NCBI GenBank assembly: GCA_017999915.1
Contig: JAGNKX010000006.1
Span: 222,210 to 286,209 of the forward strand
DNA from: Spirochaetota bacterium
Lineage (GTDB): Bacteria; Spirochaetota; UBA4802; UBA5550
DNA length: 64,000 nt
Direction of reading: 5' to 3'
The translations under genes and the position numbers were made by a program. Under the pieces are notes generated by a model. It was not told where the DNA came from. It searched no databases and was given only the letters and a program-made list of their open reading frames with translations. Below, piece by piece: positions 1 to 64,000 of this stretch. Numbering within the stretch: position 1 is the stretch's first letter; each line of letters opens with the position of its first letter.

Positions 1-15
1 TTCGGGACATTTGAC

Positions 16-1089
16 ATGAGCTTTTTACCGGAGTATATAACAGGCTATACCGTTCTGGGAAATTCAATCATTGCGATAGCCCTGTGCATCGGGACCATCC
101 TGATCGGATTCGTCGCGGTGAAAGGTTTCAAGCGTTACGTAAACAGGAAAAGGGCCAGCTCGTCCGGGGAAGAAACGGGGTCAATTTTATCCAGGTTGTC
201 GCATATCCCCAATTACGTCGCCCCGCTGATGTATTGCATCATCATATACCTGTCCCTGACCAACTTCCTGTCGCTCTCCTCCCAGGCGGGGAAGATGATT
301 TATCTTGGATTCATCATCGCAATAACGTTTTTCGGACTGCGGTTGTTTTCACATATCGTGAGGGATTCGCTGAAAACGTATTTGCGGAGCAAAGACGGCG
401 AGAAAAGCGATGACCAGATAGATCAGAGCATCCGGGGCATATCCACCTTCATAAATATTCTCATCTGGACCATCGGATCGATTTTCGTGATCGACAACAT
501 CGGGTTCAACATATCCGCTGTTGTCACAGGCCTCGGCATTGGCGGCGTGGCGGTCGCCCTGGCGTCGCAGACGATTTTTCGCGATCTCTTCAACTACTTT
601 GTGATATTCTTTGATCAGCCCTTTAAAATCGGCGACTTCATCGTCATTGATGACAAGATGGGCACCATCGAAAAGATCGGGATAAAAACAACGCGGATCA
701 AAAGTATCGGGGGCGAAGAGATCATCCTGTCAAACACTGATCTGACCAACGGCCGCGTTCACAATTACAAGAAGATGGATAAACGCCGTGTCGTGCTGAC
801 TGTCGGTGTCGTGTATCGGACGACTCCCCGGCAGGTTGACGCAATTCCGGGTATTATCAGGGAAATCATCTCCAAAACCGAAGATGTAGAATTCGACCGG
901 GCCCACTTCAAGGAGTTCGGCGATTCGGGCCTGATCTTCGAGGCCGTGTATTATGTAATAGGATCGGACTATAATTATTATATGGACAAGCAACATCATA
1001 TCAATCTGCAGGTATTAAAGAAATTCAACAAGCTCAAGATTCAATTCGCGTATCCGACGAGGACGCTGTACCTGGAACGGTCACGGTAA
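16..1089 (+). CDS. MscS-family mechanosensitive ion channel
   Basis: Inner-membrane channel expected to open under membrane tension and release solutes on hypo-osmotic shock. The 357-residue product has hydrophobic segments near residues 17-37, 68-86, 95-115 and 142-160, then the Gly/Ala-rich pore helix (about 165-198, motif GLGIGGVAVALASQT) and the start of the beta domain with GDFI at 207-210. This order is typical of short MscS-type channels with extra N-terminal helices. The start lies so close to the window edge that an upstream start cannot be excluded. The binding-protein gene follows 40 bp downstream on the same strand, but no functional link is evident. Confidence 0.9.
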   Translation: MSFLPEYITGYTVLGNSIIAIALCIGTILIGFVAVKGFKRYVNRKRASSSGEETGSILSRLSHIPNYVAPLMYCIIIYLSLTNFLSLSSQAGKMIYLGFIIAITFFGLRLFSHIVRDSLKTYLRSKDGEKSDDQIDQSIRGISTFINILIWTIGSIFVIDNIGFNISAVVTGLGIGGVAVALASQTIFRDLFNYFVIFFDQPFKIGDFIVIDDKMGTIEKIGIKTTRIKSIGGEEIILSNTDLTNGRVHNYKKMDKRRVVLTVGVVYRTTPRQVDAIPGIIREIISKTEDVEFDRAHFKEFGDSGLIFEAVYYVIGSDYNYYMDKQHHINLQVLKKFNKLKIQFAYPTRTLYLERSR

Positions 1090-1128
1090 CCGGACCGGTA
1101 TCATTATAACCACTGGAGGAGGCCCCAC

Positions 1129-1956
1129 ATGCTTCGCAGCATGATGATTGTTGCCAGTTGTTTCATCACTCTTCTGGGCGTCGTGCCGGCCCCTGCCGCC
1201 GGGAACGGCGAAGTGTATTCATCTATCATGAGAGAAAAAACGGTCCGTGTGGGCATATCGATGGATTATCCGCCCCTCAATTTCAATGCCGGAGCCAAAG
1301 GCGCGGAGATAGAAATGATCCATCATTTTGGTGAGTTCCTTGGGGTCCGCGTCGTGCTCGTGCCCCTTGAGGTGGAGGAATATGCCGCCGCCATCAAGGC
1401 GCGGAGGGTCGACATGGTGATAGCGGGTTTCTCGCGCAACCTGGAGCGAGGGCGGGTCATCTGGTTTTCGAAACCGTACATCTCGGTGACTCCCGGTATC
1501 CTCGCTGACAATCGTTCCATTCCTCAAACCCGCTTCGGGGAGCAGTTCGAGCAGACGCCCATCAGCTCCATCTGGGACCTCAAGAGGCTGCCGACTTTCC
1601 GTTTTGCCGTAAAAAAAGGAAGCTCCTATCAGCATCTGCTGGAAACAACCTTTCCGGATATGCGCCGGGTCATTGTCGTTTCCAACGGGGAAGGGCTTGA
1701 CCTGTTGGGCAAGGGAGCCGTTGACGGTTTCGTTCATGACTCGCTTTACCTGGAATATCTCTACGGCAACAGCGCAAAACTGAGAAACGCCTATGTCCTC
1801 CTGAAAGGGGGCGGCAGGTTCGAGCATTTATGCATCGGTCTACCCTTCGGTGATGTCATTCTTAAAAACCAGGTGGACATGTTCATCGACGAGATCACCC
1901 GCCTGGGGTTGGTGGAAGAGTGGCTGAAAAAGTACTCCGCGGAAAGCCGTAAATAA
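1129..1956 (+). CDS. Periplasmic solute-binding protein, family 3 (amino-acid type)
   Basis: Predicted periplasmic binding protein of 275 residues. A signal peptide of about 24 residues ends at APAAG. The mature part starts with the family signature VRVGISMDYPPLNF and has the two-lobe SBP_bac_3 pattern (GAEIEMI, then DMVIAGFSRNLERGRVIWFS). The start has a strong GGAGGAGG ribosome site. No permease or ATPase genes are adjacent. The next gene, an outer-membrane barrel, begins one base after the stop, so the pair is probably co-transcribed. It may be an orphan receptor or feed a transporter encoded elsewhere. The ligand cannot be named from sequence. Confidence 0.85.
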   Translation: MLRSMMIVASCFITLLGVVPAPAAGNGEVYSSIMREKTVRVGISMDYPPLNFNAGAKGAEIEMIHHFGEFLGVRVVLVPLEVEEYAAAIKARRVDMVIAGFSRNLERGRVIWFSKPYISVTPGILADNRSIPQTRFGEQFEQTPISSIWDLKRLPTFRFAVKKGSSYQHLLETTFPDMRRVIVVSNGEGLDLLGKGAVDGFVHDSLYLEYLYGNSAKLRNAYVLLKGGGRFEHLCIGLPFGDVILKNQVDMFIDEITRLGLVEEWLKKYSAESRK

Positions 1957-1957
1957 T

Positions 1958-3427
1958 ATGAAGAGAAATGCGTCGTTTAAAACAATCATCATCGTGACGC
2001 TGATGGCGGCTCCGGTCGTTTCCACGGGATCAACTCTTGACACCCTGCTCGACCGGATCGACCTGTCCGGTTATTTTAGAGTGCGCATGTGGGATATCGC
2101 CGGCCGGACCTACGTGCCGGATACGCTGCCCTCGCGGCACGGCTACAAGAACATCAACTACCTGGACCTTTTTCTCAGGTCGCGCATCAACCTTGCCATC
2201 ATTCCCGAAATCGAGATACGCACCGTATTCGATATCAGTTCGTTGTTCGGCAAGGGATCGTCGTCGATCGATTCGGGCAAGGGGGATTTCATTGTGCGTG
2301 ACGTCTATGCCCTCTTCAGGCCCGTTAACGGTTCGGAGCTCTCCATCGGTCTTTTGCCTTTCAGCCTGCCGGGCGGCTATATCATTGCACGGGATGCCAC
2401 CGGCATCCAGTACAGTCATCATTTTCCGAAAATCAAGACGAGCCTCTACGCCGGGTACATACGGGCCTTTGATAACGCCGATGACAGCTTCGGCCATGAA
2501 TCGGATATGCCCGAATATGTCATGGATAACGTCCTGTTCCTTGGCTCGAGGTTCTCCATCGGCTCGATCATCAGCGGGGAGGCGTATTACGTTTTTGAGG
2601 ATGACCGGTATACCACGAACCGCCTCACTCTCAGGTCGCTGAATTTCAGATATGACCGCACGGCCGGCGGCTTTATGATCGACACCTTCGATCCGGACAG
2701 GGCCCTCGAGGGGGACGGCAGGAAGGTTTCCCTTCACTGGCTGGGGCTGCACTGGAAGATCATGAGCGGCAGGTGGTTCCTGCGTTTCGGCGGTATCTTC
2801 AATACCGGCATTATCCGCATACGGAACGAGCTGTACCTGTTCCGCAGGGTCCGGATCATGGCCGGCCTGTTCGAGTGCGAGGCGGGTTTTGACAACCGGG
2901 ACCTCCAGTTCTCTCTCATCGCCGAAGGCGCCACCGGCGATCCCGACAGGCCCCACGCGGGCATCTCCTTTCAGCAGATTAAAGGCTCCCATGACTTTTC
3001 CCTTATCGCCGTTGATTCGACGGGCGGTCTTGCGCTGAGAGGCAGCGGTAAATCCCAATGGTACGGCCTTTACGGCTGCGGCGTCAAGGCGCGTTACACG
3101 GTGCTGGATTCGCTCATCATGGAAATGAAGCTGCTTCATTTCGGCACCACCAAGGTGATGTACTGGAGGGGCCGGGGAACCACATGGTTCGGTGATGAGG
3201 TTGACATAAGCGCCGAGTACCGGTTCCGCAATATACTTTCAGTGTTCCTCACTGCCGGCGGTTTCCTTCCGCAGAGAGCCTATAACGCCCAAAGAAAAAT
3301 GAGCAACAGCCACTGGGGTTATTTTTCAGAATTTGAAACCGACCTGATCCTGCGCGATCTTGATAATTATTCATCGAAGAGCATGATTTTTGAGTTCATG
3401 GTCGGCATGAAAGTGTCATTCGATTAG
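1958..3427 (+). CDS. Predicted outer-membrane beta-barrel (porin-like) protein
   Basis: A 489-residue protein with a signal peptide (about residues 1-24) followed by many short alternating-hydrophobicity strands rich in aromatic residues, as in outer-membrane barrels. The mature start, LSGYFRVRMWDIAG, resembles the first strand of alginate-export or phosphate-selective porin-type barrels, but I cannot assign a family. The C-terminus (MVGMKVSFD) is a plausible last strand although the terminal residue is not aromatic. The start codon lies one base after the stop of the binding-protein gene, so translation is likely coupled and the two may act on the same solute. Confidence 0.7.
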   Translation: MKRNASFKTIIIVTLMAAPVVSTGSTLDTLLDRIDLSGYFRVRMWDIAGRTYVPDTLPSRHGYKNINYLDLFLRSRINLAIIPEIEIRTVFDISSLFGKGSSSIDSGKGDFIVRDVYALFRPVNGSELSIGLLPFSLPGGYIIARDATGIQYSHHFPKIKTSLYAGYIRAFDNADDSFGHESDMPEYVMDNVLFLGSRFSIGSIISGEAYYVFEDDRYTTNRLTLRSLNFRYDRTAGGFMIDTFDPDRALEGDGRKVSLHWLGLHWKIMSGRWFLRFGGIFNTGIIRIRNELYLFRRVRIMAGLFECEAGFDNRDLQFSLIAEGATGDPDRPHAGISFQQIKGSHDFSLIAVDSTGGLALRGSGKSQWYGLYGCGVKARYTVLDSLIMEMKLLHFGTTKVMYWRGRGTTWFGDEVDISAEYRFRNILSVFLTAGGFLPQRAYNAQRKMSNSHWGYFSEFETDLILRDLDNYSSKSMIFEFMVGMKVSFD

Positions 3428-3446
3428 GCTTGAGAAACAGGGGCTC

Positions 3447-5318
3447 TTACGTCCTGCCGGGCTCCGGCGGAAGAGGCGCGTATTGTTCCATGAACACGCT
3501 CAGTTGTGCCGTCGTGGAGGCATCATTCATTACGATGCAAAGGGTGTCGTTTTTTTCCAATTGTAAGCCTTCATGATACACATGGCAATTCTTCCTGTTT
3601 CTGATGATGAACAGGATGAAGATGTTCTCCGGGATCGGGTATTCTCCGGGATTGTTCTGCAGAAATGCCTCATTGGTGAGGGATACTTCCCTGATGACCG
3701 GTTTTTTTGTAGTAAAGTATTCTTTTATTATATTGAAAAAGGATGCGGACCTGGATGCGCGCAAACAGGCGCAAGCCGTCTTGATTCCCTCGGACCGTAT
3801 TATGTCCGAAAGCTCCTCACCGGCCTTTTCGGTCAATATAACATACAGGTTTTTTACACCGTAGCTGTCTTTCAGAAATCTGCAGAAAAGGACATTGATC
3901 TCGTTGTTTGGCGATGCCGCCAGCACGGAGGAATAGTCATCGACATCTATTCCGGTAAAGGTGTCAGGGGCCAGTCCGTTTCCATGAATGTATGAAAATC
4001 CTTCTTTTCCAGCCAGCAGGCAGTTGGAGAGATTTGAGTCGATAAAAATCACATCGTTCTGATATTCTCGCCACTTCAATGCCATGCCTATAGTTGTTGG
4101 ATTGATGCCGAGGATGATGATGTTCTTGTCGCCGGTGATGAGGATGTCAAGCTTTCGAGCCGCCACGCCGGCGCTCAAACCCTGCAGCAATACTGTAATC
4201 GATATCAGCATGAAGATGAGAATCTCGATGATCTCCGTGTTATGCAGGCCCGCTGTTTTTAGTTTTATTATCGCGATTGAAGCTACTGAAAGAGCGATTA
4301 TTCCCCGGGGGCCGACCCAGCCCATGAAGAGCCGTTCCCGTATCGAGAATGCACCTCCGGCGGTACTTGCGAAAATAGTCGGGAATCGGGCCGCAATAAT
4401 TATGCCGACGACCGCCAGGCCGGGCAGTAGTTCCTCGGATAATAGTGAGATGTTGAAATGCGCCGATAACAGAATGAACAGCAGTGAAATAACGATTCTC
4501 GATATCTGTTCTTTGAAAGAAAGGAGTTTTTCCTTATCTCTGTAGCCAATGGTGCTGAGCACCAAGCCAAAAACCGCCACCGCCATCAAACCGGATTCTG
4601 AAGATATTGATTCGGCGATATAGAAGACCAGAAAAACAATCCCCAGTATGAATATGCTGCGGCTGTGTTCGGGAACAGCCGGTGTTTTCATCAGGAGCAC
4701 TTTTACCAGCAAGCCGGATATGACGCCGATGGCGACTCCAGTGAAAATGGAAAGGATAAAGCCAAGGATGGTGAGGCCGAGAACCTGTTGAGAAACAAAA
4801 TATTCAATCATGGCTATGGCCAGTATGGCACCGACTGCATCAATGATGACCGCCTCGCCATTAAGAAATGTCTTTACGTCTTTTCTCAGAGGGATAAATC
4901 GTATGATGGGTTTTATAACAGTCGGCCCGGTGACTATAGTGAGAGACGCAAATATGAGAGCCAGGTCAAATCTGAGCCCGGCAATATATACCGCTGCAAT
5001 CCAGCTCAATGTCATGGTCACGGCAATTGTTAACACGATTTGCCGTGCAAGATAGATTTGAATCGTTCGTAATCTCGAGATATTTAAAGACAGTCCCCCC
5101 TCAAATAGGATTATGCTGACGAAGAGGGTGATGAGAATAGTGAGGCCGCCGCCTAATGACTCGGGTCTTATGAGCCCGATTCCGTACGGGCCCAAAGCTA
5201 TGCCGCATATGAAAAAGAGAATAATTGCGGGGAATTTGAAACGATCAGAAATGACCATCCCCAATGATCCGGCAATTATTGCAATTATGATAGTGCGGAT
5301 TATTACGTCATATTCCAT
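3447..5318 (-). CDS. Monovalent cation:proton antiporter with C-terminal TrkA-type domain
   Basis: Integral inner-membrane antiporter of 623 residues. The N-terminal two thirds (about 1-395) hold roughly twelve hydrophobic helices of the CPA family, starting FPAIILFFICGIALGPYGIG and including GWVGPRGIIALSVASIA. The C-terminal third contains a Rossmann-like TrkA-N segment (NIIILGINPTTIGMALKW) and ends in a TrkA-C-like segment (about 550-610, NDTLCIVMND). Such architecture is typical of K+/H+ or Na+/H+ antiporters gated by nucleotides; which ion is moved cannot be told. It converges with the outer-membrane protein gene, with only about 20 bp between stops. Confidence 0.9.
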   Translation of the reverse strand: MEYDVIIRTIIIAIIAGSLGMVISDRFKFPAIILFFICGIALGPYGIGLIRPESLGGGLTILITLFVSIILFEGGLSLNISRLRTIQIYLARQIVLTIAVTMTLSWIAAVYIAGLRFDLALIFASLTIVTGPTVIKPIIRFIPLRKDVKTFLNGEAVIIDAVGAILAIAMIEYFVSQQVLGLTILGFILSIFTGVAIGVISGLLVKVLLMKTPAVPEHSRSIFILGIVFLVFYIAESISSESGLMAVAVFGLVLSTIGYRDKEKLLSFKEQISRIVISLLFILLSAHFNISLLSEELLPGLAVVGIIIAARFPTIFASTAGGAFSIRERLFMGWVGPRGIIALSVASIAIIKLKTAGLHNTEIIEILIFMLISITVLLQGLSAGVAARKLDILITGDKNIIILGINPTTIGMALKWREYQNDVIFIDSNLSNCLLAGKEGFSYIHGNGLAPDTFTGIDVDDYSSVLAASPNNEINVLFCRFLKDSYGVKNLYVILTEKAGEELSDIIRSEGIKTACACLRASRSASFFNIIKEYFTTKKPVIREVSLTNEAFLQNNPGEYPIPENIFILFIIRNRKNCHVYHEGLQLEKNDTLCIVMNDASTTAQLSVFMEQYAPLPPEPGRT

Positions 5319-6051
5319 GAAATTTTAAAATGTTATCCTCGAAGTTTATACAAATAATACATAGGTGATTATTTATTAAATGTCAATGTAAAAATTGCCT
5401 TTACTCAAATGCTATGAAAGTCGACGGGAGGGATTTGCGGTGTGAAACCATGTCATGCGCCGATGATTCAGTGAAAAACGAAAAGCCTGGCGATTGGCCA
5501 TCAACGGCCGTGTTATTGGTTTCCGTGGTTTTCGATAATTGACGCCGTCACATTCATTTTTTTTCGGCATATGATTAAAAATAGTAAAGAGGGCTCCCTT
5601 CGATCGAAATACGATGCCCGTATCGTTCGAGGTGGTTGATGTTTAAATATTCAGAAATAATCAACTCTTTGATTAATTGAGAAAACCCGCTTGTATCGGA
5701 GTTGCCCGGGAATGTCTCTTTAATATTAAACGCGGTCCGCTCCTCCTCGTCAATCAAATTGAGGGCTTCTATAAACGCTAGTATCCGGCATTATTCAGGT
5801 TGTATCTCCGCATCATGAGTTTTTTACAGCGCTTAGATAAGTGTGGAAATCCCGATTTTTACTGTTGACAAAATTCTTTTTTGAAGATATTTTTTATGCA
5901 TCAAGAGAATATTATGTCAATCTTGGAGTGATATTTTCTTTATACTTCCGAATCCGGCGCTGTTGGCAAAATTTCTAGAAATAATATTTATCGGCCTGTT
6001 ATAAGATACATTGACGTTCATCATGTAACGGCAAATCATCAGGAGGCGGTC
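5319..6051. other. Intergenic stretch with a possible gene remnant
   Basis: This 733-bp AT-rich gap has no convincing intact gene. On the minus strand an open frame from about 5790 to 5575, with no ATG (TTG at 5757), would encode about 70 residues ending in HRISIEGSPLYYF. Its composition looks protein-like, but I recognise no family and see no ribosome site, so it may be a decayed 3' end. The last bases before 6052 carry an AGGAGGCGG ribosome site for the next gene. Confidence 0.35.
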
Positions 6052-7260
6052 ATGGCTGATTTTTTTCAAAACGGAACAATAACGACGCTGCAAAACATCA
6101 GCAAGAGATCGGTTGATTCAATTGAAGAGGAACTGCGCCAGTTTTCCCAGATGCGCAACATGGTACTCCTTCTGCCCGCGCTCTTCTCGGAATTCGAGGG
6201 ACCCGCCATGCCCAGGATCATCGAAGAGCTCAAGAAGGTCGATTATGTTTCAAAAATAATTATATCCCTCGACCGCGCCGATGCCGATCAGTTCGCCATT
6301 GCCAAAGAAAAAGTTTCCGTGCTGCCGGGTGAGGTAAAAGTGGTATGGCATGACGGACCCCGCATGCTGTCGTTATACAAAGAGTTGTCGGATGCTGATT
6401 TCGATCTTTCCACGCCGGGAAAGGGGAGGTCAGTGTGGATGACCCTCGGATATATTCTGGCTGACAGGGACACCTACGCCATCGGGCTCCATAATACGGA
6501 CATCGTGAATTATTCCAGGGAACTGGTCGCGAGATTATTCTACCCGGTGGTCCACCCGGCCCTGGACTATGAATTCTGCAAGGGGTATTACGCCAGGGCC
6601 ACCAGCAGGTTTTATGGACGGGTCACCCGCCTCTTTTATACACCCCTCATACGCTCCCTGAAGAAAATCCTGGGACACAACAGGTTCCTCGAGTTCCTCG
6701 ACAGCTTTCGCTTCGCCCTCTCCGGTGAATTCGCCTTCATCGCAACCCTGGCGCGGGGCCTTCGCGTTTCACCGACCTGGGGCCTCGAGGTCTCCATGCT
6801 GAGCGAAATATATTCGAAGACAACGGTCAACAGGGTCGCCCAGGTTGAATTGCTGGAAACGTACGATCACAAACACCAGAATATCGATAAATTACAGCGC
6901 GATACCGGTCTCTTTCGCATGTCCAATGAAATCGCGAAGACTCTTTTCAAGGTGCTCACCCAGGACGGCATCGTCATGTCGGGCTCGTTTTTCAGAACGC
7001 TCCTCGCCACCTACATCCAGGAATCGAGGTTTGCAATAGAAAAATACAATGCCCTGGCCATGTTCAACGGGCTCGCCTATGACCGCCACGAGGAAATCGT
7101 CAACACCGAGATATTCGTCGAAGCCCTCACACAGGGTGTCACAGAGTTCATGGAAGACCCTATCGGGGTTCCCATGCTGCCGGGATGGGTGCGCATACGC
7201 GCGGCCCTGCCCGGCTTTCAAAAAAAATTCAAAAAGGTCGTCGAGGACGACAACGCGTAA
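6052..7260 (+). CDS. Glycosyltransferase resembling glucosyl-3-phosphoglycerate synthase (GT81-like)
   Basis: A cytoplasmic GT-A-type enzyme of 402 residues, likely using a nucleotide sugar. The GT core covers about residues 37-260: KIIISLDRADADQF (Rossmann strand), GKGRSVWMTLGY, and HNTDIVNYSRELVARL in the position of the metal-binding region. The order and length match GpgS-like proteins, which make glucosyl-3-phosphoglycerate, a precursor of a compatible solute. No matching phosphatase gene lies nearby, so the final product is uncertain; a mannosyl-3-phosphoglycerate synthase is an alternative. The start is supported by an AGGAGGCGG site eight or so bases upstream. The gene appears to be monocistronic. 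Confidence 0.65.
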   Translation: MADFFQNGTITTLQNISKRSVDSIEEELRQFSQMRNMVLLLPALFSEFEGPAMPRIIEELKKVDYVSKIIISLDRADADQFAIAKEKVSVLPGEVKVVWHDGPRMLSLYKELSDADFDLSTPGKGRSVWMTLGYILADRDTYAIGLHNTDIVNYSRELVARLFYPVVHPALDYEFCKGYYARATSRFYGRVTRLFYTPLIRSLKKILGHNRFLEFLDSFRFALSGEFAFIATLARGLRVSPTWGLEVSMLSEIYSKTTVNRVAQVELLETYDHKHQNIDKLQRDTGLFRMSNEIAKTLFKVLTQDGIVMSGSFFRTLLATYIQESRFAIEKYNALAMFNGLAYDRHEEIVNTEIFVEALTQGVTEFMEDPIGVPMLPGWVRIRAALPGFQKKFKKVVEDDNA

Positions 7261-7718
7261 ATGCAATGGCGAAAACGGAGCGATTGTCGCTGGACGAATC
7301 TTTGTCGTGGTCCGAAATAATCAAGTGAAAAAAAAGTTGATTAATCCATATGGGGCATGTACTATAATGGAACAAAGAGGAAACCTGTTGTCATTTGATC
7401 GAACCCTGAAAAATACACGTGGCTGGCACCACATGAACAGATCAGATACACCACTCAAATCAGCCGACGACATGGTACGGATTTCAGGAAGTGAGTTTTG
7501 CAACCTCAAGAGGCAGGGCTCAATGTCACATGATGTGTCACAAAAAACTTGGCGGCCAATGCTTTCAATAGCCGTCCTTCCTTTTGTCATAATAATTCCA
7601 AATTTAAAAAAAGACCGAAGATCAGGATAACGAGATACTGCGGGACAAAATTGCAAAGAACAATAAAACCCATGTCGTCATCTGCATAAAAAATGACAAG
7701 GAAGGGTCATCGGCGTCC
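7261..7718. other. Intergenic stretch without a recognised gene
   Basis: This 458-bp gap holds only short frames. One runs in frame into the following protease gene from 7608, after a TAA, and has no start codon with a ribosome site. It could be leader sequence or the 3' end of a lost gene. No terminator-like hairpin or repeat was seen. Confidence 0.4.
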
Positions 7719-9227
7719 ATGGTGGTACCGCAATCAAACAAAAAAATGAAGATTAATCGCACAATCATGGTTTCATGTCTGCTGTTGTCATCTCTTTTGC
7801 TGGGAAATACCGCGCTGCCCCCGGATGTGTCGATCAAATCGTCAATTGTAAAAATCTATTCAATTTACGCGGATTATAATTACTCCCAGCCGTGGCAAAA
7901 GAGAACTCAGAAGGAGTCTTCAGGGTCGGGTTGCATCATTGCGGGAAATCGGATTCTTACCAATGCCCATGTCGTCAGCAACAGCACATTCTTGCAAGTG
8001 AAGCGTTCCGATCAGGCGAAAAAGTATAATGCCCGGATACACATTGTTGCCCATGAATGCGATCTTGCAATTCTCACGGTCAATGATGAAGCATTTTTCG
8101 ATGGCACCAAACCGATCCCGATATCGACACTTCCCAGTATCCGCGATAAAGTCGCAGTTTATGGATTTCCAGTCGGCGGAGACGAACTGAGCATCACTGA
8201 AGGCGTGGTGTCGCGCATTGAACATGTGCGATATGCGCACAGCAGCGTTAAGTTCATGGCGTGTCAGGTGGACGCGGCTATCAATTCAGGCAACAGCGGC
8301 GGGCCCGTCATCATGAATGACAGCATCGTGGGCGTGGCCTTCCAGGCCGATGTAACAGGAGAAAACATCGGCTACATGATCGCAACGCCTGTCATCGGTC
8401 ATTTCCTTGAAGATATCCGGGACGGCCGGTATGATGGATTCCCCGACCTGGGTCTGCATATCCAGAACATGGAAAACTCTGATCTTAGAAGATCCTGTAA
8501 CATGGGGAAGAATATGACGGGTGTGTTCATTAATAGAATTGAATACCTTTCCCCGGCGCGTAATGTCCTAGCCGAAGGTGATATCATTCTATACATTGAT
8601 TCAATGCGCGTGGGGAATGATGGTTCCGTTGAGTTCAGAAAGGGCGAGCGCACGTCGCTTCTGTACGCCGTACAGAAGCGGTTCATGAACGATGCGATTC
8701 CGGTCGTTGTTCTGAGAAAAGGTGAGGTAAAAAAATCAAGTATCAGGCTGAAGCGAACAAAACAGTCAATGCAGCTTGTCCCGTATGAACAATATGATGT
8801 GGCTCCGACATATTATATTGCAGGAGGTCTCGTGTTTGAACCCCTTACCAAGAACTACCTGCAGGAATGGGGTTCAAAATGGTATGACGAAGGACCAACG
8901 CGACTTCTTAATTATTATTTTAACGGTGTCATGACCCCAAACCGCAGCGCAGTGATTGTCCTTACAAAAGTCTTGGCAGATGAGATCAATGTAGGTTATC
9001 ATGATTACTCAAACATGGTCATAACGAGAATAAACAATAGGAGGATTTCAAAAATTAACGATGTGATCTCCGCAATCGAAAACAACAATCAGAAGTATCA
9101 TGTAGTCGAAACTGAAAATGGATCCAGGATAATATTGCTGAGGCAGAATGTCCAAAAATATTCGTCGCGCATATTGCGTCGATATCAGATACATGCAGAT
9201 CGTTCATCGGATCTTAAGAAAGAGTGA
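7719..9227 (+). CDS. Deg/HtrA-like trypsin-family serine protease
   Basis: A predicted secreted or periplasmic serine protease of 502 residues. An N-terminal hydrophobic segment (IMVSCLLLSSLLLGNTA) acts as signal sequence. The trypsin-like triad is visible as His in TNAHVV (about residue 86), Asp in ECDLAIL (about 115) and Ser in NSGNSGGPVI (about 194). A PDZ-like region follows (NVLAEGDIILYIDSM). The order is closest to Deg9-like proteases of plants and bacteria rather than classic DegP. An internal ATG at 7746 would place the signal sequence nearer the N-terminus and may be the true start, as no clear ribosome site marks 7719. Confidence 0.85.
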   Translation: MVVPQSNKKMKINRTIMVSCLLLSSLLLGNTALPPDVSIKSSIVKIYSIYADYNYSQPWQKRTQKESSGSGCIIAGNRILTNAHVVSNSTFLQVKRSDQAKKYNARIHIVAHECDLAILTVNDEAFFDGTKPIPISTLPSIRDKVAVYGFPVGGDELSITEGVVSRIEHVRYAHSSVKFMACQVDAAINSGNSGGPVIMNDSIVGVAFQADVTGENIGYMIATPVIGHFLEDIRDGRYDGFPDLGLHIQNMENSDLRRSCNMGKNMTGVFINRIEYLSPARNVLAEGDIILYIDSMRVGNDGSVEFRKGERTSLLYAVQKRFMNDAIPVVVLRKGEVKKSSIRLKRTKQSMQLVPYEQYDVAPTYYIAGGLVFEPLTKNYLQEWGSKWYDEGPTRLLNYYFNGVMTPNRSAVIVLTKVLADEINVGYHDYSNMVITRINNRRISKINDVISAIENNNQKYHVVETENGSRIILLRQNVQKYSSRILRRYQIHADRSSDLKKE

Positions 9228-9257
9228 CCGAAAATCATCCTTACCCGGACCATTGTA

Positions 9258-10388
9258 TCACTGGTGATAATCGGTGCGGGTATATTGTTTTGTGTTGTCG
9301 CCGGGAGTCCCCATTCCTGCAGCGGGTATGCCTTTACGGGGATCTATTATCCCGCAGTCATTATCAATGCTGATTTCAGTATTCAATTCATAGGACAGTT
9401 TTTGCAATAATGCAAGCACTGTTGCCGCTTCTATCCGATTGAGAAGATAAGGCTGAAACCGTATTTGCCTGTTTCGTCCTGCAACAGGTAAAACCTTTAT
9501 ATATTCCAGATCATTCCCACTATAATATAAAACGACGGCAATATTATCATGCTCGATTTTATTGGTGTAACCATTGATAAAATTGCCAAGAGAATACACG
9601 ATGGGTTTGCCATGATACAGTTCAATACCCTGGGGCCAGTGAGGATGATGACCAATAATGGCATCCGCCCCGCAATCAATGATGGAGTGAGCCAGCGTTA
9701 TCTGGTAGGGTTGCGGAGATATGGTGTGTTCGATGCCCCAGTGAAGAGAAACAATGATAATAGTGTCACCACGCCTGTGCGTCTCGATATCTTCTTTTAT
9801 TAACGAAAGATCAAGGGGGGCGATTCCCGGTGAATCGATGGATGCGGAAAATGCTGCCGGCGGCCTTTCATTGTACGCGAGGATAATTATAGTGGTCCCT
9901 CCGTGATTCAAGCGCGCAGGTCTCCGTGCCGCATCCAGGGTTAAGCCTCCGCCAGCATACTGTATGTTCATATTTTTCAAAAAAAATAGCGTATCTTTCA
10001 TCCCTTCCGGACCATAATCCATTAAATGATTGTTGGCTATTGAAACAGCATCCAGTTTCAGGTCCTTCAGGCATGTGGCGGTATCATTCTTAATCCTGAA
10101 TATATATGGCTTGGGATGTACCGGGACGCCTCGTTCGGTAATTGGCGTTTCAAGATTGGCGAATATAAAGTCATATTTCAAAAATTCATTTTTTATTCTG
10201 GAGAAGGGGTAACCACTGCCTTTTATTTCAATATATCGTTCCGCTTCATTAGCCAGTAGTATGTCTCCGGCAAATAATATTGAAAAATGCAATGGCATCC
10301 CTGTCTTTTTTGATGGTGCCGCCGTGCAACATAAAAAGGAGAAAGCAGCGATTAGAATATATGGCAAGATTCTTTTGAATGCATTCAT
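9258..10388 (-). CDS. CapA-family metallophosphatase-like protein
   Basis: A 376-residue exported protein of the PGA_cap (CapA) family. The N-terminus is a signal peptide with a lipobox-like FLCCT at about residues 18-22. The metal-binding pattern is clear: FAGDILL, FANLETPIT, SIANNHLMDYG, SLHWGIEH and GHHPHWPQG, followed by YSLGNF. CapA proteins were first linked to poly-gamma-glutamate capsule formation, but most lone homologues have unknown substrates. No capB or capC gene is adjacent, so a capsule role is not supported here. The gene converges with the protease gene. Confidence 0.85.
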   Translation of the reverse strand: MNAFKRILPYILIAAFSFLCCTAAPSKKTGMPLHFSILFAGDILLANEAERYIEIKGSGYPFSRIKNEFLKYDFIFANLETPITERGVPVHPKPYIFRIKNDTATCLKDLKLDAVSIANNHLMDYGPEGMKDTLFFLKNMNIQYAGGGLTLDAARRPARLNHGGTTIIILAYNERPPAAFSASIDSPGIAPLDLSLIKEDIETHRRGDTIIIVSLHWGIEHTISPQPYQITLAHSIIDCGADAIIGHHPHWPQGIELYHGKPIVYSLGNFINGYTNKIEHDNIAVVLYYSGNDLEYIKVLPVAGRNRQIRFQPYLLNRIEAATVLALLQKLSYELNTEISIDNDCGIIDPRKGIPAAGMGTPGDNTKQYTRTDYHQ

Positions 10389-10447
10389 TATTTATTACAG
10401 GTTATAGCGCTGCATTTTTAGTTATACTCAACGATGCAAAGAGTATG

Positions 10448-10476
10448 CGGTCATGAGCCGTGAATGCTCATGACCG
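10448..10476. repeat. Perfect 11-bp inverted repeat, intergenic hairpin
   Basis: CGGTCATGAGC and its exact complement are separated by seven bases. It lies just after the stop of the OmpA-type gene (minus strand) and before the start of the CapA-type gene. There is no T-run on either side, so it may be an mRNA stabiliser or a factor-dependent terminator rather than an intrinsic one. Confidence 0.55.
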
Positions 10477-10498
10477 TAGAGATGCTTGCAGATGCGTC

Positions 10499-10999
10499 CT
10501 ATTGAGGCACAATGGAAAAAGTTACTCTCCGCTGCTGGCCGCTGCGCGGAGCATATCCCGTAAGCGGTTCGGAGGACCCAACGCCTTTATAGGTGATCTT
10601 CCTCGATTCTATGCCTTCGGATGCAAGTGCTTTAACCACCGCTTTAGCCCGGTCCCGGGAGATGTTCATGTTCCCTGGTTTATCGCCTTCCTGCTTTTCA
10701 GGACCGCTGGCATCCGCATGTCCGCGCACTTCAAGGACGTAGCCGTCGGGGATTTTACCGAGAATATCCTTCACGGCAGGTGAAGCGACGCGCGCCCATG
10801 TTTTCCACTGCCGTTCAGGAACAGTTGCGCTTTTGTAGGCGAATCCGGCTACCGGATATTTGGCCAGCTGTTCGTTCGATCCTGTTACAAAGGCATTATT
10901 CGCACCGACCTGAACGGGTTCCTTTATTTGGTCTTTTGCACATGCATTCATTGCGAGAATTGCGGCTGAAATGAGTATTGTCATACACAAGGTTTTCAT
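10499..10999 (-). CDS. OmpA-domain lipoprotein (peptidoglycan-binding)
   Basis: Predicted outer-membrane lipoprotein of 166 residues that would tether the outer membrane to peptidoglycan. The signal peptide ends in a lipobox with Cys in LAMNACAK. The C-terminal OmpA-like domain (about 65-165) has VLEVRGHADASG, NISRDRAKAVVKAL and the closing GQQRRVTFSI. Two ATGs lie six bases apart; the second (10999) is chosen because it stands seven bases from AGGAGG. It is followed by the CapA-type gene on the same strand across a hairpin, so read-through is possible. Confidence 0.9.
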   Translation of the reverse strand: MKTLCMTILISAAILAMNACAKDQIKEPVQVGANNAFVTGSNEQLAKYPVAGFAYKSATVPERQWKTWARVASPAVKDILGKIPDGYVLEVRGHADASGPEKQEGDKPGNMNISRDRAKAVVKALASEGIESRKITYKGVGSSEPLTGYAPRSGQQRRVTFSIVPQ

Positions 11000-11039
11000 G
11001 CTCATGCCTCCTGATATGTTTGATTGTTTTTATTACCCT

Positions 11040-11294
11040 TCAGCGTGATTTCTCACGCTGACAATAGGAATCATTGAGAATGTATTGTTTCAAGTCAGTC
11101 AAATCGGCACGTATCAGGTTTTCCCATATGTTATTGCCGCTATAATTCATGTGTACCCGGCTGCAAATGGCCGGATCTGTTAATTTCAATTTTGCCGAAG
11201 AGTATGGATTATTAGTCGTATAATCGCGGGTGTTGCATCCAACAAAAAGAATAAGTTTCATCAGGGATAACACTATGATTATTGATCTTATCAT
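11040..11294 (-). CDS. Small predicted lipoprotein of unknown function
   Basis: An 84-residue protein with a hydrophobic N-terminus and a lipobox (LFVGC, Cys at residue 20). The rest is polar with two further cysteines (ICSRV and YCQRE) that could form a disulfide. I recognise no family. It precedes the OmpA-type lipoprotein gene on the same strand by about 40 bp, so the two may form a small envelope operon. Confidence 0.55.
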   Translation of the reverse strand: MIRSIIIVLSLMKLILFVGCNTRDYTTNNPYSSAKLKLTDPAICSRVHMNYSGNNIWENLIRADLTDLKQYILNDSYCQREKSR

Positions 11295-11474
11295 TGAATT
11301 CCTTCCGGTAAAGATAGCATGTTATAATTGTAAGGTATTGATACGGAAAAGAGGTAACAAAATATTTTAAAATTATTAAATAATTTTCAATTATATCAAA
11401 TATACAAAAATTCGCGTCAAGAAATTTTTTAGGATAAAATGCACATGCGGGCTAAATTGTTAGTAAAAAAAGAA

Positions 11475-12029
11475 TCAGAAAAGTGGTGGCGTGCCGGTTA
11501 CGATCAGTTTAGCAGCACGTGACCCCCTGTTTCTTACTCTGCAGGATATAAAGGATCTGAAAATTATAGAATCATCATTTTGGAGAATAACCTTTTCTTT
11601 ATTTTTTATTTGAATCTCAACGGAGCCAGCCATTACGTAAATAAACCGTTCCCCTTCTATGTCGTCATCCAGTTGTGCGATGGCAATCTCCGCGTGCGGC
11701 TCCAATTGGGCTTTATATGATACATTTTTTGTATTCTGAAGCTTTGAGGCTAGAAAGGTAAGGGTAACTTTTTCAGTTTTACTGGTAAAGGTTTCGGCAT
11801 CTTTGCTTTTAACAACCAGGTAGTCATTTTTTTCAACTTGATTGAAAAATGCGGATAATCCAACACCATAGAATCTCAACAAGGCCTGAAGAGAATTTAG
11901 GGATGGGGAAGCCTTGTCATTTTCGAGCTGGGAGAGCAGGCTGGTTGACATCTTGGTCTTTGTTGCTACATCGTTCAGAGTATAATTTTTCTCTTTACGC
12001 AGCTTTTTTAAATATGCCCCTATTTCCAT
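11475..12029 (-). CDS. XRE-family regulator with C-terminal cupin domain
   Basis: A 184-residue DNA-binding protein. Residues 1-65 form an HTH_3 domain (GAYLKKLRKEKNYTLNDVA, then SLLSQLENDKASPSLNSL). The C-terminal half is a small beta-rich cupin (HAEIAIAQLDDDIEGERFIY, GSVEIQIKNKEKVIL). Such proteins commonly sense a small molecule and regulate adjacent metabolic or transport genes. It is divergent from the ClC channel gene across about 200 bp of AT-rich DNA, so it may control itself, the channel, or both. Confidence 0.85.
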   Translation of the reverse strand: MEIGAYLKKLRKEKNYTLNDVATKTKMSTSLLSQLENDKASPSLNSLQALLRFYGVGLSAFFNQVEKNDYLVVKSKDAETFTSKTEKVTLTFLASKLQNTKNVSYKAQLEPHAEIAIAQLDDDIEGERFIYVMAGSVEIQIKNKEKVILQNDDSIIFRSFISCRVRNRGSRAAKLIVTGTPPLF

Positions 12030-12227
12030 GTTGTTGCCGCGAGTAGATGTTTTTTAAAGGAAAATTTAATTGCATAACCCTAATTCTACAACGAAAATAA
12101 TTGACAAATTATATCAACAAACATTTTAATATTGTAAAAAAAATTTAATAATATTGAATTTTGTTATTAATGCATTAAGATTGAGTATTCACACCGATTT
12201 TCAATACCGGGAATTGATAGAATTCAC

Positions 12228-13943
12228 ATGATAAAACCAAAGTTACTGATACATCTACTGCAGCAATTCCCTGAAAACGTGCGGGGGACGGTCTCTACCG
12301 GCCTGCTTGGACTGGCTGCCGGTCTCTCAGCCGTGGCTTTTTTGTTTTTAATCAACTTTTTATTTTCACAAACATACCTGGTGTTCGCGACCAAATCCGT
12401 CGCGTTCTTCATCATTGCCAGTTTCATTGTCATCAGCGTCACCTCGTTGCTGGTCGGATACCTGTTGAATGTGTTCAGTCCGGAATCGGCAGGGAGCGGG
12501 ATACCGCAGATCAAGACGGCCTACTGGAAAGAGCTCGGCTATGTCAGTTTCAGACCGGTCATCGTGAAATTCATAGCCGGCGTTCTCAGTATCGGCGGGG
12601 GAAGCAGCCTGGGACGTGAAGGCCCATCGGTATTCCTGGGGAGCGGCGTGGCGTCCAATCTCGACGGTGTCCTGGGGACACCTCCGCGCCAGAGAAGAAG
12701 CGCCGCCCTGATCGGGGCTTCCGCCGGCCTGGCCGCGGCTTTCAATACGCCCCTGGCCGCGATAACCTTCGCCATCGAAGAAATCATCGGCGATATGAAC
12801 AACCGTTATCTGGGCCGCGTCGTTCTTTCATCGGTCATCGGCGCGTTCGCCGTCTATGCCATCCTGGGCCGCCATCCCGCCTTTTCCCTTCCATCGATAG
12901 AGAACATCAGCTGGTTCCACTATCTCGTTGTTCCTTTCGTTTCCCTTGCCGCGTCCTTTGCCGGCGTGGCTTTCCAGAAGGGGACGATTTTTCTCAGGGG
13001 CCGGCTCATCAGGCAAAAGCGCATGCCGCGCTGGCTTCTTCCGTTGTGCGGGGGGATCATAACGTGGATCATAGGCTGCGCCGTATTTTTCGCCACCGGG
13101 AAGATCGGGGTATTCGGGCTCGGGTACCAGGACCTTTCCAGCGCGCTGAACAATGCCATGGCATGGGAAATAGCCGGTATTCTTGTCGGTGCGAAACTGG
13201 CGGCCACCATTGCCTGCTATAGCTTCGGAGGGTGCGGTGGTATTTTCGCCCCTTCCCTGTTCATAGGAGGTTTGACGGGATATTTCATCGGCGGGCTGTC
13301 GGGTTACTGGGTCCCGCTGACGCCGGCGGATCATATCGTTCTGGCGGCGGTGGGCATGAGCGCCTGCCTGGGCGCGATCGTGCGGGCGCCCCTGACGTCG
13401 ATGCTGATCGTTTTCGAGATGACCCACCAGTTCTCGCTGGTGCCAGGATTGATGATCGGCACCATCATCAGCCAGGCGGTGGCCCATCGATTCGGCGCCT
13501 TGAATTTTTACGACGCCATTCTTGTGCAGGACGGCCACGAGCTGCACAAGATACGTCCGCCCCTGGACCTGCAGAGCTGGCAGAACCTGCCCATATCCGC
13601 CATTGCCAGTCCCAATCCGGTCGGGCTCCATAAGCTGACCTTTGAAGAATTCCAGGAGATCATTGATACGTACCCCTATGCGGCTTTTCCCGTTTTTTCC
13701 GGAACGGAGATAAAAGGGATTCTCACGCGACAGCAATTGACGGATGCGGTTATCCGGAAGAGCATGCCCCAAATGCATGACATGGGCGTGTGTTATGCCG
13801 ATCAGACGGTGAAGGAGGTGGGCAACAAATTTGTCGAATCCACGGCCCATGTTTTGATCGTCCTTGAAAGAGGCACGGACAGGATCAAGGGCATCATAAC
13901 GCTCCATGATTTGATTCGGGCCCAGGCCGCCATACAGAATTAG
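12228..13943 (+). CDS. ClC-family chloride channel/antiporter with C-terminal CBS region
   Basis: Integral inner-membrane protein of 571 residues. The three ion-pathway signatures of ClC proteins are present: GSGIPQIK (about residue 88), GREGPSVFLG (about 131) and GGIFAPSLFIG (about 338). After the membrane part, residues 450-570 form a pair of CBS-like repeats (ISAIASPNPVGL; FVESTAHVLIVLE) that usually bind adenine nucleotides. In bacteria such proteins are often 2Cl-/H+ exchangers used in acid resistance; a channel is the alternative. The next gene, also a CBS-bearing membrane protein, starts about 250 bp downstream on the same strand. Confidence 0.93.
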   Translation: MIKPKLLIHLLQQFPENVRGTVSTGLLGLAAGLSAVAFLFLINFLFSQTYLVFATKSVAFFIIASFIVISVTSLLVGYLLNVFSPESAGSGIPQIKTAYWKELGYVSFRPVIVKFIAGVLSIGGGSSLGREGPSVFLGSGVASNLDGVLGTPPRQRRSAALIGASAGLAAAFNTPLAAITFAIEEIIGDMNNRYLGRVVLSSVIGAFAVYAILGRHPAFSLPSIENISWFHYLVVPFVSLAASFAGVAFQKGTIFLRGRLIRQKRMPRWLLPLCGGIITWIIGCAVFFATGKIGVFGLGYQDLSSALNNAMAWEIAGILVGAKLAATIACYSFGGCGGIFAPSLFIGGLTGYFIGGLSGYWVPLTPADHIVLAAVGMSACLGAIVRAPLTSMLIVFEMTHQFSLVPGLMIGTIISQAVAHRFGALNFYDAILVQDGHELHKIRPPLDLQSWQNLPISAIASPNPVGLHKLTFEEFQEIIDTYPYAAFPVFSGTEIKGILTRQQLTDAVIRKSMPQMHDMGVCYADQTVKEVGNKFVESTAHVLIVLERGTDRIKGIITLHDLIRAQAAIQN

Positions 13944-14189
13944 GATTGCCGATCCTCCTGGAGTGTTTCCGTGCGGCGCCGGTATCAGCTTCCCGCGTGC
14001 CCCTGCACCAAATCGTTACTTTACAGGGGAGTGCATGCAAGCCGGCCCTTGAGCTTTTCGCTGATGGGCCGCGTTATCGTTGCCCCATTCCTCTACGGGT
14101 GTTATATTGTCTGTATCACATGAAAGGTGAGTCGGATAAGCCGTACGCTTAATAAATGAGTCCTCCACGCAGGGATGAGGTGTTTTGCC

Positions 14190-15488
14190 ATGTCACATGA
14201 ATTGTTCGCAATAATCGTTATTATCTCGATGATACTCCTGAACGGCCTGTTATCCATGTCGGAGATGGCCGTCGTGTCATCGCGGAAGCAGAGGTTGATA
14301 GCCAAAGCCGGCGAGGGACGCGCCTCCTACCTGGCCGTGCTGGGCCTCGTGGAATCGCCCACGGCGTTTCTGTCGACGATCCAGATCGGGATAACGCTGA
14401 TCGGCATCCTGTCCGGCGCTTACGGCGAAGAGACAATTGCCAGGAGCCTCCAATTATATTTCCAGTCGGTACCGGCGATAGCGAGTTACAGCAATGCCCT
14501 CAGTACGGGCGTCGTCGTTATTACTATCACGTTCATTACAATTCTTTTCGGGGAACTGATTCCTAAACGAGTGGCATTGAGCAGCCCTGAGCGCATCGCC
14601 TCCCTTGTGGTGTATCCCATGAAAATATTGTCCATCATGTTCATGCCCCTGGTTCGTCTTTTTACGGTGATAACCAACCTGGTGATGACGGGCATCGGGG
14701 CGAAAAGAGACGGCAAGGCGGAACCGCCTATTACAGAGGAGGAGATAAAGGTCCTCATTAAAGAAGGGGAAGCATTCGGACTGATAAAAAAACAGCAGGT
14801 TGAAATGGTCGAGGGGGTCATCGACCTTCACGGTAACAGGATCGCGTCCATTATGAGCCCGCGGCCGGATATTAAATATATCGAGATAACCGAAACGGGA
14901 AAAAAAATAAAGGAGAGAATAATCGAGCTGGGGGATTATCCATACCTACCGGTGTGCAGAAACGGCCTTGATCATGTCGTCGGGGTGATAAAAACGCGGG
15001 ATGTTTTGAGAAAAATCATAAAGGGTGAATACAAATCGCTTTCACGGCATCTTGAAAAGCCGATGTACGCGCCTGAAAGCATAAGCCCTCTCAAAGTGCT
15101 TGAGCTCTTTAAAATCAATAAATCCCATGTCGCCTTTGTCATCGACGAATATGGCGGAGTGACGGGCCTGGTTACCATGCATGACGTAATCGAGGAAATC
15201 GTCGGAGAAGTTCCGGAATTCACTGAAGAGGGGAATCCCAGGATCACGCGGCGTAAGAATGGCAGCTACCTGGTTGATGGGATGGTTTCAGTGGATGATT
15301 TCATTGAGCATTTCAAGGTTGATATCGCCGGAGAGGGAAATTACAATACCCTGGCTGGGTTTATCATGGAGCGGATCGGCCGGATTCCCAGGGCAGGGGA
15401 AACGCTCGCATATGGCGGCTATTCCTTCGAGGTCGTCGACATGGACGGCAACAGGATCGACAAGGTGCTGGTGAAAAAAATAACGTAG
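14190..15488 (+). CDS. CNNM/CorC-type (HlyC) membrane protein with CBS and transporter-associated domains
   Basis: A 432-residue protein. The N-terminal DUF21/CNNM membrane domain (about 1-185) starts NGLLSMSEMAVVSSRKQRL and includes a LIPKRVALSSPERIA signature. A CBS pair follows (about 205-330; YPYLPVCRNGLDHVVGVI, VIDEYGGVTGLVTMHDVIEE) and then the CorC_HlyC domain (FIEHFKVDI, YNTLAGFIME). The family is linked to Mg2+ or cobalt efflux; the name haemolysin is historical. An ATG at 14175 is in frame, but 14190 is preferred because GATGAGG lies nine bases before it. Confidence 0.9.
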   Translation: MSHELFAIIVIISMILLNGLLSMSEMAVVSSRKQRLIAKAGEGRASYLAVLGLVESPTAFLSTIQIGITLIGILSGAYGEETIARSLQLYFQSVPAIASYSNALSTGVVVITITFITILFGELIPKRVALSSPERIASLVVYPMKILSIMFMPLVRLFTVITNLVMTGIGAKRDGKAEPPITEEEIKVLIKEGEAFGLIKKQQVEMVEGVIDLHGNRIASIMSPRPDIKYIEITETGKKIKERIIELGDYPYLPVCRNGLDHVVGVIKTRDVLRKIIKGEYKSLSRHLEKPMYAPESISPLKVLELFKINKSHVAFVIDEYGGVTGLVTMHDVIEEIVGEVPEFTEEGNPRITRRKNGSYLVDGMVSVDDFIEHFKVDIAGEGNYNTLAGFIMERIGRIPRAGETLAYGGYSFEVVDMDGNRIDKVLVKKIT

Positions 15489-15773
15489 ACGCAGGCTGTG
15501 ATCATCGTGCCGGTGATAAACCGACAGGGAAAACCAGCCGGCCGGGCTGCCGGATTCGCCGCTTTTTTTAACGGAGTTATGGCCGGCGCAATAAGAAAAG
15601 GCGGGGGAAACACCCGGAATTTTTATGTGCCGCTGTAACCATACCTCTTGACATTTTCCCCAATGGTTACAAATGTCCTTGTAAACGGGCCTTTGCCCTT
15701 TGGCCCATAGCGGTTCCAGGGCCGATCTTTTAATCAAGCAATGACATATTAATATTTTACGAGGTGTATATTC

Positions 15774-16652
15774 ATGCTGAAAAGAATAGGTTTATTTCTA
15801 CTCACCAATATCCTGGTGATCCTCACGGTCAGTCTTATTTTGAACGTGGTGCTGCCCATGCTGGGCATACGGCTCGCCGGAGCCTGGGGCATCGCGGTAT
15901 TCAGCGGCGTTTTCGGCATGGCCGGCGCTTTTATTTCCCTGGCCATAAGCCGCTGGATGGCAAAGAGGGCCTACAATATACAGCTCCTGGACGGCTCCAC
16001 GCAGGATTACCGTGGCCGCGAGATATATGACATGGTGGCCCGGCTTTCACGGCAGGCCGGCCTCCCGGCCGTTCCCGAGGTGGGTATCTATCAATCCGCC
16101 GAGCCGAACGCCTTCGCCACGGGGCCGTCAAAGAAAAAATCCCTGGTGGCCTTTTCCACGGGCCTTCTCTCGTCCATGGAGCGGAGCGAAGTTGAGGCCG
16201 TAGCTGCCCACGAGGTGAGCCACATCGCCAACGGCGACATGGTGACCATGACCCTTCTTACCGGCGTGGCGAACGCCCTGGTCATGTTCCTGGCCAGGAT
16301 CATCGCGCAGGTTTTCGACAGCTTCCTCCGCGGCGACGATGACGAAGGCGGCCTCGGATTTTTCGGATACATCATTACCGTCATGGTGCTGGAGACCGTC
16401 CTCATGGTTCTGGCGTCCATCCCGCTGGCGGCCTTTTCGCGGTTAAGGGAATACCGGGCCGACGCGGGCGCCGCGAGCATCACGTCGCCGGGGGCCATGA
16501 TTTCGGCGCTCCAGCGTCTCCAGCAGGCGGCGTCCCTTCCCCAGGTTAAGGATTCTTTTGCCATGGCGAAGATCAGCTCGCCTAAAAGAATGTCCCTGTT
16601 TGCGACGCACCCGCCCCTGGAAGACCGCATCGCCCGGCTCAGGGGGATGTAG
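15774..16652 (+). CDS. htpX: Membrane zinc metalloprotease HtpX
   Basis: Inner-membrane M48 peptidase that degrades damaged membrane proteins, working alongside FtsH in other bacteria. The 292 residues match the usual length. Two N-terminal helices (about 5-27 and 33-55) precede the catalytic zinc motif HEVSH in VAAHEVSHIANGDM (about residue 146), two further helices, and the third zinc ligand Glu in REYRADAGAA. The C-terminal HPPLEDRIARL is also typical of the family. The gene stands alone and converges with the response-regulator cluster. Confidence 0.95.
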   Translation: MLKRIGLFLLTNILVILTVSLILNVVLPMLGIRLAGAWGIAVFSGVFGMAGAFISLAISRWMAKRAYNIQLLDGSTQDYRGREIYDMVARLSRQAGLPAVPEVGIYQSAEPNAFATGPSKKKSLVAFSTGLLSSMERSEVEAVAAHEVSHIANGDMVTMTLLTGVANALVMFLARIIAQVFDSFLRGDDDEGGLGFFGYIITVMVLETVLMVLASIPLAAFSRLREYRADAGAASITSPGAMISALQRLQQAASLPQVKDSFAMAKISSPKRMSLFATHPPLEDRIARLRGM

Positions 16653-16728
16653 CTGATCTCAATCCCAGCTCCATCTTGCGTTCCTTCTCCGGCTCTGCGG
16701 GAGAATCCCCGGGACGGGATTCTTCAAA

Positions 16729-16863
16729 TCAAGCTCCTGTCATGAGCTCCGCAAGGAGGCGCTTTTCCTGGGGATCGATGACACCGTCTCCGTCGGCGAT
16801 GGACAAAATCTTGTCATATAAGGGCGCATGGGTCCCGGAATCAATGACGCGAGGGTCATGCAT
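16729..16863 (-). CDS. Tiny acidic protein with EF-hand-like loop, overlapping the receiver gene
   Basis: A 44-residue frame starting at an ATG that overlaps the stop of the receiver gene by eight bases (ATGCATGA), which suggests translational coupling. It contains ADGDGVIDPQEKRLLAELM, similar to a calcium-binding EF-hand loop or to short segments of TerB-like proteins. No other domain is seen. The overlap and the non-random composition argue that it is real, but it is short enough for chance. It would be the third cistron of the kinase-receiver unit. Confidence 0.5.
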   Translation of the reverse strand: MHDPRVIDSGTHAPLYDKILSIADGDGVIDPQEKRLLAELMTGA

Positions 16864-17206
16864 AACCCAGTAAAAGGTCCATGGCACCCATGTTGAGGGG
16901 CTTGTGAAGGTATTGCACCGATTTCAGGTCTTTCACTCTCTCGATGACCGTGTCGTTCATATAACCGCTCATGAATATGATGCTTGTTTGAATTTCGGAA
17001 AGGATCTTGTTGGCCGCTTCTATCCCGTCCATCTCGCCGGCTAGGCGAATGTCCATTAATATGACATCGGGACATTTTTCTTTCGCCTTCATGACGGCCT
17101 CTTCCCCGGTCGAAACCGGGCCGATCACATCGGCGCCGCGCTTCTTCAGGTGGTTGTTCAGCACCATCGCCGGTATGGCCTCGTCTTCGACGATCAGTAT
17201 TTTCAT
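16856..17206 (-). CDS. Single-domain response regulator (receiver)
   Basis: A 116-residue CheY-like receiver with no output domain. Acidic pocket residues are seen in LIVEDEA, the phospho-acceptor Asp in ILMDIRLAG, and the conserved Lys in YLHKPLN. The start at 17206 follows a GGAAGGGAATC ribosome site; longer in-frame starts would overlap the kinase gene. It lies 14 bases after the kinase stop, so it is the likely partner of that kinase. Receivers of this type next to PAS kinases of the HisKA_2 type often act by protein-protein contact or in a phosphorelay. Confidence 0.9.
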   Translation of the reverse strand: MKILIVEDEAIPAMVLNNHLKKRGADVIGPVSTGEEAVMKAKEKCPDVILMDIRLAGEMDGIEAANKILSEIQTSIIFMSGYMNDTVIERVKDLKSVQYLHKPLNMGAMDLLLGYA

Positions 17207-17220
17207 CTGCGATTCCCTTC

Positions 17221-19524
17221 CTATACACGGGGTTTGAAGAGGGTGTCTTTGAATCGAATGACGCATTCGGTCCCCTTCACGGACATGAATTCGGCCCTGC
17301 CTTTAAGCTGGTACTCGGTCAGGGCGAAAACTATGTTCAATCCCATCCTGCCGTTGGCCCTGAAGTCAAAGCCGGGCGGCACGCCCGCGCCGTTATCCGC
17401 AACCGTCAGCTCTATCCCGCCATCCTCGATCCTGTGAAGCCGGATCGTTATTTCGCCTTTTCGGCCGTCGGGAAAGGCGTATTTCAGCGCGTTGGAGATC
17501 AGCTCGTTTATGATCAGGCCGCACGGCACGGCCGTGTCTATGAGCACATTCACGCCCGATATGTCGAAGTTAAGACCGATCCTGTCGTGGGGGATCCCGT
17601 AGCTCTTTATCAGCATGTCAACAAGATCAATGACGTACTCGCCCATGTCGATGCTGGAAAGGTTCTGTGACTGGTACAGCTTCTTGTGGACCAATGACAT
17701 GCTCTGGATGCGATTCTCCATCTCGTTGAATATCTCTTCTATCTTCCCGGTTTTCACATACTCCAATTGCAGCGAGAGCATCGACGAGATCACCTGCATG
17801 TTGTTTTTCGTGCGATGATAGAGCTCGCGCAGGAGGGTCTGGTTGCGTTTGAGCGAGGCCTCTATTTCCTGCTCGGCGCGCTTGCGCTCGGTGATGTCGC
17901 TGAAGACGCCCTCGATCCCGATGACGCTGTTGTTCTCGTCGCGATAGTACTGGCTGTTGGTCAGCACGCAAACGGGACTTCCATCATGTTTCTTGAGCAC
18001 CGCCTCGTATTGGGAAACCGTGCCCTTTTCTTCCAGGATGGAAAGCAGCTTTTCCCTCTCGTCCGGATGATAATAGATATCCCTGCCTATGCTCTTTCCC
18101 GCCAGCGAGTCCACCAAGGGATATCCGAGGAGCCGCGCCGCCGACGGGGTCGCAAAGGTGACATTGCCCTCCAGGTCGCACCGGTATACGGCGTCCTGCA
18201 TGTTGTCGACGAGGGTGCGGTATTTTTCCTCGCTTCGGATCAAACGCTTTTCGGCCTTTTTCCGCTCGCTTATGTCCGTATGCACGCCGATAACGCTTAC
18301 CACGTTTCCATTGGCGTCCTTTACCGCGTCGGCCCTGAGAAAGATGGGCAGGCAGTTCCCGTCTTTCGCGATCATCTCAACCTCTCCCTGCCATGAGTTG
18401 CCGGACATGATCGCTTCGAACACTTCCTGGCCGATTACCTTGTCCTTGTACGCCGCAATTGGATGGCGAAGGGCGACCTCATCTACGGTGAAGCCGAACA
18501 TCCTGTCGAATGCCTTGTTTTGATAAAAATGGCGGCCCTGGGCCGTGGCCATGCCGATGGCGTCGGTGGTCGAATCGATGGCGTATTTAATCTGTTTCAA
18601 TTCATCTTCAACGAGTTTCCGTTCCGTGATGTCTATGAATGTCGTGATCGCATAGACCTCGCCCTTGTGGGAGACGATACGTGAGGACAGGAGTCCCCAG
18701 AATGACGACCCGTCCCCGCGAAGGAACCGGGTCTCGAAATTGCTTATATATCCCTGCTTGTTGAGCGTTTCGACGATGGTAAGCCGGTCGGCCTGATCGG
18801 CGTAAAATTCGGTCGTGAGAAAGTCGGTATATTCCTGCCGGCTCAGGCCGCTTAACTTGATAAAGGCCGGATTTCCGTACAGTATCCTGCCGTTGGAGAG
18901 ACGCGAGATGATGAGGGGCACCGCGACGGTCTCCAGTACCTTATTGATGTATTCCTGTTCTTCCCTGATGGCTGCTTCTTTGTCCCTGTGTTGTGCGATC
19001 TCCTCCCGCGCTTTCCGGTATGACCGCGCATTGTCCAGCGCAATGGCCATGGTCGTGGATAGCATATGCAACAGCTCCAGGCTCCCGTCGGTGAAAGCCC
19101 TGGCGGCCCGGTTGTCTTCAAGATAGATGATGCCGCTGATCCTTTCCCGGTTCATCAGGGGCATGCACGCGACTGATTTTACCTTATGATTCTTTATATA
19201 CGGATCATTCATGAACGCGCCGGATTGGCAGGCGTTGTCCAGGACGATCGATTCCCGCAGGCGGGCCGCCTGGGCGACGATTGCTGAAGACACCTCGCCG
19301 TTTGCGGTTATGGCGCGGCCCATTAATACGTCAACAGCGGGCCTGTCAGCCTCTCCCATGGCTTCTATCGCCCATTCTTCGCCCTTTTCAAGCAGCAGGG
19401 CACCGCGCCGCGCCCCGGTTTTTTCAAGGGCGACGCGCACCAGCTTTTCCAGCAGGCTCCCGAGATCGATCTCTGCCGCGATGGCATTTGCCGTTTTAAT
19501 GACGGTCGCCGGGTCGAGGTGCAT
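17221..19524 (-). CDS. GAF-PAS sensor histidine kinase (HisKA_2 type)
   Basis: A soluble 767-residue sensor kinase without obvious membrane segments. In order: a GAF domain (about 15-170), three PAS domains each with a PAC-like tail (about 190-300, 310-425, 435-550), a HisKA_2 dimerisation domain with the phospho-acceptor His in RELYHRTKNNMQV (about 563), and a HATPase domain with N-box Asn in IINELISNALKYAFP and a G box (DNGAGVPPG). This type of kinase often answers redox, light or small ligands through its PAS domains. The receiver gene follows after 14 bases. Confidence 0.93.
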   Translation of the reverse strand: MHLDPATVIKTANAIAAEIDLGSLLEKLVRVALEKTGARRGALLLEKGEEWAIEAMGEADRPAVDVLMGRAITANGEVSSAIVAQAARLRESIVLDNACQSGAFMNDPYIKNHKVKSVACMPLMNRERISGIIYLEDNRAARAFTDGSLELLHMLSTTMAIALDNARSYRKAREEIAQHRDKEAAIREEQEYINKVLETVAVPLIISRLSNGRILYGNPAFIKLSGLSRQEYTDFLTTEFYADQADRLTIVETLNKQGYISNFETRFLRGDGSSFWGLLSSRIVSHKGEVYAITTFIDITERKLVEDELKQIKYAIDSTTDAIGMATAQGRHFYQNKAFDRMFGFTVDEVALRHPIAAYKDKVIGQEVFEAIMSGNSWQGEVEMIAKDGNCLPIFLRADAVKDANGNVVSVIGVHTDISERKKAEKRLIRSEEKYRTLVDNMQDAVYRCDLEGNVTFATPSAARLLGYPLVDSLAGKSIGRDIYYHPDEREKLLSILEEKGTVSQYEAVLKKHDGSPVCVLTNSQYYRDENNSVIGIEGVFSDITERKRAEQEIEASLKRNQTLLRELYHRTKNNMQVISSMLSLQLEYVKTGKIEEIFNEMENRIQSMSLVHKKLYQSQNLSSIDMGEYVIDLVDMLIKSYGIPHDRIGLNFDISGVNVLIDTAVPCGLIINELISNALKYAFPDGRKGEITIRLHRIEDGGIELTVADNGAGVPPGFDFRANGRMGLNIVFALTEYQLKGRAEFMSVKGTECVIRFKDTLFKPRV

Positions 19525-19552
19525 CAGGGGCCTTCAGGGATGCGGGAAAGAG

Positions 19553-19741
19553 ATGGCAGTGTTTGTCCGGACAGATGCATTTCCCTCTCTCAAAAGTTTG
19601 AAATTATCCGAATATGATAAACTTCTTCTTAAAATGCATCCCTTGAAGCGGGATAAGATCTATCTGAATCAGCGGGTGAAACAGTCAGTCACTGAACAGA
19701 TGGCTAGAGATTTCATTCAACGCGTGGAAACAGGGAAATAA
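19553..19741 (+). CDS. Hypothetical 62-residue basic protein
   Basis: A short frame divergent from the kinase gene, starting 29 bases from the kinase start, with a purine-rich GGGAAAGAG before its ATG. The product is rich in Lys, Leu and Arg (LKSLKLSEYDKLLLKMHPLK) with a predicted helical C-terminus (TEQMARDFIQRVETGK). I recognise no family. It may be a real small gene or a chance frame. Confidence 0.35.
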   Translation: MAVFVRTDAFPSLKSLKLSEYDKLLLKMHPLKRDKIYLNQRVKQSVTEQMARDFIQRVETGK

Positions 19742-20088
19742 TACCGCATGGTCACAAATATTGATCATCAGTAATAATTGTAATAAGATTTTGATTATTT
19801 AGCAAGATATTTTTACAACCGTAATATAAAAAACGGGGGATGATTCTATGGGCATAATGGTGGCAGTTATCGGTCTGGCAAGGAGGCGAACATTTCCATG
19901 GCTGTCCGGTCCGTCCCGGGGATTCCAAAAACCGCAAGAGTTCATTGCGATGAATCCGTGTCAACCAAGGTAACTGCCCTGGAAAGCTTCCTCGATCACA
20001 CGGTCACGGGACAGATCAATAATCCGTCTGGAAACGACCGGAGGCGGGTAATCCCTCCTCCGGAAAAGTTGAAATCCAATCATATAAA
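19742..20088. other. Intergenic stretch with a weak 66-codon frame
   Basis: A 347-bp gap. A plus-strand frame at 19898-20098 has an AAGGAGG sequence 11 bases before its ATG, but its product looks random and overlaps the 3' end of the membrane-protein gene, so I do not call it. No terminator or repeat is evident. Confidence 0.3.
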
Positions 20089-20523
20089 TTATGTCTGACC
20101 GATGGGGGTAGGGCTCGCCTGATCCTTGGCGTTTTTCATGAAAAAATAGCCGATACCCTGCGCGATCATCAAAATAACGGACACGCACCACAGTGGCGCC
20201 ATTCTCCCCAGGGAAATGCCGCCGGCCATATAGAAAGGAATGCCTGCCGCAATCAGTCCGGACAGAAGAGGAAACAGGGTTATGGGTATGATTCCCCTGC
20301 GTTCAATTGGATTGGCTGCCGCCCACAACAATATGCCCGTCCAGCCTGCCATGAGCGCGGCGCCGACGTTCATCAGATACAGGGCCGTGGCATCCGGCGC
20401 AAAGTCATTGATGCCGATGACCATGCCCGCCAGCTTGGGGAACATCAGGGGTGGCACGAATAAGGCATCCGCGACGGCGCCCGCTATAAATGTGATACGT
20501 ACGAACAAAACTTTTTTATCCAT
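20089..20523 (-). CDS. Four-helix membrane protein of unknown function, downstream of the MerB-like gene
   Basis: A 144-residue protein with about four hydrophobic helices (residues 8-28, 48-68, 78-98 and 105-128) and a short polar tail. I do not recognise the family. The start at 20523 follows a good GAGGGAAAG ribosome site; an upstream in-frame ATG at 20556 lacks one. Only 45 bases separate it from the stop of the MerB-like selenoprotein gene, so the two are probably co-transcribed. It contains one cysteine, within LWCVSV, and none of the paired cysteines of MerT or MerC, so a mercury transporter role is not supported. Confidence 0.65.
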   Translation of the reverse strand: MDKKVLFVRITFIAGAVADALFVPPLMFPKLAGMVIGINDFAPDATALYLMNVGAALMAGWTGILLWAAANPIERRGIIPITLFPLLSGLIAAGIPFYMAGGISLGRMAPLWCVSVILMIAQGIGYFFMKNAKDQASPTPIGQT

Positions 20524-20568
20524 GTTCTTTCCCTCTACAATAAAATCATTAACCATTCCATCAAATGA

Positions 20569-21330
20569 TCAGCCGCCCAGGGGGCAGCGGTTGAACTCAA
20601 AGGAAACCTCCTGGAAGAGCGGGGCCAGAAATGCGTTTTGCGCCAGGGTAAGGTACAAGCCTTTCTTTCCGCCATGTTGTTTTCGATGATTCCTTGCGTG
20701 TTCTTCTGACCAGAAGAAGACCGACTTCATTCAGAAATCATCGATGATGCTCGGCGCCTTCAGCCTGGAGAAATCGACCATGGGGATAAAGAAGACAGGG
20801 TCCGACGTTTCGTCTTCCAGGATGAAGCTCAAGTCGCTGTTCATCCGGAACCTGATCTCCCTGCCGCAGCAGGCGCACTCTGTCCTGATATTGAAGGTAA
20901 GGGATTCACCGCGTAAACGTCCTTGCACGAAGGGCGTTGCGACCGCGTCCGTCGCTCAGGCGGCCCCGATGGACTCCCCGGTGGAAAATTCGACCCGGTG
21001 CGGGGTGGGCGCCACGGTCACCGGGTACGCCCACTCGACGTCCCTCCCGCCGGGGCGGAATAAAAAGAGCTTGCGGCGCTCGAGCTCGTTCATGATCGAC
21101 ACGACATGACTGGCATCCATGCCGAGCCCGCGGGCGACGAAATCGGGACCCATCGGCCGCGCGTATCCCGGCAGCTCCCGGACCACGAAGTGGTGCACCT
21201 TCCGCTGGTCCCCGTCAAGATGGCCGAAGGTCACCCTGTTCTTCGACGCTTCTTTGGACGCCATTATCCTGAAGAGGCCCCAGGGGACGGGAACCATGTA
21301 TCGCCCATGGCCGAACAGAATTCGTTTCAT
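20569..21330 (-). CDS. MerB-like organomercurial lyase homologue with two predicted selenocysteines
   Basis: Read through two TGA codons (20956-20958 and 20731-20733), this frame gives a 253-residue protein. An N-terminal winged-helix-like region (about 55-90) is followed by the MerB core. The first TGA (residue 125) lies in ESIGAA-U-ATDAV, aligning with YAW-C96-ALDTL of MerB and keeping the catalytic Asp three residues later. The second (residue 200) lies in DDF-U-MKSVFFWS, aligning with QSF-C159-CHVHFFAS. Other cysteines (ECACCG, NRCPLGG) use TGC. Known MerB uses Cys96, Asp99 and Cys159 to cleave carbon-mercury bonds. Both TGAs precede SECIS-like hairpins. The ATG at 21330 is chosen because AAGGAG stands six bases before it. 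A gene with two nonsense mutations is the alternative, but losing only the two catalytic codons by chance is unlikely. The substrate is unknown. Confidence 0.8.
20701..20718 (-). promoter_or_regulatory. SECIS-like hairpin for the second TGA
   Basis: Reading the mRNA, UUCUUCU pairs with AGAAGAA around the tetraloop GGUC, giving a perfect 7-bp stem. The loop occupies positions 20-23 after the TGA at 20731-20733. In E. coli fdhF the essential GGUC loop stands at about positions 19-22, so both the loop sequence and its spacing agree. This is the strongest evidence for selenocysteine insertion in the window. Confidence 0.75.
20916..20938 (-). promoter_or_regulatory. SECIS-like hairpin for the first TGA
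   Basis: AACG-C-CCUU pairs with AAGG-A-CGUU (eight pairs, one C-A mismatch) around the loop CGUGC. The loop lies 27-31 bases after the TGA at 20956-20958 and has G as its second base. This fits the general bacterial SECIS model (loop 16-37 bases downstream, G in the first two loop positions), though less closely than the second hairpin. An alternative GCGAC/GUCGC stem sits directly after the TGA. Confidence 0.6.
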
Positions 21331-21356
21331 GAGATTCTCCTTGATCATTGAATTAT

Positions 21357-21397
21357 GTTTAGATACTAAACAGATAATTATAATTTAGCATCTAAAC
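21357..21397. promoter_or_regulatory. Two palindromic operators, probable MarR sites, upstream of the selenoprotein gene
   Basis: A perfect 15-bp palindrome GTTTAG-ATA-CTAAAC (21357-21371) and a near copy ATTTAG-CAT-CTAAAC (21383-21397) lie 27-67 bases upstream of the ATG at 21330, between it and the marR-type gene. The same motif recurs at the second marR locus (41441-41455 and 41956-41970), which supports binding by MarR-family proteins. Confidence 0.65.
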
Positions 21398-21513
21398 GGC
21401 AAATCGTCAAGTCACAATCGGAATTTTTTTGGAAATCTTTATGACCGGTGGCTGATAGCCTGATTGCTCCGTAAGGCCGGGAAATACGCCATTGGCGGAT
21501 CCGAATGTTTTAA

Positions 21514-21966
21514 TTACGTATGGCCGTTTGTTAATTGTGCTTCTATATAATTCAAAAAATCGCCGATGACTTTACGGTCCCGTTCCGGAAGGGAAGTCAA
21601 ATATGAGTTAAATCGCCTGGATATGCCTTCTTGAATTTTTTTGCATTGCTTATATACGTTTTTGCCTGGATCGGTTAATATGATCGCCAGGTCATTGTTG
21701 TCGGGATTTTTTTTCTTTTTCAGGATCCCTTTCTTGACAAGGCGGGAAATGGTCTGCGATACGGCCCCCTTGGTCACGCCCAGCTGCCTGACAATGGTGC
21801 CGTAGCTTTCTTCTTTCCCATTGGATATCATCAAGATGAGATGTATTTCAGAAGGAAACAATTTTAGATCATCGCCGTATGTCAGGACTGTGCTTTTCTC
21901 GTTAAAAATTATCTGATTGATGATACGTATAAATTGATCGGTGCTGGCTTCACTATGTTTTGTCAT
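21514..21966 (-). CDS. MarR-family transcriptional regulator
   Basis: A 150-residue winged-helix regulator. The recognition region is VRQLGVTKGAVSQTISRLVKKGILKKKKNPDN in two pieces (helices about 60-95, wing with NPDNNDLAIILTDPG). MarR proteins usually repress nearby genes and release DNA on binding aromatic compounds or on thiol oxidation; this one has a cysteine in YKQCKKI. It lies directly upstream of the MerB-like gene, on the same strand, with palindromic operators between them, so it most likely controls that gene. Confidence 0.9.
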   Translation of the reverse strand: MTKHSEASTDQFIRIINQIIFNEKSTVLTYGDDLKLFPSEIHLILMISNGKEESYGTIVRQLGVTKGAVSQTISRLVKKGILKKKKNPDNNDLAIILTDPGKNVYKQCKKIQEGISRRFNSYLTSLPERDRKVIGDFLNYIEAQLTNGHT

Positions 21967-22128
21967 GGCCGTATAAGGTAAAAGATATAAGAGTATCGCG
22001 CATTGTCAGCCTGAATTATTGGACGGGGTTGTCAAAAAGTCAATTAGATTATCATGGGCAGGCACAAGCGGGTTGTTTGAACGTGCAATGCCGAAGAGTG
22101 TAGCATGCGATGATTCCACCACATAGCC

Positions 22129-23133
22129 TCAAGCCTGCGGAAGCCGGTCCTGCGCTATTTTATTGCCCGCACCGGCCACAGCCGGTATTCCATAGGATTG
22201 CATGTGTTCAGCGATACGCTTAATGTTCTGTTCCCAGATCGTCCTTTCCGGGGGGGTGAAGTAATTCATCGGATATTCCCTGCCCAGTGACTTGTATTTC
22301 TCCACGCCCAGCTGTCTGTAAGGGAGCAGCTGGACCTGCATGACGCGGTTGCCGAGGTCACCCATGATAAAATCCGCGGTGGCGCTGATATTTTCATCGC
22401 CGTCGTTAAGCCCGGCGATGACCGGAACGCGGATGATGAGGGGCTTGTTCGCCTTCGCCGCTGCCGTAATATTTTCCAGAATGCGCTCATTGCCGACGCC
22501 CGTATATTCCCTGTGCTTTTCCGAATCCATATGCTTGATGTCGGTTATGATCATGTCCGGGAGCGGAAGGATCTCGCTCACTATCTCTTGTGCGGCGTGA
22601 AGGGAGGATTCGACGCAGGTATGGATGCCGCGGCCCCGGCATTCTTTCAGGATCTCGGCCGTGAACCGCCACTGCGCCAGCGGCTCACCGCCGGAGATCG
22701 TCACGCCTCCGCCCGACTTTTTGTAAAAATCGATGTCGGACAGGATAGCCTTCATGACTTCGGGCACCGTCATCTTTTTGCCCCACACCGTCAGGGCCCC
22801 GGAGGGGCAGGCGTCGGCGCATGCAAGGCACCCGGCGCACTTTTCCCGGTCAATCCCCGTTATGGCGGTACCGTCGGTCAGGAGCGCGCCCTTTCCTGAT
22901 TCCGAACACGCCTTGACGCAGTAGCCGCATTGGGCGACGCCGATGCAGCGTTTGGAATAGACGCCCACCTCGGGATTCGGTCCCATGCTCTCGGGATTGC
23001 TGCACCAGCGGCAGCGCAGGGGGCATCCCTTTAAAAAGATTTCCGTCCGTATGCCGGGCCCGTCATGAATGGTATACCGCTGTATGTCGAAGACCAATCC
23101 CTCGCCGCGGGCGTTTGCGCTTTCGGATTTCAT
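22129..23133 (-). CDS. Glycyl radical enzyme activating protein (radical SAM)
   Basis: A 334-residue activase that uses S-adenosylmethionine to place the glycyl radical on its partner enzyme. The radical-SAM cluster motif is CPLRCRWC (CxxxCxxC, about residue 35). An inserted ferredoxin-like segment has two more cluster motifs ([14 protein letters not shown] and [16 protein letters not shown], about 50-105), and the [14 protein letters not shown] motif follows. A TTG at 23160 would overlap the enzyme gene, but the ATG at 23133 stands seven bases from GGAAGG and is preferred. It directly follows its presumed substrate gene. Confidence 0.93.
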
Positions 23134-23156
23134 AAAGGGCTTCCTTCCCGCGCTTG

Positions 23157-25709
23157 TCAATCGAAGGAGAGCTCGGTCCTTCCCATGATATCGTACTGCA
23201 GGGGCTTTGAGAGTTCCACGAAGATGGCGCTGTATCCGGCGACGCGCACCACCATGTCCCGGTAGTTTTCCGGGTGCTTCATGGCGTCCTCAAGGGTCTC
23301 CCGGCTTATTATGTTGAACTGGCAGTGCATCCCCTTCCGGTCGAAGTAGGATTCTATCAGGGAGATGAAATTATCCCTGCCGGAATCTCCCGATACGGCC
23401 GAAGGCGAGAACTTCATGTTGAGCAGCGTGCCGTTCCCCGCCCGTATGTGATCGAGCTTCGCCACCGATTTGATCATCGCCGTGGGACCGCTTACGTCGT
23501 GGGACCTGATCTGGGTGTGGACGGCGCCGAGGCAGTCCGAGACAGGCTCAAGGGCCTTGCGTCCTTCCGGCGAGGCCCATTGCACCAGCCCGAGGGCGAC
23601 ATTGGCGGAAACCGAGTAGACCCCCGGAAGGTATATCCCGCCCCGCGCGTTGGGCCTGTTCTCGACATGCTTGCAGTAGGTGTCCGAAGCGAATCGCGCC
23701 AGGCTGTCCGCGTAGTCGTCGTCGTTCCCGTAATGATGGACCCTGTCGCTGTTCACCAGCGCGTAGAGCGGCTCGTTGCCCGTCCAGTTCTGCTCGCAGG
23801 CGTCGAGGAGCTTCCTGCCGCTGACCTTCTTCTCGTCAAAAACGAGCTGCTTGATGGTCGACAATCCGTCCGCCACGGCGCCGACTCCCACGGCCTGGGG
23901 CCCGGTGAAATTATAATGCGCTCCCCCCGCCGTGACATCCACGCCCCGGTCGATGCAGTCGTCCATCAGCGCCGAGAGGTAGGGAAGGGGCTTCAATTCC
24001 CGGTGCGCCCCGTCCATGATCTCGATGCCGGCGATCATCAGGTCGACCCAGTATTTCATCTGTTTATCATATGACTCGAGCACCTGGTCAAACGAGGTGA
24101 AATCCGCGAGGCTCCCGGTTTCCGGTCCCAGGCGCTTTCCCGCGCCGCCGCACCGGTCCCAGCGCATGCAGTGGGAGCCGCAGCCGATGCAGCGGCCGTC
24201 GTTGATCGCCAGCTCCAGGACCTTGGCTATGCTGAAATAGGCGGCGTCGTGCCAGCCGTATTCCCTGCCGCCGGCGTCGATCTCGACGCACCCGACCACG
24301 TGGTAATTCCTGGAATCCTCAAGGGTCCTGCCCGCCCGCAGAGAAGCCGGTATGGCGGCCTGGTCGTTGAAAATCTTGGGCTGGCCCGTGCCGATGCGTA
24401 TGACGTTGGCGGTTTTTACCTTCAGCTCCCGCGGCGTGTTCTCGTGCCACCGCACCGCCAGCCAGGGAGTGCCCCACCGGGTATGGGCAAGGGCGTCAAG
24501 GCACATGTAGGTCAGGTCGTTGGTGGCGTCCTTTCCTTCCCTGTCGACGCCGCCGATCGTCAGCGAATCCCCGCCCATTCCCCTGCCAGAATTGGCTATG
24601 ACGGTCATCCTGTCGCGGAGCTTCGTCCACCAGATGTCCTTCATGTAGAGTATCTCGATCAGCTCCTGTATCCATTCCCGGGTCGCCGCGCCGGACCTGG
24701 TGTCGGCGTCGTAGAACGGGAGCATGTACTGGTCGAAGCGGCCGAAGGAAACGGAATGGCCGTTCGTTTCGATGAGTGTTATGGTCGTGGCCATGAACAT
24801 CAGCTGAAGGACCTCCCAGAAGGTGCGCGGACTGTTCTCCGATACCCATTCGCAATTGTCCGCGATTTTAGGAAGAAGCTTCCGCCACTCCGGGTCCTTT
24901 TCCTTTTTCGCCAGGCTCCGGGCGAGGGCGGCGTAGCGCCGCAGGTAATCGCTCGCGGCGTCCAGGACTATCAGCTCGGCCTCGTAAAAGTCGCGCTTGC
25001 CGCTGTTCCCGGGATCGTTCGCGTCCAGCTCCTCCATCTTCTTCCTGGCCGCTTCCTTGAGGCCGCCGTATCCCAGGGCGAAGAGCTTTTCATAGTTCAG
25101 CTGGAGATGGCCGATGCCGGCGAACATGTAAAGGTTCAGGAGGAAGAGGTTGCGCTCCAGGTTGCTTCCCTTCTTCTCGTCGTCGGTCATGCGGGACGCT
25201 ATGGCTTCATCGATGCTTTTGCCCTTCCAGAAGCTTTCGATTCCGAAGAGCTTTTTCCTGGATTCTTTGGTCATGTAATATTCGTCATGGAGCCTCTTGT
25301 CCCAGGGGTGATTCTTCATCTCGTCGACGATCCAGCCATAGGAATGCTCGGGAAAGATGGGGGCTGATTTCATCGGCGCCGCCATCTCGCCGACGATGAG
25401 CTCGTCGGGAAGGATGCGTATGGTGACGTTGCGGAGCACGTGGGCCAGGGCGTGGGCGCACTTGAGTATCTGCGGGGAGCCGCGATATTTTTCATAGGCC
25501 TCGGTCACAAGGCAGGCCCGTTCATGGTCGACGGTGAATTTGCTGTCCAGTATGAACCTGCGGAACCGGTTCACGCGGGGAAAGGGCGAATGGGAGTCAC
25601 CCATGGCGTTGGCCCCCACTCCCCAGTCCCTGTCGGTCGGTTCCACGGGCAGGGGCCTTATCGCCGGCTCCGCCATTTTTTTTGCCGATTGTGCCATTGC
25701 GGTTTGCAT
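23157..25709 (-). CDS. Glycyl radical enzyme of the pyruvate formate-lyase superfamily, substrate unknown
   Basis: An 850-residue anaerobic radical enzyme. The glycyl loop is RVAGYSA near the C-terminus (about 827), and the active-site cysteine lies in [11 protein letters not shown] (about 485). The Cys-Val-Glu order is that of the dehydratase/decarboxylase/lyase branches (diol dehydratase, choline lyase, arylacetate decarboxylases) and differs from pyruvate formate-lyase itself, which has two adjacent cysteines. A cysteine-rich stretch follows ([17 protein letters not shown]), which is unusual and may bind metal or zinc. The start has a GAGAGGAGG site. It is followed by its activase and preceded by an SCP2-like gene. 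The substrate cannot be assigned. Confidence 0.9.
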
Positions 25710-25773
25710 AACGTTCCTCCTCTCGTACGATAGAGCCGTTTCATTTCACGGGCTCGTATTGCGGATGATTCCC

Positions 25774-26142
25774 TTAACCCTCCTGCGCGGACATCTTCCC
25801 CAGGGCGGTCAGGAACCATATGAACTCCTTGTAGTTTCCTTCGGACTGCAGCTTTTTCTCCGTCAGCGCGGCTATGATCGCCTCGTCGTCCCCGGACGAC
25901 ATGACGCTGAAGGCGGTGCCGCCGTCGCACCACACGAAGGCCGCGTCGGCCGGGGCCGAATCCATTGCCGACGTGTGAACCCGGCCGTCCTGTATGATAA
26001 AGGTTTTACCCTGCCTGCCGTCGGCAGTCTTCATTACTATCCTGACGTTCTTTCCTTTAATAAAATTCCGGAAGGCATTGTTGTTTTTCGCCGCTTTCTT
26101 CATTTTCTGTCCCACTATGAACAGCAGTAGTTTGAATTTCAT
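25774..26142 (-). CDS. SCP2-like (sterol carrier) domain protein
   Basis: A 122-residue protein with the SCP2-type fold: residues 30-115 contain VRIVMKTADGRQGKTFII, ADAAFVWCDGGTAFSVM and GNYKEFIWFL. SCP2 domains bind hydrophobic or coenzyme-A-linked molecules. It is the first gene of the three-gene glycyl radical operon, 64 bases before the enzyme, which hints that the radical enzyme acts on a lipid-like or hydrophobic substrate. A helix at the N-terminus is basic and moderately hydrophobic. Confidence 0.7.
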   Translation of the reverse strand: MKFKLLLFIVGQKMKKAAKNNNAFRNFIKGKNVRIVMKTADGRQGKTFIIQDGRVHTSAMDSAPADAAFVWCDGGTAFSVMSSGDDEAIIAALTEKKLQSEGNYKEFIWFLTALGKMSAQEG

Positions 26143-26378
26143 GGGATGCCATCCTCATATTTATTATATTGACAAATTCATGTTACTATGATATTAAATA
26201 CGGTGTTATTATTAAATGTAACAGTGTATCAATTATTGTCAATACTAATATACGAAAAACCGGTATTTTTATTGATATATAAGTTTTTTAATTAAATAAA
26301 TAAACAATTTATGATGTATGTGTGATAATTTCTCTACACAGTAACATCATTGGTGTTTGAGTTGGAATAATAATCGAT
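26143..26378. promoter_or_regulatory. AT-rich divergent control region of the glycyl radical operon and tetR
   Basis: 236 bp between the divergent SCP2-like and TetR genes. It holds two inverted half-sites, TGTTAC near 26181 and GTAACA near 26218, and the pair ATTGACAA/TTGTCAAT. These could be TetR operators, but they are less clear than those at the other TetR loci in the window. Confidence 0.35.
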
Positions 26379-27041
26379 ATGGCAAACAAGACACGATCGC
26401 CGGAAATCATAAATTTTCAAAAACAGCAGATGAGCAAGGCAGCCCTGGAAATCATCGTCAAGGAAGGCTACAACAACCTCAGCATTCGAAAACTGTCGAA
26501 CAAGCTCGGGATTTCGCCGACCACCATTTACAATTACTTCAAGAACCGCGAAGAAATCTATATTTACGTGCTGAATAACGGGTTCGAGATGCTCTACGAG
26601 GAGTTGAAAAAATCCTACGCTCCCGCGGCGGACCCCGTGGATAAGCTCCGCGCGCTGAGCAGGGCCTTTTTTTCATTCTCCACCCGCGAGCGCGAGCTTG
26701 CCTATATCATGCTCATACTGGATACTCCCAAGTATTACGACTACCTGGAAACGGAATATGAGCCGTTCATGAGGATCGAGCTGTCAAACGCCCTCAAGTG
26801 CAGGGATGAGGTCATAAAGATAATCTCGGAAATATCGGACAGGTACCCGGCGCTCCCGAAGGACGAGGTGGCGTTCCGCACCTACAGTATCATCGCCAAG
26901 CTGGTCGGCCTTATCACGACATGCAACAACAACCTGATCAAATACCTGATTGACGAGAGCGAGGGAGCCATTGAAAGGATGCTCGACGATATCATGGGTC
27001 CCTTCGAGGCCGTCAGGGAGCGAAGGCATTCGGGATCTTAG
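26379..27041 (+). CDS. TetR-family regulator beside the glycyl radical operon
   Basis: A 220-residue regulator. The N-terminal HTH (about 12-60) reads KAALEIIVKEGYNNLSIRKL then LGISPTTIYNYFKNREEIY. The C-terminal ligand domain is helical. It is divergent from the SCP2/glycyl-radical operon and probably controls it. No good ribosome site precedes the ATG. Confidence 0.88.
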   Translation: MANKTRSPEIINFQKQQMSKAALEIIVKEGYNNLSIRKLSNKLGISPTTIYNYFKNREEIYIYVLNNGFEMLYEELKKSYAPAADPVDKLRALSRAFFSFSTRERELAYIMLILDTPKYYDYLETEYEPFMRIELSNALKCRDEVIKIISEISDRYPALPKDEVAFRTYSIIAKLVGLITTCNNNLIKYLIDESEGAIERMLDDIMGPFEAVRERRHSGS

Positions 27042-27120
27042 CTTCCGAATGCCGATGTCCAAACACTACAGGGGTGCGGATTTCAGGGCTGCGGTATATC
27101 CCTTCTCAATTCAAATGATT

Positions 27121-27681
27121 TTAAACGGGGGTGCATACAAGCCAGTCCTTGGCTTCTTCGCTGATGTTCCACAATTTGGATTCGTTGATTTTCCGCTTTG
27201 ATTCCTGCCGCGGCTGGTGGCCGTCCTCGATTATAAGCCTGCCGTTCTTTTTCAGCATTCTGTGCAGTTCTTTAAGAAGAATATCCGGGTGCTTTACCAT
27301 GTGAAACATGTCAAGGGCGTATATCACATCGGCGGAATTGTCAGCGATATCGCACTTGTAATCATGCACCAGCACGGGCTTCACGTTCGCCAGGCTGTAT
27401 CTGGCGATCTTTTTCTCGATTGCCCGCATCGCAAGCTCATGAATATCGGCGGCATAGACTTTTCCCCCGGCGCCCGCCAGCCTGGAAGCTTCTTTTATGT
27501 AATTCCCGGGGCCGCATCCGAAATCTATGACCGTATCGCCCGGCCTGATGCCGAATTTTTTAAGCTTTCTTTCGGGGGAACCGAATAAGCCCCAGATAAA
27601 GAACAGGAAGGACATGCCCCTGAAGGCGATATCCGGTATCCTGTCCATGTTGCTTCCCGATAATTTTTCTTTAACAGACAT
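27121..27681 (-). CDS. Class I SAM-dependent methyltransferase
   Basis: A cytoplasmic or membrane-associated methyltransferase of 186 residues. The SAM-binding motif I is VIDFGCGPGNYIKEA (about residue 50), motif II is KVYAADIHE (about 75), and DVIYALDMFHMV is motif IV-like. The family resembles UbiE/MenG-type enzymes but the substrate is unknown. AAAGGAG precedes the start by six bases. It is divergent from a TetR gene across an array of three identical-type operators, so it is probably that repressor's target. Confidence 0.85.
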   Translation of the reverse strand: MSVKEKLSGSNMDRIPDIAFRGMSFLFFIWGLFGSPERKLKKFGIRPGDTVIDFGCGPGNYIKEASRLAGAGGKVYAADIHELAMRAIEKKIARYSLANVKPVLVHDYKCDIADNSADVIYALDMFHMVKHPDILLKELHRMLKKNGRLIIEDGHQPRQESKRKINESKLWNISEEAKDWLVCTPV

Positions 27682-27824
27682 TGTTTTGCTCCTTTTATGT
27701 TGTATGGTACTGTATTCTTCAGCTCAGTGAGAATTTCTATTCAAGGATTTAATCAAGTTCCCGGAGGTGAAAGAATCGCCATGGCCGGGATAAAAATTCA
27801 CGGCGCCCGCCTTCAATAATGCGC

Positions 27825-27900
27825 TGAACTAAAGCTCATGTTATATTAAATAATATGAACTTTAGTTCACAAAGTCAAGGAAAAAATGAACTTAAGTTCA
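27825..27900. promoter_or_regulatory. Three TetR-type operators at exact 31-bp spacing
   Basis: TGAACTAAAGCTCA (27825-27838), TGAACTTTAGTTCA (27856-27869) and TGAACTTAAGTTCA (27887-27900). The last two are perfect 14-bp palindromes and the first has one mismatch. The start-to-start distance is 31 bp both times, close to three helical turns, so bound dimers would sit on the same face. The array lies between the divergent methyltransferase and TetR genes. Confidence 0.8.
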
Positions 27901-27944
27901 CATTTTTCTTGACGGGGAACGCGCGCCGGTTATATCTTGAAAAC

Positions 27945-28562
27945 ATGGATAATAACAGTAAAACGCGCATACCGCGGCAGGAAAGAGGCAAAGAGACGAA
28001 AGAGCGTATATTGAATGCCGGGCGGAAGCTTTTTTCCGAAAAGGGGTTTTACAAGACCAATTCAAAGGAGATCGCCAGGGAGGCGGGCGTTTCGATCGGG
28101 GCGTTCTATGTATACTTCAAGGATAAAAAAGGCCTTTTCAAAGAGCTGCTGATCGATTATCACAGGAAAATAAAACATGTTCTGACCACCATTGACATAG
28201 AAAGTTTTATCCAGGCTGACGCAAGGAAGGATTTTTTGAGGTACCTGGTCGATAAATTGATCGAATCCCATGATATTTATCCCAGGTTTCATCAGGAAGT
28301 TCACGCGATGGCCCAATCCGACCCTGAATTTTCACAGATAATGGAAATGTCAAAAACGGAATCACTCAGGGTCACGAAGTCAATACTGTCCACATGGAAA
28401 GATCAATTACGCGTAAAAAACATTGACGCTGCCGCCGTTGTGGTGCAGACGTCGACCGAGGAAATCGTTCACGCCGTATTGTTTTCCTCCAATAAAGTTC
28501 AGGTGAAAAAAATTATTGAAGAGCTCACTGACATGCTGTATTGTTATCTGTTTCGGGAATAA
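27945..28562 (+). CDS. TetR-family regulator with phased operators
   Basis: A 205-residue repressor. The HTH is at about residues 13-60 (ETKERILNAGRKLFSEKGFY; AREAGVSIGAFYVYFKDKKG). An in-frame start at 27855 would put the operators inside the gene, so the ATG at 27945 is chosen. It probably represses itself and the divergent methyltransferase through the TGAACT-type palindromes upstream. Confidence 0.88.
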   Translation: MDNNSKTRIPRQERGKETKERILNAGRKLFSEKGFYKTNSKEIAREAGVSIGAFYVYFKDKKGLFKELLIDYHRKIKHVLTTIDIESFIQADARKDFLRYLVDKLIESHDIYPRFHQEVHAMAQSDPEFSQIMEMSKTESLRVTKSILSTWKDQLRVKNIDAAAVVVQTSTEEIVHAVLFSSNKVQVKKIIEELTDMLYCYLFRE

Positions 28563-28744
28563 ACAGTGTGATCCTCCCTTCATGCCCTGGTTGGATTGAA
28601 GAACCTCCGCTACCTTCCGGATTTGCCCCACCCCACAATTTTTTAACCCATCAGGCGCGCAGTTCATCGCTATAAGCGGTTTAAGAGCGCTGTAATAACT
28701 ATATCTTTTATTAAAAGGAGTTGACAGAATTCAATATAAAGACA

Positions 28745-28774
28745 GTATGACTAATAGAGTAAATATAGTCATAC
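28745..28774. promoter_or_regulatory. TetR-type operator upstream of the ABC exporter operon
   Basis: GTATGACTA (28745-28753) and its exact complement TAGTCATAC (28766-28774) are separated by 12 bases. A TTGACA at 28721-28726 is a candidate -35 box, with its -10 region in or near the operator, so binding would block the polymerase. It lies 18 bp before the TetR gene start. Confidence 0.65.
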
Positions 28775-28791
28775 ATATACAGGAGAGGTTG

Positions 28792-29397
28792 ATGCCAAAA
28801 GCCTGGAGCACAAGGGAAAAGGAACTGGTCAGGAAAAGCCTGCAGGCCGAGGGTCAGAAACTATTTGAAAAGCAGGGAATCCAGAAAACAAGCGTTGATG
28901 ATATCGTTCGCGCTGCCGGCATATCGAAGGGAGCGTTTTATATATTCTATCGCTCAAAAGAAGAGCTATATTTTGACATCATGGAAAAGCTTGAAAAAGG
29001 ATTCAAGGAGCAGCTGTTCGGGTGCCTCTCGCGGCCCGGCCTGACCAGGAAAAAAAGCTTTGAGCTGTTTCTCAGGGAGATGCTCGTCATTTTCGCGGAA
29101 ACGCCGATACTCAGGCAGATGAGCTCGGCCGATTATACCTATCTGTACCGAAAGCTGCCGGAAAAGGCGATTAAAAATCATCTCGCCAGCGACCTGGAGC
29201 AAACCTCGCGGGTATTCGGCGAATGGATGAAAAAAGGATGGATGAGAAAAGTGGATATGGCCGGTCTCGCGGGACTCATCTTTTCCCAATATTATTTTAT
29301 CATGCATAAAGACGATCCGATGGCCTTTTCCTTTGATGCGGAGAAGGAGATCTGGATCAAAATGATGGTGGATTATCTCATCATCTCGGACAAGTAA
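28792..29397 (+). CDS. TetR-family regulator of a putative ABC exporter operon
   Basis: A 201-residue regulator. HTH at about residues 12-60 (LQAEGQKLFEKQGIQKTSV; AAGISKGAFYIFYRSKEEL). The ATG at 28792 follows GGAGAGG and is preferred over an in-frame ATG at 28747 that would overlap the operator. The ABC ATPase gene begins 30 bp downstream, so the regulator is the first gene of the operon and is likely self-regulated. Confidence 0.88.
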   Translation: MPKAWSTREKELVRKSLQAEGQKLFEKQGIQKTSVDDIVRAAGISKGAFYIFYRSKEELYFDIMEKLEKGFKEQLFGCLSRPGLTRKKSFELFLREMLVIFAETPILRQMSSADYTYLYRKLPEKAIKNHLASDLEQTSRVFGEWMKKGWMRKVDMAGLAGLIFSQYYFIMHKDDPMAFSFDAEKEIWIKMMVDYLIISDK

Positions 29398-29426
29398 TTT
29401 TTCAAAAACTGAAAGGAGAGGCGCCG

Positions 29427-30350
29427 ATGGAAGATATCATTAAAACGGTAAATCTTACCAAGCATTACGGCAGGGTCGGGGCCGTGGAAGGCCTTTCCCT
29501 GTCGATCCGGCGCGGTGAAGTTTACGCCTTCCTGGGTTTGAACGGGGCCGGGAAGACAACAACCATCCGGATGCTTCTCGGTATGATCCGCCCCACCGGG
29601 GGCGAATCGTTTATTGACGGGACCAGGGTCGACGCGGGCAGCTACCGCCTCTGGGAAGACATAGGCTACCTGGTGGAAGTCCCCTATTCATACTCGCAAT
29701 TGACCGTACGGGAAAATCTTGATCTTGTCCGGAAGCTCAGGGGAATAGATGACGGTAAACGCGTCGATGAGATCATCGACATGCTCGGCCTCGGCCCTTA
29801 CCGTGACAGAAAGGCCAGGGCCCTTTCCCTCGGCAACGCCCAGCGACTGGGTCTGGCCAAGGCCATGATCCATGAACCGGCGATACTGATGCTGGATGAG
29901 CCGGCCAACGGGTTGGACCCGGCCGGGATAGTCGAAATCAGGGGGCTTCTCCGGAACCTGGCGGAAGAGAAGGGGGTGACGGTGTTCATTTCGAGCCATA
30001 TTCTCGGGGAAGTCGCCAGGCTGGCTGACAGGATCGGCATCATCCATGAAGGTAAACTGGTGCAGGAAGTCAATGCGGGGGAGCTTCATATGTATCTGAG
30101 GAAAAGACTGCTGGTGGATTCCCGCGACCGGAAGGCGCTCTCCGCCCGCCTGGGTCAGATGGGGTATGCGGCCGCCTATGCAGAAGAAGGGGTTCTTGAG
30201 GTGCGGGAGGACGATGCCTGCGGCAACCCGGAACTGGTCAATGAGCGCCTGGTGAAAGCGGGAGTGCTTCCGACGCTGCTGCAGGTGGAGGAGGAAGACC
30301 TGGAAAGCTACTTTCTCAGGGTAATTGGCGTGGAAGGAGGTGCCGCATGA
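29427..30350 (+). CDS. ABC transporter ATP-binding protein
   Basis: Cytoplasmic ATPase subunit of 307 residues. Walker A is GLNGAGKTT (about 40), the signature is LSLGNAQRLGLAKA (about 137), Walker B is ILMLDEPANGLDP (about 155) and the switch His lies in ISSHIL. The C-terminal extension is typical of the CcmA/DrrA-type exporters. The start follows GGAGAGGCG. It overlaps the permease gene by four bases (ATGA), so the two form one transporter, possibly exporting a drug, lipid or peptide. Confidence 0.93.
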   Translation: MEDIIKTVNLTKHYGRVGAVEGLSLSIRRGEVYAFLGLNGAGKTTTIRMLLGMIRPTGGESFIDGTRVDAGSYRLWEDIGYLVEVPYSYSQLTVRENLDLVRKLRGIDDGKRVDEIIDMLGLGPYRDRKARALSLGNAQRLGLAKAMIHEPAILMLDEPANGLDPAGIVEIRGLLRNLAEEKGVTVFISSHILGEVARLADRIGIIHEGKLVQEVNAGELHMYLRKRLLVDSRDRKALSARLGQMGYAAAYAEEGVLEVREDDACGNPELVNERLVKAGVLPTLLQVEEEDLESYFLRVIGVEGGAA

Positions 30351-31162
30351 ACCGGTTCGCCGAGGGAAAAAAGAAGGGGATCCTCAGATCGCTGTCCGCG
30401 GTGGTGGAAACGGAGATCACAAAGGCGTACCGATCGCCGATGTTCTGGATCACCATCATCGGGATGATTTTTATCCCGATGATGTTCGGTCTCATGATGT
30501 TCATAAAAAAATATCCAGAGCTGGCGCAGAGCAGCCTTTTTCTCAGCAAGGCAAAAATGATCGAAGGAGATTCAAGCTGGCAGACCTATTTCGGCCTCTT
30601 TTCGCAGATGATCAGCGGCGCGGGCATGGTCGTGTTCGGCTTTGCCGCGAGCTGGATATTCGGCCGGGAGTATTCAGACCGCACCATCAAGGACCTGCTG
30701 GCCCTGCCTGTCCCGAGACAGGTAATGGTTGCGGGTAAATTGATCGTCCTGTCCGCCTGGAGCGCGGTCCTGTTTATGATAGGAACTATTACGGCGATCA
30801 TACTGGGGCTGCTGCTGGAATTGTCCGGATGGTCGCAATCGTACCTGGTCCGGTGCGCGGGGGTCTTCTCGATATCGATCCTCCTCGACGTAGGCCTGTG
30901 CATGGTGACCGCATTCATAGCATGCTGGGCGCGGGGATATCTCGCTCCCGTCGGGTTTGTTTTCGTGACGATGATCCTGGCAAACTTTTTCAGCATGCTC
31001 GGTTACGGGACCGTCTACCCGTGGGGAATACCGATGATGTACGCCATGAAAGGAACGGAGGGTGTGGCCGTCCCCTTCTACAGCATTGTCATTGTCGCGG
31101 TAACCAGCGCACTGGGACTGGCGGTGCTATTGCTCTGGTGGCGTTATGCGGATCAGAATTGA
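30347..31162 (+). CDS. ABC-2-type transporter permease
   Basis: A 271-residue inner-membrane subunit with about six hydrophobic helices (for example MFWITIIGMIFIPMMFGLMM at 32-51). The segment FGREYSDRTIKDLLALPVPR, just after the second helix, is characteristic of ABC-2-type permeases. Translation is coupled to the ATPase gene. Together with the upstream TetR gene it makes a three-gene regulated exporter. Confidence 0.9.
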   Translation: MNRFAEGKKKGILRSLSAVVETEITKAYRSPMFWITIIGMIFIPMMFGLMMFIKKYPELAQSSLFLSKAKMIEGDSSWQTYFGLFSQMISGAGMVVFGFAASWIFGREYSDRTIKDLLALPVPRQVMVAGKLIVLSAWSAVLFMIGTITAIILGLLLELSGWSQSYLVRCAGVFSISILLDVGLCMVTAFIACWARGYLAPVGFVFVTMILANFFSMLGYGTVYPWGIPMMYAMKGTEGVAVPFYSIVIVAVTSALGLAVLLLWWRYADQN

Positions 31163-31297
31163 CAATGGTCCGGAGTTTTTTCCTTTTAGCATCAGGGAAC
31201 GGGCTGATGGATTGTCCGGGATATTACCGGCAGCAGGAAATCAGGCTCATGGGAACGATCGCCGCCATTGATGCTTGCCGATTCCCGTCATGTATGA

Positions 31298-31813
31298 TTA
31301 TCCGGTCCGTTTCCTGATAACCAATCCCGCCAGGTATAGGCCGTAGCCCAAGAATCCCAGCCCCATCAGTATGAAGATATAATTCTCTTCACTCCCCTTC
31401 GTCTCCAGGACTGATTCTTCCGGAGCGCGCGGATTGTAATGAACCTCAACAGTTCTTTCTCCGCAATATTCCCTGGCTTTCTTCTCCCAGTAGCTCCGGT
31501 CCCCGGTCCGGGGCCCGAAGTAAAACCTCCGCCCCCGGTGCGGCACGCCGGCAACCTCGTAATCATATTCCACTTCAAGATCATAGCTCACCGAATCGCT
31601 GCGGCTTCCATACCCGTAGCGCCCACCGGCGGATGAGCTCCGGTGCTTTGCCACGCGGCACGTTGCAAGTTTTCCCGATGTCGACGGCCAGTACGCGCTG
31701 TCATCGGCGGCCCTGATCAGATAAATGAAATAGCCCAGGGTTGCGATGCCGCCGGTTAGACACAGCAGGGCCAGGACCGAAAGGGGCTTGTTGGCCGGGA
31801 GCTTTTTCGGCAT
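31298..31813 (-). CDS. DUF3592-type membrane protein
   Basis: A 171-residue protein with an N-terminal helix (about 12-33) and a C-terminal helix (about 145-163) flanking a beta-rich domain. The domain has features of DUF3592: SYDLEVEYDYEVAGVPHRG, then YWEKKAREYCGERTVEVHYN and PRAPEESVLE. Function of the family is unknown. The gene stops about 135 bp from the permease stop, convergent with it. Confidence 0.7.
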   Translation of the reverse strand: MPKKLPANKPLSVLALLCLTGGIATLGYFIYLIRAADDSAYWPSTSGKLATCRVAKHRSSSAGGRYGYGSRSDSVSYDLEVEYDYEVAGVPHRGRRFYFGPRTGDRSYWEKKAREYCGERTVEVHYNPRAPEESVLETKGSEENYIFILMGLGFLGYGLYLAGLVIRKRTG

Positions 31814-31876
31814 TACCTGTTCTCCCGCGACCCGGCCGGTTCCCCGGCCATGGTCGTCGGAAGGAGCGCGCCGCAG

Positions 31877-32283
31877 CTGGGTTCCGGCTTCCCTCGCCGG
31901 ATGAATGGGAGCTCGTGGCGCGCTGGAGGATCGATTCCACGTACACGGTTGGCGGATACGCCAATCCCTATTTTACCTAGGGCAATTCCGCGAGCGGGGC
32001 GCGGGCTTATGGTCTTGTTGCAATACAATTGGTTGCCTGGATTCTGTTTAACAGCGTCAATTCCACGCACGCGGTGAAGGGATTGGCCGCGAACAGCCTG
32101 GACCTCAACGACATGAGCGGGAATGTAAATGAATGGTGCTTTGCGAAGATTTCAAATGCAACCATTTTAATGGGCGGGCATTATTTTTCTGACATGTCCG
32201 ATATTTACATTGGATATCGGCCCGCCGATTTGGTGAATAGTAGTAATAAATTCCGCGGCTTCCGTATCGCCAGGACAGAGTGA
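31877..32283 (+). pseudogene. Remnant of a formylglycine-generating-enzyme (SUMF1)-like gene
   Basis: The frame reads GFRLPSPDEWELVARW, then YANPYFT followed by a TAG (31978-31980), then GNSASGARAYGL, LDLNDMSGNVNEWCF and NKFRGFRIART to a TGA. These are the conserved blocks of the FGE-sulfatase domain in the right order. The TAG stands where the family usually has Trp (TGG), and the N-terminal half is missing, its place taken by the 5' end of the DUF3592 gene. The gene is therefore truncated and interrupted. Confidence 0.75.
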
Positions 32284-32315
32284 GCTCCCGGCGCCGCCGC
32301 TGGGGCGATAGGGCC

Positions 32316-32366
32316 GTTAACCCCTAACCCCCGGCCCCTTCCACCCTGGCAAGGGAGAAGGGGAGC
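32316..32366. repeat. REP-like GC-rich interspersed element
   Basis: A sequence of the widely seen type AACCCCTAACCCCCGGCCCC followed by a CCTTnnCCCTnnnnAGGGnnAAGG-like hairpin. Elements like this occur in many copies in some bacterial genomes. Only one copy is in the window, just after the decayed FGE-like gene, next to a sequence (about 32373-32400) resembling part of the 42 kb repeat tail. Confidence 0.45.
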
Positions 32367-32522
32367 GAGAACCGTTGGACGCTTCTTCGGTGAAAGACGT
32401 TTTCCGGTGCGGGAAGGGGTCGTGATTATTGAAATATACTCACCTTTATTTCGAAAATAGTTCCATGGCAATTATTAAAATATTTGTTTCCCTCAGGCAC
32501 TCCGGATTGAAGGGATGCGCAA

Positions 32523-32882
32523 TTAAAAATACAGGACAACGATCGAAAACATCATTACCGCTCCCGAACCTGCAGCGACCCAGGTATGATGAAGATATTG
32601 GTTCTTTGACGAGCTGTGCGAGCGCTTGCCGTCGATCTTAGCGGACACAATTGATCCGATGAAGCCGGCGGTGGAGACAAGCCCGAGGATAACATGGGCG
32701 TCATACTTCGACATGCTCTTGTCGAGGCTGAATATGTTTCCGTACTGGATGAATCCGGAGGTGCACGCGCCGACTGCCAATGCCGCGGTCCCATAAGACG
32801 CGACCCCGTGAATAATCCGCTGCGCGCGGGACGGTTTTCTGCCCCGGTCGCGATCAAGGTGGTCGATGATCCCGGTGGTCAT
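32523..32882 (-). CDS. Hypothetical membrane protein, about three helices
   Basis: A 119-residue protein with hydrophobic segments near residues 27-47, 65-82 and 98-118. The N-terminus is basic and polar (DHLDRDRGRKPSRAQR). I do not recognise it. It lies 25 bp downstream of a second membrane-protein gene on the same strand, so the two are probably co-transcribed and may form one membrane unit. Confidence 0.55.
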   Translation of the reverse strand: MTTGIIDHLDRDRGRKPSRAQRIIHGVASYGTAALAVGACTSGFIQYGNIFSLDKSMSKYDAHVILGLVSTAGFIGSIVSAKIDGKRSHSSSKNQYLHHTWVAAGSGAVMMFSIVVLYF

Positions 32883-32907
32883 GGCGGCAGAATCTGACGG
32901 TGTTCAA

Positions 32908-33408
32908 TTACTCGCTGCTTTTCTTCCTCCATGGTTTTAAGACCGAGATAAATACGGCTAAAATGATAGTGGCGACCTGAAATCCCCCCAGGTACCACAG
33001 GATATGTTTGGTATTGATGTAACTCTGGTTCATCAACGCATTCATTCCTTCCGCTTTCGAGAGTGGCGGTAGGCTATTCAGCCATGGCCCGAGAAAAAAG
33101 GTTCCTGATATGATTCCCCAAAGCGTGATGATCCATTTAACGGTAATCCATCTATGCTTAAACCAACCCCAATTGGTAAAAACCGAATATAGTGTCCCGG
33201 TAAGAAAACATCCTATAGCTCCGGTAATGATGATAAAATCATCAATAAATTTCATGGATGAATCAATCCCGTATAGATCCATTCCTTCTTCCGCCTGCAA
33301 AAAAAGATTTATCGAAAGAAGGCTGATTGCTCCGCCTACCCATGCACAGCAGAAAAACACATGAAAGCATTTTAGCCATCGCTGGCCTTTGGGGCTTATC
33401 TTTCTCAT
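32908..33408 (-). CDS. DUF2269-like integral membrane protein
   Basis: A 166-residue protein with about four helices. The first contains His and Trp (CFHVFFCCAWVGGAISLLSI), and conserved histidines also occur at WFKHRW and TKHILWYLGG, a pattern seen in DUF2269 and related putative haem-binding membrane proteins. Two ATGs stand six bases apart; the second (33408) is nine bases from GGAG and fits better. It heads a pair with the next gene. Confidence 0.65.
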   Translation of the reverse strand: MRKISPKGQRWLKCFHVFFCCAWVGGAISLLSINLFLQAEEGMDLYGIDSSMKFIDDFIIITGAIGCFLTGTLYSVFTNWGWFKHRWITVKWIITLWGIISGTFFLGPWLNSLPPLSKAEGMNALMNQSYINTKHILWYLGGFQVATIILAVFISVLKPWRKKSSE

Positions 33409-33470
33409 AGTCATTTACTCCTCTTTGAATTACGCTTCATTCACAAAGACAAAATCAAGGGAGGGCGATT

Positions 33471-34139
33471 TTACAAAGTTATTCCGCCCTTGTGGTGGCC
33501 GTTACCGTATCCATAAAGCTGGAGCTTGGTGATTTCCTCCGCGAGATACGGAATGTCAGGCTCGGCGTCGCCGAAAAAATTATTCATTATAACCATCATA
33601 ATGGAGCCGATCACCGCCTGCACGGCTATCATCATGTTAACGTCACCCAGCAGGTCAAGCTTCCGGAAAATGGAAAGCTCGGTCTCGACCTGGTTTTTTA
33701 TGATATTGTAAATGTTGAGCAGGATTTTATTGATCTCGGGGTCGATACCGTAGGATTCGAAAAGGATGATGCGGAAGAGATTCTTTTCGTCCCTCACCGC
33801 CTCGAAAAACCTCCTGTTTTTCCTGAGGATATAATGGTAGAGGTCAAGATCGCGGCTTTGGGCATCATTCATCGCTTCGACTTGAATCGGGCTGATGATC
33901 TTCAGGATATTTCCCATCGCATCGATTATGACTTCCCTGAATACTTCCTGCTTTCCGCTGAAATGCATGTATAGCGTGCCCTGGGCGATATTGCATGCCT
34001 TGAGGATGTCCCCGATGCTTGTGTTGTGGTAGCCTTTTTCAGCAAATACGGCTTTCGCTTTTGCGACAATTTCTTCTTTTCTGAGGGCCTTGCTCATATA
34101 GGCCCGCTTGGGCCTTGTTTTCTTTTCCATAGGCGGCAT
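33471..34139 (-). CDS. TetR-family regulator
   Basis: A 222-residue regulator. HTH at about residues 22-68 (VAKAKAVFAEKGYHNTSIGD; CNIAQGTLYMHFSGKQEVF). A perfect 17-bp inverted repeat lies seven bases before the ATG, indicating tight self-repression. The two membrane-protein genes downstream on the same strand (from 33408) are possible co-regulated targets. Confidence 0.88.
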   Translation of the reverse strand: MPPMEKKTRPKRAYMSKALRKEEIVAKAKAVFAEKGYHNTSIGDILKACNIAQGTLYMHFSGKQEVFREVIIDAMGNILKIISPIQVEAMNDAQSRDLDLYHYILRKNRRFFEAVRDEKNLFRIILFESYGIDPEINKILLNIYNIIKNQVETELSIFRKLDLLGDVNMMIAVQAVIGSIMMVIMNNFFGDAEPDIPYLAEEITKLQLYGYGNGHHKGGITL

Positions 34140-34145
34140 GCTAAT

Positions 34146-34184
34146 ATGTACTAAATATGTAAATAAATTACATATTTAGTACAT
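34146..34184. promoter_or_regulatory. Long perfect inverted-repeat operator
   Basis: ATGTACTAAATATGTAA (34146-34162) and its exact reverse complement (34168-34184) flank a five-base spacer. It is directly upstream of the TetR gene at 33471-34139, and is a strong candidate for that protein's binding site. Confidence 0.75.
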
Positions 34185-34286
34185 TATCGTCAACCGTTTT
34201 TTAGCTTATATATCGAAAAAATATCTCGCTATACTTGTTTGTGGCGGCCGCCGAATTGGAAAAGGAATAACAAAACAAGTATGGAA

Positions 34287-35183
34287 TTATTTCCGGAAGC
34301 GTTCAACTATTCGCAGCGATTGTTCATAGACGTCGGCGCCGATTTTGGGATTCCTGACCATTTCTTCCCAAACATGTCTGCATGGTTTTTTATCGTAGGA
34401 GAAGATCGTTCCGCTGGGATAGGGAAGGCTTGCTTCTGTCATGATCCAAGCTGCGGCTGAGGCGCTTTTTTTCGTGCTGGAAGTATCGGGAAGGAACGTG
34501 CCTGCTATCGGCAGGACATTGCTCCACATGAACCGCATGATGGGGCTTTGGGTTCTTGCCAGACCTGTTCCCGGCATTAGTCCCGGATCCAATACAAAAG
34601 CCTGATATGTTTTGTCGCGGCGAGCCAGCTCAACAGCAGTCACGGTAACTAAAAATTTTGATGTGGCATAACGGTCCATATTCCGCCGGGTAATGCTTCC
34701 GGTGGATGATCCGCCGCTCGCCAGGTCCTGGACGGACGTGTATCGCGCTCCGCGGAAGCCAAACATGGCGGCGGTTTTGTGTTTTGGATTGTGCGTTCCG
34801 CTCCCCATGAACAGCACCTTTCCCCCGGAGAGGTGCTTCTCCAGTCCGATCGTCAGCAGGAACACCGCCAGGTGGTTGACGGCAATGGTCTCCTCGAGAG
34901 AATCAGCTGTGAAGCTCTCCCGGGTGCTGAACTGGACGCCGGCGTTGTTGACCAGGCCGTCGAGTTTTGATCGCCATTTCCTGACAAAAGCCCCTACATT
35001 CCCCAAAGATGATAAATCCAGATGCACCGCCGATACGTTTTTCCCGAGCTGCCGTGCTATCTCCAGCCCCCTGTTCAGGTTCCTCACCGCCATGATAACC
35101 TGAGTATCAGGATTTTGCGCCAGCTGTGATGCGATTTCCAACCCGAGGCCGGAGGTTGTTCCGGTAATCATAATTTTTTTCAT
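34287..35183 (-). CDS. Short-chain dehydrogenase/reductase
   Basis: A 298-residue NAD(P)-dependent oxidoreductase. The cofactor motif is TGTTSGLGLEIA (residues 8-19), the structural motif is NNAG (about 98), and the catalytic YxxxK is YATSK (about 172), with Ser of the GSGTH region upstream. The product resembles protochlorophyllide-reductase/WWOX-like SDRs, whose substrates vary widely. It is divergent from a TetR gene and shares with it a region holding two palindromic operators, so it is probably that regulator's target. Confidence 0.9.
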   Translation of the reverse strand: MKKIMITGTTSGLGLEIASQLAQNPDTQVIMAVRNLNRGLEIARQLGKNVSAVHLDLSSLGNVGAFVRKWRSKLDGLVNNAGVQFSTRESFTADSLEETIAVNHLAVFLLTIGLEKHLSGGKVLFMGSGTHNPKHKTAAMFGFRGARYTSVQDLASGGSSTGSITRRNMDRYATSKFLVTVTAVELARRDKTYQAFVLDPGLMPGTGLARTQSPIMRFMWSNVLPIAGTFLPDTSSTKKSASAAAWIMTEASLPYPSGTIFSYDKKPCRHVWEEMVRNPKIGADVYEQSLRIVERFRK

Positions 35184-35206
35184 AGTTGTTTGTTCCTAAA
35201 AGTTAA

Positions 35207-35254
35207 GTTGACACTGTCAACATCAAGGTACTATAATATGTTGACAGTGTCAAC
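35207..35254. promoter_or_regulatory. Paired palindromic operators overlapping a promoter
   Basis: GTTGACACTGTCAAC (35207-35221) and GTTGACAGTGTCAAC (35240-35254) are 15-bp palindromes. The first contains TTGACA (35208-35213), a -35 box spaced 18 bp from TATAAT (35232-35237), giving a near-consensus promoter toward the TetR gene. The second contains a TTGACA reading toward the SDR gene. Binding would silence both directions. Confidence 0.8.
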
Positions 35255-35330
35255 AAAATGATGTAATTTTTTTGGGTTTGACTTGAAATTTGATAAGCTA
35301 TATTTTTGAGATAATTCCCGGGGATAATAC

Positions 35331-35903
35331 ATGGGCAATGATACCAAACAAATCCTTCTTAAAGCTACACGCGATCTTATTGATAAACAAGGAATCGCGG
35401 AAATATCAATGAGAACCGTGGGTAAAGCCGCACATTTATCACGGGGGGCTTTATACCGGCATTTTGATAATAAAGAGTCATTATTGGCTGCCATAGTTAT
35501 TGAAAATTTTCATATCATGAAGGAGAAATTCGCCGAGCTTGAAGAAAAAATAAGAAATCCACGGCAGCTATTGTTCGAGTTAAGCATTCAATATTACAAT
35601 TTCGGGATAAATAACCCGGATCACTACCAGCTTATGTTTAATACCAAATGGGATGAGGATAAATACCCTGATGTCAAGCAGGCGGCCATCGACGTGTTTA
35701 ATAAGTTTATCTTTTTTGTTTCCATGGCATTGAAATCAAGGCAGTTGAATCAGAAATTATTGCTGGAAAAGACGGCGGTTTTATATGCGTGCATACATGG
35801 CGTCGTGGAATTACACCTGGCGGGTCATAACAAACCAGAAAAAGGCCTGAATGATATTACGCCTTTGATAAACCACGCACTTGATTCAATCATAAAGAAA
35901 TAA
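35331..35903 (+). CDS. TetR-family regulator, divergent from the dehydrogenase
   Basis: A 190-residue regulator. HTH at residues 8-55 (LKATRDLIDKQGIAEISM; AHLSRGALYRHFDNKESLL), with a WHG-type helical C-terminal domain (HYQLMFNTKWDE). Likely represses itself and the SDR gene through the operators at 35207-35254. A terminator-like hairpin stands about 60 bp after the stop. Confidence 0.88.
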   Translation: MGNDTKQILLKATRDLIDKQGIAEISMRTVGKAAHLSRGALYRHFDNKESLLAAIVIENFHIMKEKFAELEEKIRNPRQLLFELSIQYYNFGINNPDHYQLMFNTKWDEDKYPDVKQAAIDVFNKFIFFVSMALKSRQLNQKLLLEKTAVLYACIHGVVELHLAGHNKPEKGLNDITPLINHALDSIIKK

Positions 35904-35960
35904 TTTACCGCCCAATCAAATATTCTCGGGACTGGCGCATGTTCAGCCTGAAAACGACAA

Positions 35961-35986
35961 AAGGCGGGGCCGAGCAACCCCGCCTT
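35961..35986. terminator. GGCGGGG/CCCCGCC hairpin, likely terminator
   Basis: AAGGCGGGG and CCCCGCCTT (nine pairs) around an eight-base loop, downstream of the TetR gene. The stem is the same as in the repeat family of the 42-64 kb region, but the conserved tail is not recognisable here. Confidence 0.6.
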
Positions 35987-36120
35987 CCCGGTGTCTGAGA
36001 TTGGAGGTGACCATAAGTCAGTGATTATATAAAATATTTGACAATATGCATTCGTGAAATTATTTTTTATACCATAAACGCTGCAAAAAAGGCGACTTCT
36101 GAAATCGAATTGAAGCGGAA

Positions 36121-37125
36121 ATGCTCGTTTCACGGAGGATTGAAATAGATTTTAACCTCAACGCGGTTTCATTCTTGAATGAAAAAAACGCCGCTTCCCT
36201 GGATTCGGAGCGGATCTACGATGTTGTCATCATTGGCGGCGGCCCCGCGGGTCTGACCGCCGCGGTCTATTGCATGCGCAAGGGCGTTGACGCCGCCCTT
36301 ATCGTCAAGCACGTGGGTGGGCAGATGGCGGAGACGTCCGCCATCGAAAACTACATGGGCTATCGCCACATAAACGGCCTGGACCTTGTGGACAAGTTCC
36401 AGGAGCAGGTACGGCAGTTTAGCATTGGCTATGGCGAAGGCGTCGGAGTGGCATCGACCGAGGATGGTCCGATAAAGACAATTAAGCTCGATGACGAGCG
36501 GTTCGTCAGGGGGAGAGCGCTTATCATCGCTTCCGGCAAGTCATGGAGAAAGCTGGGGGTTCCCGGAGAGCAAAAGCTGACCGGCCGCGGGGTTGCCTAT
36601 TGCACGATATGCGACGCCCCTCTCTTCGCGGGAAAGAGGGTCGTGGTTGTGGGCGGCGGAAACTCCGGGGTGGAGGCCGCGATCGATCTTGCGGCCATCG
36701 CGGGAGAGGTCATCGTGGTGCAGAACCTTGACCGGTTGACCGCGGATAAGATACTCACGGAAAAACTGGCCGCGTTCGGCAACGTGCGGTATATGTATAA
36801 AAGCTCGGTGAGGGAAATAAAAGGCGAAAACGCCGTGACTTCGGTTGTTCTTGAAAATGCGGCGACCGGCGAGGCCATGGAGGTCGCCGCCGATGGGATC
36901 TTCATAGAAATTGGCCTTGAGCCGAACAGCGGTTTTGCCAGGGGCATCGTTGAAATGAATGATGCCGGCGAGATCGTGGTGGACTGCGCCTGCAGGACAA
37001 GCAGAGCCGGTGTCTTCGCCGCGGGTGATGTCACCACGGTGCCATACAAGCAGATCATAATCGCGGGAGGGGAGGGTGCGAAGGCGGCCCTTTCCGCGTG
37101 CGACTATCTGAAAAAAATGGAATAA
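36121..37125 (+). CDS. trxB: Thioredoxin reductase-like flavoprotein
   Basis: A 334-residue FAD/NADPH oxidoreductase. The FAD motif is VIIGGGPAGLTAA (about 38), the redox-active disulfide is CTIC in AYCTICDAPLF (about 161), the NADPH motif is VVVVGGGNSGVEAA, and the second FAD contact is GVFAAGDVT. It reduces a thioredoxin-fold partner, very likely the protein of the next gene, 11 bp downstream. The N-terminal 30 residues before the Rossmann fold are longer than usual; an internal start is possible. Confidence 0.9.
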   Translation: MLVSRRIEIDFNLNAVSFLNEKNAASLDSERIYDVVIIGGGPAGLTAAVYCMRKGVDAALIVKHVGGQMAETSAIENYMGYRHINGLDLVDKFQEQVRQFSIGYGEGVGVASTEDGPIKTIKLDDERFVRGRALIIASGKSWRKLGVPGEQKLTGRGVAYCTICDAPLFAGKRVVVVGGGNSGVEAAIDLAAIAGEVIVVQNLDRLTADKILTEKLAAFGNVRYMYKSSVREIKGENAVTSVVLENAATGEAMEVAADGIFIEIGLEPNSGFARGIVEMNDAGEIVVDCACRTSRAGVFAAGDVTTVPYKQIIIAGGEGAKAALSACDYLKKME

Positions 37126-37136
37126 GGAGGCGCTCC

Positions 37137-37778
37137 ATGGCTCTTTTTGACGACAAGGTCCGGCGGCAATTGAAGAATATACTCGACACCATGAAGGATG
37201 GCGTGCGTCTTCTTTATTTCACGCAGGAAATCGAATGCCAGGTCTGCGGCGATACGCGGAAGTTCGTGGAGGAAATCGGCTCCCTTGGCGGCAAGCTTGA
37301 GGTCGCAATCCATGATTTTGTCGCTGATGGCGCGCTGGCGGCGCGCTACGGAATCGACAAGATACCGGCGATAGTCCTGCTCGACGCAGGCGACAATGAC
37401 CGGGGCGTCAGGTTTTTCGGCCTTCCCGGCGGATACGAGATCAACTCCTTCATTGGCGCGATAATCGAGTTGTCCGGCAGAAGGGAGCCCCTCCCGGATG
37501 ATATCGCAAAGCGGGTGAAGGCGGTATCAAAGGATGTCCACATCCAGGTCTTCGTGAGCCTCGCCTGCCCCCTATGCCCATCGGCCGTGGCGACCGCCCA
37601 CAGGCTGGCAATGGAGAGCGACAGGATCAGGGCCGATATGATAGACGCGAATGCCTTCATGCCCCAGGCGATAAAGCATCATGTAACCGGCGTGCCGAAG
37701 ATCATTTTCAACGAAAAACTCGAGCTCGTGGGAGCCCATCCCGTGACGGCGTTTCTCGATACGATTGAAAAGCTCTGA
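37137..37778 (+). CDS. Two-domain thioredoxin-fold protein, AhpF-N/PDO-like
   Basis: A 213-residue protein with two thioredoxin-fold halves. The first has a CxxC in IECQVCGDT (about residue 35), the second in LACPLCPSA (about 144), together with cis-Pro-type segments (GIDKIPAIV and VTGVPKIIF). This matches protein disulfide oxidoreductases and the N-terminal part of AhpF. The start follows AAGGAGG. Coupled to the trxB-like gene, it probably carries electrons from NADPH to peroxiredoxins or other disulfide targets. Confidence 0.88.
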   Translation: MALFDDKVRRQLKNILDTMKDGVRLLYFTQEIECQVCGDTRKFVEEIGSLGGKLEVAIHDFVADGALAARYGIDKIPAIVLLDAGDNDRGVRFFGLPGGYEINSFIGAIIELSGRREPLPDDIAKRVKAVSKDVHIQVFVSLACPLCPSAVATAHRLAMESDRIRADMIDANAFMPQAIKHHVTGVPKIIFNEKLELVGAHPVTAFLDTIEKL

Positions 37779-37861
37779 GGCCCCGTGCGATCAACATTTG
37801 GCGCTTCTTTGTCGGATGTCGCGAATTATTGAAAGGGGCCGCTCCTGGCATATTAATGCTC

Positions 37862-38605
37862 TCAGACATTTGCCGCGTGTAATGCCGGCGACCCGCACAA
37901 TCCCGAAGAGCATTCCGATCTCATCCGCGCAATCTTCTTGTTCACCGTCCTTGGAATGAAGAGCCGGTAGACCAGTAACTTGATGGCATTAGGCCGGTTT
38001 TTATAGAGATCGGTCGCATAGTAATAACCGGGATCTTCCCAAACGCCATGATCCTCGACAACCGCATCCATCTGCACGAATTTTTCAGCATCCAGATTGA
38101 ATTCGGCGCTTGACTCGCCGCTGGAGCAGGAGATTGAATATCCGGTATCCCATCCGTTTTCCCTGAGCTTTTTCCTCCCTGCGAGATAGAAGGGCTGGTC
38201 ATTGATATACGAGTCTATTCGTATCCATTTACCGTCAACATGGACATCGATCCAGCTGTGAGACAGCAGGGGAGGGAGGAGCCGGTAAAAGATGCCGGTG
38301 AAGAGTCCAGCCTGAATTTCCTTTCTGATTAGAGAAAAATGAATACGTGCCGGTATGCTGACCGCTTTGCATAATGCCAGGAACAATGTTCCTTTATTAT
38401 TGCACTGGCCCATGCCGAGTTTAATGATTTCGGATGCCTTGATAATATCACCGTCTGCGGTGAAGCCGAAATCTATATCGTCCCTCACGTAGTAAAATAA
38501 TTTTTCAAGTTTGCCCCGAATCGTTGTTTCACCTCTGACAAGATCCGCCGCTTTTGATTTGACCATTGGATCGTCATAATCAGACAGAATCCGGATATTT
38601 TTCAT
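37862..38605 (-). CDS. Transglutaminase-like cysteine-protease-fold protein
   Basis: A 247-residue protein with a transglutaminase core: Cys in GMGQCNNKGTLFLALCKAVS (about 73), His in HSWIDVHVDGKWIRID (about 126) and a following Asp. The N-terminus has no signal peptide, so it is probably cytoplasmic. Members are often proteases or amidases rather than true transglutaminases; the target is unknown. The C-terminus ends in a Cys-containing tail. Confidence 0.8.
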   Translation of the reverse strand: MKNIRILSDYDDPMVKSKAADLVRGETTIRGKLEKLFYYVRDDIDFGFTADGDIIKASEIIKLGMGQCNNKGTLFLALCKAVSIPARIHFSLIRKEIQAGLFTGIFYRLLPPLLSHSWIDVHVDGKWIRIDSYINDQPFYLAGRKKLRENGWDTGYSISCSSGESSAEFNLDAEKFVQMDAVVEDHGVWEDPGYYYATDLYKNRPNAIKLLVYRLFIPRTVNKKIARMRSECSSGLCGSPALHAANV

Positions 38606-38645
38606 AATTGTTCCTCCAAGAAGATTTTACTCAATTATGAAAATA

Positions 38646-39437
38646 TCAATCACTGCTAATTATGACTTGAATGAACCTGCTGTTTTTATAATTTTTAAAT
38701 ATTCTGAGGAGGGTAACGCCGAACATTTTTTTAAATGTCCTGCTTAAATGCGCGGAATCCGAGAATCCCGCTTCATGGGCGGCGTCGGTAAATGAAATGC
38801 CAGTGGTTATCAGTCTCAGCGCGTCCCGCAGACGGCACCAGAGCAGGTATTGCCGTATGGGTATTCCGACCTCCTCGGAAAAAAGATGCATGAGCCTGCT
38901 TTCTGAAATGCCGACGGATTCCGCCAATTCCCGTATCGGGGCTTTTTTTTCATGAAGATTACTTATCCTTTCGATAACATGCTGAATTTTTTCATTGATA
39001 CATACGCCCGGTCTGTCATTGCAGGCGAGACCGTCGACAATACGATTGAATAAAGTTTCTGCCTCAGTACATGCAGTGGGATTTCGGATTAATTTTTCCA
39101 GGTCCCGCAGGTGCGGCGCAAGCAGGGCCCTGTCAATTTCGCGGAGGCCGGTATCCCGCAAGTGGTTCTTCCTGATAAGCCGTGCCGCATCCGATTCTGA
39201 ATCCAGGAGAAGAATCGCGACCCAGTTGTCACCGGCATCGAGCTGATGATCCCTGTCGGCGTCCAGTATCAGCGCGAGCGTTTCATGCCATGTATTGCCG
39301 TATTTGAATCTGAATGGACCGCCCAGGGAAACAAGTACCTGCACAAGGTGGTGGCGGTGCACCTCGGTATCTGTCGATTTCCCCAGGAAGAGAACGTTGT
39401 AATGGAAAAAATAGAGTATCAACTTTGTTTCTGACAT
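38646..39437 (-). CDS. AraC-family transcriptional regulator
   Basis: A 263-residue regulator with the AraC-type double HTH at the C-terminus (about 165-260: IRELAESVGISESRLMHLFS and SFTDAAHEAGFSDSAHLSRT). The N-terminal half is a cupin-like sensing domain (HRHHLVQVLVSLGGPF). The ATG at 39437 is preferred to an upstream TTG. It precedes the transglutaminase-like gene on the same strand by about 40 bp and may regulate it. Confidence 0.85.
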   Translation of the reverse strand: MSETKLILYFFHYNVLFLGKSTDTEVHRHHLVQVLVSLGGPFRFKYGNTWHETLALILDADRDHQLDAGDNWVAILLLDSESDAARLIRKNHLRDTGLREIDRALLAPHLRDLEKLIRNPTACTEAETLFNRIVDGLACNDRPGVCINEKIQHVIERISNLHEKKAPIRELAESVGISESRLMHLFSEEVGIPIRQYLLWCRLRDALRLITTGISFTDAAHEAGFSDSAHLSRTFKKMFGVTLLRIFKNYKNSRFIQVIISSD

Positions 39438-39559
39438 ATTAAATGATTCAGCCTTGTAATTTCCGGGATTTTTCAATCATTATTTATATTGTCCGGTTAT
39501 TGTGGGAAGCGGAATGCGTCATTTTTTAATATACCGGATAACAGGAACGCCTGATTGAT

Positions 39560-40210
39560 TCAGCTAGGCTTTCCTTTCGTTTCATCAAGGATGCTATGAG
39601 AGAATAAAGCAATATGTATTCCATGTTTTTTTAGAATCTTTTGGATCTCCGATATGAACAACCCTTTTTGGCTAACAAGACATGTTTTATACATTTGATC
39701 ATTCATCTGATTTCTGTCAACTGCCTCGGGAGTCAATGAGGCAAAAAAATCAAAAGACTTTCCCATGTCCAGGCTGGCATTGACGCCGCAGGAGGGGGAG
39801 CCGTCTATGCCGACTATCCCTATTATCTGGAAACCGGATTTATGATAATCAATCAGATTTCTCACGGTGTTTCGTGCGATCCGCTTATACATGAATTTTG
39901 TATAAAAAATAAATAACGGGAGCAGGATAATCCGAAATTTATAGAAAAGGCCTGGTTTTGAGCCAAAACCAAGCCACATATATTTTTTCAAGACGCCTCC
40001 CCATGCTTGTTGTTCCGGGCATGGCATTTGAACGATTCCGTAACCCTTATCAAGGGCGGTTTCGATTATACCCGGTACGATGCCTTTGTAAAAGGCCCCT
40101 CCCATATATCTCGTGTTTTGATTCAACATGCAATGAGATAGTATTATGATCTTGTTGCTTCGTTCATCGGCCAGTTTATTTCTTAATTCATTTAACAAGT
40201 GTTTATTCAT
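39560..40210 (-). CDS. TudS/DUF523-related protein
   Basis: A 216-residue protein. The pattern HCMLNQNTR, QMPCPEQQAWGG and DGSPSCGV matches the cysteine layout of DUF523/TudS proteins, in which three cysteines hold an iron-sulfur cluster used to remove sulfur from thio-bases. A hydrophobic stretch (RIILLPLFIFYTKFMY) is unusual and may anchor it to the membrane. An in-frame TTG lies upstream, but ATG at 40210 follows GAGGAT. It is separated by 28 bp from the hydrolase gene on the same strand. Confidence 0.7.
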   Translation of the reverse strand: MNKHLLNELRNKLADERSNKIIILSHCMLNQNTRYMGGAFYKGIVPGIIETALDKGYGIVQMPCPEQQAWGGVLKKYMWLGFGSKPGLFYKFRIILLPLFIFYTKFMYKRIARNTVRNLIDYHKSGFQIIGIVGIDGSPSCGVNASLDMGKSFDFFASLTPEAVDRNQMNDQMYKTCLVSQKGLFISEIQKILKKHGIHIALFSHSILDETKGKPS

Positions 40211-40238
40211 GGGAATCCTCAATTGATATTTGTGCTGT

Positions 40239-41405
40239 TTATTTTATTTCTGAATGCTCCCTGATCCAGCGTGTCATGTATTGAAGCACCAGCGGTATGT
40301 TGCCAAAACTGACATGGTTTTCCCCGTGTTCATGCTTTGTGAATATTCTCCCGGTAAACGACCTGACATTGACAAGTTTCCGCGCCTGTATGAAAAAATC
40401 TCCGGCTGGAATGAAATGGTCATGGGTGCTGCCGATCAACAGAAAATCCTGCCGGACCAGGTGTGAAATGTTTTTCATGGAATATAGCTTGAGCTTTTTA
40501 AAATATTCATAAGGACTTTTCGCTCCCAGAACGCTCATTCCATGCTCAATCCCCCATTTTGCATAGGTATCTTTTCTCATTTTTATCCGGGATATGGCAT
40601 TCACAATAAATGATGCTTTCAGTGGAAGCAGTAACTTGAGCATGATTTCCAATAATTTCCCTCGGCGTGATACAACAACATCAAAGAAATCATACATGAC
40701 TCCCCAGGCGATGATTCGCTTGACCCGATGTTCGAATGCTCCCGCACGCGGGGCGAGATAACCGCCCAGGGAAAGACCGATAAGGGTGACATTGTCAAGG
40801 CTGAAATAGTCCAGCACCGCTTTCACCGGCTTTTCCCATTCATGGGTCATCGGCAGTTTGCCTGAATAAAGGGCGTCCCCCTGTCCCGGCCCCTCGAAGA
40901 TGTATAACTCAAGGCCCGCATTGCGGAAAAAGTGAACCATGGGAATGAGCTCCTCTTTCAATGAATCATATCCGAGATGAGCCACAACGATGTTTGTTTC
41001 GCCATCCTTCTTCGCCGGTTTGGAATGCCATACCGGAATAAACCCGCCTTCATAAGGAACCTTTATTTCCCGGATGATCCCCGATGTGAAGTCATGCCCG
41101 TATAATTCATTTATGAGCGCCTTGTATGAAGCATACGTGGCGTTCTTGTTGGGGTCACCCGGTGAAATATAAAAATTCGCCGCGCGGTAATAGGCGGAAG
41201 CCTGGAGCGCGCGTTTTCCGGCTTCCGCTTTCTTTGCCAGTCTCATGAACTCATTTATCCAATCATCGAGGGTCTTAATCCCGGCAGAAACCTCTTTTAT
41301 TTCTTCAAGGTCTCCCCCGTTTATTGAATAGATTCGGTTGAACTGGTAATTCATGTTCGGCTCCTCGTGGAAGAAATGGGTTCCTATTCTTGGCTCTTTT
41401 TTCAT
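40239..41405 (-). CDS. Alpha/beta hydrolase, possible esterase
   Basis: A 388-residue hydrolase. The nucleophile elbow is GLSLGGYLAPRAG (about 212), the oxyanion region is VAHLGYDS, and the acid and His are probably in STHDHFIPAGD and HEHGENHVSFG. The layout resembles FrsA/DUF1100-like esterases with an N-terminal helical cap. ATG at 41405 stands seven bases from AGGAGG and is used rather than the ATG six bases earlier. An operator of the GTTTAG type lies just upstream, and the marR-type gene precedes it. Confidence 0.85.
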   Translation of the reverse strand: MKKEPRIGTHFFHEEPNMNYQFNRIYSINGGDLEEIKEVSAGIKTLDDWINEFMRLAKKAEAGKRALQASAYYRAANFYISPGDPNKNATYASYKALINELYGHDFTSGIIREIKVPYEGGFIPVWHSKPAKKDGETNIVVAHLGYDSLKEELIPMVHFFRNAGLELYIFEGPGQGDALYSGKLPMTHEWEKPVKAVLDYFSLDNVTLIGLSLGGYLAPRAGAFEHRVKRIIAWGVMYDFFDVVVSRRGKLLEIMLKLLLPLKASFIVNAISRIKMRKDTYAKWGIEHGMSVLGAKSPYEYFKKLKLYSMKNISHLVRQDFLLIGSTHDHFIPAGDFFIQARKLVNVRSFTGRIFTKHEHGENHVSFGNIPLVLQYMTRWIREHSEIK

Positions 41406-41440
41406 ATGCATACCTCCTGGTGGATTATATTTGCAAAATA

Positions 41441-41455
41441 GTATAGCAGCTAAAC
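41441..41455. promoter_or_regulatory. Candidate MarR operator upstream of the hydrolase
   Basis: GTATAG-CAG-CTAAAC, 36 bases before the hydrolase start. It shares the GTWTAG-N3-CTAAAC pattern with the sites before the MerB-like selenoprotein gene and with the site before marR at 41956. Confidence 0.6.
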
Positions 41456-41471
41456 TAAAAGATAAAAAAAA

Positions 41472-41948
41472 TCAGCCGGCAGATCCCAGGGTCAGATATG
41501 AATCGACATGTTCTTCAATGGTGCCCAGCATTTGCCGGAACTGTTCAACCTGTTTTGGCGTAATGTCGGCCGCTTTTGCGATCAGGCTGCGATCCATTTC
41601 TTCGTGAAGGTGTACATGGGAATCAAATGCCTTGCGGCCCTTTGCGGTAAGAGTGAGAATTCTTTCTTTTCCTGAATCGACGCTCCGGTTTTTTGTCACA
41701 TATCCTTTCCGGGATAGCTTGCCCACAACCTGCGATACCGCGCCCTTGGTGACCCCGAACAGCCCGCACAATTCTGTCACGGTAGCTTTCCTCATTTTGC
41801 CGATCAGATCGATTGTGTGTATCTCGGTCGGGTACAATAAATCTCCTGTTCCGAAATCAAGTGGCTGTTTGATCAGTTTATTGAATTTGTTCGTCAGCCT
41901 GATGAAATCGACCATCATTTCCCTGACTATTTTTTTATCGAGTGCCAT
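41472..41948 (-). CDS. MarR-family regulator
   Basis: A 158-residue winged-helix regulator. Helices about 60-85 (ATVTELCGLFGVTKGAVSQV) and wing KNRSVDSGKERILTLTAKG. It resembles the MarR protein at 21514-21966 in its recognition helix, where GVTKGAVSQ is identical. It lies upstream of the hydrolase on the same strand, with operators in front of each, suggesting control of itself and of the hydrolase. Confidence 0.9.
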   Translation of the reverse strand: MALDKKIVREMMVDFIRLTNKFNKLIKQPLDFGTGDLLYPTEIHTIDLIGKMRKATVTELCGLFGVTKGAVSQVVGKLSRKGYVTKNRSVDSGKERILTLTAKGRKAFDSHVHLHEEMDRSLIAKAADITPKQVEQFRQMLGTIEEHVDSYLTLGSAG

Positions 41949-41955
41949 GAAAATA

Positions 41956-41970
41956 GTATAGCTACTAAAC
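41956..41970. promoter_or_regulatory. Candidate MarR operator upstream of marR
   Basis: GTATAG-CTA-CTAAAC, eight bases before the marR start at 41948. Matches the pattern found before the hydrolase and the MerB-like gene, consistent with autoregulation. Confidence 0.6.
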
Positions 41971-42069
41971 CATAAATTGTCAAGTGGAAATGTATATTTT
42001 TTTCTTCGATATGAGTTTTTATGTTCGGTTTCTGGATAGTCAACATTGATAATACTTTTCCCTAATTAT

Positions 42070-42165
42070 GGCGGAATCGTCAATCCCGCCTTTTTTACAT
42101 TCTGGCATGCAGGTGAGACGGGACTCAAGCTGTTGGACACTTCTTTGGTTAATGTTATCAGCCCA
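42070..42165. repeat. Dispersed hairpin-tail repeat, tail type A
   Basis: A degenerate GGCGGA/TCCCGCC hairpin is followed by TTCTGGCATGCAGGTGAGAC, then GGGACTCAAGCTGTTGGACA and CTTCTTTGGTTAATG. The same tail appears near 46530, 61510, 62800 and 63970. A stronger terminator stands directly after it. Confidence 0.7.
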
Positions 42166-42168
42166 TTG

Positions 42169-42198
42169 AAAAAGCCCCCGCAACTGCGAGGGCTTTTT
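42169..42198. terminator. Strong intrinsic terminator
   Basis: AAAAAGCCC and GGGCTTTTT enclose an inner CGC/GCG stem with an AACT loop. A-rich and T-rich flanks make it effective in both directions. It lies 70 bp after the peroxiredoxin stop on the minus strand. Confidence 0.8.
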
Positions 42199-42268
42199 CG
42201 ATTAAACCGAGAACCAACCTAAGACGGTTTCCTGGATAATGATGATGCGTCTAAACTGCCGTCATTTC

Positions 42269-43066
42269 CTACTTCCCGGTATCGATTTTATTGATCGGCA
42301 GCTTTTTAAAACAGAAAAACCAGTCGTAGCACGTGGTGTCGGCGCTCTTTTTCTCAACGCGCTCTTTTGCGGATCCGCAGGAGCCCGGAGGCGGGACTAT
42401 AACATCATCACCGGGCTGCCAATCGGCGGGCGTGGCCACTCCCTCCTTGTCGGCCGTCTGCATGGCGATGAGGAGCCGCTTTATTTCCTGAAAATTACGC
42501 CCGTTGGAAAGCGGGTAGTAAATCAGGGCGCGAACCTTGCCTTTCGGGTCGATATAGAATACGGCGCGGACGGCCTTCGTGTCGCTGGCACCCGGCTGCA
42601 GCATGCCGTACTTTTTCGCGACTTCCATCTTGAGGTCGGCGATGAGCGGGAATGTCACCTCGATATTGGCCATATCCTTGTACTTGACCTTCTCCTTGAT
42701 CGTCCGCAGCCACGCGATATGGCTGTAAATGCTGTCAATGGAAAGGCCCACCAGCTCGGTATTGAGCGCCTTGAATTCTTTCATCATTTTGGCGAATGTC
42801 ATGAACTCGGTGGTGCACACGGGCGTGAAATCGGCTGGGTGGCTGAAAAGGATAACCCACTTGCCCTTATAATCCTCCGGGAATTTGATGGTGCCCTGGG
42901 TCGTTTCCGCCACAAACGAAGGCGCCGGTGAGCCGATGAGCGGCACGGTTGAGGTTTCCTGACGGGACCCTGCAGAAGGCGCGGTTTGTTCGTTCTTCCC
43001 GCAGCCCGGAATCGTTAGGGCCGATGCAGCTAAAATCAGCATAATAATAGCATTACGCCTTAACAT
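42269..43066 (-). CDS. Exported Prx6-type peroxiredoxin lipoprotein
   Basis: A 265-residue thiol peroxidase. The N-terminus is a signal peptide with lipobox Cys in ALTIPGCGK (about residue 22). The peroxidatic Cys lies in ADFTPVCTTEFM (about 84), and the C-terminal extension with PADWQPGDDVIVPPP is typical of the Prx6/1-Cys group. A GSCGS follows, with further cysteines at the very end. An exported peroxiredoxin would need a periplasmic reductant. A half-site of the MarR-type motif (GTTTAGTAG) is 17 bp before the start. Confidence 0.88.
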   Translation of the reverse strand: MLRRNAIIMLILAASALTIPGCGKNEQTAPSAGSRQETSTVPLIGSPAPSFVAETTQGTIKFPEDYKGKWVILFSHPADFTPVCTTEFMTFAKMMKEFKALNTELVGLSIDSIYSHIAWLRTIKEKVKYKDMANIEVTFPLIADLKMEVAKKYGMLQPGASDTKAVRAVFYIDPKGKVRALIYYPLSNGRNFQEIKRLLIAMQTADKEGVATPADWQPGDDVIVPPPGSCGSAKERVEKKSADTTCYDWFFCFKKLPINKIDTGK

Positions 43067-43409
43067 AATAAGCCTCCTATTAGTTTAGTAGTTTTAGGAT
43101 AATTTAAATATGGAAAATTAAGTAATTTAGATGATACTTATATTATTGGCTTTCGTCAACTGTTCCCGCTCGTTTTTAATGATTTTTTGTAATTAATTCA
43201 ACTTTTTTAGCGTAATATCACAGGGGGATTCAATTGTATCATATCAGGTCAAGAAAGGCCGGTGCGACACCGAAATCGCCTGGAGCCGCAGAAAGGACCA
43301 CTATGGGCCTTTCAGGTGCTCCCGAGCCGACAGAAACGATCTGACCTGCCTGAGAGGCCGGACTGCCGGCTCGAGAATTTCGACAGACACATCACTGTGC
43401 GGATAACTA
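43067..43409. other. Intergenic stretch before the peroxiredoxin gene
   Basis: A 343-bp gap. The first 60 bp hold the probable promoter of the peroxiredoxin. A GC-rich block (about 43255-43385) stands out from the AT-rich surroundings. On the minus strand it reads open for about 50 codons (VVLSAAPGDFGVAPAFLDLI) with no start codon, so it may be a remnant of an old gene. No function can be given. Confidence 0.35.
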
Positions 43410-43715
43410 TTATCTGTTCCTGCCTTTACCCTGGCCAGTTCCACGGCCCTTGCCTGAACAGAATTCTTCCATTGTCAGGAATCCATCCTTATTGGCATCC
43501 CGGGATTTAAAAATTTCATCGGCGTTGCCTCTGCGGTGCTTTACGGCCCTGAACTCCTGCATGCTTACTTTTCCATCATTATCTGTATCCATGGCTTTAA
43601 AGTTTTCCTGGCATCTCAGATAAGGCCTTTCATTCTTCTGGGCAAAAACAACACCCGAGCTGAGGAACATAACGACAGACATAAGAACTATAAGATATGT
43701 TCTTAACTTGTTCAT
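43410..43715 (-). CDS. Exported EF-hand protein
   Basis: A 101-residue protein with a signal peptide (about 1-25) and two EF-hand loops: DTDNDGKVSMQEF and DANKDGFLTMEEF. The Asp and Glu spacing fits calcium binding. The C-terminus is basic and glycine-rich (GRGTGQGKGRNR). Such small periplasmic EF-hand proteins are of unknown role, perhaps calcium buffering. Confidence 0.8.
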   Translation of the reverse strand: MNKLRTYLIVLMSVVMFLSSGVVFAQKNERPYLRCQENFKAMDTDNDGKVSMQEFRAVKHRRGNADEIFKSRDANKDGFLTMEEFCSGKGRGTGQGKGRNR

Positions 43716-44075
43716 AAAATATTCTCCTTCTGGTTATAATTGTTTTTCTTTAAATATATGGGCGTAAGACCCAAGATTTATGGAATAGTTCCATTAAAAT
43801 ATATTTTTTTATAAATTTTGAAATAAATTATTACTGCAGGGTTTTTTCAGATTGGCGGATGGCTTTGCCGGGTTGCTGTAATTCATGGGCGTCAAGACCA
43901 CTGCCATGTGCCATCATCAAAGGTTAGAAGGCAACATGACATTTGGAATTAAAACTCGCTGTTATTTGGCAATGTAGAACATTTCGGATGCAATAATATT
44001 GATGAAAAAAGGTTTTGACTTTATTTCTGGTAACATTGAGTATTATTCTACTAATCATTCTCGTGGGGAAGAATT
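43716..44075. other. Intergenic stretch between EF-hand and octaheme cytochrome genes
   Basis: 360 bp between divergent genes, containing their promoters. A TTGACT at about 44014 is a candidate -35 for the cytochrome gene. No repeat of the hairpin family and no gene were seen. Confidence 0.35.
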
Positions 44076-45500
44076 ATGAAACATGGTATTGCTATCATTA
44101 TGATTATTACCTGTGTATTTTTTTCAGCCAGGGAGATTTTTACAGCTGAAAAGACCCCTCCCCATCATGAAATAAGCGGGGATTTTAAAAACCCGCAGGA
44201 TGTAACGCGGCAATGCCTCGAATGCCATCCCGAAGCCGGCGATCAGATATTGCAGTCAAGGCACTGGAAATGGCAGGATAAAAAGACAATTAAAAGAGGT
44301 AATGCATATATATCAGCAGGTAAAATCAACATACTGAATAATTTCTGCATAGCTCTAACGTCCAACTGGCCGCGGTGTACCAGTTGTCATGCGGGCTATG
44401 GCTGGAAAGACAAAAAGTTTGATTTTGCCGACAGGAATAATATCGACTGCTTGGTGTGCCATGACACCACCGGCTTATATGAAAAGCTTCCTACCGGTTC
44501 CGGCTATCCGGCACGGGAAAAAACAATAATCGAAAACAAGACGTATAATCCGCCCGACTATCTGACCATCGCGAGAAAGGCGGGGAAATCAAGCAGAAAG
44601 AATTGCGGTACCTGTCATTTCTTCGGGGGCGGCGGAGACGCGGTAAAGCACGGGAACATTGATTCGACCCTGCTCAACCCTGACAGGGACAGCGATGTTC
44701 ACATGGGCAGAAAAAATTATAATTGTTCAAAATGTCATTATCGCACCAACCATGTGTTTGTCGGCAAAATGCACGGTTCGCGAGCCACCGGCGGTAATAA
44801 CATGGGCTGCAATTCCTGTCATTCCGGCAACGTGCATAAAAACGCGGCTATCAACAGGCATATGGCCCATGTGGCATGCCAGACGTGCCATATACCGCTT
44901 TATGCAACGGCAAAACCGACAAAGACCTGGTGGGACTGGTCGGTTGCTGGTCAGGACCGGGCGGACATTAAAAAAGAGCACGGGATGCCCACCTATGATA
45001 AAAAGAAGGGTGAATTTAAATGGGTGAAGAACGCAGTGCCGGTCTATCTCTGGTCCGATGGCAGTCAGGATATCACTGTTGAAGGCGACAAGATTAAAAA
45101 ACCCGGCAAGGAATTCATCCTCAACTGGCAGAACGGCGCCATCAAGGATAAGAATTCAAGGATTATGCCCTTCAAGGTCATGAAGGGTAAGCAGGCCTAT
45201 GATGTGAAGAACGGTTATATACTCATTCCCAAGCTCTTCGGGCCAGGAGGCTACTGGGCTACATATGATTGGAATAAATCATTTATAGAAGGAATGAAAG
45301 CGGCTGATTTGCCCTATTCAGGCTCCTATGACTGGATAGTGACGGTAATGTATTGGCCCGTCAACCACATGGTGCCGCCAAAGGAAAAAGCACTTCAGTG
45401 CAACGATTGTCACGGGAAAAACGGCCGCCTTGACTGGAAGGCCCTCGGATACAAGAGTGACCCGAAAAAGAGCGGCGGCAGATTTAAAAAACAGAGATAA
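44076..45500 (+). CDS. Octaheme c-type cytochrome, tetrathionate reductase (OTR)-like
   Basis: A periplasmic multihaem protein of 474 residues with a signal peptide (about 1-23). Eight CxxCH haem sites are visible: CLECH, CTSCH, CLVCH, CGTCH, CSKCH, CNSCH, CQTCH and CNDCH. The length, spacing and C-terminal segment (YDWIVTVMYWPVNHMV) match octaheme tetrathionate reductase-like cytochromes, which reduce tetrathionate, and in vitro nitrite and hydroxylamine. The native substrate is often unknown. No quinol-oxidising partner is adjacent, so the electron donor is unclear. Confidence 0.9.
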   Translation: MKHGIAIIMIITCVFFSAREIFTAEKTPPHHEISGDFKNPQDVTRQCLECHPEAGDQILQSRHWKWQDKKTIKRGNAYISAGKINILNNFCIALTSNWPRCTSCHAGYGWKDKKFDFADRNNIDCLVCHDTTGLYEKLPTGSGYPAREKTIIENKTYNPPDYLTIARKAGKSSRKNCGTCHFFGGGGDAVKHGNIDSTLLNPDRDSDVHMGRKNYNCSKCHYRTNHVFVGKMHGSRATGGNNMGCNSCHSGNVHKNAAINRHMAHVACQTCHIPLYATAKPTKTWWDWSVAGQDRADIKKEHGMPTYDKKKGEFKWVKNAVPVYLWSDGSQDITVEGDKIKKPGKEFILNWQNGAIKDKNSRIMPFKVMKGKQAYDVKNGYILIPKLFGPGGYWATYDWNKSFIEGMKAADLPYSGSYDWIVTVMYWPVNHMVPPKEKALQCNDCHGKNGRLDWKALGYKSDPKKSGGRFKKQR

Positions 45501-45509
45501 TAAAAATGA

Positions 45510-45613
45510 AAAAGGCGGGGTCGTGCAGCCCCGCCTTTTCACGTTCTGGCATGCAGGCAATCAGGGACGATTTTCGAACTCGGTGGTAGAGGAGATTTTG
45601 CTGGAAATAATGA
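45510..45613. repeat. Dispersed hairpin-tail repeat, tail type B
   Basis: AAAAGGCGGGG/CCCCGCCTTTT hairpin (45510-45539), a likely terminator for the cytochrome gene, then CGTTCTGGCATGCAGGCAATC, AGGGACGATTTTCGAACTCGG and GAGATTTTGCTGGAA. The same type B tail follows the hairpin at 60711-60812. It forms one boundary of the first VapBC module. Confidence 0.75.
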
Positions 45614-45670
45614 TCTGGATTGCAGGAAATAAGTTAAATTCTGAAAAATAATGCTCTGGAAATCATTTTT

Positions 45671-46066
45671 TTATAGCGCAATTAATTTCAGTTTTGAGTG
45701 CTTGGCAATAATATCGAAATCCCGGTCCCTGTGAAGTAGTGGCAGACCATTTTTGATTGCCGCATGCGCTATCAGGCAATCCAGGCTTTTTCTGATCGTG
45801 ACTCCTTTTTTCTTGAGAGAGCGGTACAGGTCGGATGCTCCAATTGCATCCGGTACCGGTTCCTCTATGACAAAATTATACGACAGGAGAATATCCTGTA
45901 CTTCGTCGTGATCTTTATCTGACCGGAACCCCTGCAGGATTTCCATGAGTATTATTGAATGCATGAATATGGTTTTGTCGGATTCTATGGAGTCAGCAAG
46001 GTATTCACTCTGCCTGTTCTGAATGCCATTAAAAAAATCTATCCATACTGATGTATCAACGATCAA
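45671..46066 (-). CDS. vapC: VapC-type PIN-domain toxin
   Basis: A 131-residue RNase toxin of type II toxin-antitoxin systems. The PIN acidic residues appear as Asp in MIVDTSVW (residue 3), Glu in ILMEILQGF, and Asp in RKSLDCLIAHAAI and HRDRDFD. The start codon is TTG. VapB is encoded directly upstream, five bases away. The module sits between two copies of the dispersed repeat. Confidence 0.88.
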   Translation of the reverse strand: MIVDTSVWIDFFNGIQNRQSEYLADSIESDKTIFMHSIILMEILQGFRSDKDHDEVQDILLSYNFVIEEPVPDAIGASDLYRSLKKKGVTIRKSLDCLIAHAAIKNGLPLLHRDRDFDIIAKHSKLKLIAL

Positions 46067-46071
46067 TCGGC

Positions 46072-46266
46072 TTACCTCATGGCCCTCATCTGATCAAGGT
46101 CACCTTCCCACCTGGCCTTGCCGCGAAAACGCAGGATGCTTTTTTGCTTGCTCAAGCGCACCAGCTCACTCAGGGCCACATGCACCACTTCCTTCTTTGA
46201 TTTCAGCTTTGTTGCCGCCATGGCATCATGCATAAGCTTGTCATCTATGTCTATGTTGGTTCTCAT
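46072..46266 (-). CDS. vapB: VapB-type antitoxin (type II)
   Basis: A 64-residue ribbon-helix-helix antitoxin (MRTNIDIDDKLMHDAMAATK, then KKEVVHVALSELVRL). The ATG at 46266 follows AAGGAG, so a longer in-frame start at 46314 is rejected. The C-terminal GKARWEGDLDQMR would wrap the VapC toxin. It resembles the second VapB in the window (60905) only in family. Confidence 0.85.
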   Translation of the reverse strand: MRTNIDIDDKLMHDAMAATKLKSKKEVVHVALSELVRLSKQKSILRFRGKARWEGDLDQMRAMR

Positions 46267-46417
46267 GATAATCTCCTTATACACAAAAATAGTGATATTT
46301 ATACACATTGTCAAACGCTTTTTAAATATGATTGCTGGAAATTAAAACCATGTTGTTTTTGATTATTTGTCCGGATCGAAGGATAGTAGTTCGAAAGATT
46401 AATAATTGGGGGATCAG

Positions 46418-46595
46418 GGGGACGATTCCGAACTCGTCAAGATTATGGTTCAGACCAATTTCTGGTATTAAACAATAAAAAAAGCCGCAGAATTTTTACG
46501 GCTTTTTTTATTGAGTTCGAAAAGATGTTCTGCAGGTGACGATGGGACTTAAACTATTGGACAGTTCTTTGCTGAATGTCATGATTTGGCATAGA
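46418..46595. repeat. Composite of type B and type A repeat tails around a terminator
   Basis: A shortened type B tail (GGGGGACGATTCCGAACTCG, about 46418-46437) is followed by a strong terminator (46477-46509) and then a type A tail (CTGCAGGTGACGATGGGACT, TAAACTATTGGACAGTTC, to about 46595). It lies upstream of the vapBC start. Together with the repeat at 45510 it brackets the module. Confidence 0.65.
46477..46509. terminator. Intrinsic terminator, bidirectional
   Basis: AAAAAAAGCCG and CGGCTTTTTTT (11 pairs) around an 11-base AT-rich loop. Lies between the vapBC start and the nitric oxide reductase gene. Confidence 0.75.
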
Positions 46596-46801
46596 AATGC
46601 TGTTTAATAAAGGCCAATCATTGATAAATTCTTGCATTTTAAAATAATCAGGGTATTCTATCTTCTACGTTGGAAATGTTTAACAAGACGGCGGGTTCGT
46701 CATTAAATACAATTTTTGAGAATGATGGCGCCGCTCTTCGGATAGCATTGAGCTCCTTGCTATCCGGCACAATTCATAATTAAAACAACAGGGGGTAGAT
46801 C

Positions 46802-49033
46802 ATGATAAAACCACAGGTTCGTGCCATATTGTTATTTATTCTCGCCGTGTGTTTTGGCGTGCTCATATTTGGAGGATATCTGATCAAGCGGGACAAGCCG
46901 CCCATACCGGACAGAATCGTCGACCAGAACAACAGGGTGCTCATAACGGGTGAAAATATCAAGGATGGCCAGAATTATTTTTACAGCAGGGGCGGTCAGC
47001 ATATAGGGACCATCTGGGGCCACGGCTCATATCTCGCGCCGGACTGGTCTGCCGATTACCTCCATCGACTCGGTCTCTACGCTGCGGCGCGTTACCTGGG
47101 GCTTGACGCGGAAAAGGCGCGTTCCTTCACGCAGAAGGATTTCGACTCCCTCAATCCTGTGAAAAAAGCGGAGATATCCGCCATGGTCGCGAAGGATTTG
47201 AGGGTTAACCGATATGATTCCGGAAAGAACGAGTTGGTTTATACAGTCAACCAGTCTGAGGCTTATGAATATCTGAAAGAGTATTACACCGATCTGTTTA
47301 AAAAAGGCAATGATCGTATGGGACTGCAGCCGGGGATTGCCCGCAATGACAAGGACGGTTTTATTATCGCGAGCTTTTTTTCCTGGCTTGCCTGGGCGGC
47401 CGGTACGACGCGCCCCGGCAAAGACGTCACCTATACGACAAACTGGCCCTATGACCCTCTGGTTGGAAATGTTCCGACCGCTGAAATGGTCATATGGTCG
47501 ATCGTGAGCGTGATCCTGCTCATCCTAGCGCTGGGCCTGGTGCTGTTCTTCTATAACAGGTACATGAAAGAGGATGATTATTCGGCCAGGCTTGCGGCCC
47601 TCAATGAACCGGCTCCCACGTCGAGCCAGAAAGCCACGGTGCTGTATTTTCTCGTGGCGTCACTCCTGTTCCTGGCCCAAATAGGAACCGGCTCTCTCAC
47701 CGCGCATTACACGGTTGAGGGCACTAACTTTTTCGGCTTCCCCATCGCCACGATCCTGCCCTACGCGGCGCTCAGGACCTGGCACCTCCAGCTTGCCATC
47801 TTCTGGATCGCAACCTGCTTCCTGGCGACGGGACTGTTCATCGGGCCTTTCGTCGGCAAGGAGCCGAAGCACCAGGGGAAGCTTGTCATTGTCCTGTTCG
47901 CGGCAGTCGTGGTTGTTGTCCTGGGCACCCTCTCCGGCACCTGGCTTTCGATACAGGGATTCTTCGGCGGCGAGGGTTATTATCTAGGACACCAGGGGTA
48001 TGAATATATCGAGCTCGGCAGGGTATGGCAGCTGCTTCTCGTTGTGGGGATGCTGATATGGCTTGTCCTGGTGCTGAGGGCCATTCTTCCCGCACTTAAG
48101 AATGAGAAAGATAAAGGCGGTCTAACCCACCTCCTTCTCTATAGCTCTATAGCGATACCCCTGTTTTACATGGCGGGGCTCATGTATGGAAAGGGAAGCC
48201 ATTTATCGGACGCCGAGTACTGGCGCTGGTGGGTGGTGCACCTCTGGGTGGAAGGGTTCTTCGAGGTTTTCGCGACGGTGGTGCTTGCTTTTATCCTGTC
48301 CCGGATCGGGGCAGTAAGCGAAAAATTTGCCCACACTACCGTATACCTCAGCGTTTTCCTCTATCTCGGAAGCGGCATAATAGGGACGTTCCATCACCTC
48401 TACTGGTCGGGTACGCCGGCCCCTATCATGGCTCTGGGAGGGGTTTTCTCCGCCCTTGAAGTCGTTCCGCTTACGCTGTTGGGATTTGAAGCGGCGATGA
48501 ATCTCCGGACCATAGAAAAAGCAGGTCACGCCTATGAGTACCGATGGCCGCTTTATTTCTTCATATCAGTCGCTTTCTGGAACCTCGTGGGTGCCGGTGT
48601 GTTTGGGTTTCTCATAAATCCTCCCATCATCCTTTATTATATCCAGGGGATCAACACGACGCCGATACACGCACATACCGCGTTGTTCGGGGTGTATGGA
48701 CTCCTGGCGATTGCTCTCATGCTTTTCTCTGTGCGGCATATATTCAAAAAGAACGCCTGGTCCGATTCTCTTCTCAAGTGGTGTTTCTGGGGACTCAATG
48801 GCGGCATATTCCTCATGACGGTTATAAGCCTCATCCCCTCCGGTTTTTATCAATTCTACCACGCGGTGAGCAAGGGCATGTGGTACGCGCGGAGCCCGGA
48901 AATAGCGAGCGGAGATTTCATCAGAACGGTTTCATGGCTCAGGATGGGGCCGGATATCATTTTCGTGCTGGGCGCTTTCTGCCTTTTTGCCTTCCTGGCC
49001 CGTGGGATCTGGATTTCATTTATTAAAAAATGA
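46802..49033 (+). CDS. norZ: Quinol-dependent nitric oxide reductase (qNor)
   Basis: A single-subunit inner-membrane enzyme of 743 residues that reduces NO to N2O with electrons from quinol. The N-terminal helix (about 6-29) and a large periplasmic domain (30-220) with VLITGENIKDGQNYF and YSRGGQHIG are specific to qNor. The NorB-like core has about twelve helices, with His/Glu metal ligands in ALRTWHLQLAIFW, WWVVHLWVEGFFEVF, GTFHHLYWSG and HAHTALFGVYG. The gene is monocistronic, ended by a terminator. It gives NO detoxification or the NO-reducing step of denitrification. Confidence 0.95.
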   Translation: MIKPQVRAILLFILAVCFGVLIFGGYLIKRDKPPIPDRIVDQNNRVLITGENIKDGQNYFYSRGGQHIGTIWGHGSYLAPDWSADYLHRLGLYAAARYLGLDAEKARSFTQKDFDSLNPVKKAEISAMVAKDLRVNRYDSGKNELVYTVNQSEAYEYLKEYYTDLFKKGNDRMGLQPGIARNDKDGFIIASFFSWLAWAAGTTRPGKDVTYTTNWPYDPLVGNVPTAEMVIWSIVSVILLILALGLVLFFYNRYMKEDDYSARLAALNEPAPTSSQKATVLYFLVASLLFLAQIGTGSLTAHYTVEGTNFFGFPIATILPYAALRTWHLQLAIFWIATCFLATGLFIGPFVGKEPKHQGKLVIVLFAAVVVVVLGTLSGTWLSIQGFFGGEGYYLGHQGYEYIELGRVWQLLLVVGMLIWLVLVLRAILPALKNEKDKGGLTHLLLYSSIAIPLFYMAGLMYGKGSHLSDAEYWRWWVVHLWVEGFFEVFATVVLAFILSRIGAVSEKFAHTTVYLSVFLYLGSGIIGTFHHLYWSGTPAPIMALGGVFSALEVVPLTLLGFEAAMNLRTIEKAGHAYEYRWPLYFFISVAFWNLVGAGVFGFLINPPIILYYIQGINTTPIHAHTALFGVYGLLAIALMLFSVRHIFKKNAWSDSLLKWCFWGLNGGIFLMTVISLIPSGFYQFYHAVSKGMWYARSPEIASGDFIRTVSWLRMGPDIIFVLGAFCLFAFLARGIWISFIKK

Positions 49034-49105
49034 GCCGGTCGTCATGAACGCGGGAAACGATTAACCGATACCAGCGCTGTGCTGCGATTCGTATCGGGAG
49101 ATGAA

Positions 49106-49132
49106 AGACGCTGCCCGACAGGGGCAGCGTCT
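49106..49132. terminator. Bidirectional terminator between norZ and usp
   Basis: AGACGCTGCCC and GGGCAGCGTCT form an 11-pair stem with a five-base loop. It stands between two convergent genes and can end both transcripts. Confidence 0.75.
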
Positions 49133-49159
49133 TGTTTCATTGGCGGGACGTGCCCGTTA

Positions 49160-49615
49160 TTACTGTAGAGCGGTATGAACAACGAGCGTATCGCAGTTGG
49201 AACGTTCTATCAGCTTTTCTGAGAGATGCGTCCTGAACCTCTGCCATGCTGTTTTCCTTGGATGCGGCCCAATGACAAGCAGATTGATGTTCTTTTCGCG
49301 TTCTTCCTGTAAAATCTCATCAATTGTCTTGCCATAGCGTATATCGGATAAAATGGTTACGCCCTTGTGGTTCCTTAACCTATTTATTTCGGCATCCAGC
49401 TTGCTGCGGGCTTCATTTATCAGCTTAGTTTTCTCTCCCGCGACCTGCTCTTCGCTGAGGCAATAATCCACGGCGCATTCTTCTATTTTATCCACAGCAT
49501 GTACTACATATACGGTTGATTTCACTTGTTCGGCCAGCGCAACCGCCTCGTCAAGGGCGGCCCGTGAGGAGCTGGTGAAGTCCGTCGCGACCAGGATGTT
49601 TTTAATGGTATTCAT
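49160..49615 (-). CDS. Universal stress protein (UspA family)
   Basis: A 151-residue cytoplasmic protein. NILVATDFTSSSRAALDEAV starts the Usp fold, and the ATP-binding G-2x-G-9x-G(S/T) region is seen as LLVIGPHPRKTAWQRF. The phosphate-loop Ser is degenerate (HLSEKLIERSNCDTLVV). In other species such proteins act under hypoxia, nitrosative stress or starvation. It converges with the NO reductase gene and is divergent from a TetR gene. Confidence 0.92.
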   Translation of the reverse strand: MNTIKNILVATDFTSSSRAALDEAVALAEQVKSTVYVVHAVDKIEECAVDYCLSEEQVAGEKTKLINEARSKLDAEINRLRNHKGVTILSDIRYGKTIDEILQEEREKNINLLVIGPHPRKTAWQRFRTHLSEKLIERSNCDTLVVHTALQ

Positions 49616-49741
49616 GATGTGCCTCCTTTTATCTTTTGCATCTCATTTCCATATATAATATAGCGCACACCTGAAGCCCCGGCAAGAAAAAGTATTGACT
49701 TTTTTAAATAATTAGTTAATATTTACTAACACGGAGGCGTT

Positions 49742-50338
49742 ATGAAAAAATTGACCCTGAGGCAACATGAGATACTGGACGATGCTCTTGACATCATTGC
49801 CCGTTACGGTATGCAGCGCATGACCATCAAAAACCTTGCACACGCTGTTAAAGTAAGCGAGCCTGCTTTGTATCGTCATTTCAAATCGAAATTCGACATA
49901 CTCATGACGATTCTTGTCAGGTACGGGAGCAATCTGCAGGAACTTTTCAAGCAATCGGAGCATGAAACTGTCTCGTCGGTCGATGCGATTGAAACATTCT
50001 ACACGGGCATGTTTAGAGGCTTCGAAAAGCAGCCCGCCCTTTCAATTGTCATATTTTCCGAGGACCTGTTCCGATATGACCGCAGGTTATCGCATGAAGT
50101 AACGACCATTATTAAGCTCACGCATGAACGCATATATAAGATCCTCAAGGAAGGAGTCCGTCGCGGTGAGGTTAGATCTGATGTACCGGCAAAACAGCTT
50201 GCATGGATGGTCATGGGAATAATGAGGCTCCTGATCACAAGATGGAGAATTTCAGATTACCGGCTGGGTCTTGTGAAGGAAGGCCGTGAAGCGATCATCC
50301 TGATTCGCAAGGTAATTGCTCCGGCACGAAAAAAGTGA
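49742..50338 (+). CDS. TetR-family regulator beside usp and norZ
   Basis: A 198-residue regulator with HTH at about residues 8-55 (ILDDALDIIARYGMQRMTIK; AVKVSEPALYRHFKSKFDIL). A TTAGT/ACTAA inverted pair (49711-49730) lies just upstream. It is divergent from the usp gene, so usp is its likely target besides itself; involvement with norZ is possible. Confidence 0.85.
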   Translation: MKKLTLRQHEILDDALDIIARYGMQRMTIKNLAHAVKVSEPALYRHFKSKFDILMTILVRYGSNLQELFKQSEHETVSSVDAIETFYTGMFRGFEKQPALSIVIFSEDLFRYDRRLSHEVTTIIKLTHERIYKILKEGVRRGEVRSDVPAKQLAWMVMGIMRLLITRWRISDYRLGLVKEGREAIILIRKVIAPARKK

Positions 50339-50395
50339 TTTCTCTGATGTTTACATCTATTCTTTGCTGTTTTCTCTTGCATAATGCCTTTCCAT

Positions 50396-50959
50396 TTATA
50401 CTTTTTTTGAAGTATCGCCCATGGCAACATGCTCTTCCGGGTAATATACTCTCCCTGCCATAATCCTGGCAAATGATGTCATTGAGTGTCCCTTAACGAT
50501 CGCTTTAGAGTAAATATCTTTCACCACTACGCCCCTGGCTGTTAATGCATCGGCGATTAATGAACGGTGGCATCGCCAGGGTACGGATTCCGCACACATT
50601 AATACAGAGGTTTTATTTACTAAGAGGGCTATCAGTTTTTCGAGAGCCACATCGAATTTGCCCGTTTGCATGTAATCCGCAAATCCCCGGAATGATGGTT
50701 TTCTCCATCCCTTATTAATGGTATCCTTAAGTGCATGTCTGAATCCTCCCAAGTCTTTCATCTGCCTGTAATTAATATGTCTGTTTCGAAGGATTTTCGC
50801 AAAGACGTCCCTGTTAAACTGTGGGTTATGCATTGATCGGGGGATGGAGCGGATGTCCACGACCTGTTTTATTTTATATGTTTTGAGAATTTCAATAAAC
50901 TCTTCTATTGTACGGTTTGAATGTCCTACAGTGTAAATAGTTCCCTTGATATTTTTCAT
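50396..50959 (-). CDS. DUF488-family protein
   Basis: A 187-residue protein of the DUF488 family: YTVGHSNRTIEEFIEILKTY, VDIRSIPRSMHNPQFN and the cysteine motif VLMCAESVPWRCHRSLIAD (about 130-150). The function of the family is unknown. The ATG at 50959 has a weak GGAA before it; two upstream in-frame ATGs could also serve. It runs convergent with the TetR gene. Confidence 0.8.
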   Translation of the reverse strand: MKNIKGTIYTVGHSNRTIEEFIEILKTYKIKQVVDIRSIPRSMHNPQFNRDVFAKILRNRHINYRQMKDLGGFRHALKDTINKGWRKPSFRGFADYMQTGKFDVALEKLIALLVNKTSVLMCAESVPWRCHRSLIADALTARGVVVKDIYSKAIVKGHSMTSFARIMAGRVYYPEEHVAMGDTSKKV

Positions 50960-51093
50960 AAACATTCCAATGTTCGAATAAAACACTTATGGATGCGCGG
51001 TCACCCAACACAAAAGTCTGTTTAAAATCCTGTATAAGTTATAATGTGATCGGCAATTTCCACTGTCAGGTTTACTCGTTATTATTTGTTCCC

Positions 51094-51294
51094 TTACTGC
51101 TTCCCCCTCCCGTCGTCACAGGGCTGGTCCTCGTCATAATTACGCGCCATTTCCGGGTGGGTCGTTGTCGTGCATTGCGGCAGAGTTTGAACGATCATGG
51201 GTTTGTCACAACATATTGGGACTGATTCATTCTCTTTATACTCTTTTTGCGCATTGCAAGCGGAACATCGGTAGACATGTTTTATTTCGTCCAT
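51094..51294 (-). CDS. Small zinc-ribbon-like protein
   Basis: A 66-residue protein with YRCSACNAQKEYKENE followed by PICCDKPM, a four-cysteine arrangement suited to zinc or iron, similar to desulforedoxin-like or FmdB-type ribbons. The C-terminus is acidic and polar. It is one of several small metal-binding proteins on this strand near rubredoxin. Confidence 0.55.
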   Translation of the reverse strand: MDEIKHVYRCSACNAQKEYKENESVPICCDKPMIVQTLPQCTTTTHPEMARNYDEDQPCDDGRGKQ

Positions 51295-51425
51295 GCCATT
51301 ACTCCTTTGTTATGATATATACTCCATGTATAACCATGCTCATTGATTAATGCTGCCTTAGAGGCATGAATCCCTCCACCTAATCCGGTCCTGCGGGGCT
51401 TAAATGTCGCTTATATGTATAATAC

Positions 51426-51587
51426 TTATTTCGCAGGTTCAAATTCGCTTTTACTTGCTCCGCACACGGGGCATACCCATGAATCGGGAAGATCATCGAA
51501 TTTAGTTCCTGGTTTTACGCCATTATCAGGATCCCCTATCTCCGGATCATATACATAACCGCAAACTGAACATACATACTTTTTCAT
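51426..51587 (-). CDS. Rubredoxin
   Basis: A 53-residue rubredoxin, too short for many gene callers. It has the two iron-binding cysteine pairs, [12 protein letters not shown] (residues 6 and 9) and [12 protein letters not shown] (about 39 and 42), in the standard spacing. It carries single electrons, in anaerobes often to NO or oxygen reductases or superoxide reductases. Its place beside hemerythrins suggests a role in oxygen or NO handling. Confidence 0.92.
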
Positions 51588-51735
51588 AGTCACCTCATTT
51601 TTATAATCTGAATTATTTAATATTTAACTCGTTACATATCTTATTCATTTTTCCGTGATTAAGGGGCGAAGCCCCTTAAAAGCCCCCCGCAGAGCTTGCC
51701 TGCTAGCGTAAAACGCAGTTTCGCAATAAGTCTAT

Positions 51736-52179
51736 TTATTGGCTCTTAATTTGAAGCAATTGTTTCATTATGTCGACATTTTTTTCGTGTTGTATTTTTA
51801 TCGCCTCAACAAATAACATGCTGGAGGCAGAATTTATCAATTCCCTGTTATATCTGATCTGTTTTGCAACCCATTCCTGTCCTTTTATCAGGAGCTTGAG
51901 CTTCTCATCTGTTGAATCAAGAGCCCTGATTTTATCAATAAAATCGCCTGTCCTTTCTCCCGGATCCTGTCCGAGATTTTTTATCAGGTTGGTTAAAATC
52001 TGGCAATTCATACCTTCATCCCGAAGATAGATCAGCAACTGAGATTTAAGATCGCCATCTTCAATCAAGGGCATTATTTCATTCAAAGACTTGACGCCCG
52101 CTCTCTCCGCTTCAAGAAGCATGCGGTAGAAATCCGCGAGTAAATCTTCATGTTTTTCCTTGTTGTCCATGTCATTCAT
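51736..52179 (-). CDS. DUF6306-like helical protein
   Basis: A 147-residue all-helical protein. The start ADFYRMLLEAERAGVKSLNE is like the ferritin-like DUF6306 family; a later helix has QEWVAKQIRYNRELI. No clear EXXH metal-binding set is seen, so ferritin-like function is unproven. Its start overlaps the stop of the hemerythrin gene by eight bases, so the two are translationally coupled. Confidence 0.6.
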   Translation of the reverse strand: MNDMDNKEKHEDLLADFYRMLLEAERAGVKSLNEIMPLIEDGDLKSQLLIYLRDEGMNCQILTNLIKNLGQDPGERTGDFIDKIRALDSTDEKLKLLIKGQEWVAKQIRYNRELINSASSMLFVEAIKIQHEKNVDIMKQLLQIKSQ

Positions 52180-52714
52180 GCCTTTCCTTTAGTGACGTAT
52201 AAATAGCGTTGTATTTTTCATGAATCATCTTTTTGTCGAATTCCCAAAAGTCATTCAGCATTTCATCCAATTCAACATTTGAGAAATATTTTTCAGTATT
52301 AGGGAAAAATATTTTATCTTCTTTTAAAATATGAGGCGGGTAAAAAACAATTAAATCTGACAATGTATCTGTAATAGTTTTGATGCTTGAAGAATCTCCG
52401 TCGGCATATTTTTTATTACCTTCAATTAGTCGACTCACCATTTTTCTGGCAACTGCATGCTCATCAATCAATTCCCGCATCATTCTCTCATCTTCAGCGC
52501 CGAGATTTATGTTTTTTAATTTTGTGAATAAGATTTCTTCTTCTTTCCCGTGATGCGTCCGGTCTGCATATGTTTTAATAAAATCTACAATAGTATCAAT
52601 GAACACTGGATTCAATATATTGCTTTTTTTAATGACATCCAATTCTTTCCCTGTAATATTTAACATTTTTTCAATGAGCCTGTGCTCGGTCATCAATGGA
52701 CCTCTTGGTTTCAT
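52172..52714 (-). CDS. Hemerythrin-domain protein
   Basis: A 180-residue four-helix protein. The iron-ligand pattern is TEHRLIEKM, RTHHGKEEEILF, IDEHAVARKMV and PPHILKEDKIFFP, so all expected His and Glu positions are present. The ATG at 52714 follows GGAGG; longer frames upstream are rejected. In this class hemerythrins bind oxygen or NO. It is coupled to the following DUF6306-like gene. Confidence 0.85.
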   Translation of the reverse strand: MKPRGPLMTEHRLIEKMLNITGKELDVIKKSNILNPVFIDTIVDFIKTYADRTHHGKEEEILFTKLKNINLGAEDERMMRELIDEHAVARKMVSRLIEGNKKYADGDSSSIKTITDTLSDLIVFYPPHILKEDKIFFPNTEKYFSNVELDEMLNDFWEFDKKMIHEKYNAIYTSLKERHE

Positions 52715-52957
52715 GTATACCTCCGTCATTGTTATTTGCTTTGGATATTTTACCTTGCCGTATCCTTCGTATTGTGCCATAGCCTGCAAATCGTCGCAAG
52801 TAGAATAATTTCCAAAATCGTGTACACTATAACAGTGTCTCCTGCGCATGTTAAGTGCTATAACCGCCGCTTGCGGTCCGGATATCTTCTACCGTAAGGA
52901 AGCTGCCACATGAATGATGCGAACAAATATCAACATTCATCACTACCATCATTTTCC

Positions 52958-53380
52958 TTATAAATTATAATTCCCCGCCGCTTCCGGCTGATATATCATA
53001 TTGATGATTACAAACTTTTTTAATCCTTCCGGGAAGGTCCAGTTTATGACATTGCCGACCCTGCGCCCTATAACGGCTGTTCCTATCGGGGACAGTATCG
53101 ATACGATATCCTTTTCACTATTTGCTTCTTCGGGAAAAACCAGATTCAAGACTCTCGATTCTATTCCCTCATTGTCTTTTATTTCAAATATCGAGTTCAT
53201 GGTAACGTAATCAGACGGGATTTCCCTTGAGGAAACCGTACGCACCTTGTGCAATTCCTGTCTTAATTTTTTAGCATTTTCTTTTTGTTCTTTTGAAAGT
53301 GTATTCTGTAAATGGCCGAGAAGAATCATTATCCGCCCATAATCATACCTGGTTATTAATAACTCGCTGCTGGGTGCCAT
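52958..53380 (-). CDS. Short GreA/GreB-family protein (Rnk-like), copy 1
   Basis: A 140-residue protein with a short N-terminal helix pair (about 1-50) and a C-terminal FKBP-like GreA/GreB domain (SPIGTAVIGRRVGNVINWTF). The coiled coil is too short for transcript cleavage; in E. coli, Rnk has this form and binds RNA polymerase. It has a close paralogue at 55221-55640 and, like it, lies just after a hemerythrin gene. Confidence 0.8.
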   Translation of the reverse strand: MAPSSELLITRYDYGRIMILLGHLQNTLSKEQKENAKKLRQELHKVRTVSSREIPSDYVTMNSIFEIKDNEGIESRVLNLVFPEEANSEKDIVSILSPIGTAVIGRRVGNVINWTFPEGLKKFVIINMIYQPEAAGNYNL

Positions 53381-53431
53381 TGCTTTATCCCTTATTGCTA
53401 ATCATGGAAAAATATATTCATCTAATCCACA

Positions 53432-53980
53432 TCATGAATACTTTTTAAAAAGATAATCAATACTGTTTTTGATATACTTGGTGTCGCATGCCTCCATAAC
53501 GTATTTCTCGTATTCGTCGAATTGAATGCAAACATTCTCCTGCTCCGAATCCGAAAGATAATGATCTATAATGGTAAATAGTTTCTCGCTCTCCATTTCA
53601 ATATGCGATTCCATGTGGTTGATATATCCCACAAAACTAGTTATGAACCTTGGGGAGATCAATTCATAAGGATTTTCCGGAAATAAATTTTGCAGGTTCT
53701 TGATATATATTCTGCACAGCTTGTGTTCCGCTGTAAGAGTATCTATCTCATTTTTGATGAGTCCGTTTTCTTTTTTTGTGAGATTCTTAAAAAGGATTGT
53801 TTCTTCTTTTCCCTTATGGCACATGTCGGTGAATATCGCGTTAAATCTGATGCATTCAGAAAGGTCGATTTTATTTATTATTTCCGAATCTTCCGATTTC
53901 ATGAATATCTTCTGTGAAATTCCCAGGCTTTTCATGATATAATCATGATCTTCCCTGATGTGATCAACGGCTATCCCCAT
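53432..53980 (-). CDS. Hemerythrin-like protein, copy 1 of a tandem pair
   Basis: A 182-residue helical protein. Candidate ligands are HIREDHDYIM, MCHKGKEETILF, TAEHKLCRIYI and INHMESHIEMESEKLF. It is a clear paralogue of the protein at 55751-56299 (starts MGIAVDHIREDHDYI versus MGKAVEHIRRDHEYI). The gene pairs with a GreA/GreB-like gene downstream, as does its copy. Confidence 0.8.
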   Translation of the reverse strand: MGIAVDHIREDHDYIMKSLGISQKIFMKSEDSEIINKIDLSECIRFNAIFTDMCHKGKEETILFKNLTKKENGLIKNEIDTLTAEHKLCRIYIKNLQNLFPENPYELISPRFITSFVGYINHMESHIEMESEKLFTIIDHYLSDSEQENVCIQFDEYEKYVMEACDTKYIKNSIDYLFKKYS

Positions 53981-54035
53981 TTCATGTTCCTTGATCGTAT
54001 TCTCTTATTGTTGCTATCAGTGACCTTTGAAAATT

Positions 54036-55124
54036 TTATTGATGAAATATTCCTTTTATATTTTCAGATGCCCGATAGATGGCGTACTCCTCCTTTCTTA
54101 TCGGATAATCCCAGCATCCCTGCTTGTGCAGCACGCGCCCGCCAAAGCCGGTTTTGAAACGATATAGTCCGTACAGCGGATGAGCCGTATCCTCGACGGG
54201 CGATATTCCATATAGATCATACTCTATGCATCCTTTTTTGCGGGCAAAACGTATTGTTTCCCACTGTAGGGCATATGAAGCCATGTGATTTCTTTTATTA
54301 TTTGCTGAAGCGCCATACAGGAATGTCGCGCGCCGGTGACTTATCGATACTATGTTGCCGGCAACAACCTCATCGTCCGCAACGGCGATGAGCAGATGTA
54401 TTGATGCCGAATTATGATTCTCCTGGTTTGCTTCAAACATGGTTTCGAAATATTCATATCTATGTCTTTGGAAGCCAGCCCTGCCGGCGGTTTGAAGATA
54501 AAGCCTGTACCAGGCATGGAGCCGTTCCAATCCGGATTCCATCACGATGACCCCTTTTCTTTCGGCCAGGCGGATATTATATCTTGTTTTCGATTTCATC
54601 CTGCCGAGTATCTCGTCTTCCGGCACGGTTAAATCTATGATAACCGTATCAGGCGGTTGAATATCGGTTATTGCCTTCCGTATGTTCCAGTACCTGGTGC
54701 TAAAATTCATCCGCATTTCTCTAACATGCGGTTCTGGGCATCCTTGCCATCGGCCATCGGCGTCATAGCGGCTTTGGTCGTGCGCATAGGGTGTTTCCCA
54801 TGGAAGGTCATACCGTATAAAAACACAATTCCGGGGAAGATGTCTGGCAAGTCCATATGAAAGCGATTCAAGGAATAATCCTTTCACTTCCTCTTCCGGC
54901 GCTATTTCCGGCCCCTGCGGCACATAGGCCATGCACCTGTCCTGGTTAATTCTATGGACCAAAACAAGAATGTCTCCCTCTGCGTTTCTTGATATTATGT
55001 CAAAGGCACAGGGAATCCATCCGAGCCGTGACTTTATCGAGCTCCACAGGGATGTCTGGTGAAGGATGATCGTCGGAATTAATGCTCCCGATTCCTTATG
55101 TTTCAGAATTACATCCATGAACAT
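54036..55124 (-). CDS. FemAB/GNAT-like acyl- or aminoacyl-transferase
   Basis: A 362-residue protein with two GNAT folds as in FemA/FemB-like enzymes. The C-terminal GNAT has KTRYNIRLAERKGV, VVAGNIVSISHRRATFLYGA and a closing GCIEYDLYGISP followed by GLYRFKTGFGG. FemABX enzymes add amino acids to peptidoglycan precursors using aminoacyl-tRNA. The gene is inserted between the two hemerythrin/GreA-like pairs on the same strand. Confidence 0.8.
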   Translation of the reverse strand: MFMDVILKHKESGALIPTIILHQTSLWSSIKSRLGWIPCAFDIISRNAEGDILVLVHRINQDRCMAYVPQGPEIAPEEEVKGLFLESLSYGLARHLPRNCVFIRYDLPWETPYAHDQSRYDADGRWQGCPEPHVREMRMNFSTRYWNIRKAITDIQPPDTVIIDLTVPEDEILGRMKSKTRYNIRLAERKGVIVMESGLERLHAWYRLYLQTAGRAGFQRHRYEYFETMFEANQENHNSASIHLLIAVADDEVVAGNIVSISHRRATFLYGASANNKRNHMASYALQWETIRFARKKGCIEYDLYGISPVEDTAHPLYGLYRFKTGFGGRVLHKQGCWDYPIRKEEYAIYRASENIKGIFHQ

Positions 55125-55220
55125 GTATCCTTAAACATTTTGATGCTCCGCGAAATGATTAAAGACGCACAATTGCCGTTATCGAAACAATATGTTAAAT
55201 TTACTTGGGTCTAATAGCGA

Positions 55221-55640
55221 CTATAGTTGGTAATCACCGGCGGCTTCCGGCTGGTATATTATCCTGGTGATGATAAATTTTTTAACGCCCGCCGGGACCT
55301 TCCAATGTATCACGTTACCCACGCGGTAGCCCAATACGGCGGTGCCCACGGGCGACAATATGGACACCCGGTTCTCCTCAATATTCGCTTTCTCGGGGAA
55401 TACCAGTGTAAGTGTTCTTGTTTCGGATTCATCAACTTCTTTAATCTCAAAGCTTGAATTCATCGTTACGCAATCGTGGGGGATATCGTATGAATCTACC
55501 CTTTGCGCCCTTTTAAGCTCCATTACCAGCCTGTCCGCGTTTTCCTTCTGCTCTTTCGAAAAGGTGTTTCTCAACCGGTCAATCATGCTCATGATCCGTC
55601 CGTAATCGAAGCCCGTTATCATTATTTCATTGGTGTTCAT
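55221..55640 (-). CDS. Short GreA/GreB-family protein (Rnk-like), copy 2
   Basis: A 139-residue paralogue of the protein at 52958-53380, with the same ending (QPEAAG then YQL) and domain SPVGTAVLGYRVGNVIHWKV. The ATG at 55640 follows GAGGTC; it gives a protein aligned end to end with copy 1, so a longer frame up to 55754 is rejected. It lies 110 bp after its hemerythrin partner. Confidence 0.8.
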   Translation of the reverse strand: MNTNEIMITGFDYGRIMSMIDRLRNTFSKEQKENADRLVMELKRAQRVDSYDIPHDCVTMNSSFEIKEVDESETRTLTLVFPEKANIEENRVSILSPVGTAVLGYRVGNVIHWKVPAGVKKFIITRIIYQPEAAGDYQL

Positions 55641-55750
55641 TATACTGACCTCGCTTGTTGAATTCTTTTCCTCGCGGTCTCGGCAGAAATACTCATACCG
55701 CCTGAGCCGCCTTTTGTTCATTATGACGCGTGTTTTATTCTTCATTCTTT

Positions 55751-56299
55751 TCATGCATATTTTCTCATCAGGTAATCAATAGTGGCTATTATATCCTTAT
55801 TATCATATTTTTCCATGATATGATTTTCATACTTGTTAAACAGTTCACACACCATCTCCTGTTCTGAATGTGATAAGAAATGATCAATAATTGGAAGCAG
55901 TAGCGTATTTTCCTTATTAATGTGTGATTCTATATGATTTATAAACCCGACGACTCCCGTAATAAATTCCGGCGAGAGAAGCTCGTACGGATTGTCGGTC
56001 AATGAATCCTGCAAAGTTTTGATGAATTTGCTGCATATCCTGTGCTCTGCGGCGAGATTTCCGATGTCGCCGTTAACTATATCAATGCCTTTGGCCTCCA
56101 GGTTTTTAAAAAGGATGGCCTCTTCTTTTCCATTATGGCACATTCCGGTAAAAATCGCGTGAAACCTGACGCATTCTGCAAGGTCCTTCTTGTTGATTAT
56201 CACCGTGAGTTCGGATTTCATGAATATATGCTGCAGGATATCCAGTCTACGTAATATATATTCATGATCCCTCCTGATGTGTTCCACTGCTTTTCCCAT
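55751..56299 (-). CDS. Hemerythrin-like protein, copy 2 of a tandem pair
   Basis: A 182-residue paralogue of 53432-53980. Candidate ligands are HIRRDHEYIL, MCHNGKEEAILF, AAEHRICSKFI and INHIESHINKENTLL. ATG at 56299 follows GGAGC and gives the same N-terminus as the other copy. Confidence 0.8.
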   Translation of the reverse strand: MGKAVEHIRRDHEYILRRLDILQHIFMKSELTVIINKKDLAECVRFHAIFTGMCHNGKEEAILFKNLEAKGIDIVNGDIGNLAAEHRICSKFIKTLQDSLTDNPYELLSPEFITGVVGFINHIESHINKENTLLLPIIDHFLSHSEQEMVCELFNKYENHIMEKYDNKDIIATIDYLMRKYA

Positions 56300-56495
56300 G
56301 TCGAGCTCCGTATAATAAAGTGCTGTTATCATATCGTCCGGGACAATCAACTACATGTTCCGTTCTGTCCACATCGTTGAAATATGTGGCCATTTGCGCT
56401 TTGTATTTCCAATAGCCGCATATGACGTACCCGATACCGCGAGAAATGAAATGTATGCAATTCACACATCGGGAAATATCAATATTTTGATCCAA
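56262..56495 (-). CDS. Small cysteine-rich protein
   Basis: A 77-residue frame with RCVNCIHF, VICGYWKYKA and VVDCPGRYD; the four cysteines suit a small metal-binding fold. It overlaps the start of the hemerythrin gene by 38 bp in another frame. It fits the local theme of small metal proteins, but the C-terminal third may be out-of-frame noise. Confidence 0.45.
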   Translation of the reverse strand: MDQNIDISRCVNCIHFISRGIGYVICGYWKYKAQMATYFNDVDRTEHVVDCPGRYDNSTLLYGARHGKSSGTHQEGS

Positions 56496-56514
56496 GCTTA
56501 TTCTCCTCGGGCCC

Positions 56515-56943
56515 TCAGGTCGGTTTCAGCGTAAAAATCACCTTGCTGATGGCGTCATGAAATATCGGAGGCTGCGGCGTGTTAAGCAGTCGGTACAGCA
56601 TCGCGACATACAGCTGCTTCTTTTTCACGGATGCCTCTTCATTTGATTTTTTCAATTCCATCAAAACGTTACCTAAAGAATGTATAGCCATGACGCGCGT
56701 ATCAAGACACATCTGGTAATCCATTGCCGTATTAAATACCTCTTCGATTAAAATAGCCGATGGCTCCTTTATTTCATGAACGCATTCCAGTACCGCCTCC
56801 ACAAGCTTCCAGTTTTTTTTGTATCTTAGTATTCGTATGAGTTCATCTTGTATTTTATCGAGCATCCCCTCTTTCTTAATGGCCTCGAGTTTATCAAGAA
56901 CAATCCCCCAATCCAGCAGATTACCGAGATAGAATTCGTTCAT
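56515..56943 (-). CDS. HEAT-repeat-like helical protein
   Basis: A 142-residue all-helical protein with repeats reminiscent of HEAT/armadillo units (KNWKLVEAVLECVHEIKEP; TRVMAIHSLGNVLMELKK). Likely a protein-binding scaffold. It is probably the first gene of the minus-strand island downstream of a candidate sigma-54 promoter. Confidence 0.6.
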   Translation of the reverse strand: MNEFYLGNLLDWGIVLDKLEAIKKEGMLDKIQDELIRILRYKKNWKLVEAVLECVHEIKEPSAILIEEVFNTAMDYQMCLDTRVMAIHSLGNVLMELKKSNEEASVKKKQLYVAMLYRLLNTPQPPIFHDAISKVIFTLKPT

Positions 56944-57017
56944 ATCATGCCTTTTTCATCTTAAGCAGTTATATATTTTTGTTATACCTGATTGTGGCAA
57001 AATTCACTTTTCCAGAC

Positions 57018-57032
57018 GCAATTTAACTTCCA
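57018..57032 (-). promoter_or_regulatory. Candidate sigma-54 promoter
   Basis: On the minus strand, TGGAAGTTAAATTGC fits the -24/-12 pattern TGGcacg-N4-TTGC with GG and GC at the right distance. It lies about 75 bp before the HEAT-like gene and reads toward the hemerythrin island. An NtrC-type activator is encoded some 500 bp away, which lends support. Confidence 0.4.
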
Positions 57033-57045
57033 CGTATTCAGGATA

Positions 57046-57174
57046 TTAAGTTTTTTTGAATAACTTTCTTTCATGGCGGCTTGCCTGCCCCGCTGATAAA
57101 AGGAGTCCCCAAACCGTGAAAATAAGTCCGACAATCAGGATGGTTCCCATTATGATAAACATCTTCAGTTTCAT
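57046..57174 (-). CDS. Single-helix small membrane protein
   Basis: A 42-residue frame with one strong transmembrane helix (FIIMGTILIVGLIFTVWGLL) and a basic tail (SRHERKLFKKT), oriented tail-in. Ribosome-site support is weak. Its pattern resembles small regulatory or accessory membrane peptides. Lies upstream of the candidate sigma-54 promoter. Confidence 0.45.
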   Translation of the reverse strand: MKLKMFIIMGTILIVGLIFTVWGLLLSAGQASRHERKLFKKT

Positions 57175-57501
57175 GATAGTAGCACCCATCATATATTATA
57201 AACTCATCATAGAGCTTGCATTGACCATGGTAACGCTTCTATGAATTATATAACGCAAGTAACATGCCATTAAAATGATAGTAATGATTTTATTAATCCT
57301 TTTGATATTTATGAGTCATTTTCATCGTTTATGGGCTGGAGTGAGTTGGAATTATGCGAGGTATGCCAATATTTGATACACAACGTGCATTTGTAGATTA
57401 TTAGGAAGGAAATCAAAATGGAGGGGTTTAACAATAAAATAGTTTTTATGATGCATAATACAACATGTCGTTGCTTTATGCATCACGCCAGTGCGATGGA
57501 T
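57175..57501. other. Intergenic stretch without a recognised gene
   Basis: A 327-bp AT-rich gap between the small membrane protein and the NtrC-type regulator stop. No frame, repeat or terminator stands out. Confidence 0.4.
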
Positions 57502-58851
57502 TTATTCAGTTATGCCAAGCCTCTGTATCATCCTCCAGAGTGAAGTTCTGTTTATTCCTAGTATCTCGGACGCCTTGGCCTTGTTCCCGCCGGTCATTTC
57601 AAGCACCTTTATTATATAGGCGCGGCTCACCTCTTCAAGGGTCATCAGGTCTTCGCCGGACATGGGCGATTCGTTTGATGGCAACCGCATCCGTTCCGGA
57701 AAGGTATCCGGCGTGAGACGGCTTCCGGATTCAAATATCACCGCTTTTGAAATGGTGTTTTCAAGTTCCCGCACGTTTCCGGGCCACTGGTATGATTCGA
57801 GAATTGATTTTGCTTCCGGCGTTATTTCATTTACGGCTTTGCTGTTTTCCTTCGAGTATTTAGTCATGAAGTACAGGGCAAGCGGAAGGATGTCGTCTTT
57901 CCTGTCTCTCAGCGGGGGAATCGGTATGGTGATTACATTGAGCCGGTAAAACAGGTCCTCGCGGAATTTTCCTTCCTTCACGGTGTTTTCCAGGTCTTTG
58001 TTCGTAGCCGCCACTACGCGGACATCCACCTTTTTCCGTTCAGCCGAGCCCACCGGCTGGATCTCACCCCCTTCCAGGACCCGCAGTAGCGCCTGCTGAA
58101 AACTTGCGCCGGTGTCCCCTATTTCATCGAGAAATATCGTTCCTCCCTCGGCCAGTTCGAAGAGCCCCGGCGTGTCCTTGAGTGCGCCCGTGAAGGCCCC
58201 CTTGGCGTAACCAAAGAGCTGGCTTTCCAGCAGCGAGTCCGTCAGCGCGCAGCAGTTGACCGGTATGAACGGCTTTTCCCGGCGCGCCCCGTTATAATGA
58301 AGTGCCCTCGCGATCAGTTCCTTGCCGGTTCCCGTTTCACCTGTAACCAGCACGGTGGCCTTTGCATCCTTTACTTTATTTATCATTTTGTAGACTTCAA
58401 TCATCGGCTCGCTGTTGCCGATGATATTGTCAAAAGAATATTTTTCTTTCAGTTGCTCGCGCAGGAGTGCGTTGTCGATGAGTATCCCTCTTCTTTCCAT
58501 GACCCGGTTGATAATGATGCGTATTTCGTCGAGGCTGAAGGGTTTTACCATATAATCCTCCGCGCCGTTCTTCATGGCTTCAACGGCGGTATCAACGGAG
58601 GCGTAGGCGGTAATGATGATTATGCTCGTATCCGGCGTCGCCGACCGTATTGACTGCAATACCTGCATGCCGCTTATTCCCGGCAATTTCAGGTCTGAAA
58701 TTACCAGCGCAAATACATGTTCGCTTGCTTTCTCCAGAGCTTCTTCGCCGCTTTCCACCCCGGTCGGCTGATACCCTTCTTTCGCTGTTATCTTGCAGAG
58801 GGCGTCCCTGAGCCTCGGGTCATCTTCCACGATCAGTATGCTTTTATTCAT
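57502..58851 (-). CDS. NtrC-family sigma-54-dependent response regulator
   Basis: A 449-residue activator with all three parts: a receiver (Asp in ALVISDLKLPG, about residue 53), an AAA+ domain (Walker A GETGTGKE, GAFTGA loop in YAKGAFTGALKDT, Walker B IFLDEIGD), and a Fis-type HTH at the C-terminus (KAKASEILGINRTSLWRMIQ). It is coupled to the sensor kinase upstream (18 bp). Its targets would have sigma-54 promoters, such as the candidate at 57018-57032. Confidence 0.95.
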   Translation of the reverse strand: MNKSILIVEDDPRLRDALCKITAKEGYQPTGVESGEEALEKASEHVFALVISDLKLPGISGMQVLQSIRSATPDTSIIIITAYASVDTAVEAMKNGAEDYMVKPFSLDEIRIIINRVMERRGILIDNALLREQLKEKYSFDNIIGNSEPMIEVYKMINKVKDAKATVLVTGETGTGKELIARALHYNGARREKPFIPVNCCALTDSLLESQLFGYAKGAFTGALKDTPGLFELAEGGTIFLDEIGDTGASFQQALLRVLEGGEIQPVGSAERKKVDVRVVAATNKDLENTVKEGKFREDLFYRLNVITIPIPPLRDRKDDILPLALYFMTKYSKENSKAVNEITPEAKSILESYQWPGNVRELENTISKAVIFESGSRLTPDTFPERMRLPSNESPMSGEDLMTLEEVSRAYIIKVLEMTGGNKAKASEILGINRTSLWRMIQRLGITE

Positions 58852-58868
58852 ATCACTGTTCCCTGAAT

Positions 58869-60542
58869 CTATCCTTCCTGCTTAACTACGGGCAACTCAA
58901 TGGTGAAGGTCGTCCCTGTATTGACGCCGCAATCATCGCCGTCTTCAACGGCGCTGCTGATAACGCGTATATTCCCCCCGGCTTTTCTTATCATTTCATA
59001 GCTTATATAGAGTCCCAGCCCGGTCCTTTCACCGCTGGGTTTTGTGGAAAAGAACGGGTCAAAGATCTTTCCGATTATTGATTTTGGTATGCCCGTTCCG
59101 CTGTCTTGAATATCGATTTTTACCATATTCGTGACCGTGGTAAACCATGTCTTGATTTTCAAGGTCCCCCCGTGTTTCATTGCCTCAACGGCGTTCGTAA
59201 ACATGTTCATCATCGCTTGGTGAACGACGCTTTCATTGCAAAGCGCTCTCGGCAGGTCTTCCTGAAAATGAACGAATACCGAAACGCCATGTTCCCTGGA
59301 ATATTTTTCTGTCATTTTCACCAGGCCCTTCAGAATGTCATTTATGTCAACTTCCTGTAATTCAAGTGATGAACGTCGGGAAAAGCTCATCAGGTTTTTT
59401 ATTATCGCACCGCACCGTGTGAGTTCTTCCACGGCAATATTCATTGATGAAAGATCATCAGAAGGGTATTGTTCTTTTAATTTTTCGTATAATAACTGCG
59501 TATAGATAAGAGCATTGGCAAGGGGATTGTTCAATTCGTGCGCGATGCCCGATGTTATTACCCCCATGGATGTAAGTTTTTCGTTTTGCAAAATCATCAT
59601 TTCCAGCTCTTTTTCATGGTCATATGATTTTTGAAGCATTTTGATCAGCATGTTTGCGGCAAAATAGCCGATCCCGCCCGCGATTATAAAGCTTACTGCA
59701 ATAAACAAAAGCATATACAGGCGCAGCGTATTCACCCTGGAAAGAATTTCATCGCTATCCTGCCTGACCGTGAGAAGCCAGCCGTAACGGTTAATGCTTT
59801 TTGTCGCTTGAAAATACCTGTTCCCTTTTTCATCAATATATTCTCCCGATATGAATTCGCCTTGTTTAAGCAGTTTAACTTTGTCGGATATTTTCACTGC
59901 TTTAAGCCTTGATCTTCCGGCCTTGTGATTTATGATATTGCCTTCCTTGTCTGTGAGAGTTAAATACCCGGTTTCTCCAAAACTTACATTGTTTAAATGA
60001 TTATTTATTGCGTCGAAATCAATTATACCGATCATTCTGTAGAGCAGTGTGTTTGATTTGTCAGTTATAGGCATAGACAGCGCTACACAGTTATCTTCAT
60101 ATGATCTATTGTAACATGGTAAAATGCATTCGTTGATTTTATGGGCAGCAGTTTTATTCACATCGAGCGTTTTAATATCTATAGAGCCTTTTTTTGATTC
60201 TATCCTGAATAATAAATTACCCTGGTTGTCATAAATTATTATAGCATGATAAACGCCGTATGCCTCCATAATACGCTGGAGTCTGTTATAAACGCTGTTA
60301 TAGTTATAATTGTCCTCAAGGGCCACTTTTCCCATTAGTCGCATATCCGCTTCGCGTTCACTTGTAAAACGGTTTATTACAAGAGAATTGCCGTCAATGA
60401 TAGTTGTAAAATGACTCGCGACATTTTCCCGTATTAATGTCTGGCCTTTAATATAGATAACAATGCCAAGACACAGCAGGGGCACGGTAGAAATTGCAAC
60501 GAAGGTAACAATCATTATCCATTTTAAACGTTGAAGTTTCAT
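58869..60542 (-). CDS. Sensor histidine kinase with extracytoplasmic Cache-like domain
   Basis: A 557-residue inner-membrane kinase. Helix 1 at about 9-28, a periplasmic dCache-like domain (about 30-275, with YGVYHAIIIYDNQGNLLFRI and FGETGYLTLTDKEGNII), helix 2 at about 280-300, then HisKA with His in SGIAHELNNPLANAL (about 338) and HATPase with FTNAVEAMKHGG and GTGIPKSIIGKIFDPFF. Cache domains bind small metabolites. It pairs with the NtrC-type regulator just downstream. Confidence 0.93.
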   Translation of the reverse strand: MKLQRLKWIMIVTFVAISTVPLLCLGIVIYIKGQTLIRENVASHFTTIIDGNSLVINRFTSEREADMRLMGKVALEDNYNYNSVYNRLQRIMEAYGVYHAIIIYDNQGNLLFRIESKKGSIDIKTLDVNKTAAHKINECILPCYNRSYEDNCVALSMPITDKSNTLLYRMIGIIDFDAINNHLNNVSFGETGYLTLTDKEGNIINHKAGRSRLKAVKISDKVKLLKQGEFISGEYIDEKGNRYFQATKSINRYGWLLTVRQDSDEILSRVNTLRLYMLLFIAVSFIIAGGIGYFAANMLIKMLQKSYDHEKELEMMILQNEKLTSMGVITSGIAHELNNPLANALIYTQLLYEKLKEQYPSDDLSSMNIAVEELTRCGAIIKNLMSFSRRSSLELQEVDINDILKGLVKMTEKYSREHGVSVFVHFQEDLPRALCNESVVHQAMMNMFTNAVEAMKHGGTLKIKTWFTTVTNMVKIDIQDSGTGIPKSIIGKIFDPFFSTKPSGERTGLGLYISYEMIRKAGGNIRVISSAVEDGDDCGVNTGTTFTIELPVVKQEG

Positions 60543-60710
60543 ATGATTAATTTTGAAACCAGAAAATGTTATTTATTATTGTAACTTATAAAAATATAAA
60601 TGTCAAGGATTACTGAAAAATGTTTTATCCAGCAGGGATCTTTGATGAAGGCCCGTTCTTTTCTATTATATAGAGTTGTTAGTAAAAATGATTGGTTATC
60701 TGAAAATGAA

Positions 60711-60812
60711 AAAAGCGGGGTCTTTCAGCCCCGCCTTTTCGCGTTCAGGCATGCAGGCAATCGGGGACGATTTTCGATACCTCATATTAATGAGATTTTG
60801 CTGGAATTCATG
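60711..60812. repeat. Dispersed hairpin-tail repeat, tail type B
   Basis: AAAAGCGGGG/CCCCGCCTTTT hairpin then CGTTCAGGCATGCAGGCAAT, CGGGGACGATTTTCGATAC and GAGATTTTGCTGGAATTC. Shares with the 45510 copy the type B tail, with blocks conserved to the end. It forms the left boundary of the second VapBC module. Confidence 0.7.
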
Positions 60813-60904
60813 ATATGGGAATTTGAACGCTGTTGGTTTATAACAAAATATTTCATAAAAAAAATTATTTGACTAATATGCATAAAATATGCACATTATT
60901 ACAT

Positions 60905-61099
60905 ATGAGAACAACAATAAATATTGACGATTCATTGATCAAGAAGGCATCGGCTCTCACCGGGATAGAGGAAAAAACGACTCTTGTCCGCCTTGGACTC
61001 GAAGCCCTTATCAAGAGGGAGAACAGCAGGCGTCTTGCTAAACTCGGCGGGACGGAGAAGTCATTGACTCCGGTGCCGAGAAGAAGGAACAAATTCTAA
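60905..61099 (+). CDS. vapB: VapB-type antitoxin, second module
   Basis: A 64-residue antitoxin with the ribbon-helix-helix start MRTTINIDDSLIKKASAL and a basic C-terminus (VPRRRNKF). The ATG at 60905 is chosen because it gives the normal N-terminus; an upstream in-frame start at 60833 would add an unlike leader. It is followed after four bases by the toxin. Confidence 0.85.
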   Translation: MRTTINIDDSLIKKASALTGIEEKTTLVRLGLEALIKRENSRRLAKLGGTEKSLTPVPRRRNKF

Positions 61100-61103
61100 T
61101 CCC

Positions 61104-61466
61104 ATGGTCCTCGTTGATACATCCGTATGGATCGAACACTTCAGAAAGGGCCATCCCCGGTTGGCAGAACTCCTGAACAATTCCGATGTGGCAATTCATC
61201 CTTTTATTGTCGGGGAACTCGCATGCGGGACTATCAAAAACCGAGAAGAGATCCTGAACCTGTTGCAAACGCTCGATTCATCACCTGAAATAAGCCTTCA
61301 GGAATTATTACATTTTATTGAAATAAATAAACTTCAGGGGAAGGGAATAGGATTCATAGACATCCATATTCTCGCCTCATCTCTACTTGCGGATTTCATG
61401 CTGTGGACCAATGATAAAAAATTGCATAGCATGGCCCAACGGATGGGAATAGCATATCAAGCATGA
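61104..61466 (+). CDS. vapC: VapC-type PIN-domain toxin, second module
   Basis: A 120-residue RNase toxin. PIN acidic residues: Asp in VLVDTSVWIEHF, Glu in IVGELACGT, Asp in IGFIDIHILASS and WTNDKKL. It lies directly after its antitoxin. The repeat at 61490 begins 24 bp after the stop and probably ends transcription. Confidence 0.9.
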   Translation: MVLVDTSVWIEHFRKGHPRLAELLNNSDVAIHPFIVGELACGTIKNREEILNLLQTLDSSPEISLQELLHFIEINKLQGKGIGFIDIHILASSLLADFMLWTNDKKLHSMAQRMGIAYQA

Positions 61467-61489
61467 ATCTAAATTAAAGAGCAAATATA

Positions 61490-61590
61490 AAAGGCGGGAT
61501 CGTGACCCCGCCTTTTTGCGTTCTATGATGCAGGTGAAACGGGACTTAAACTGCTGGGCACTTCGTTGTTGAATGTCATTGTTTGGTGTA
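61490..61590. repeat. Dispersed hairpin-tail repeat, tail type A
   Basis: AAAAGGCGGG/CCCGCCTTTT hairpin then CGTTCTATGATGCAGGTGAA, ACGGGACTTAAACTGCTGGG and CACTTCGTTGTTGAATGTCA. Right-hand boundary of the second VapBC module. Confidence 0.75.
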
Positions 61591-61795
61591 AAAAAATGAT
61601 ATCATGTTACCTGATATAATGATTATCCTCTGTGATGAATGGCATATGGGAAGTTGTAAATTTGAATTGGATGTATTTGAATCGAAATTATTGTCAGAAT
61701 TTCATATAATTTATTAAAAAATCTGTGATTGAGCAACTGAAGTCAAGAAAAGATATTTTAATTCATGTATTGTTTCCCAATCGGAGGATTAATGT

Positions 61796-62719
61796 ATGGT
61801 AAGCGAAAAAGTTGAAGCGGTGGGGAAAATGCAGGAGTACATCCAATCTCACATCAATGATCCCATAACCTTGCACGATCTTGCCCGATCATGCGGATTT
61901 TCGCCATGGCACGCATCCAGGATCTTCAAGGAGCTTATGGGAAAAACCCTGTTTGAGTATATCCGGGCTTTTCGTCTGTCTCAAGCGGCCCTTAAACTCA
62001 GGGATGAAGATGTAAAAGTGATAGATGTTGCTTTTGATTATGTTTTCGATACCCATGAAGGATTTACGAGGGCCTTTTCAAGGCAGTTCGGGATAAATCC
62101 TTCCGATTACAAAACACATACTCCCCCCGTTCAACTCTTTATTCCTTATCAGATTAAAGATGCCTACCGCTATAAACTAAAAAAGGAGATGGAAATGAAC
62201 AATGGAAGTTCAGTTAAGAGAGATGGCAAGCCGGTACAGACGGTTTTCGTTCAGGTGGTTGATAGGCCAGCCAGGAAAATGATTTTGAAAAGAGGGATCA
62301 AGGCAACTGATTATTTTGAATACTGTAATGAGGTCGGGTGCGATGTGTGGGGGATGCTGATAAGCGTTAAGGAGGCTCTCAATGAGCCTATGGGAGTATG
62401 GCTGCCTTCGAATATGATGAAAACAGGAACGTCCCACTATGCGCAAGGGGTGGAAGTCCCGGTTGAATATTCAGGCAAGGTACCGGATGGATTCGATATC
62501 ATCGATCTTAAACCGTGTAAAATGATGATCTTCCAGGGACCACCCTTTGATGACGAAGAATTCGAGGATGCTATCTACAGCTTGTGGGAAATAATAAAAT
62601 CATATAATCCGGAACTGTATGGTTTCTCCTGGGCTGAACAGGATGCTCCGCGATTTCAACTGGCACCGCAGGGGTATCGGGGATATATCGAAGGCAAGCC
62701 GGTGAAGCAGCTTGGTTAG
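61796..62719 (+). CDS. AraC-family regulator with GyrI-like effector domain
   Basis: A 307-residue regulator. The AraC-type HTH is N-terminal (about 12-108: ITLHDLARSCGFSPWHASRI and VIDVAFDYVFDTHEGFTRAF), and the C-terminal half (about 135-300) is a GyrI-like small-molecule-binding domain. This is the Rob/SoxS-like architecture of drug- or stress-sensing regulators. No obvious target lies nearby; a hairpin-tail repeat ends the gene. Confidence 0.9.
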   Translation: MVSEKVEAVGKMQEYIQSHINDPITLHDLARSCGFSPWHASRIFKELMGKTLFEYIRAFRLSQAALKLRDEDVKVIDVAFDYVFDTHEGFTRAFSRQFGINPSDYKTHTPPVQLFIPYQIKDAYRYKLKKEMEMNNGSSVKRDGKPVQTVFVQVVDRPARKMILKRGIKATDYFEYCNEVGCDVWGMLISVKEALNEPMGVWLPSNMMKTGTSHYAQGVEVPVEYSGKVPDGFDIIDLKPCKMMIFQGPPFDDEEFEDAIYSLWEIIKSYNPELYGFSWAEQDAPRFQLAPQGYRGYIEGKPVKQLG

Positions 62720-62764
62720 ATATATTGATTGGAACAAAAATTATTTCATAATAAAATAGATGAT

Positions 62765-62850
62765 AAAAAAAGGCGGGGTCGTGCAACCCCGCCTTTTTCG
62801 TGTTCTATGATGCAGGTGAGACGGGACTTAAACTATTATGTAGTACATTG
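62765..62850. repeat. Dispersed hairpin-tail repeat, tail type A
   Basis: AAAAAAAGGCGGGG/CCCCGCCTTTTT hairpin, then TGTTCTATGATGCAGGTGAG and ACGGGACTTAAACTAT, after which similarity fades. Probably the terminator of the AraC-GyrI gene. Confidence 0.75.
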
Positions 62851-62935
62851 GTTTTTGTCTTACTATGGTTTCGGAAACATACATAAAGATAGATTGATGT
62901 TTTCCACGACCGCACATTCAGCGTGGGGGCGCCGA

Positions 62936-63547
62936 TTATTTCCTTTTCATGCGGCGCCGTACCTTGGCAGTCCCGAGCACCAGGCCCATGAGGGCAATCA
63001 GGCCAAGGGCAGAAGGGCCGAAAAACTTTTTGCCCGTCCCGCCGGTTGCTGCGTTCGCGGCGCACCCGTCAGAGTCGTCCTTGCTGAGCGCGGAAAGAAG
63101 GAGGGCGGCGCCGGTATTGCCGGTATTCGATTCAGGCGTGGTCCCGGTGCCGGTTATGGTGGCGAACCATGTGCCTCGATCCGTTTGAACAGTGAAGCTT
63201 TCAGAGTAATTGCTCTCGGCAGAGGGAGCAAAGACAACATCAGCAGTGCAGGAGTCACCCGGATTTGCGAGGCTGGTGCCGCAGGTTGTTGATTTAATTA
63301 CAAATCCCGAACCGACACTGATTGACAGAATCGTTACTGCCCCAGGCGAGCCAGCTACATTAGTCTTGTTGGTTATTGTGAACGTTTGCCCGTCCGATTT
63401 GGAATTGACCGGTACTGAGCCAAAATCAACGGTTCCATCAGGTGAGATATCTATCGCCGCTACAGCTGTTCCTGAATAGGCAGCAGACTGAATGGCGACG
63501 ATGAAAGAAACTAACGCCATGCAGGCAATGATGATGGTGTTCTTCAT
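62936..63547 (-). CDS. Exported ASH-like domain protein with C-terminal membrane/sorting segment
   Basis: A 203-residue surface or periplasmic protein. A signal peptide (about 1-28) is followed by a single immunoglobulin-like domain of the choice-of-anchor-D/ASH type (GTVDFGSVPVNSKSDGQTF, SCTADVVFAPSAESN). The C-terminus has a linker with CAANAATGGTG, a hydrophobic helix (GPSALGLIALMGLVLGTA) and an Arg/Lys tail, the layout of bacterial C-terminal sorting signals such as the GlyGly-CTERM type. No sortase or rhombosortase gene is in the window. Confidence 0.7.
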   Translation of the reverse strand: MKNTIIIACMALVSFIVAIQSAAYSGTAVAAIDISPDGTVDFGSVPVNSKSDGQTFTITNKTNVAGSPGAVTILSISVGSGFVIKSTTCGTSLANPGDSCTADVVFAPSAESNYSESFTVQTDRGTWFATITGTGTTPESNTGNTGAALLLSALSKDDSDGCAANAATGGTGKKFFGPSALGLIALMGLVLGTAKVRRRMKRK

Positions 63548-63944
63548 GAGACTCCTCCAGGTTTATAGATCCGCGATCCTGCTCCCTCGCCGGAACCGAT
63601 CCAGTTGATGTAATGTTTCATGTATAACCAGATTAGATAATTTTAAGGTTACTGTTCAGTACTTTTCCTGTTGAAATGGCCTGTAACCGGTACATACAAC
63701 GGTTTCTGATAAATAAATATCAAGATGATACAACCCTGTCAATAGGCCAGGAATGAACGGCCACTCCCGGGGAATGAACGGCACAAGTTTTGTCGATTTT
63801 TGTGAAACAGGATGTCGGCAGGTCGTTGACCATGCCCGCATGGCGGTGGCCGATGGTGCGTATGAGCGAAAGTTTTTCACGGCCTTCAAGTGAGGGCGCC
63901 GTTGAAAAGCGTAGGCTGTAGAAACCGGTAGGTCTCTGTTTAAT
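63548..63944. other. Intergenic stretch, no recognised gene
   Basis: A 397-bp gap before the repeat at the window edge. The promoter of the surface-protein gene is expected just above 63547. Short minus-strand frames here look random. Confidence 0.35.
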
Positions 63945-64000
63945 AAAAAAGGCGGGGTCCTTCAACCCCGCCTTTTTCGCGTTCTGGCATGCAGGTGAGA
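63945..64000. repeat. Dispersed hairpin-tail repeat, type A, cut by window edge
   Basis: AAAAAAGGCGGGG/CCCCGCCTTTTT hairpin, then CGTTCTGGCATGCAGGTGAGA running off the window. The gene it belongs to lies beyond the edge. Confidence 0.7.

Follow-up and report, generated by a model that had tools for sequence, protein, structure and literature searches.

The locus

The window analysed here is a stretch of 64,000 nucleotides from a Spirochaetota bacterium, and the gene under study lies on its minus strand, in a frame that contains two in-frame TGA codons (Table 1). A first-pass annotation, made from the letters alone, had proposed a frame of this kind, open apart from the two TGAs and with TGC used for its remaining Cys residues, and both the coordinates and the codons agree with that description. 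Read with translation table 11 the frame stops at codon 125, and only a 130-aa ORF is listed for it. It must be remembered that such a read-through frame by itself proves nothing, since in the window 113 frames no shorter than 150 codons (54 on the plus strand and 59 on the minus strand) run through one or more TGAs before they reach a TAA or TAG, a count that takes in real genes run past their own TGA stops. The residues preceding the two TGAs are Ala (codon 125) and Phe (codon 200).

On the same strand, the upstream neighbour is a gene for a MarR-family regulator, and a candidate operator overlaps a promoter-like site ahead of the double-TGA gene; the operator and the promoter-like site are pattern matches, and the promoter-like sites in the region (four, against a shuffle mean of 2.4 with sd 1.6) are roughly as many as expected from shuffled sequence. 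Beyond the MarR gene lie a glycyl radical enzyme and its activase, while the protein encoded directly downstream appears hydrophobic by eye and has no Pfam or NCBIfam match.

Table 1 Features of the double-TGA locus in the window, and genes noted on other contigs of the same genome.
Feature	Position	Strand	Remarks
Double-TGA MerB-type gene	20569..21330	-	253 codons + terminator TGA; ATG 21330-21328, terminator 20571-20569
TGA codon 125, predicted Sec	20956..20958	-	aligns with MerB Cys96
Asp128 codon	20947..20949	-	aligns with MerB Asp99
Cys152 codon	20875..20877	-	aligns with structural MerB Cys117
TGA codon 200, predicted Sec	20731..20733	-	aligns with MerB Cys159
SECIS-like hairpin 1	20918..20936	-	loop CGUGC, 26 nt past first TGA
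SECIS-like hairpin 2	20701..20718	-	GGUC tetraloop, 19 nt past second TGA
Ribosome-binding site AAGGAG	21337..21342	-	precedes start of double-TGA gene
Inverted repeat, candidate operator	21357..21397		14-nt arms, 93% complementary; pattern match
Sigma-70-like promoter	21410-21382	-	pattern match; overlapped by inverted repeat
MarR-family regulator	21514..21966	-	upstream of double-TGA gene
Glycyl radical enzyme and radical-SAM activase	22129-25709	-	PFL-like, 850 aa; activase 343 aa
Downstream protein	20089-20556	-	155 aa
hgcA, hgcB, ArsR-type regulator	contig C1 86191-88059 (L122 2692-4560)		profile scores
selD	contig C3 130695-131621 (L101)		one in-frame TGA

Conservation of the two TGA codons

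One genome from each of 84,980 species was scanned, an alignment of relatives serving as the query; 101 relatives were found, and the best 80 of them were retained as loci. Two peptide patterns were used in the scan. That reading A[TL]PFVQG[RQ]L overlies the first hairpin, and this biases the selection toward the peptide but not toward particular codons. Among these best 80 of the 101 relatives, codon 125 is TGA in 79 and TGC in one (L020), codon 200 is TGA in every case, and TGG occurs at neither site. All 81 genes (the window's own and those of the 80 loci) are free of further in-frame stops up to the terminator, which is itself TGA in 38 of them. Because the TGA pair recurs in 79 of the 80 loci without further in-frame stops, the double TGA exceeds what chance would produce. 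The original proposal would have been refuted had the genome lacked all selenocysteine genes or had relatives carried frames broken elsewhere, and neither is the case. Asp128 and Cys152 are invariant across the 80 loci, while position 155 varies between Cys, Ser and Thr.

Going by their titles all 80 loci are MAGs, the taxon labels of which may be mistaken; the names that occur are Spirochaetes, Acidobacteria, Chloroflexi, Deltaproteobacteria and orders of these, Nitrospirae, Zixiibacteriota, Binatia, Rokuibacteriota, Bacteroidota, Abyssobacteria and others. A separate search through 297 genomes of one phylum gave six matches, of which one (L120) is the already known L033, four (L116-L119) are new and have TGA at both sites, and the last (L121) is a fragment with TGA at site 2. 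Within the window's own class the gene is present in 2 of 46 genomes, namely the window's and that of a congener (the genome of L019). The congener, assembled separately, has both TGAs in a gene with 81% identity to that of the window, and dN/dS between the two is 0.115 overall (0.125 before, 0.171 between and 0.102 after the TGAs).

Residues at the two sites were also collected from 126 proteins besides the query, found in two protein searches, the second of which gave the best 120 of 237. At site 1 and site 2, respectively, these have Trp/Trp in 51 cases, Cys/end in 46, end/end in 20, Trp/end in three, Ser/Cys in two (P0056 and P0073) and, in one case each, Gly/Leu (P0022), Arg/end (P0027), Glu/Ser and Cys/gap. 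One of the 46 Cys/end proteins is that of L020, where the DNA reads TGC and then TGA; the other 45 are known from the protein alone. Cys in place of Sec is thus found in homologues at site 1, including L020 at the level of DNA, and at site 2 in 2 of the 126 listed proteins, there from protein only. A tree built from 129 sequences calls for nine changes of the Sec or Cys state at site 1, at least six of them forced by well supported branches, which amounts to repeated exchange of Sec and Cys at this site; L020, with its TGC, still keeps hairpin 1, as would be expected had it switched only recently. The Trp, Arg or Gly/Leu found at the two sites in P0060, P0027 and P0022 are all one base away from TGA; these three genes may have decayed once Sec decoding was lost, or may reflect errors of sequencing.

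SECIS-like hairpins

A bacterial SECIS element has its loop some 16-37 nt from the UGA and a G early in that loop, and the hairpins that follow the two TGAs agree with this rule and also show covariation and synonymous freezing. Each sits at a fixed distance from its own TGA across the relatives. The pattern of hairpin 1, (CG)CCCTT-CGTGC-AAGGG(CG), has at least four of its five core pairs in 81 of 81 sequences (window plus 80 loci), the window's own copy having one C-A mismatch, and that of hairpin 2, TTCTTCT-GGTC-AGAAGAA, has at least six of seven pairs in 81 of 81.

Taken over all sequences, 94.5% of cells are paired in hairpin 1, with 14 both-sided changes, and 99.6% in hairpin 2, with 10. 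None of 500 shuffles matched these pairing counts, and sliding one partner by 1-3 columns reduces pairing to 32-73%, though it should be borne in mind that shuffles of this sort may be inflated by the relatedness of the sequences. Counted by pairs that changed on both sides, hairpin 1 has two, a number reached in 285 of 500 shuffles and hence no excess, and hairpin 2 has three, reached in 0 of 500; the numbers of further pair types were reached by 49 and 47 of 500 shuffles for hairpins 1 and 2, respectively. Synonymous variation was assessed in the 73 codon columns dominated by a single degenerate amino acid, 10 of them in the hairpins and 63 outside, in genes whose G+C runs from 38 to 71%; the median normalised entropy is 0.09 in the hairpin columns against 0.87 outside (Mann-Whitney p 3e-7). 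When folding energy was compared with that of shuffled triplets, start positions 195-203, around site 2, had the nine lowest values among 176, whereas the signal at site 1 is weak (start 123 ranks tenth and codon 125 thirtieth of 176). In L116, one of the loci from the 297-genome search, Ser replaces Pro133 and hairpin 1 shows a compensatory change (GTCC/GGAC): the opposite side of the stem was altered as well, and the pair was thereby preserved despite the new amino acid.

Selenocysteine machinery

The window's genome, which is 99.2% complete, contains a tRNA-Sec (72.5 bits) adjoining selB (304.9 bits) and selA (487 bits against 268), as well as selD (371.8 bits), so that the full set of genes that the first-pass annotation had named as worth searching for is present. 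SelD with an in-frame TGA, as found here, is a known selenoprotein form. Among the first 50 carriers 40 have a tRNA-Sec of at least 61 bits; SelB scores above its cut-off in 7 of the remaining 10 and in 24 of 29 further carriers, and altogether a strong machinery match is found in 71 of 79 carriers (L079 left out) and is missing in 8 of the 79, all of them MAGs. Of 59 further genomes from the phylum to which the window belongs, 13 reach 58 bits.

Relationship to MerB and to known selenoproteins

The translated protein matches Pfam PF03243 at 50.6 bits (cut-off 27) and retains the MerB fold whole, and on both score and fold it belongs to the MerB superfamily as defined by PF03243, much as had been proposed. 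The alignment likewise agrees with the placing of the two TGAs at MerB Cys96 and Cys159 with the catalytic Asp retained. Where MerB itself (PF03243; PDB 3f0o and 3f2f, with MerB2 as 5c17) has a pair of cysteines, the present gene has a pair of TGAs; of the MerB active-site residues Cys96, Asp99 and Cys159, the Asp is conserved and both Cys are replaced, the reactive positions being kept. Identity to MerB is 16-19%, scores against the MerB equivalog models fall well under their cut-offs (29.6 of 193 bits for NF009710 and 28.7 of 200 bits for NF033555), and there are no mer genes beside the gene in the window.

SaoL (NF040728), a MerB-like organometallic lyase selenoprotein, was reportedly described by Haft and Gwadz in 2023. 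Like the present protein it is both MerB-like and a predicted selenoprotein, but it has a single Sec, in a CU motif, whereas the window's protein has two TGA sites, no CU motif and a score of 38.6 bits where the cut-off is 140. The protein is thus a member of neither the MerB nor the SaoL equivalog group. Among 31 genomes (the window's and those of 30 carriers) none has a SaoL above cut-off. In three carriers (G061, G092 and G090) further frames resembling MerB, 157-168 codons long and holding one TGA, score under the SaoL cut-off, and these may represent another group of MerB-like selenoproteins.

MerB-like selenoproteins as such are therefore already known. Table 1 of PMC13188914 lists 119 prokaryotic selenoprotein families by its authors' count; SaoL, with one Sec and the motif CU, is the sole MerB-like entry, and a double-Sec MerB-type protein is absent from that table. 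Two further families in it, NF041115 (metal-binding protein / putative mercuric reductase, UxxU) and MbdU (NF045648), share with the double-TGA protein two Sec residues and names that refer to metal binding, but its rows set them apart by other family models and motifs. An entry in PMC9312934 gives the SaoL accession as 'Alkylmercury lyase MerB-like protein', and one table of PMC7435645 has 'Organic mercuric lyase MerB2' among predicted bacterial selenoproteins, which resembles the double-TGA gene in name and family and, as far as that table goes, may be the same family. The word MerB is absent from the main texts of PMC5029168, PMC2398784 and PMC12013277, and a double-Sec MerB appears in none of the titles and abstracts among the matches listed from the open-access literature. 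The earlier remark that no described enzyme of this kind was known is in keeping with the 119-family table, with the proviso about the PMC7435645 entry; within that table and the open-access literature, this suggests that a MerB-type protein with two Sec residues is apparently new.

Mercury context

The best MerA score in the window's genome is 271 bits of the 454 required, and none lies above the cut-off. The genome does carry hgcA (397 bits, cut-off 275) and hgcB (120 bits, cut-off 99), followed by an ArsR-type regulator, and because both are present the organism is a predicted mercury methylator. The two genes lie on contig C1 and the double-TGA gene on contig C6. Of 50 genomes, the window's own and those of 49 carriers, 19 have an HgcA above cut-off; in a comparison set sampled from a methylator-rich phylum the figure is 49 of 194 (p 0.079). 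That hgcA and the double-TGA gene share this genome is a fact, and the two may be linked. No recurrent mer gene was found among the neighbours of the double-TGA loci, and members of the MarR cluster accompany 8 of the 81 sequences (the window and seven loci), within 600 bp in seven of the eight.

Interpretation

In our assessment it is highly probable that this is one gene with two conserved TGAs, spread over many phyla and encoding a MerB-fold enzyme with Sec at both catalytic positions that likely splits C-Hg or similar C-metal bonds. The first-pass inference that both residues are Sec gains support from the TGAs falling on Cys96 and Cys159, the retained Asp, the full machinery and the DNA of relatives, which has TGA at both sites or, once, TGC at site 1. 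As predicted from these features the protein, a member of the MerB superfamily, is a double selenoprotein and most likely acts as a lyase on organometals. A more specific version, in which it would represent an undescribed organomercurial lyase family with both catalytic Cys replaced by Sec, found in about a dozen phyla and independent of MerA, and in which the present organism would be an hgcAB methylator equipped with a selenium-based demethylase, is advanced tentatively, the balance tipping slightly against it.

The principal alternative is that the MerB-fold double selenoprotein is not a mercury lyase, serving instead in the binding, sensing or storage of soft metals, or as a lyase for organo-arsenic, organo-tin or other compounds. 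The substrate may indeed not be mercury, because recurrent mer neighbours and a MerA over cut-off are both lacking, and the weak similarity to the SaoL model points the same way; a bis-selenolate complex of Hg would moreover be expected to be very stable, which would slow turnover. Against this, a proton-donor Asp found in 80 of 80 loci would be needless for binding alone and the MerB fold is retained whole, and we regard the alternative as rather unlikely. It is far less probable that UGA is decoded as some other amino acid such as Trp, to which the Trp entries among the 126 listed proteins might seem to point, TGA and TGG being one step apart. These Trp/Trp entries, mostly from short metagenome contigs, are most likely products of translation with code 4, because TGG is not seen among the 80 DNA loci; gene calling with that code would be their simplest explanation, though P0060 (Trp, then end) falls outside it. 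The hairpins, the machinery and the Cys homologues are all consistent with Sec. The last alternative, two nonsense mutations in a pseudogene or through faulty assembly, might be argued from the table 11 stop and the abundance of chance read-through frames; it is refuted by the recurrence of the TGA pair in the loci and by purifying selection past the second TGA.

If the protein is a double-Sec organomercurial lyase, SelB and Sec-tRNA would insert Sec at positions 125 and 200, with one hairpin serving each UGA. By analogy with the MerB mechanism, R-Hg+ would be bound by two selenolates in place of the Cys96 and Cys159 thiolates, after which Asp128 would pass on a proton, R-H would be released and Hg(II) would be held between the selenolates. 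Selenolates are stronger ligands of Hg(II) than thiolates, but exchange at Se is fast. Sulfide or a small thiol is proposed to displace Hg(II) by exchange, because no merA over cut-off is present in the genome, and this would be the weakest step of the scheme; sulfide is probably at hand for many of the carriers, which are named after anaerobic groups. The neighbouring MarR-type regulator, together with the inverted repeat over the promoter-like site, would probably switch the gene on.

Were this prediction true, evolution would have exchanged both metal-binding thiols of a known enzyme for selenium and maintained that state over many phyla. A clean test of the benefit of Se in Hg-C cleavage and metal release would then be possible, since Cys is found in homologues at site 1 and, in rare cases, at site 2. 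Surveys of methylmercury degraders in search of an intact MerB with Cys96 and Cys159 would probably miss these genes, those in hgcAB genomes included, because table 11 cuts them at the first TGA or the second: of the 126 protein entries, 20 stop at site 1, and 46 that have Cys there stop at site 2. The family would, if the prediction is true, represent a new way of building an enzyme that breaks the C-Hg bond.
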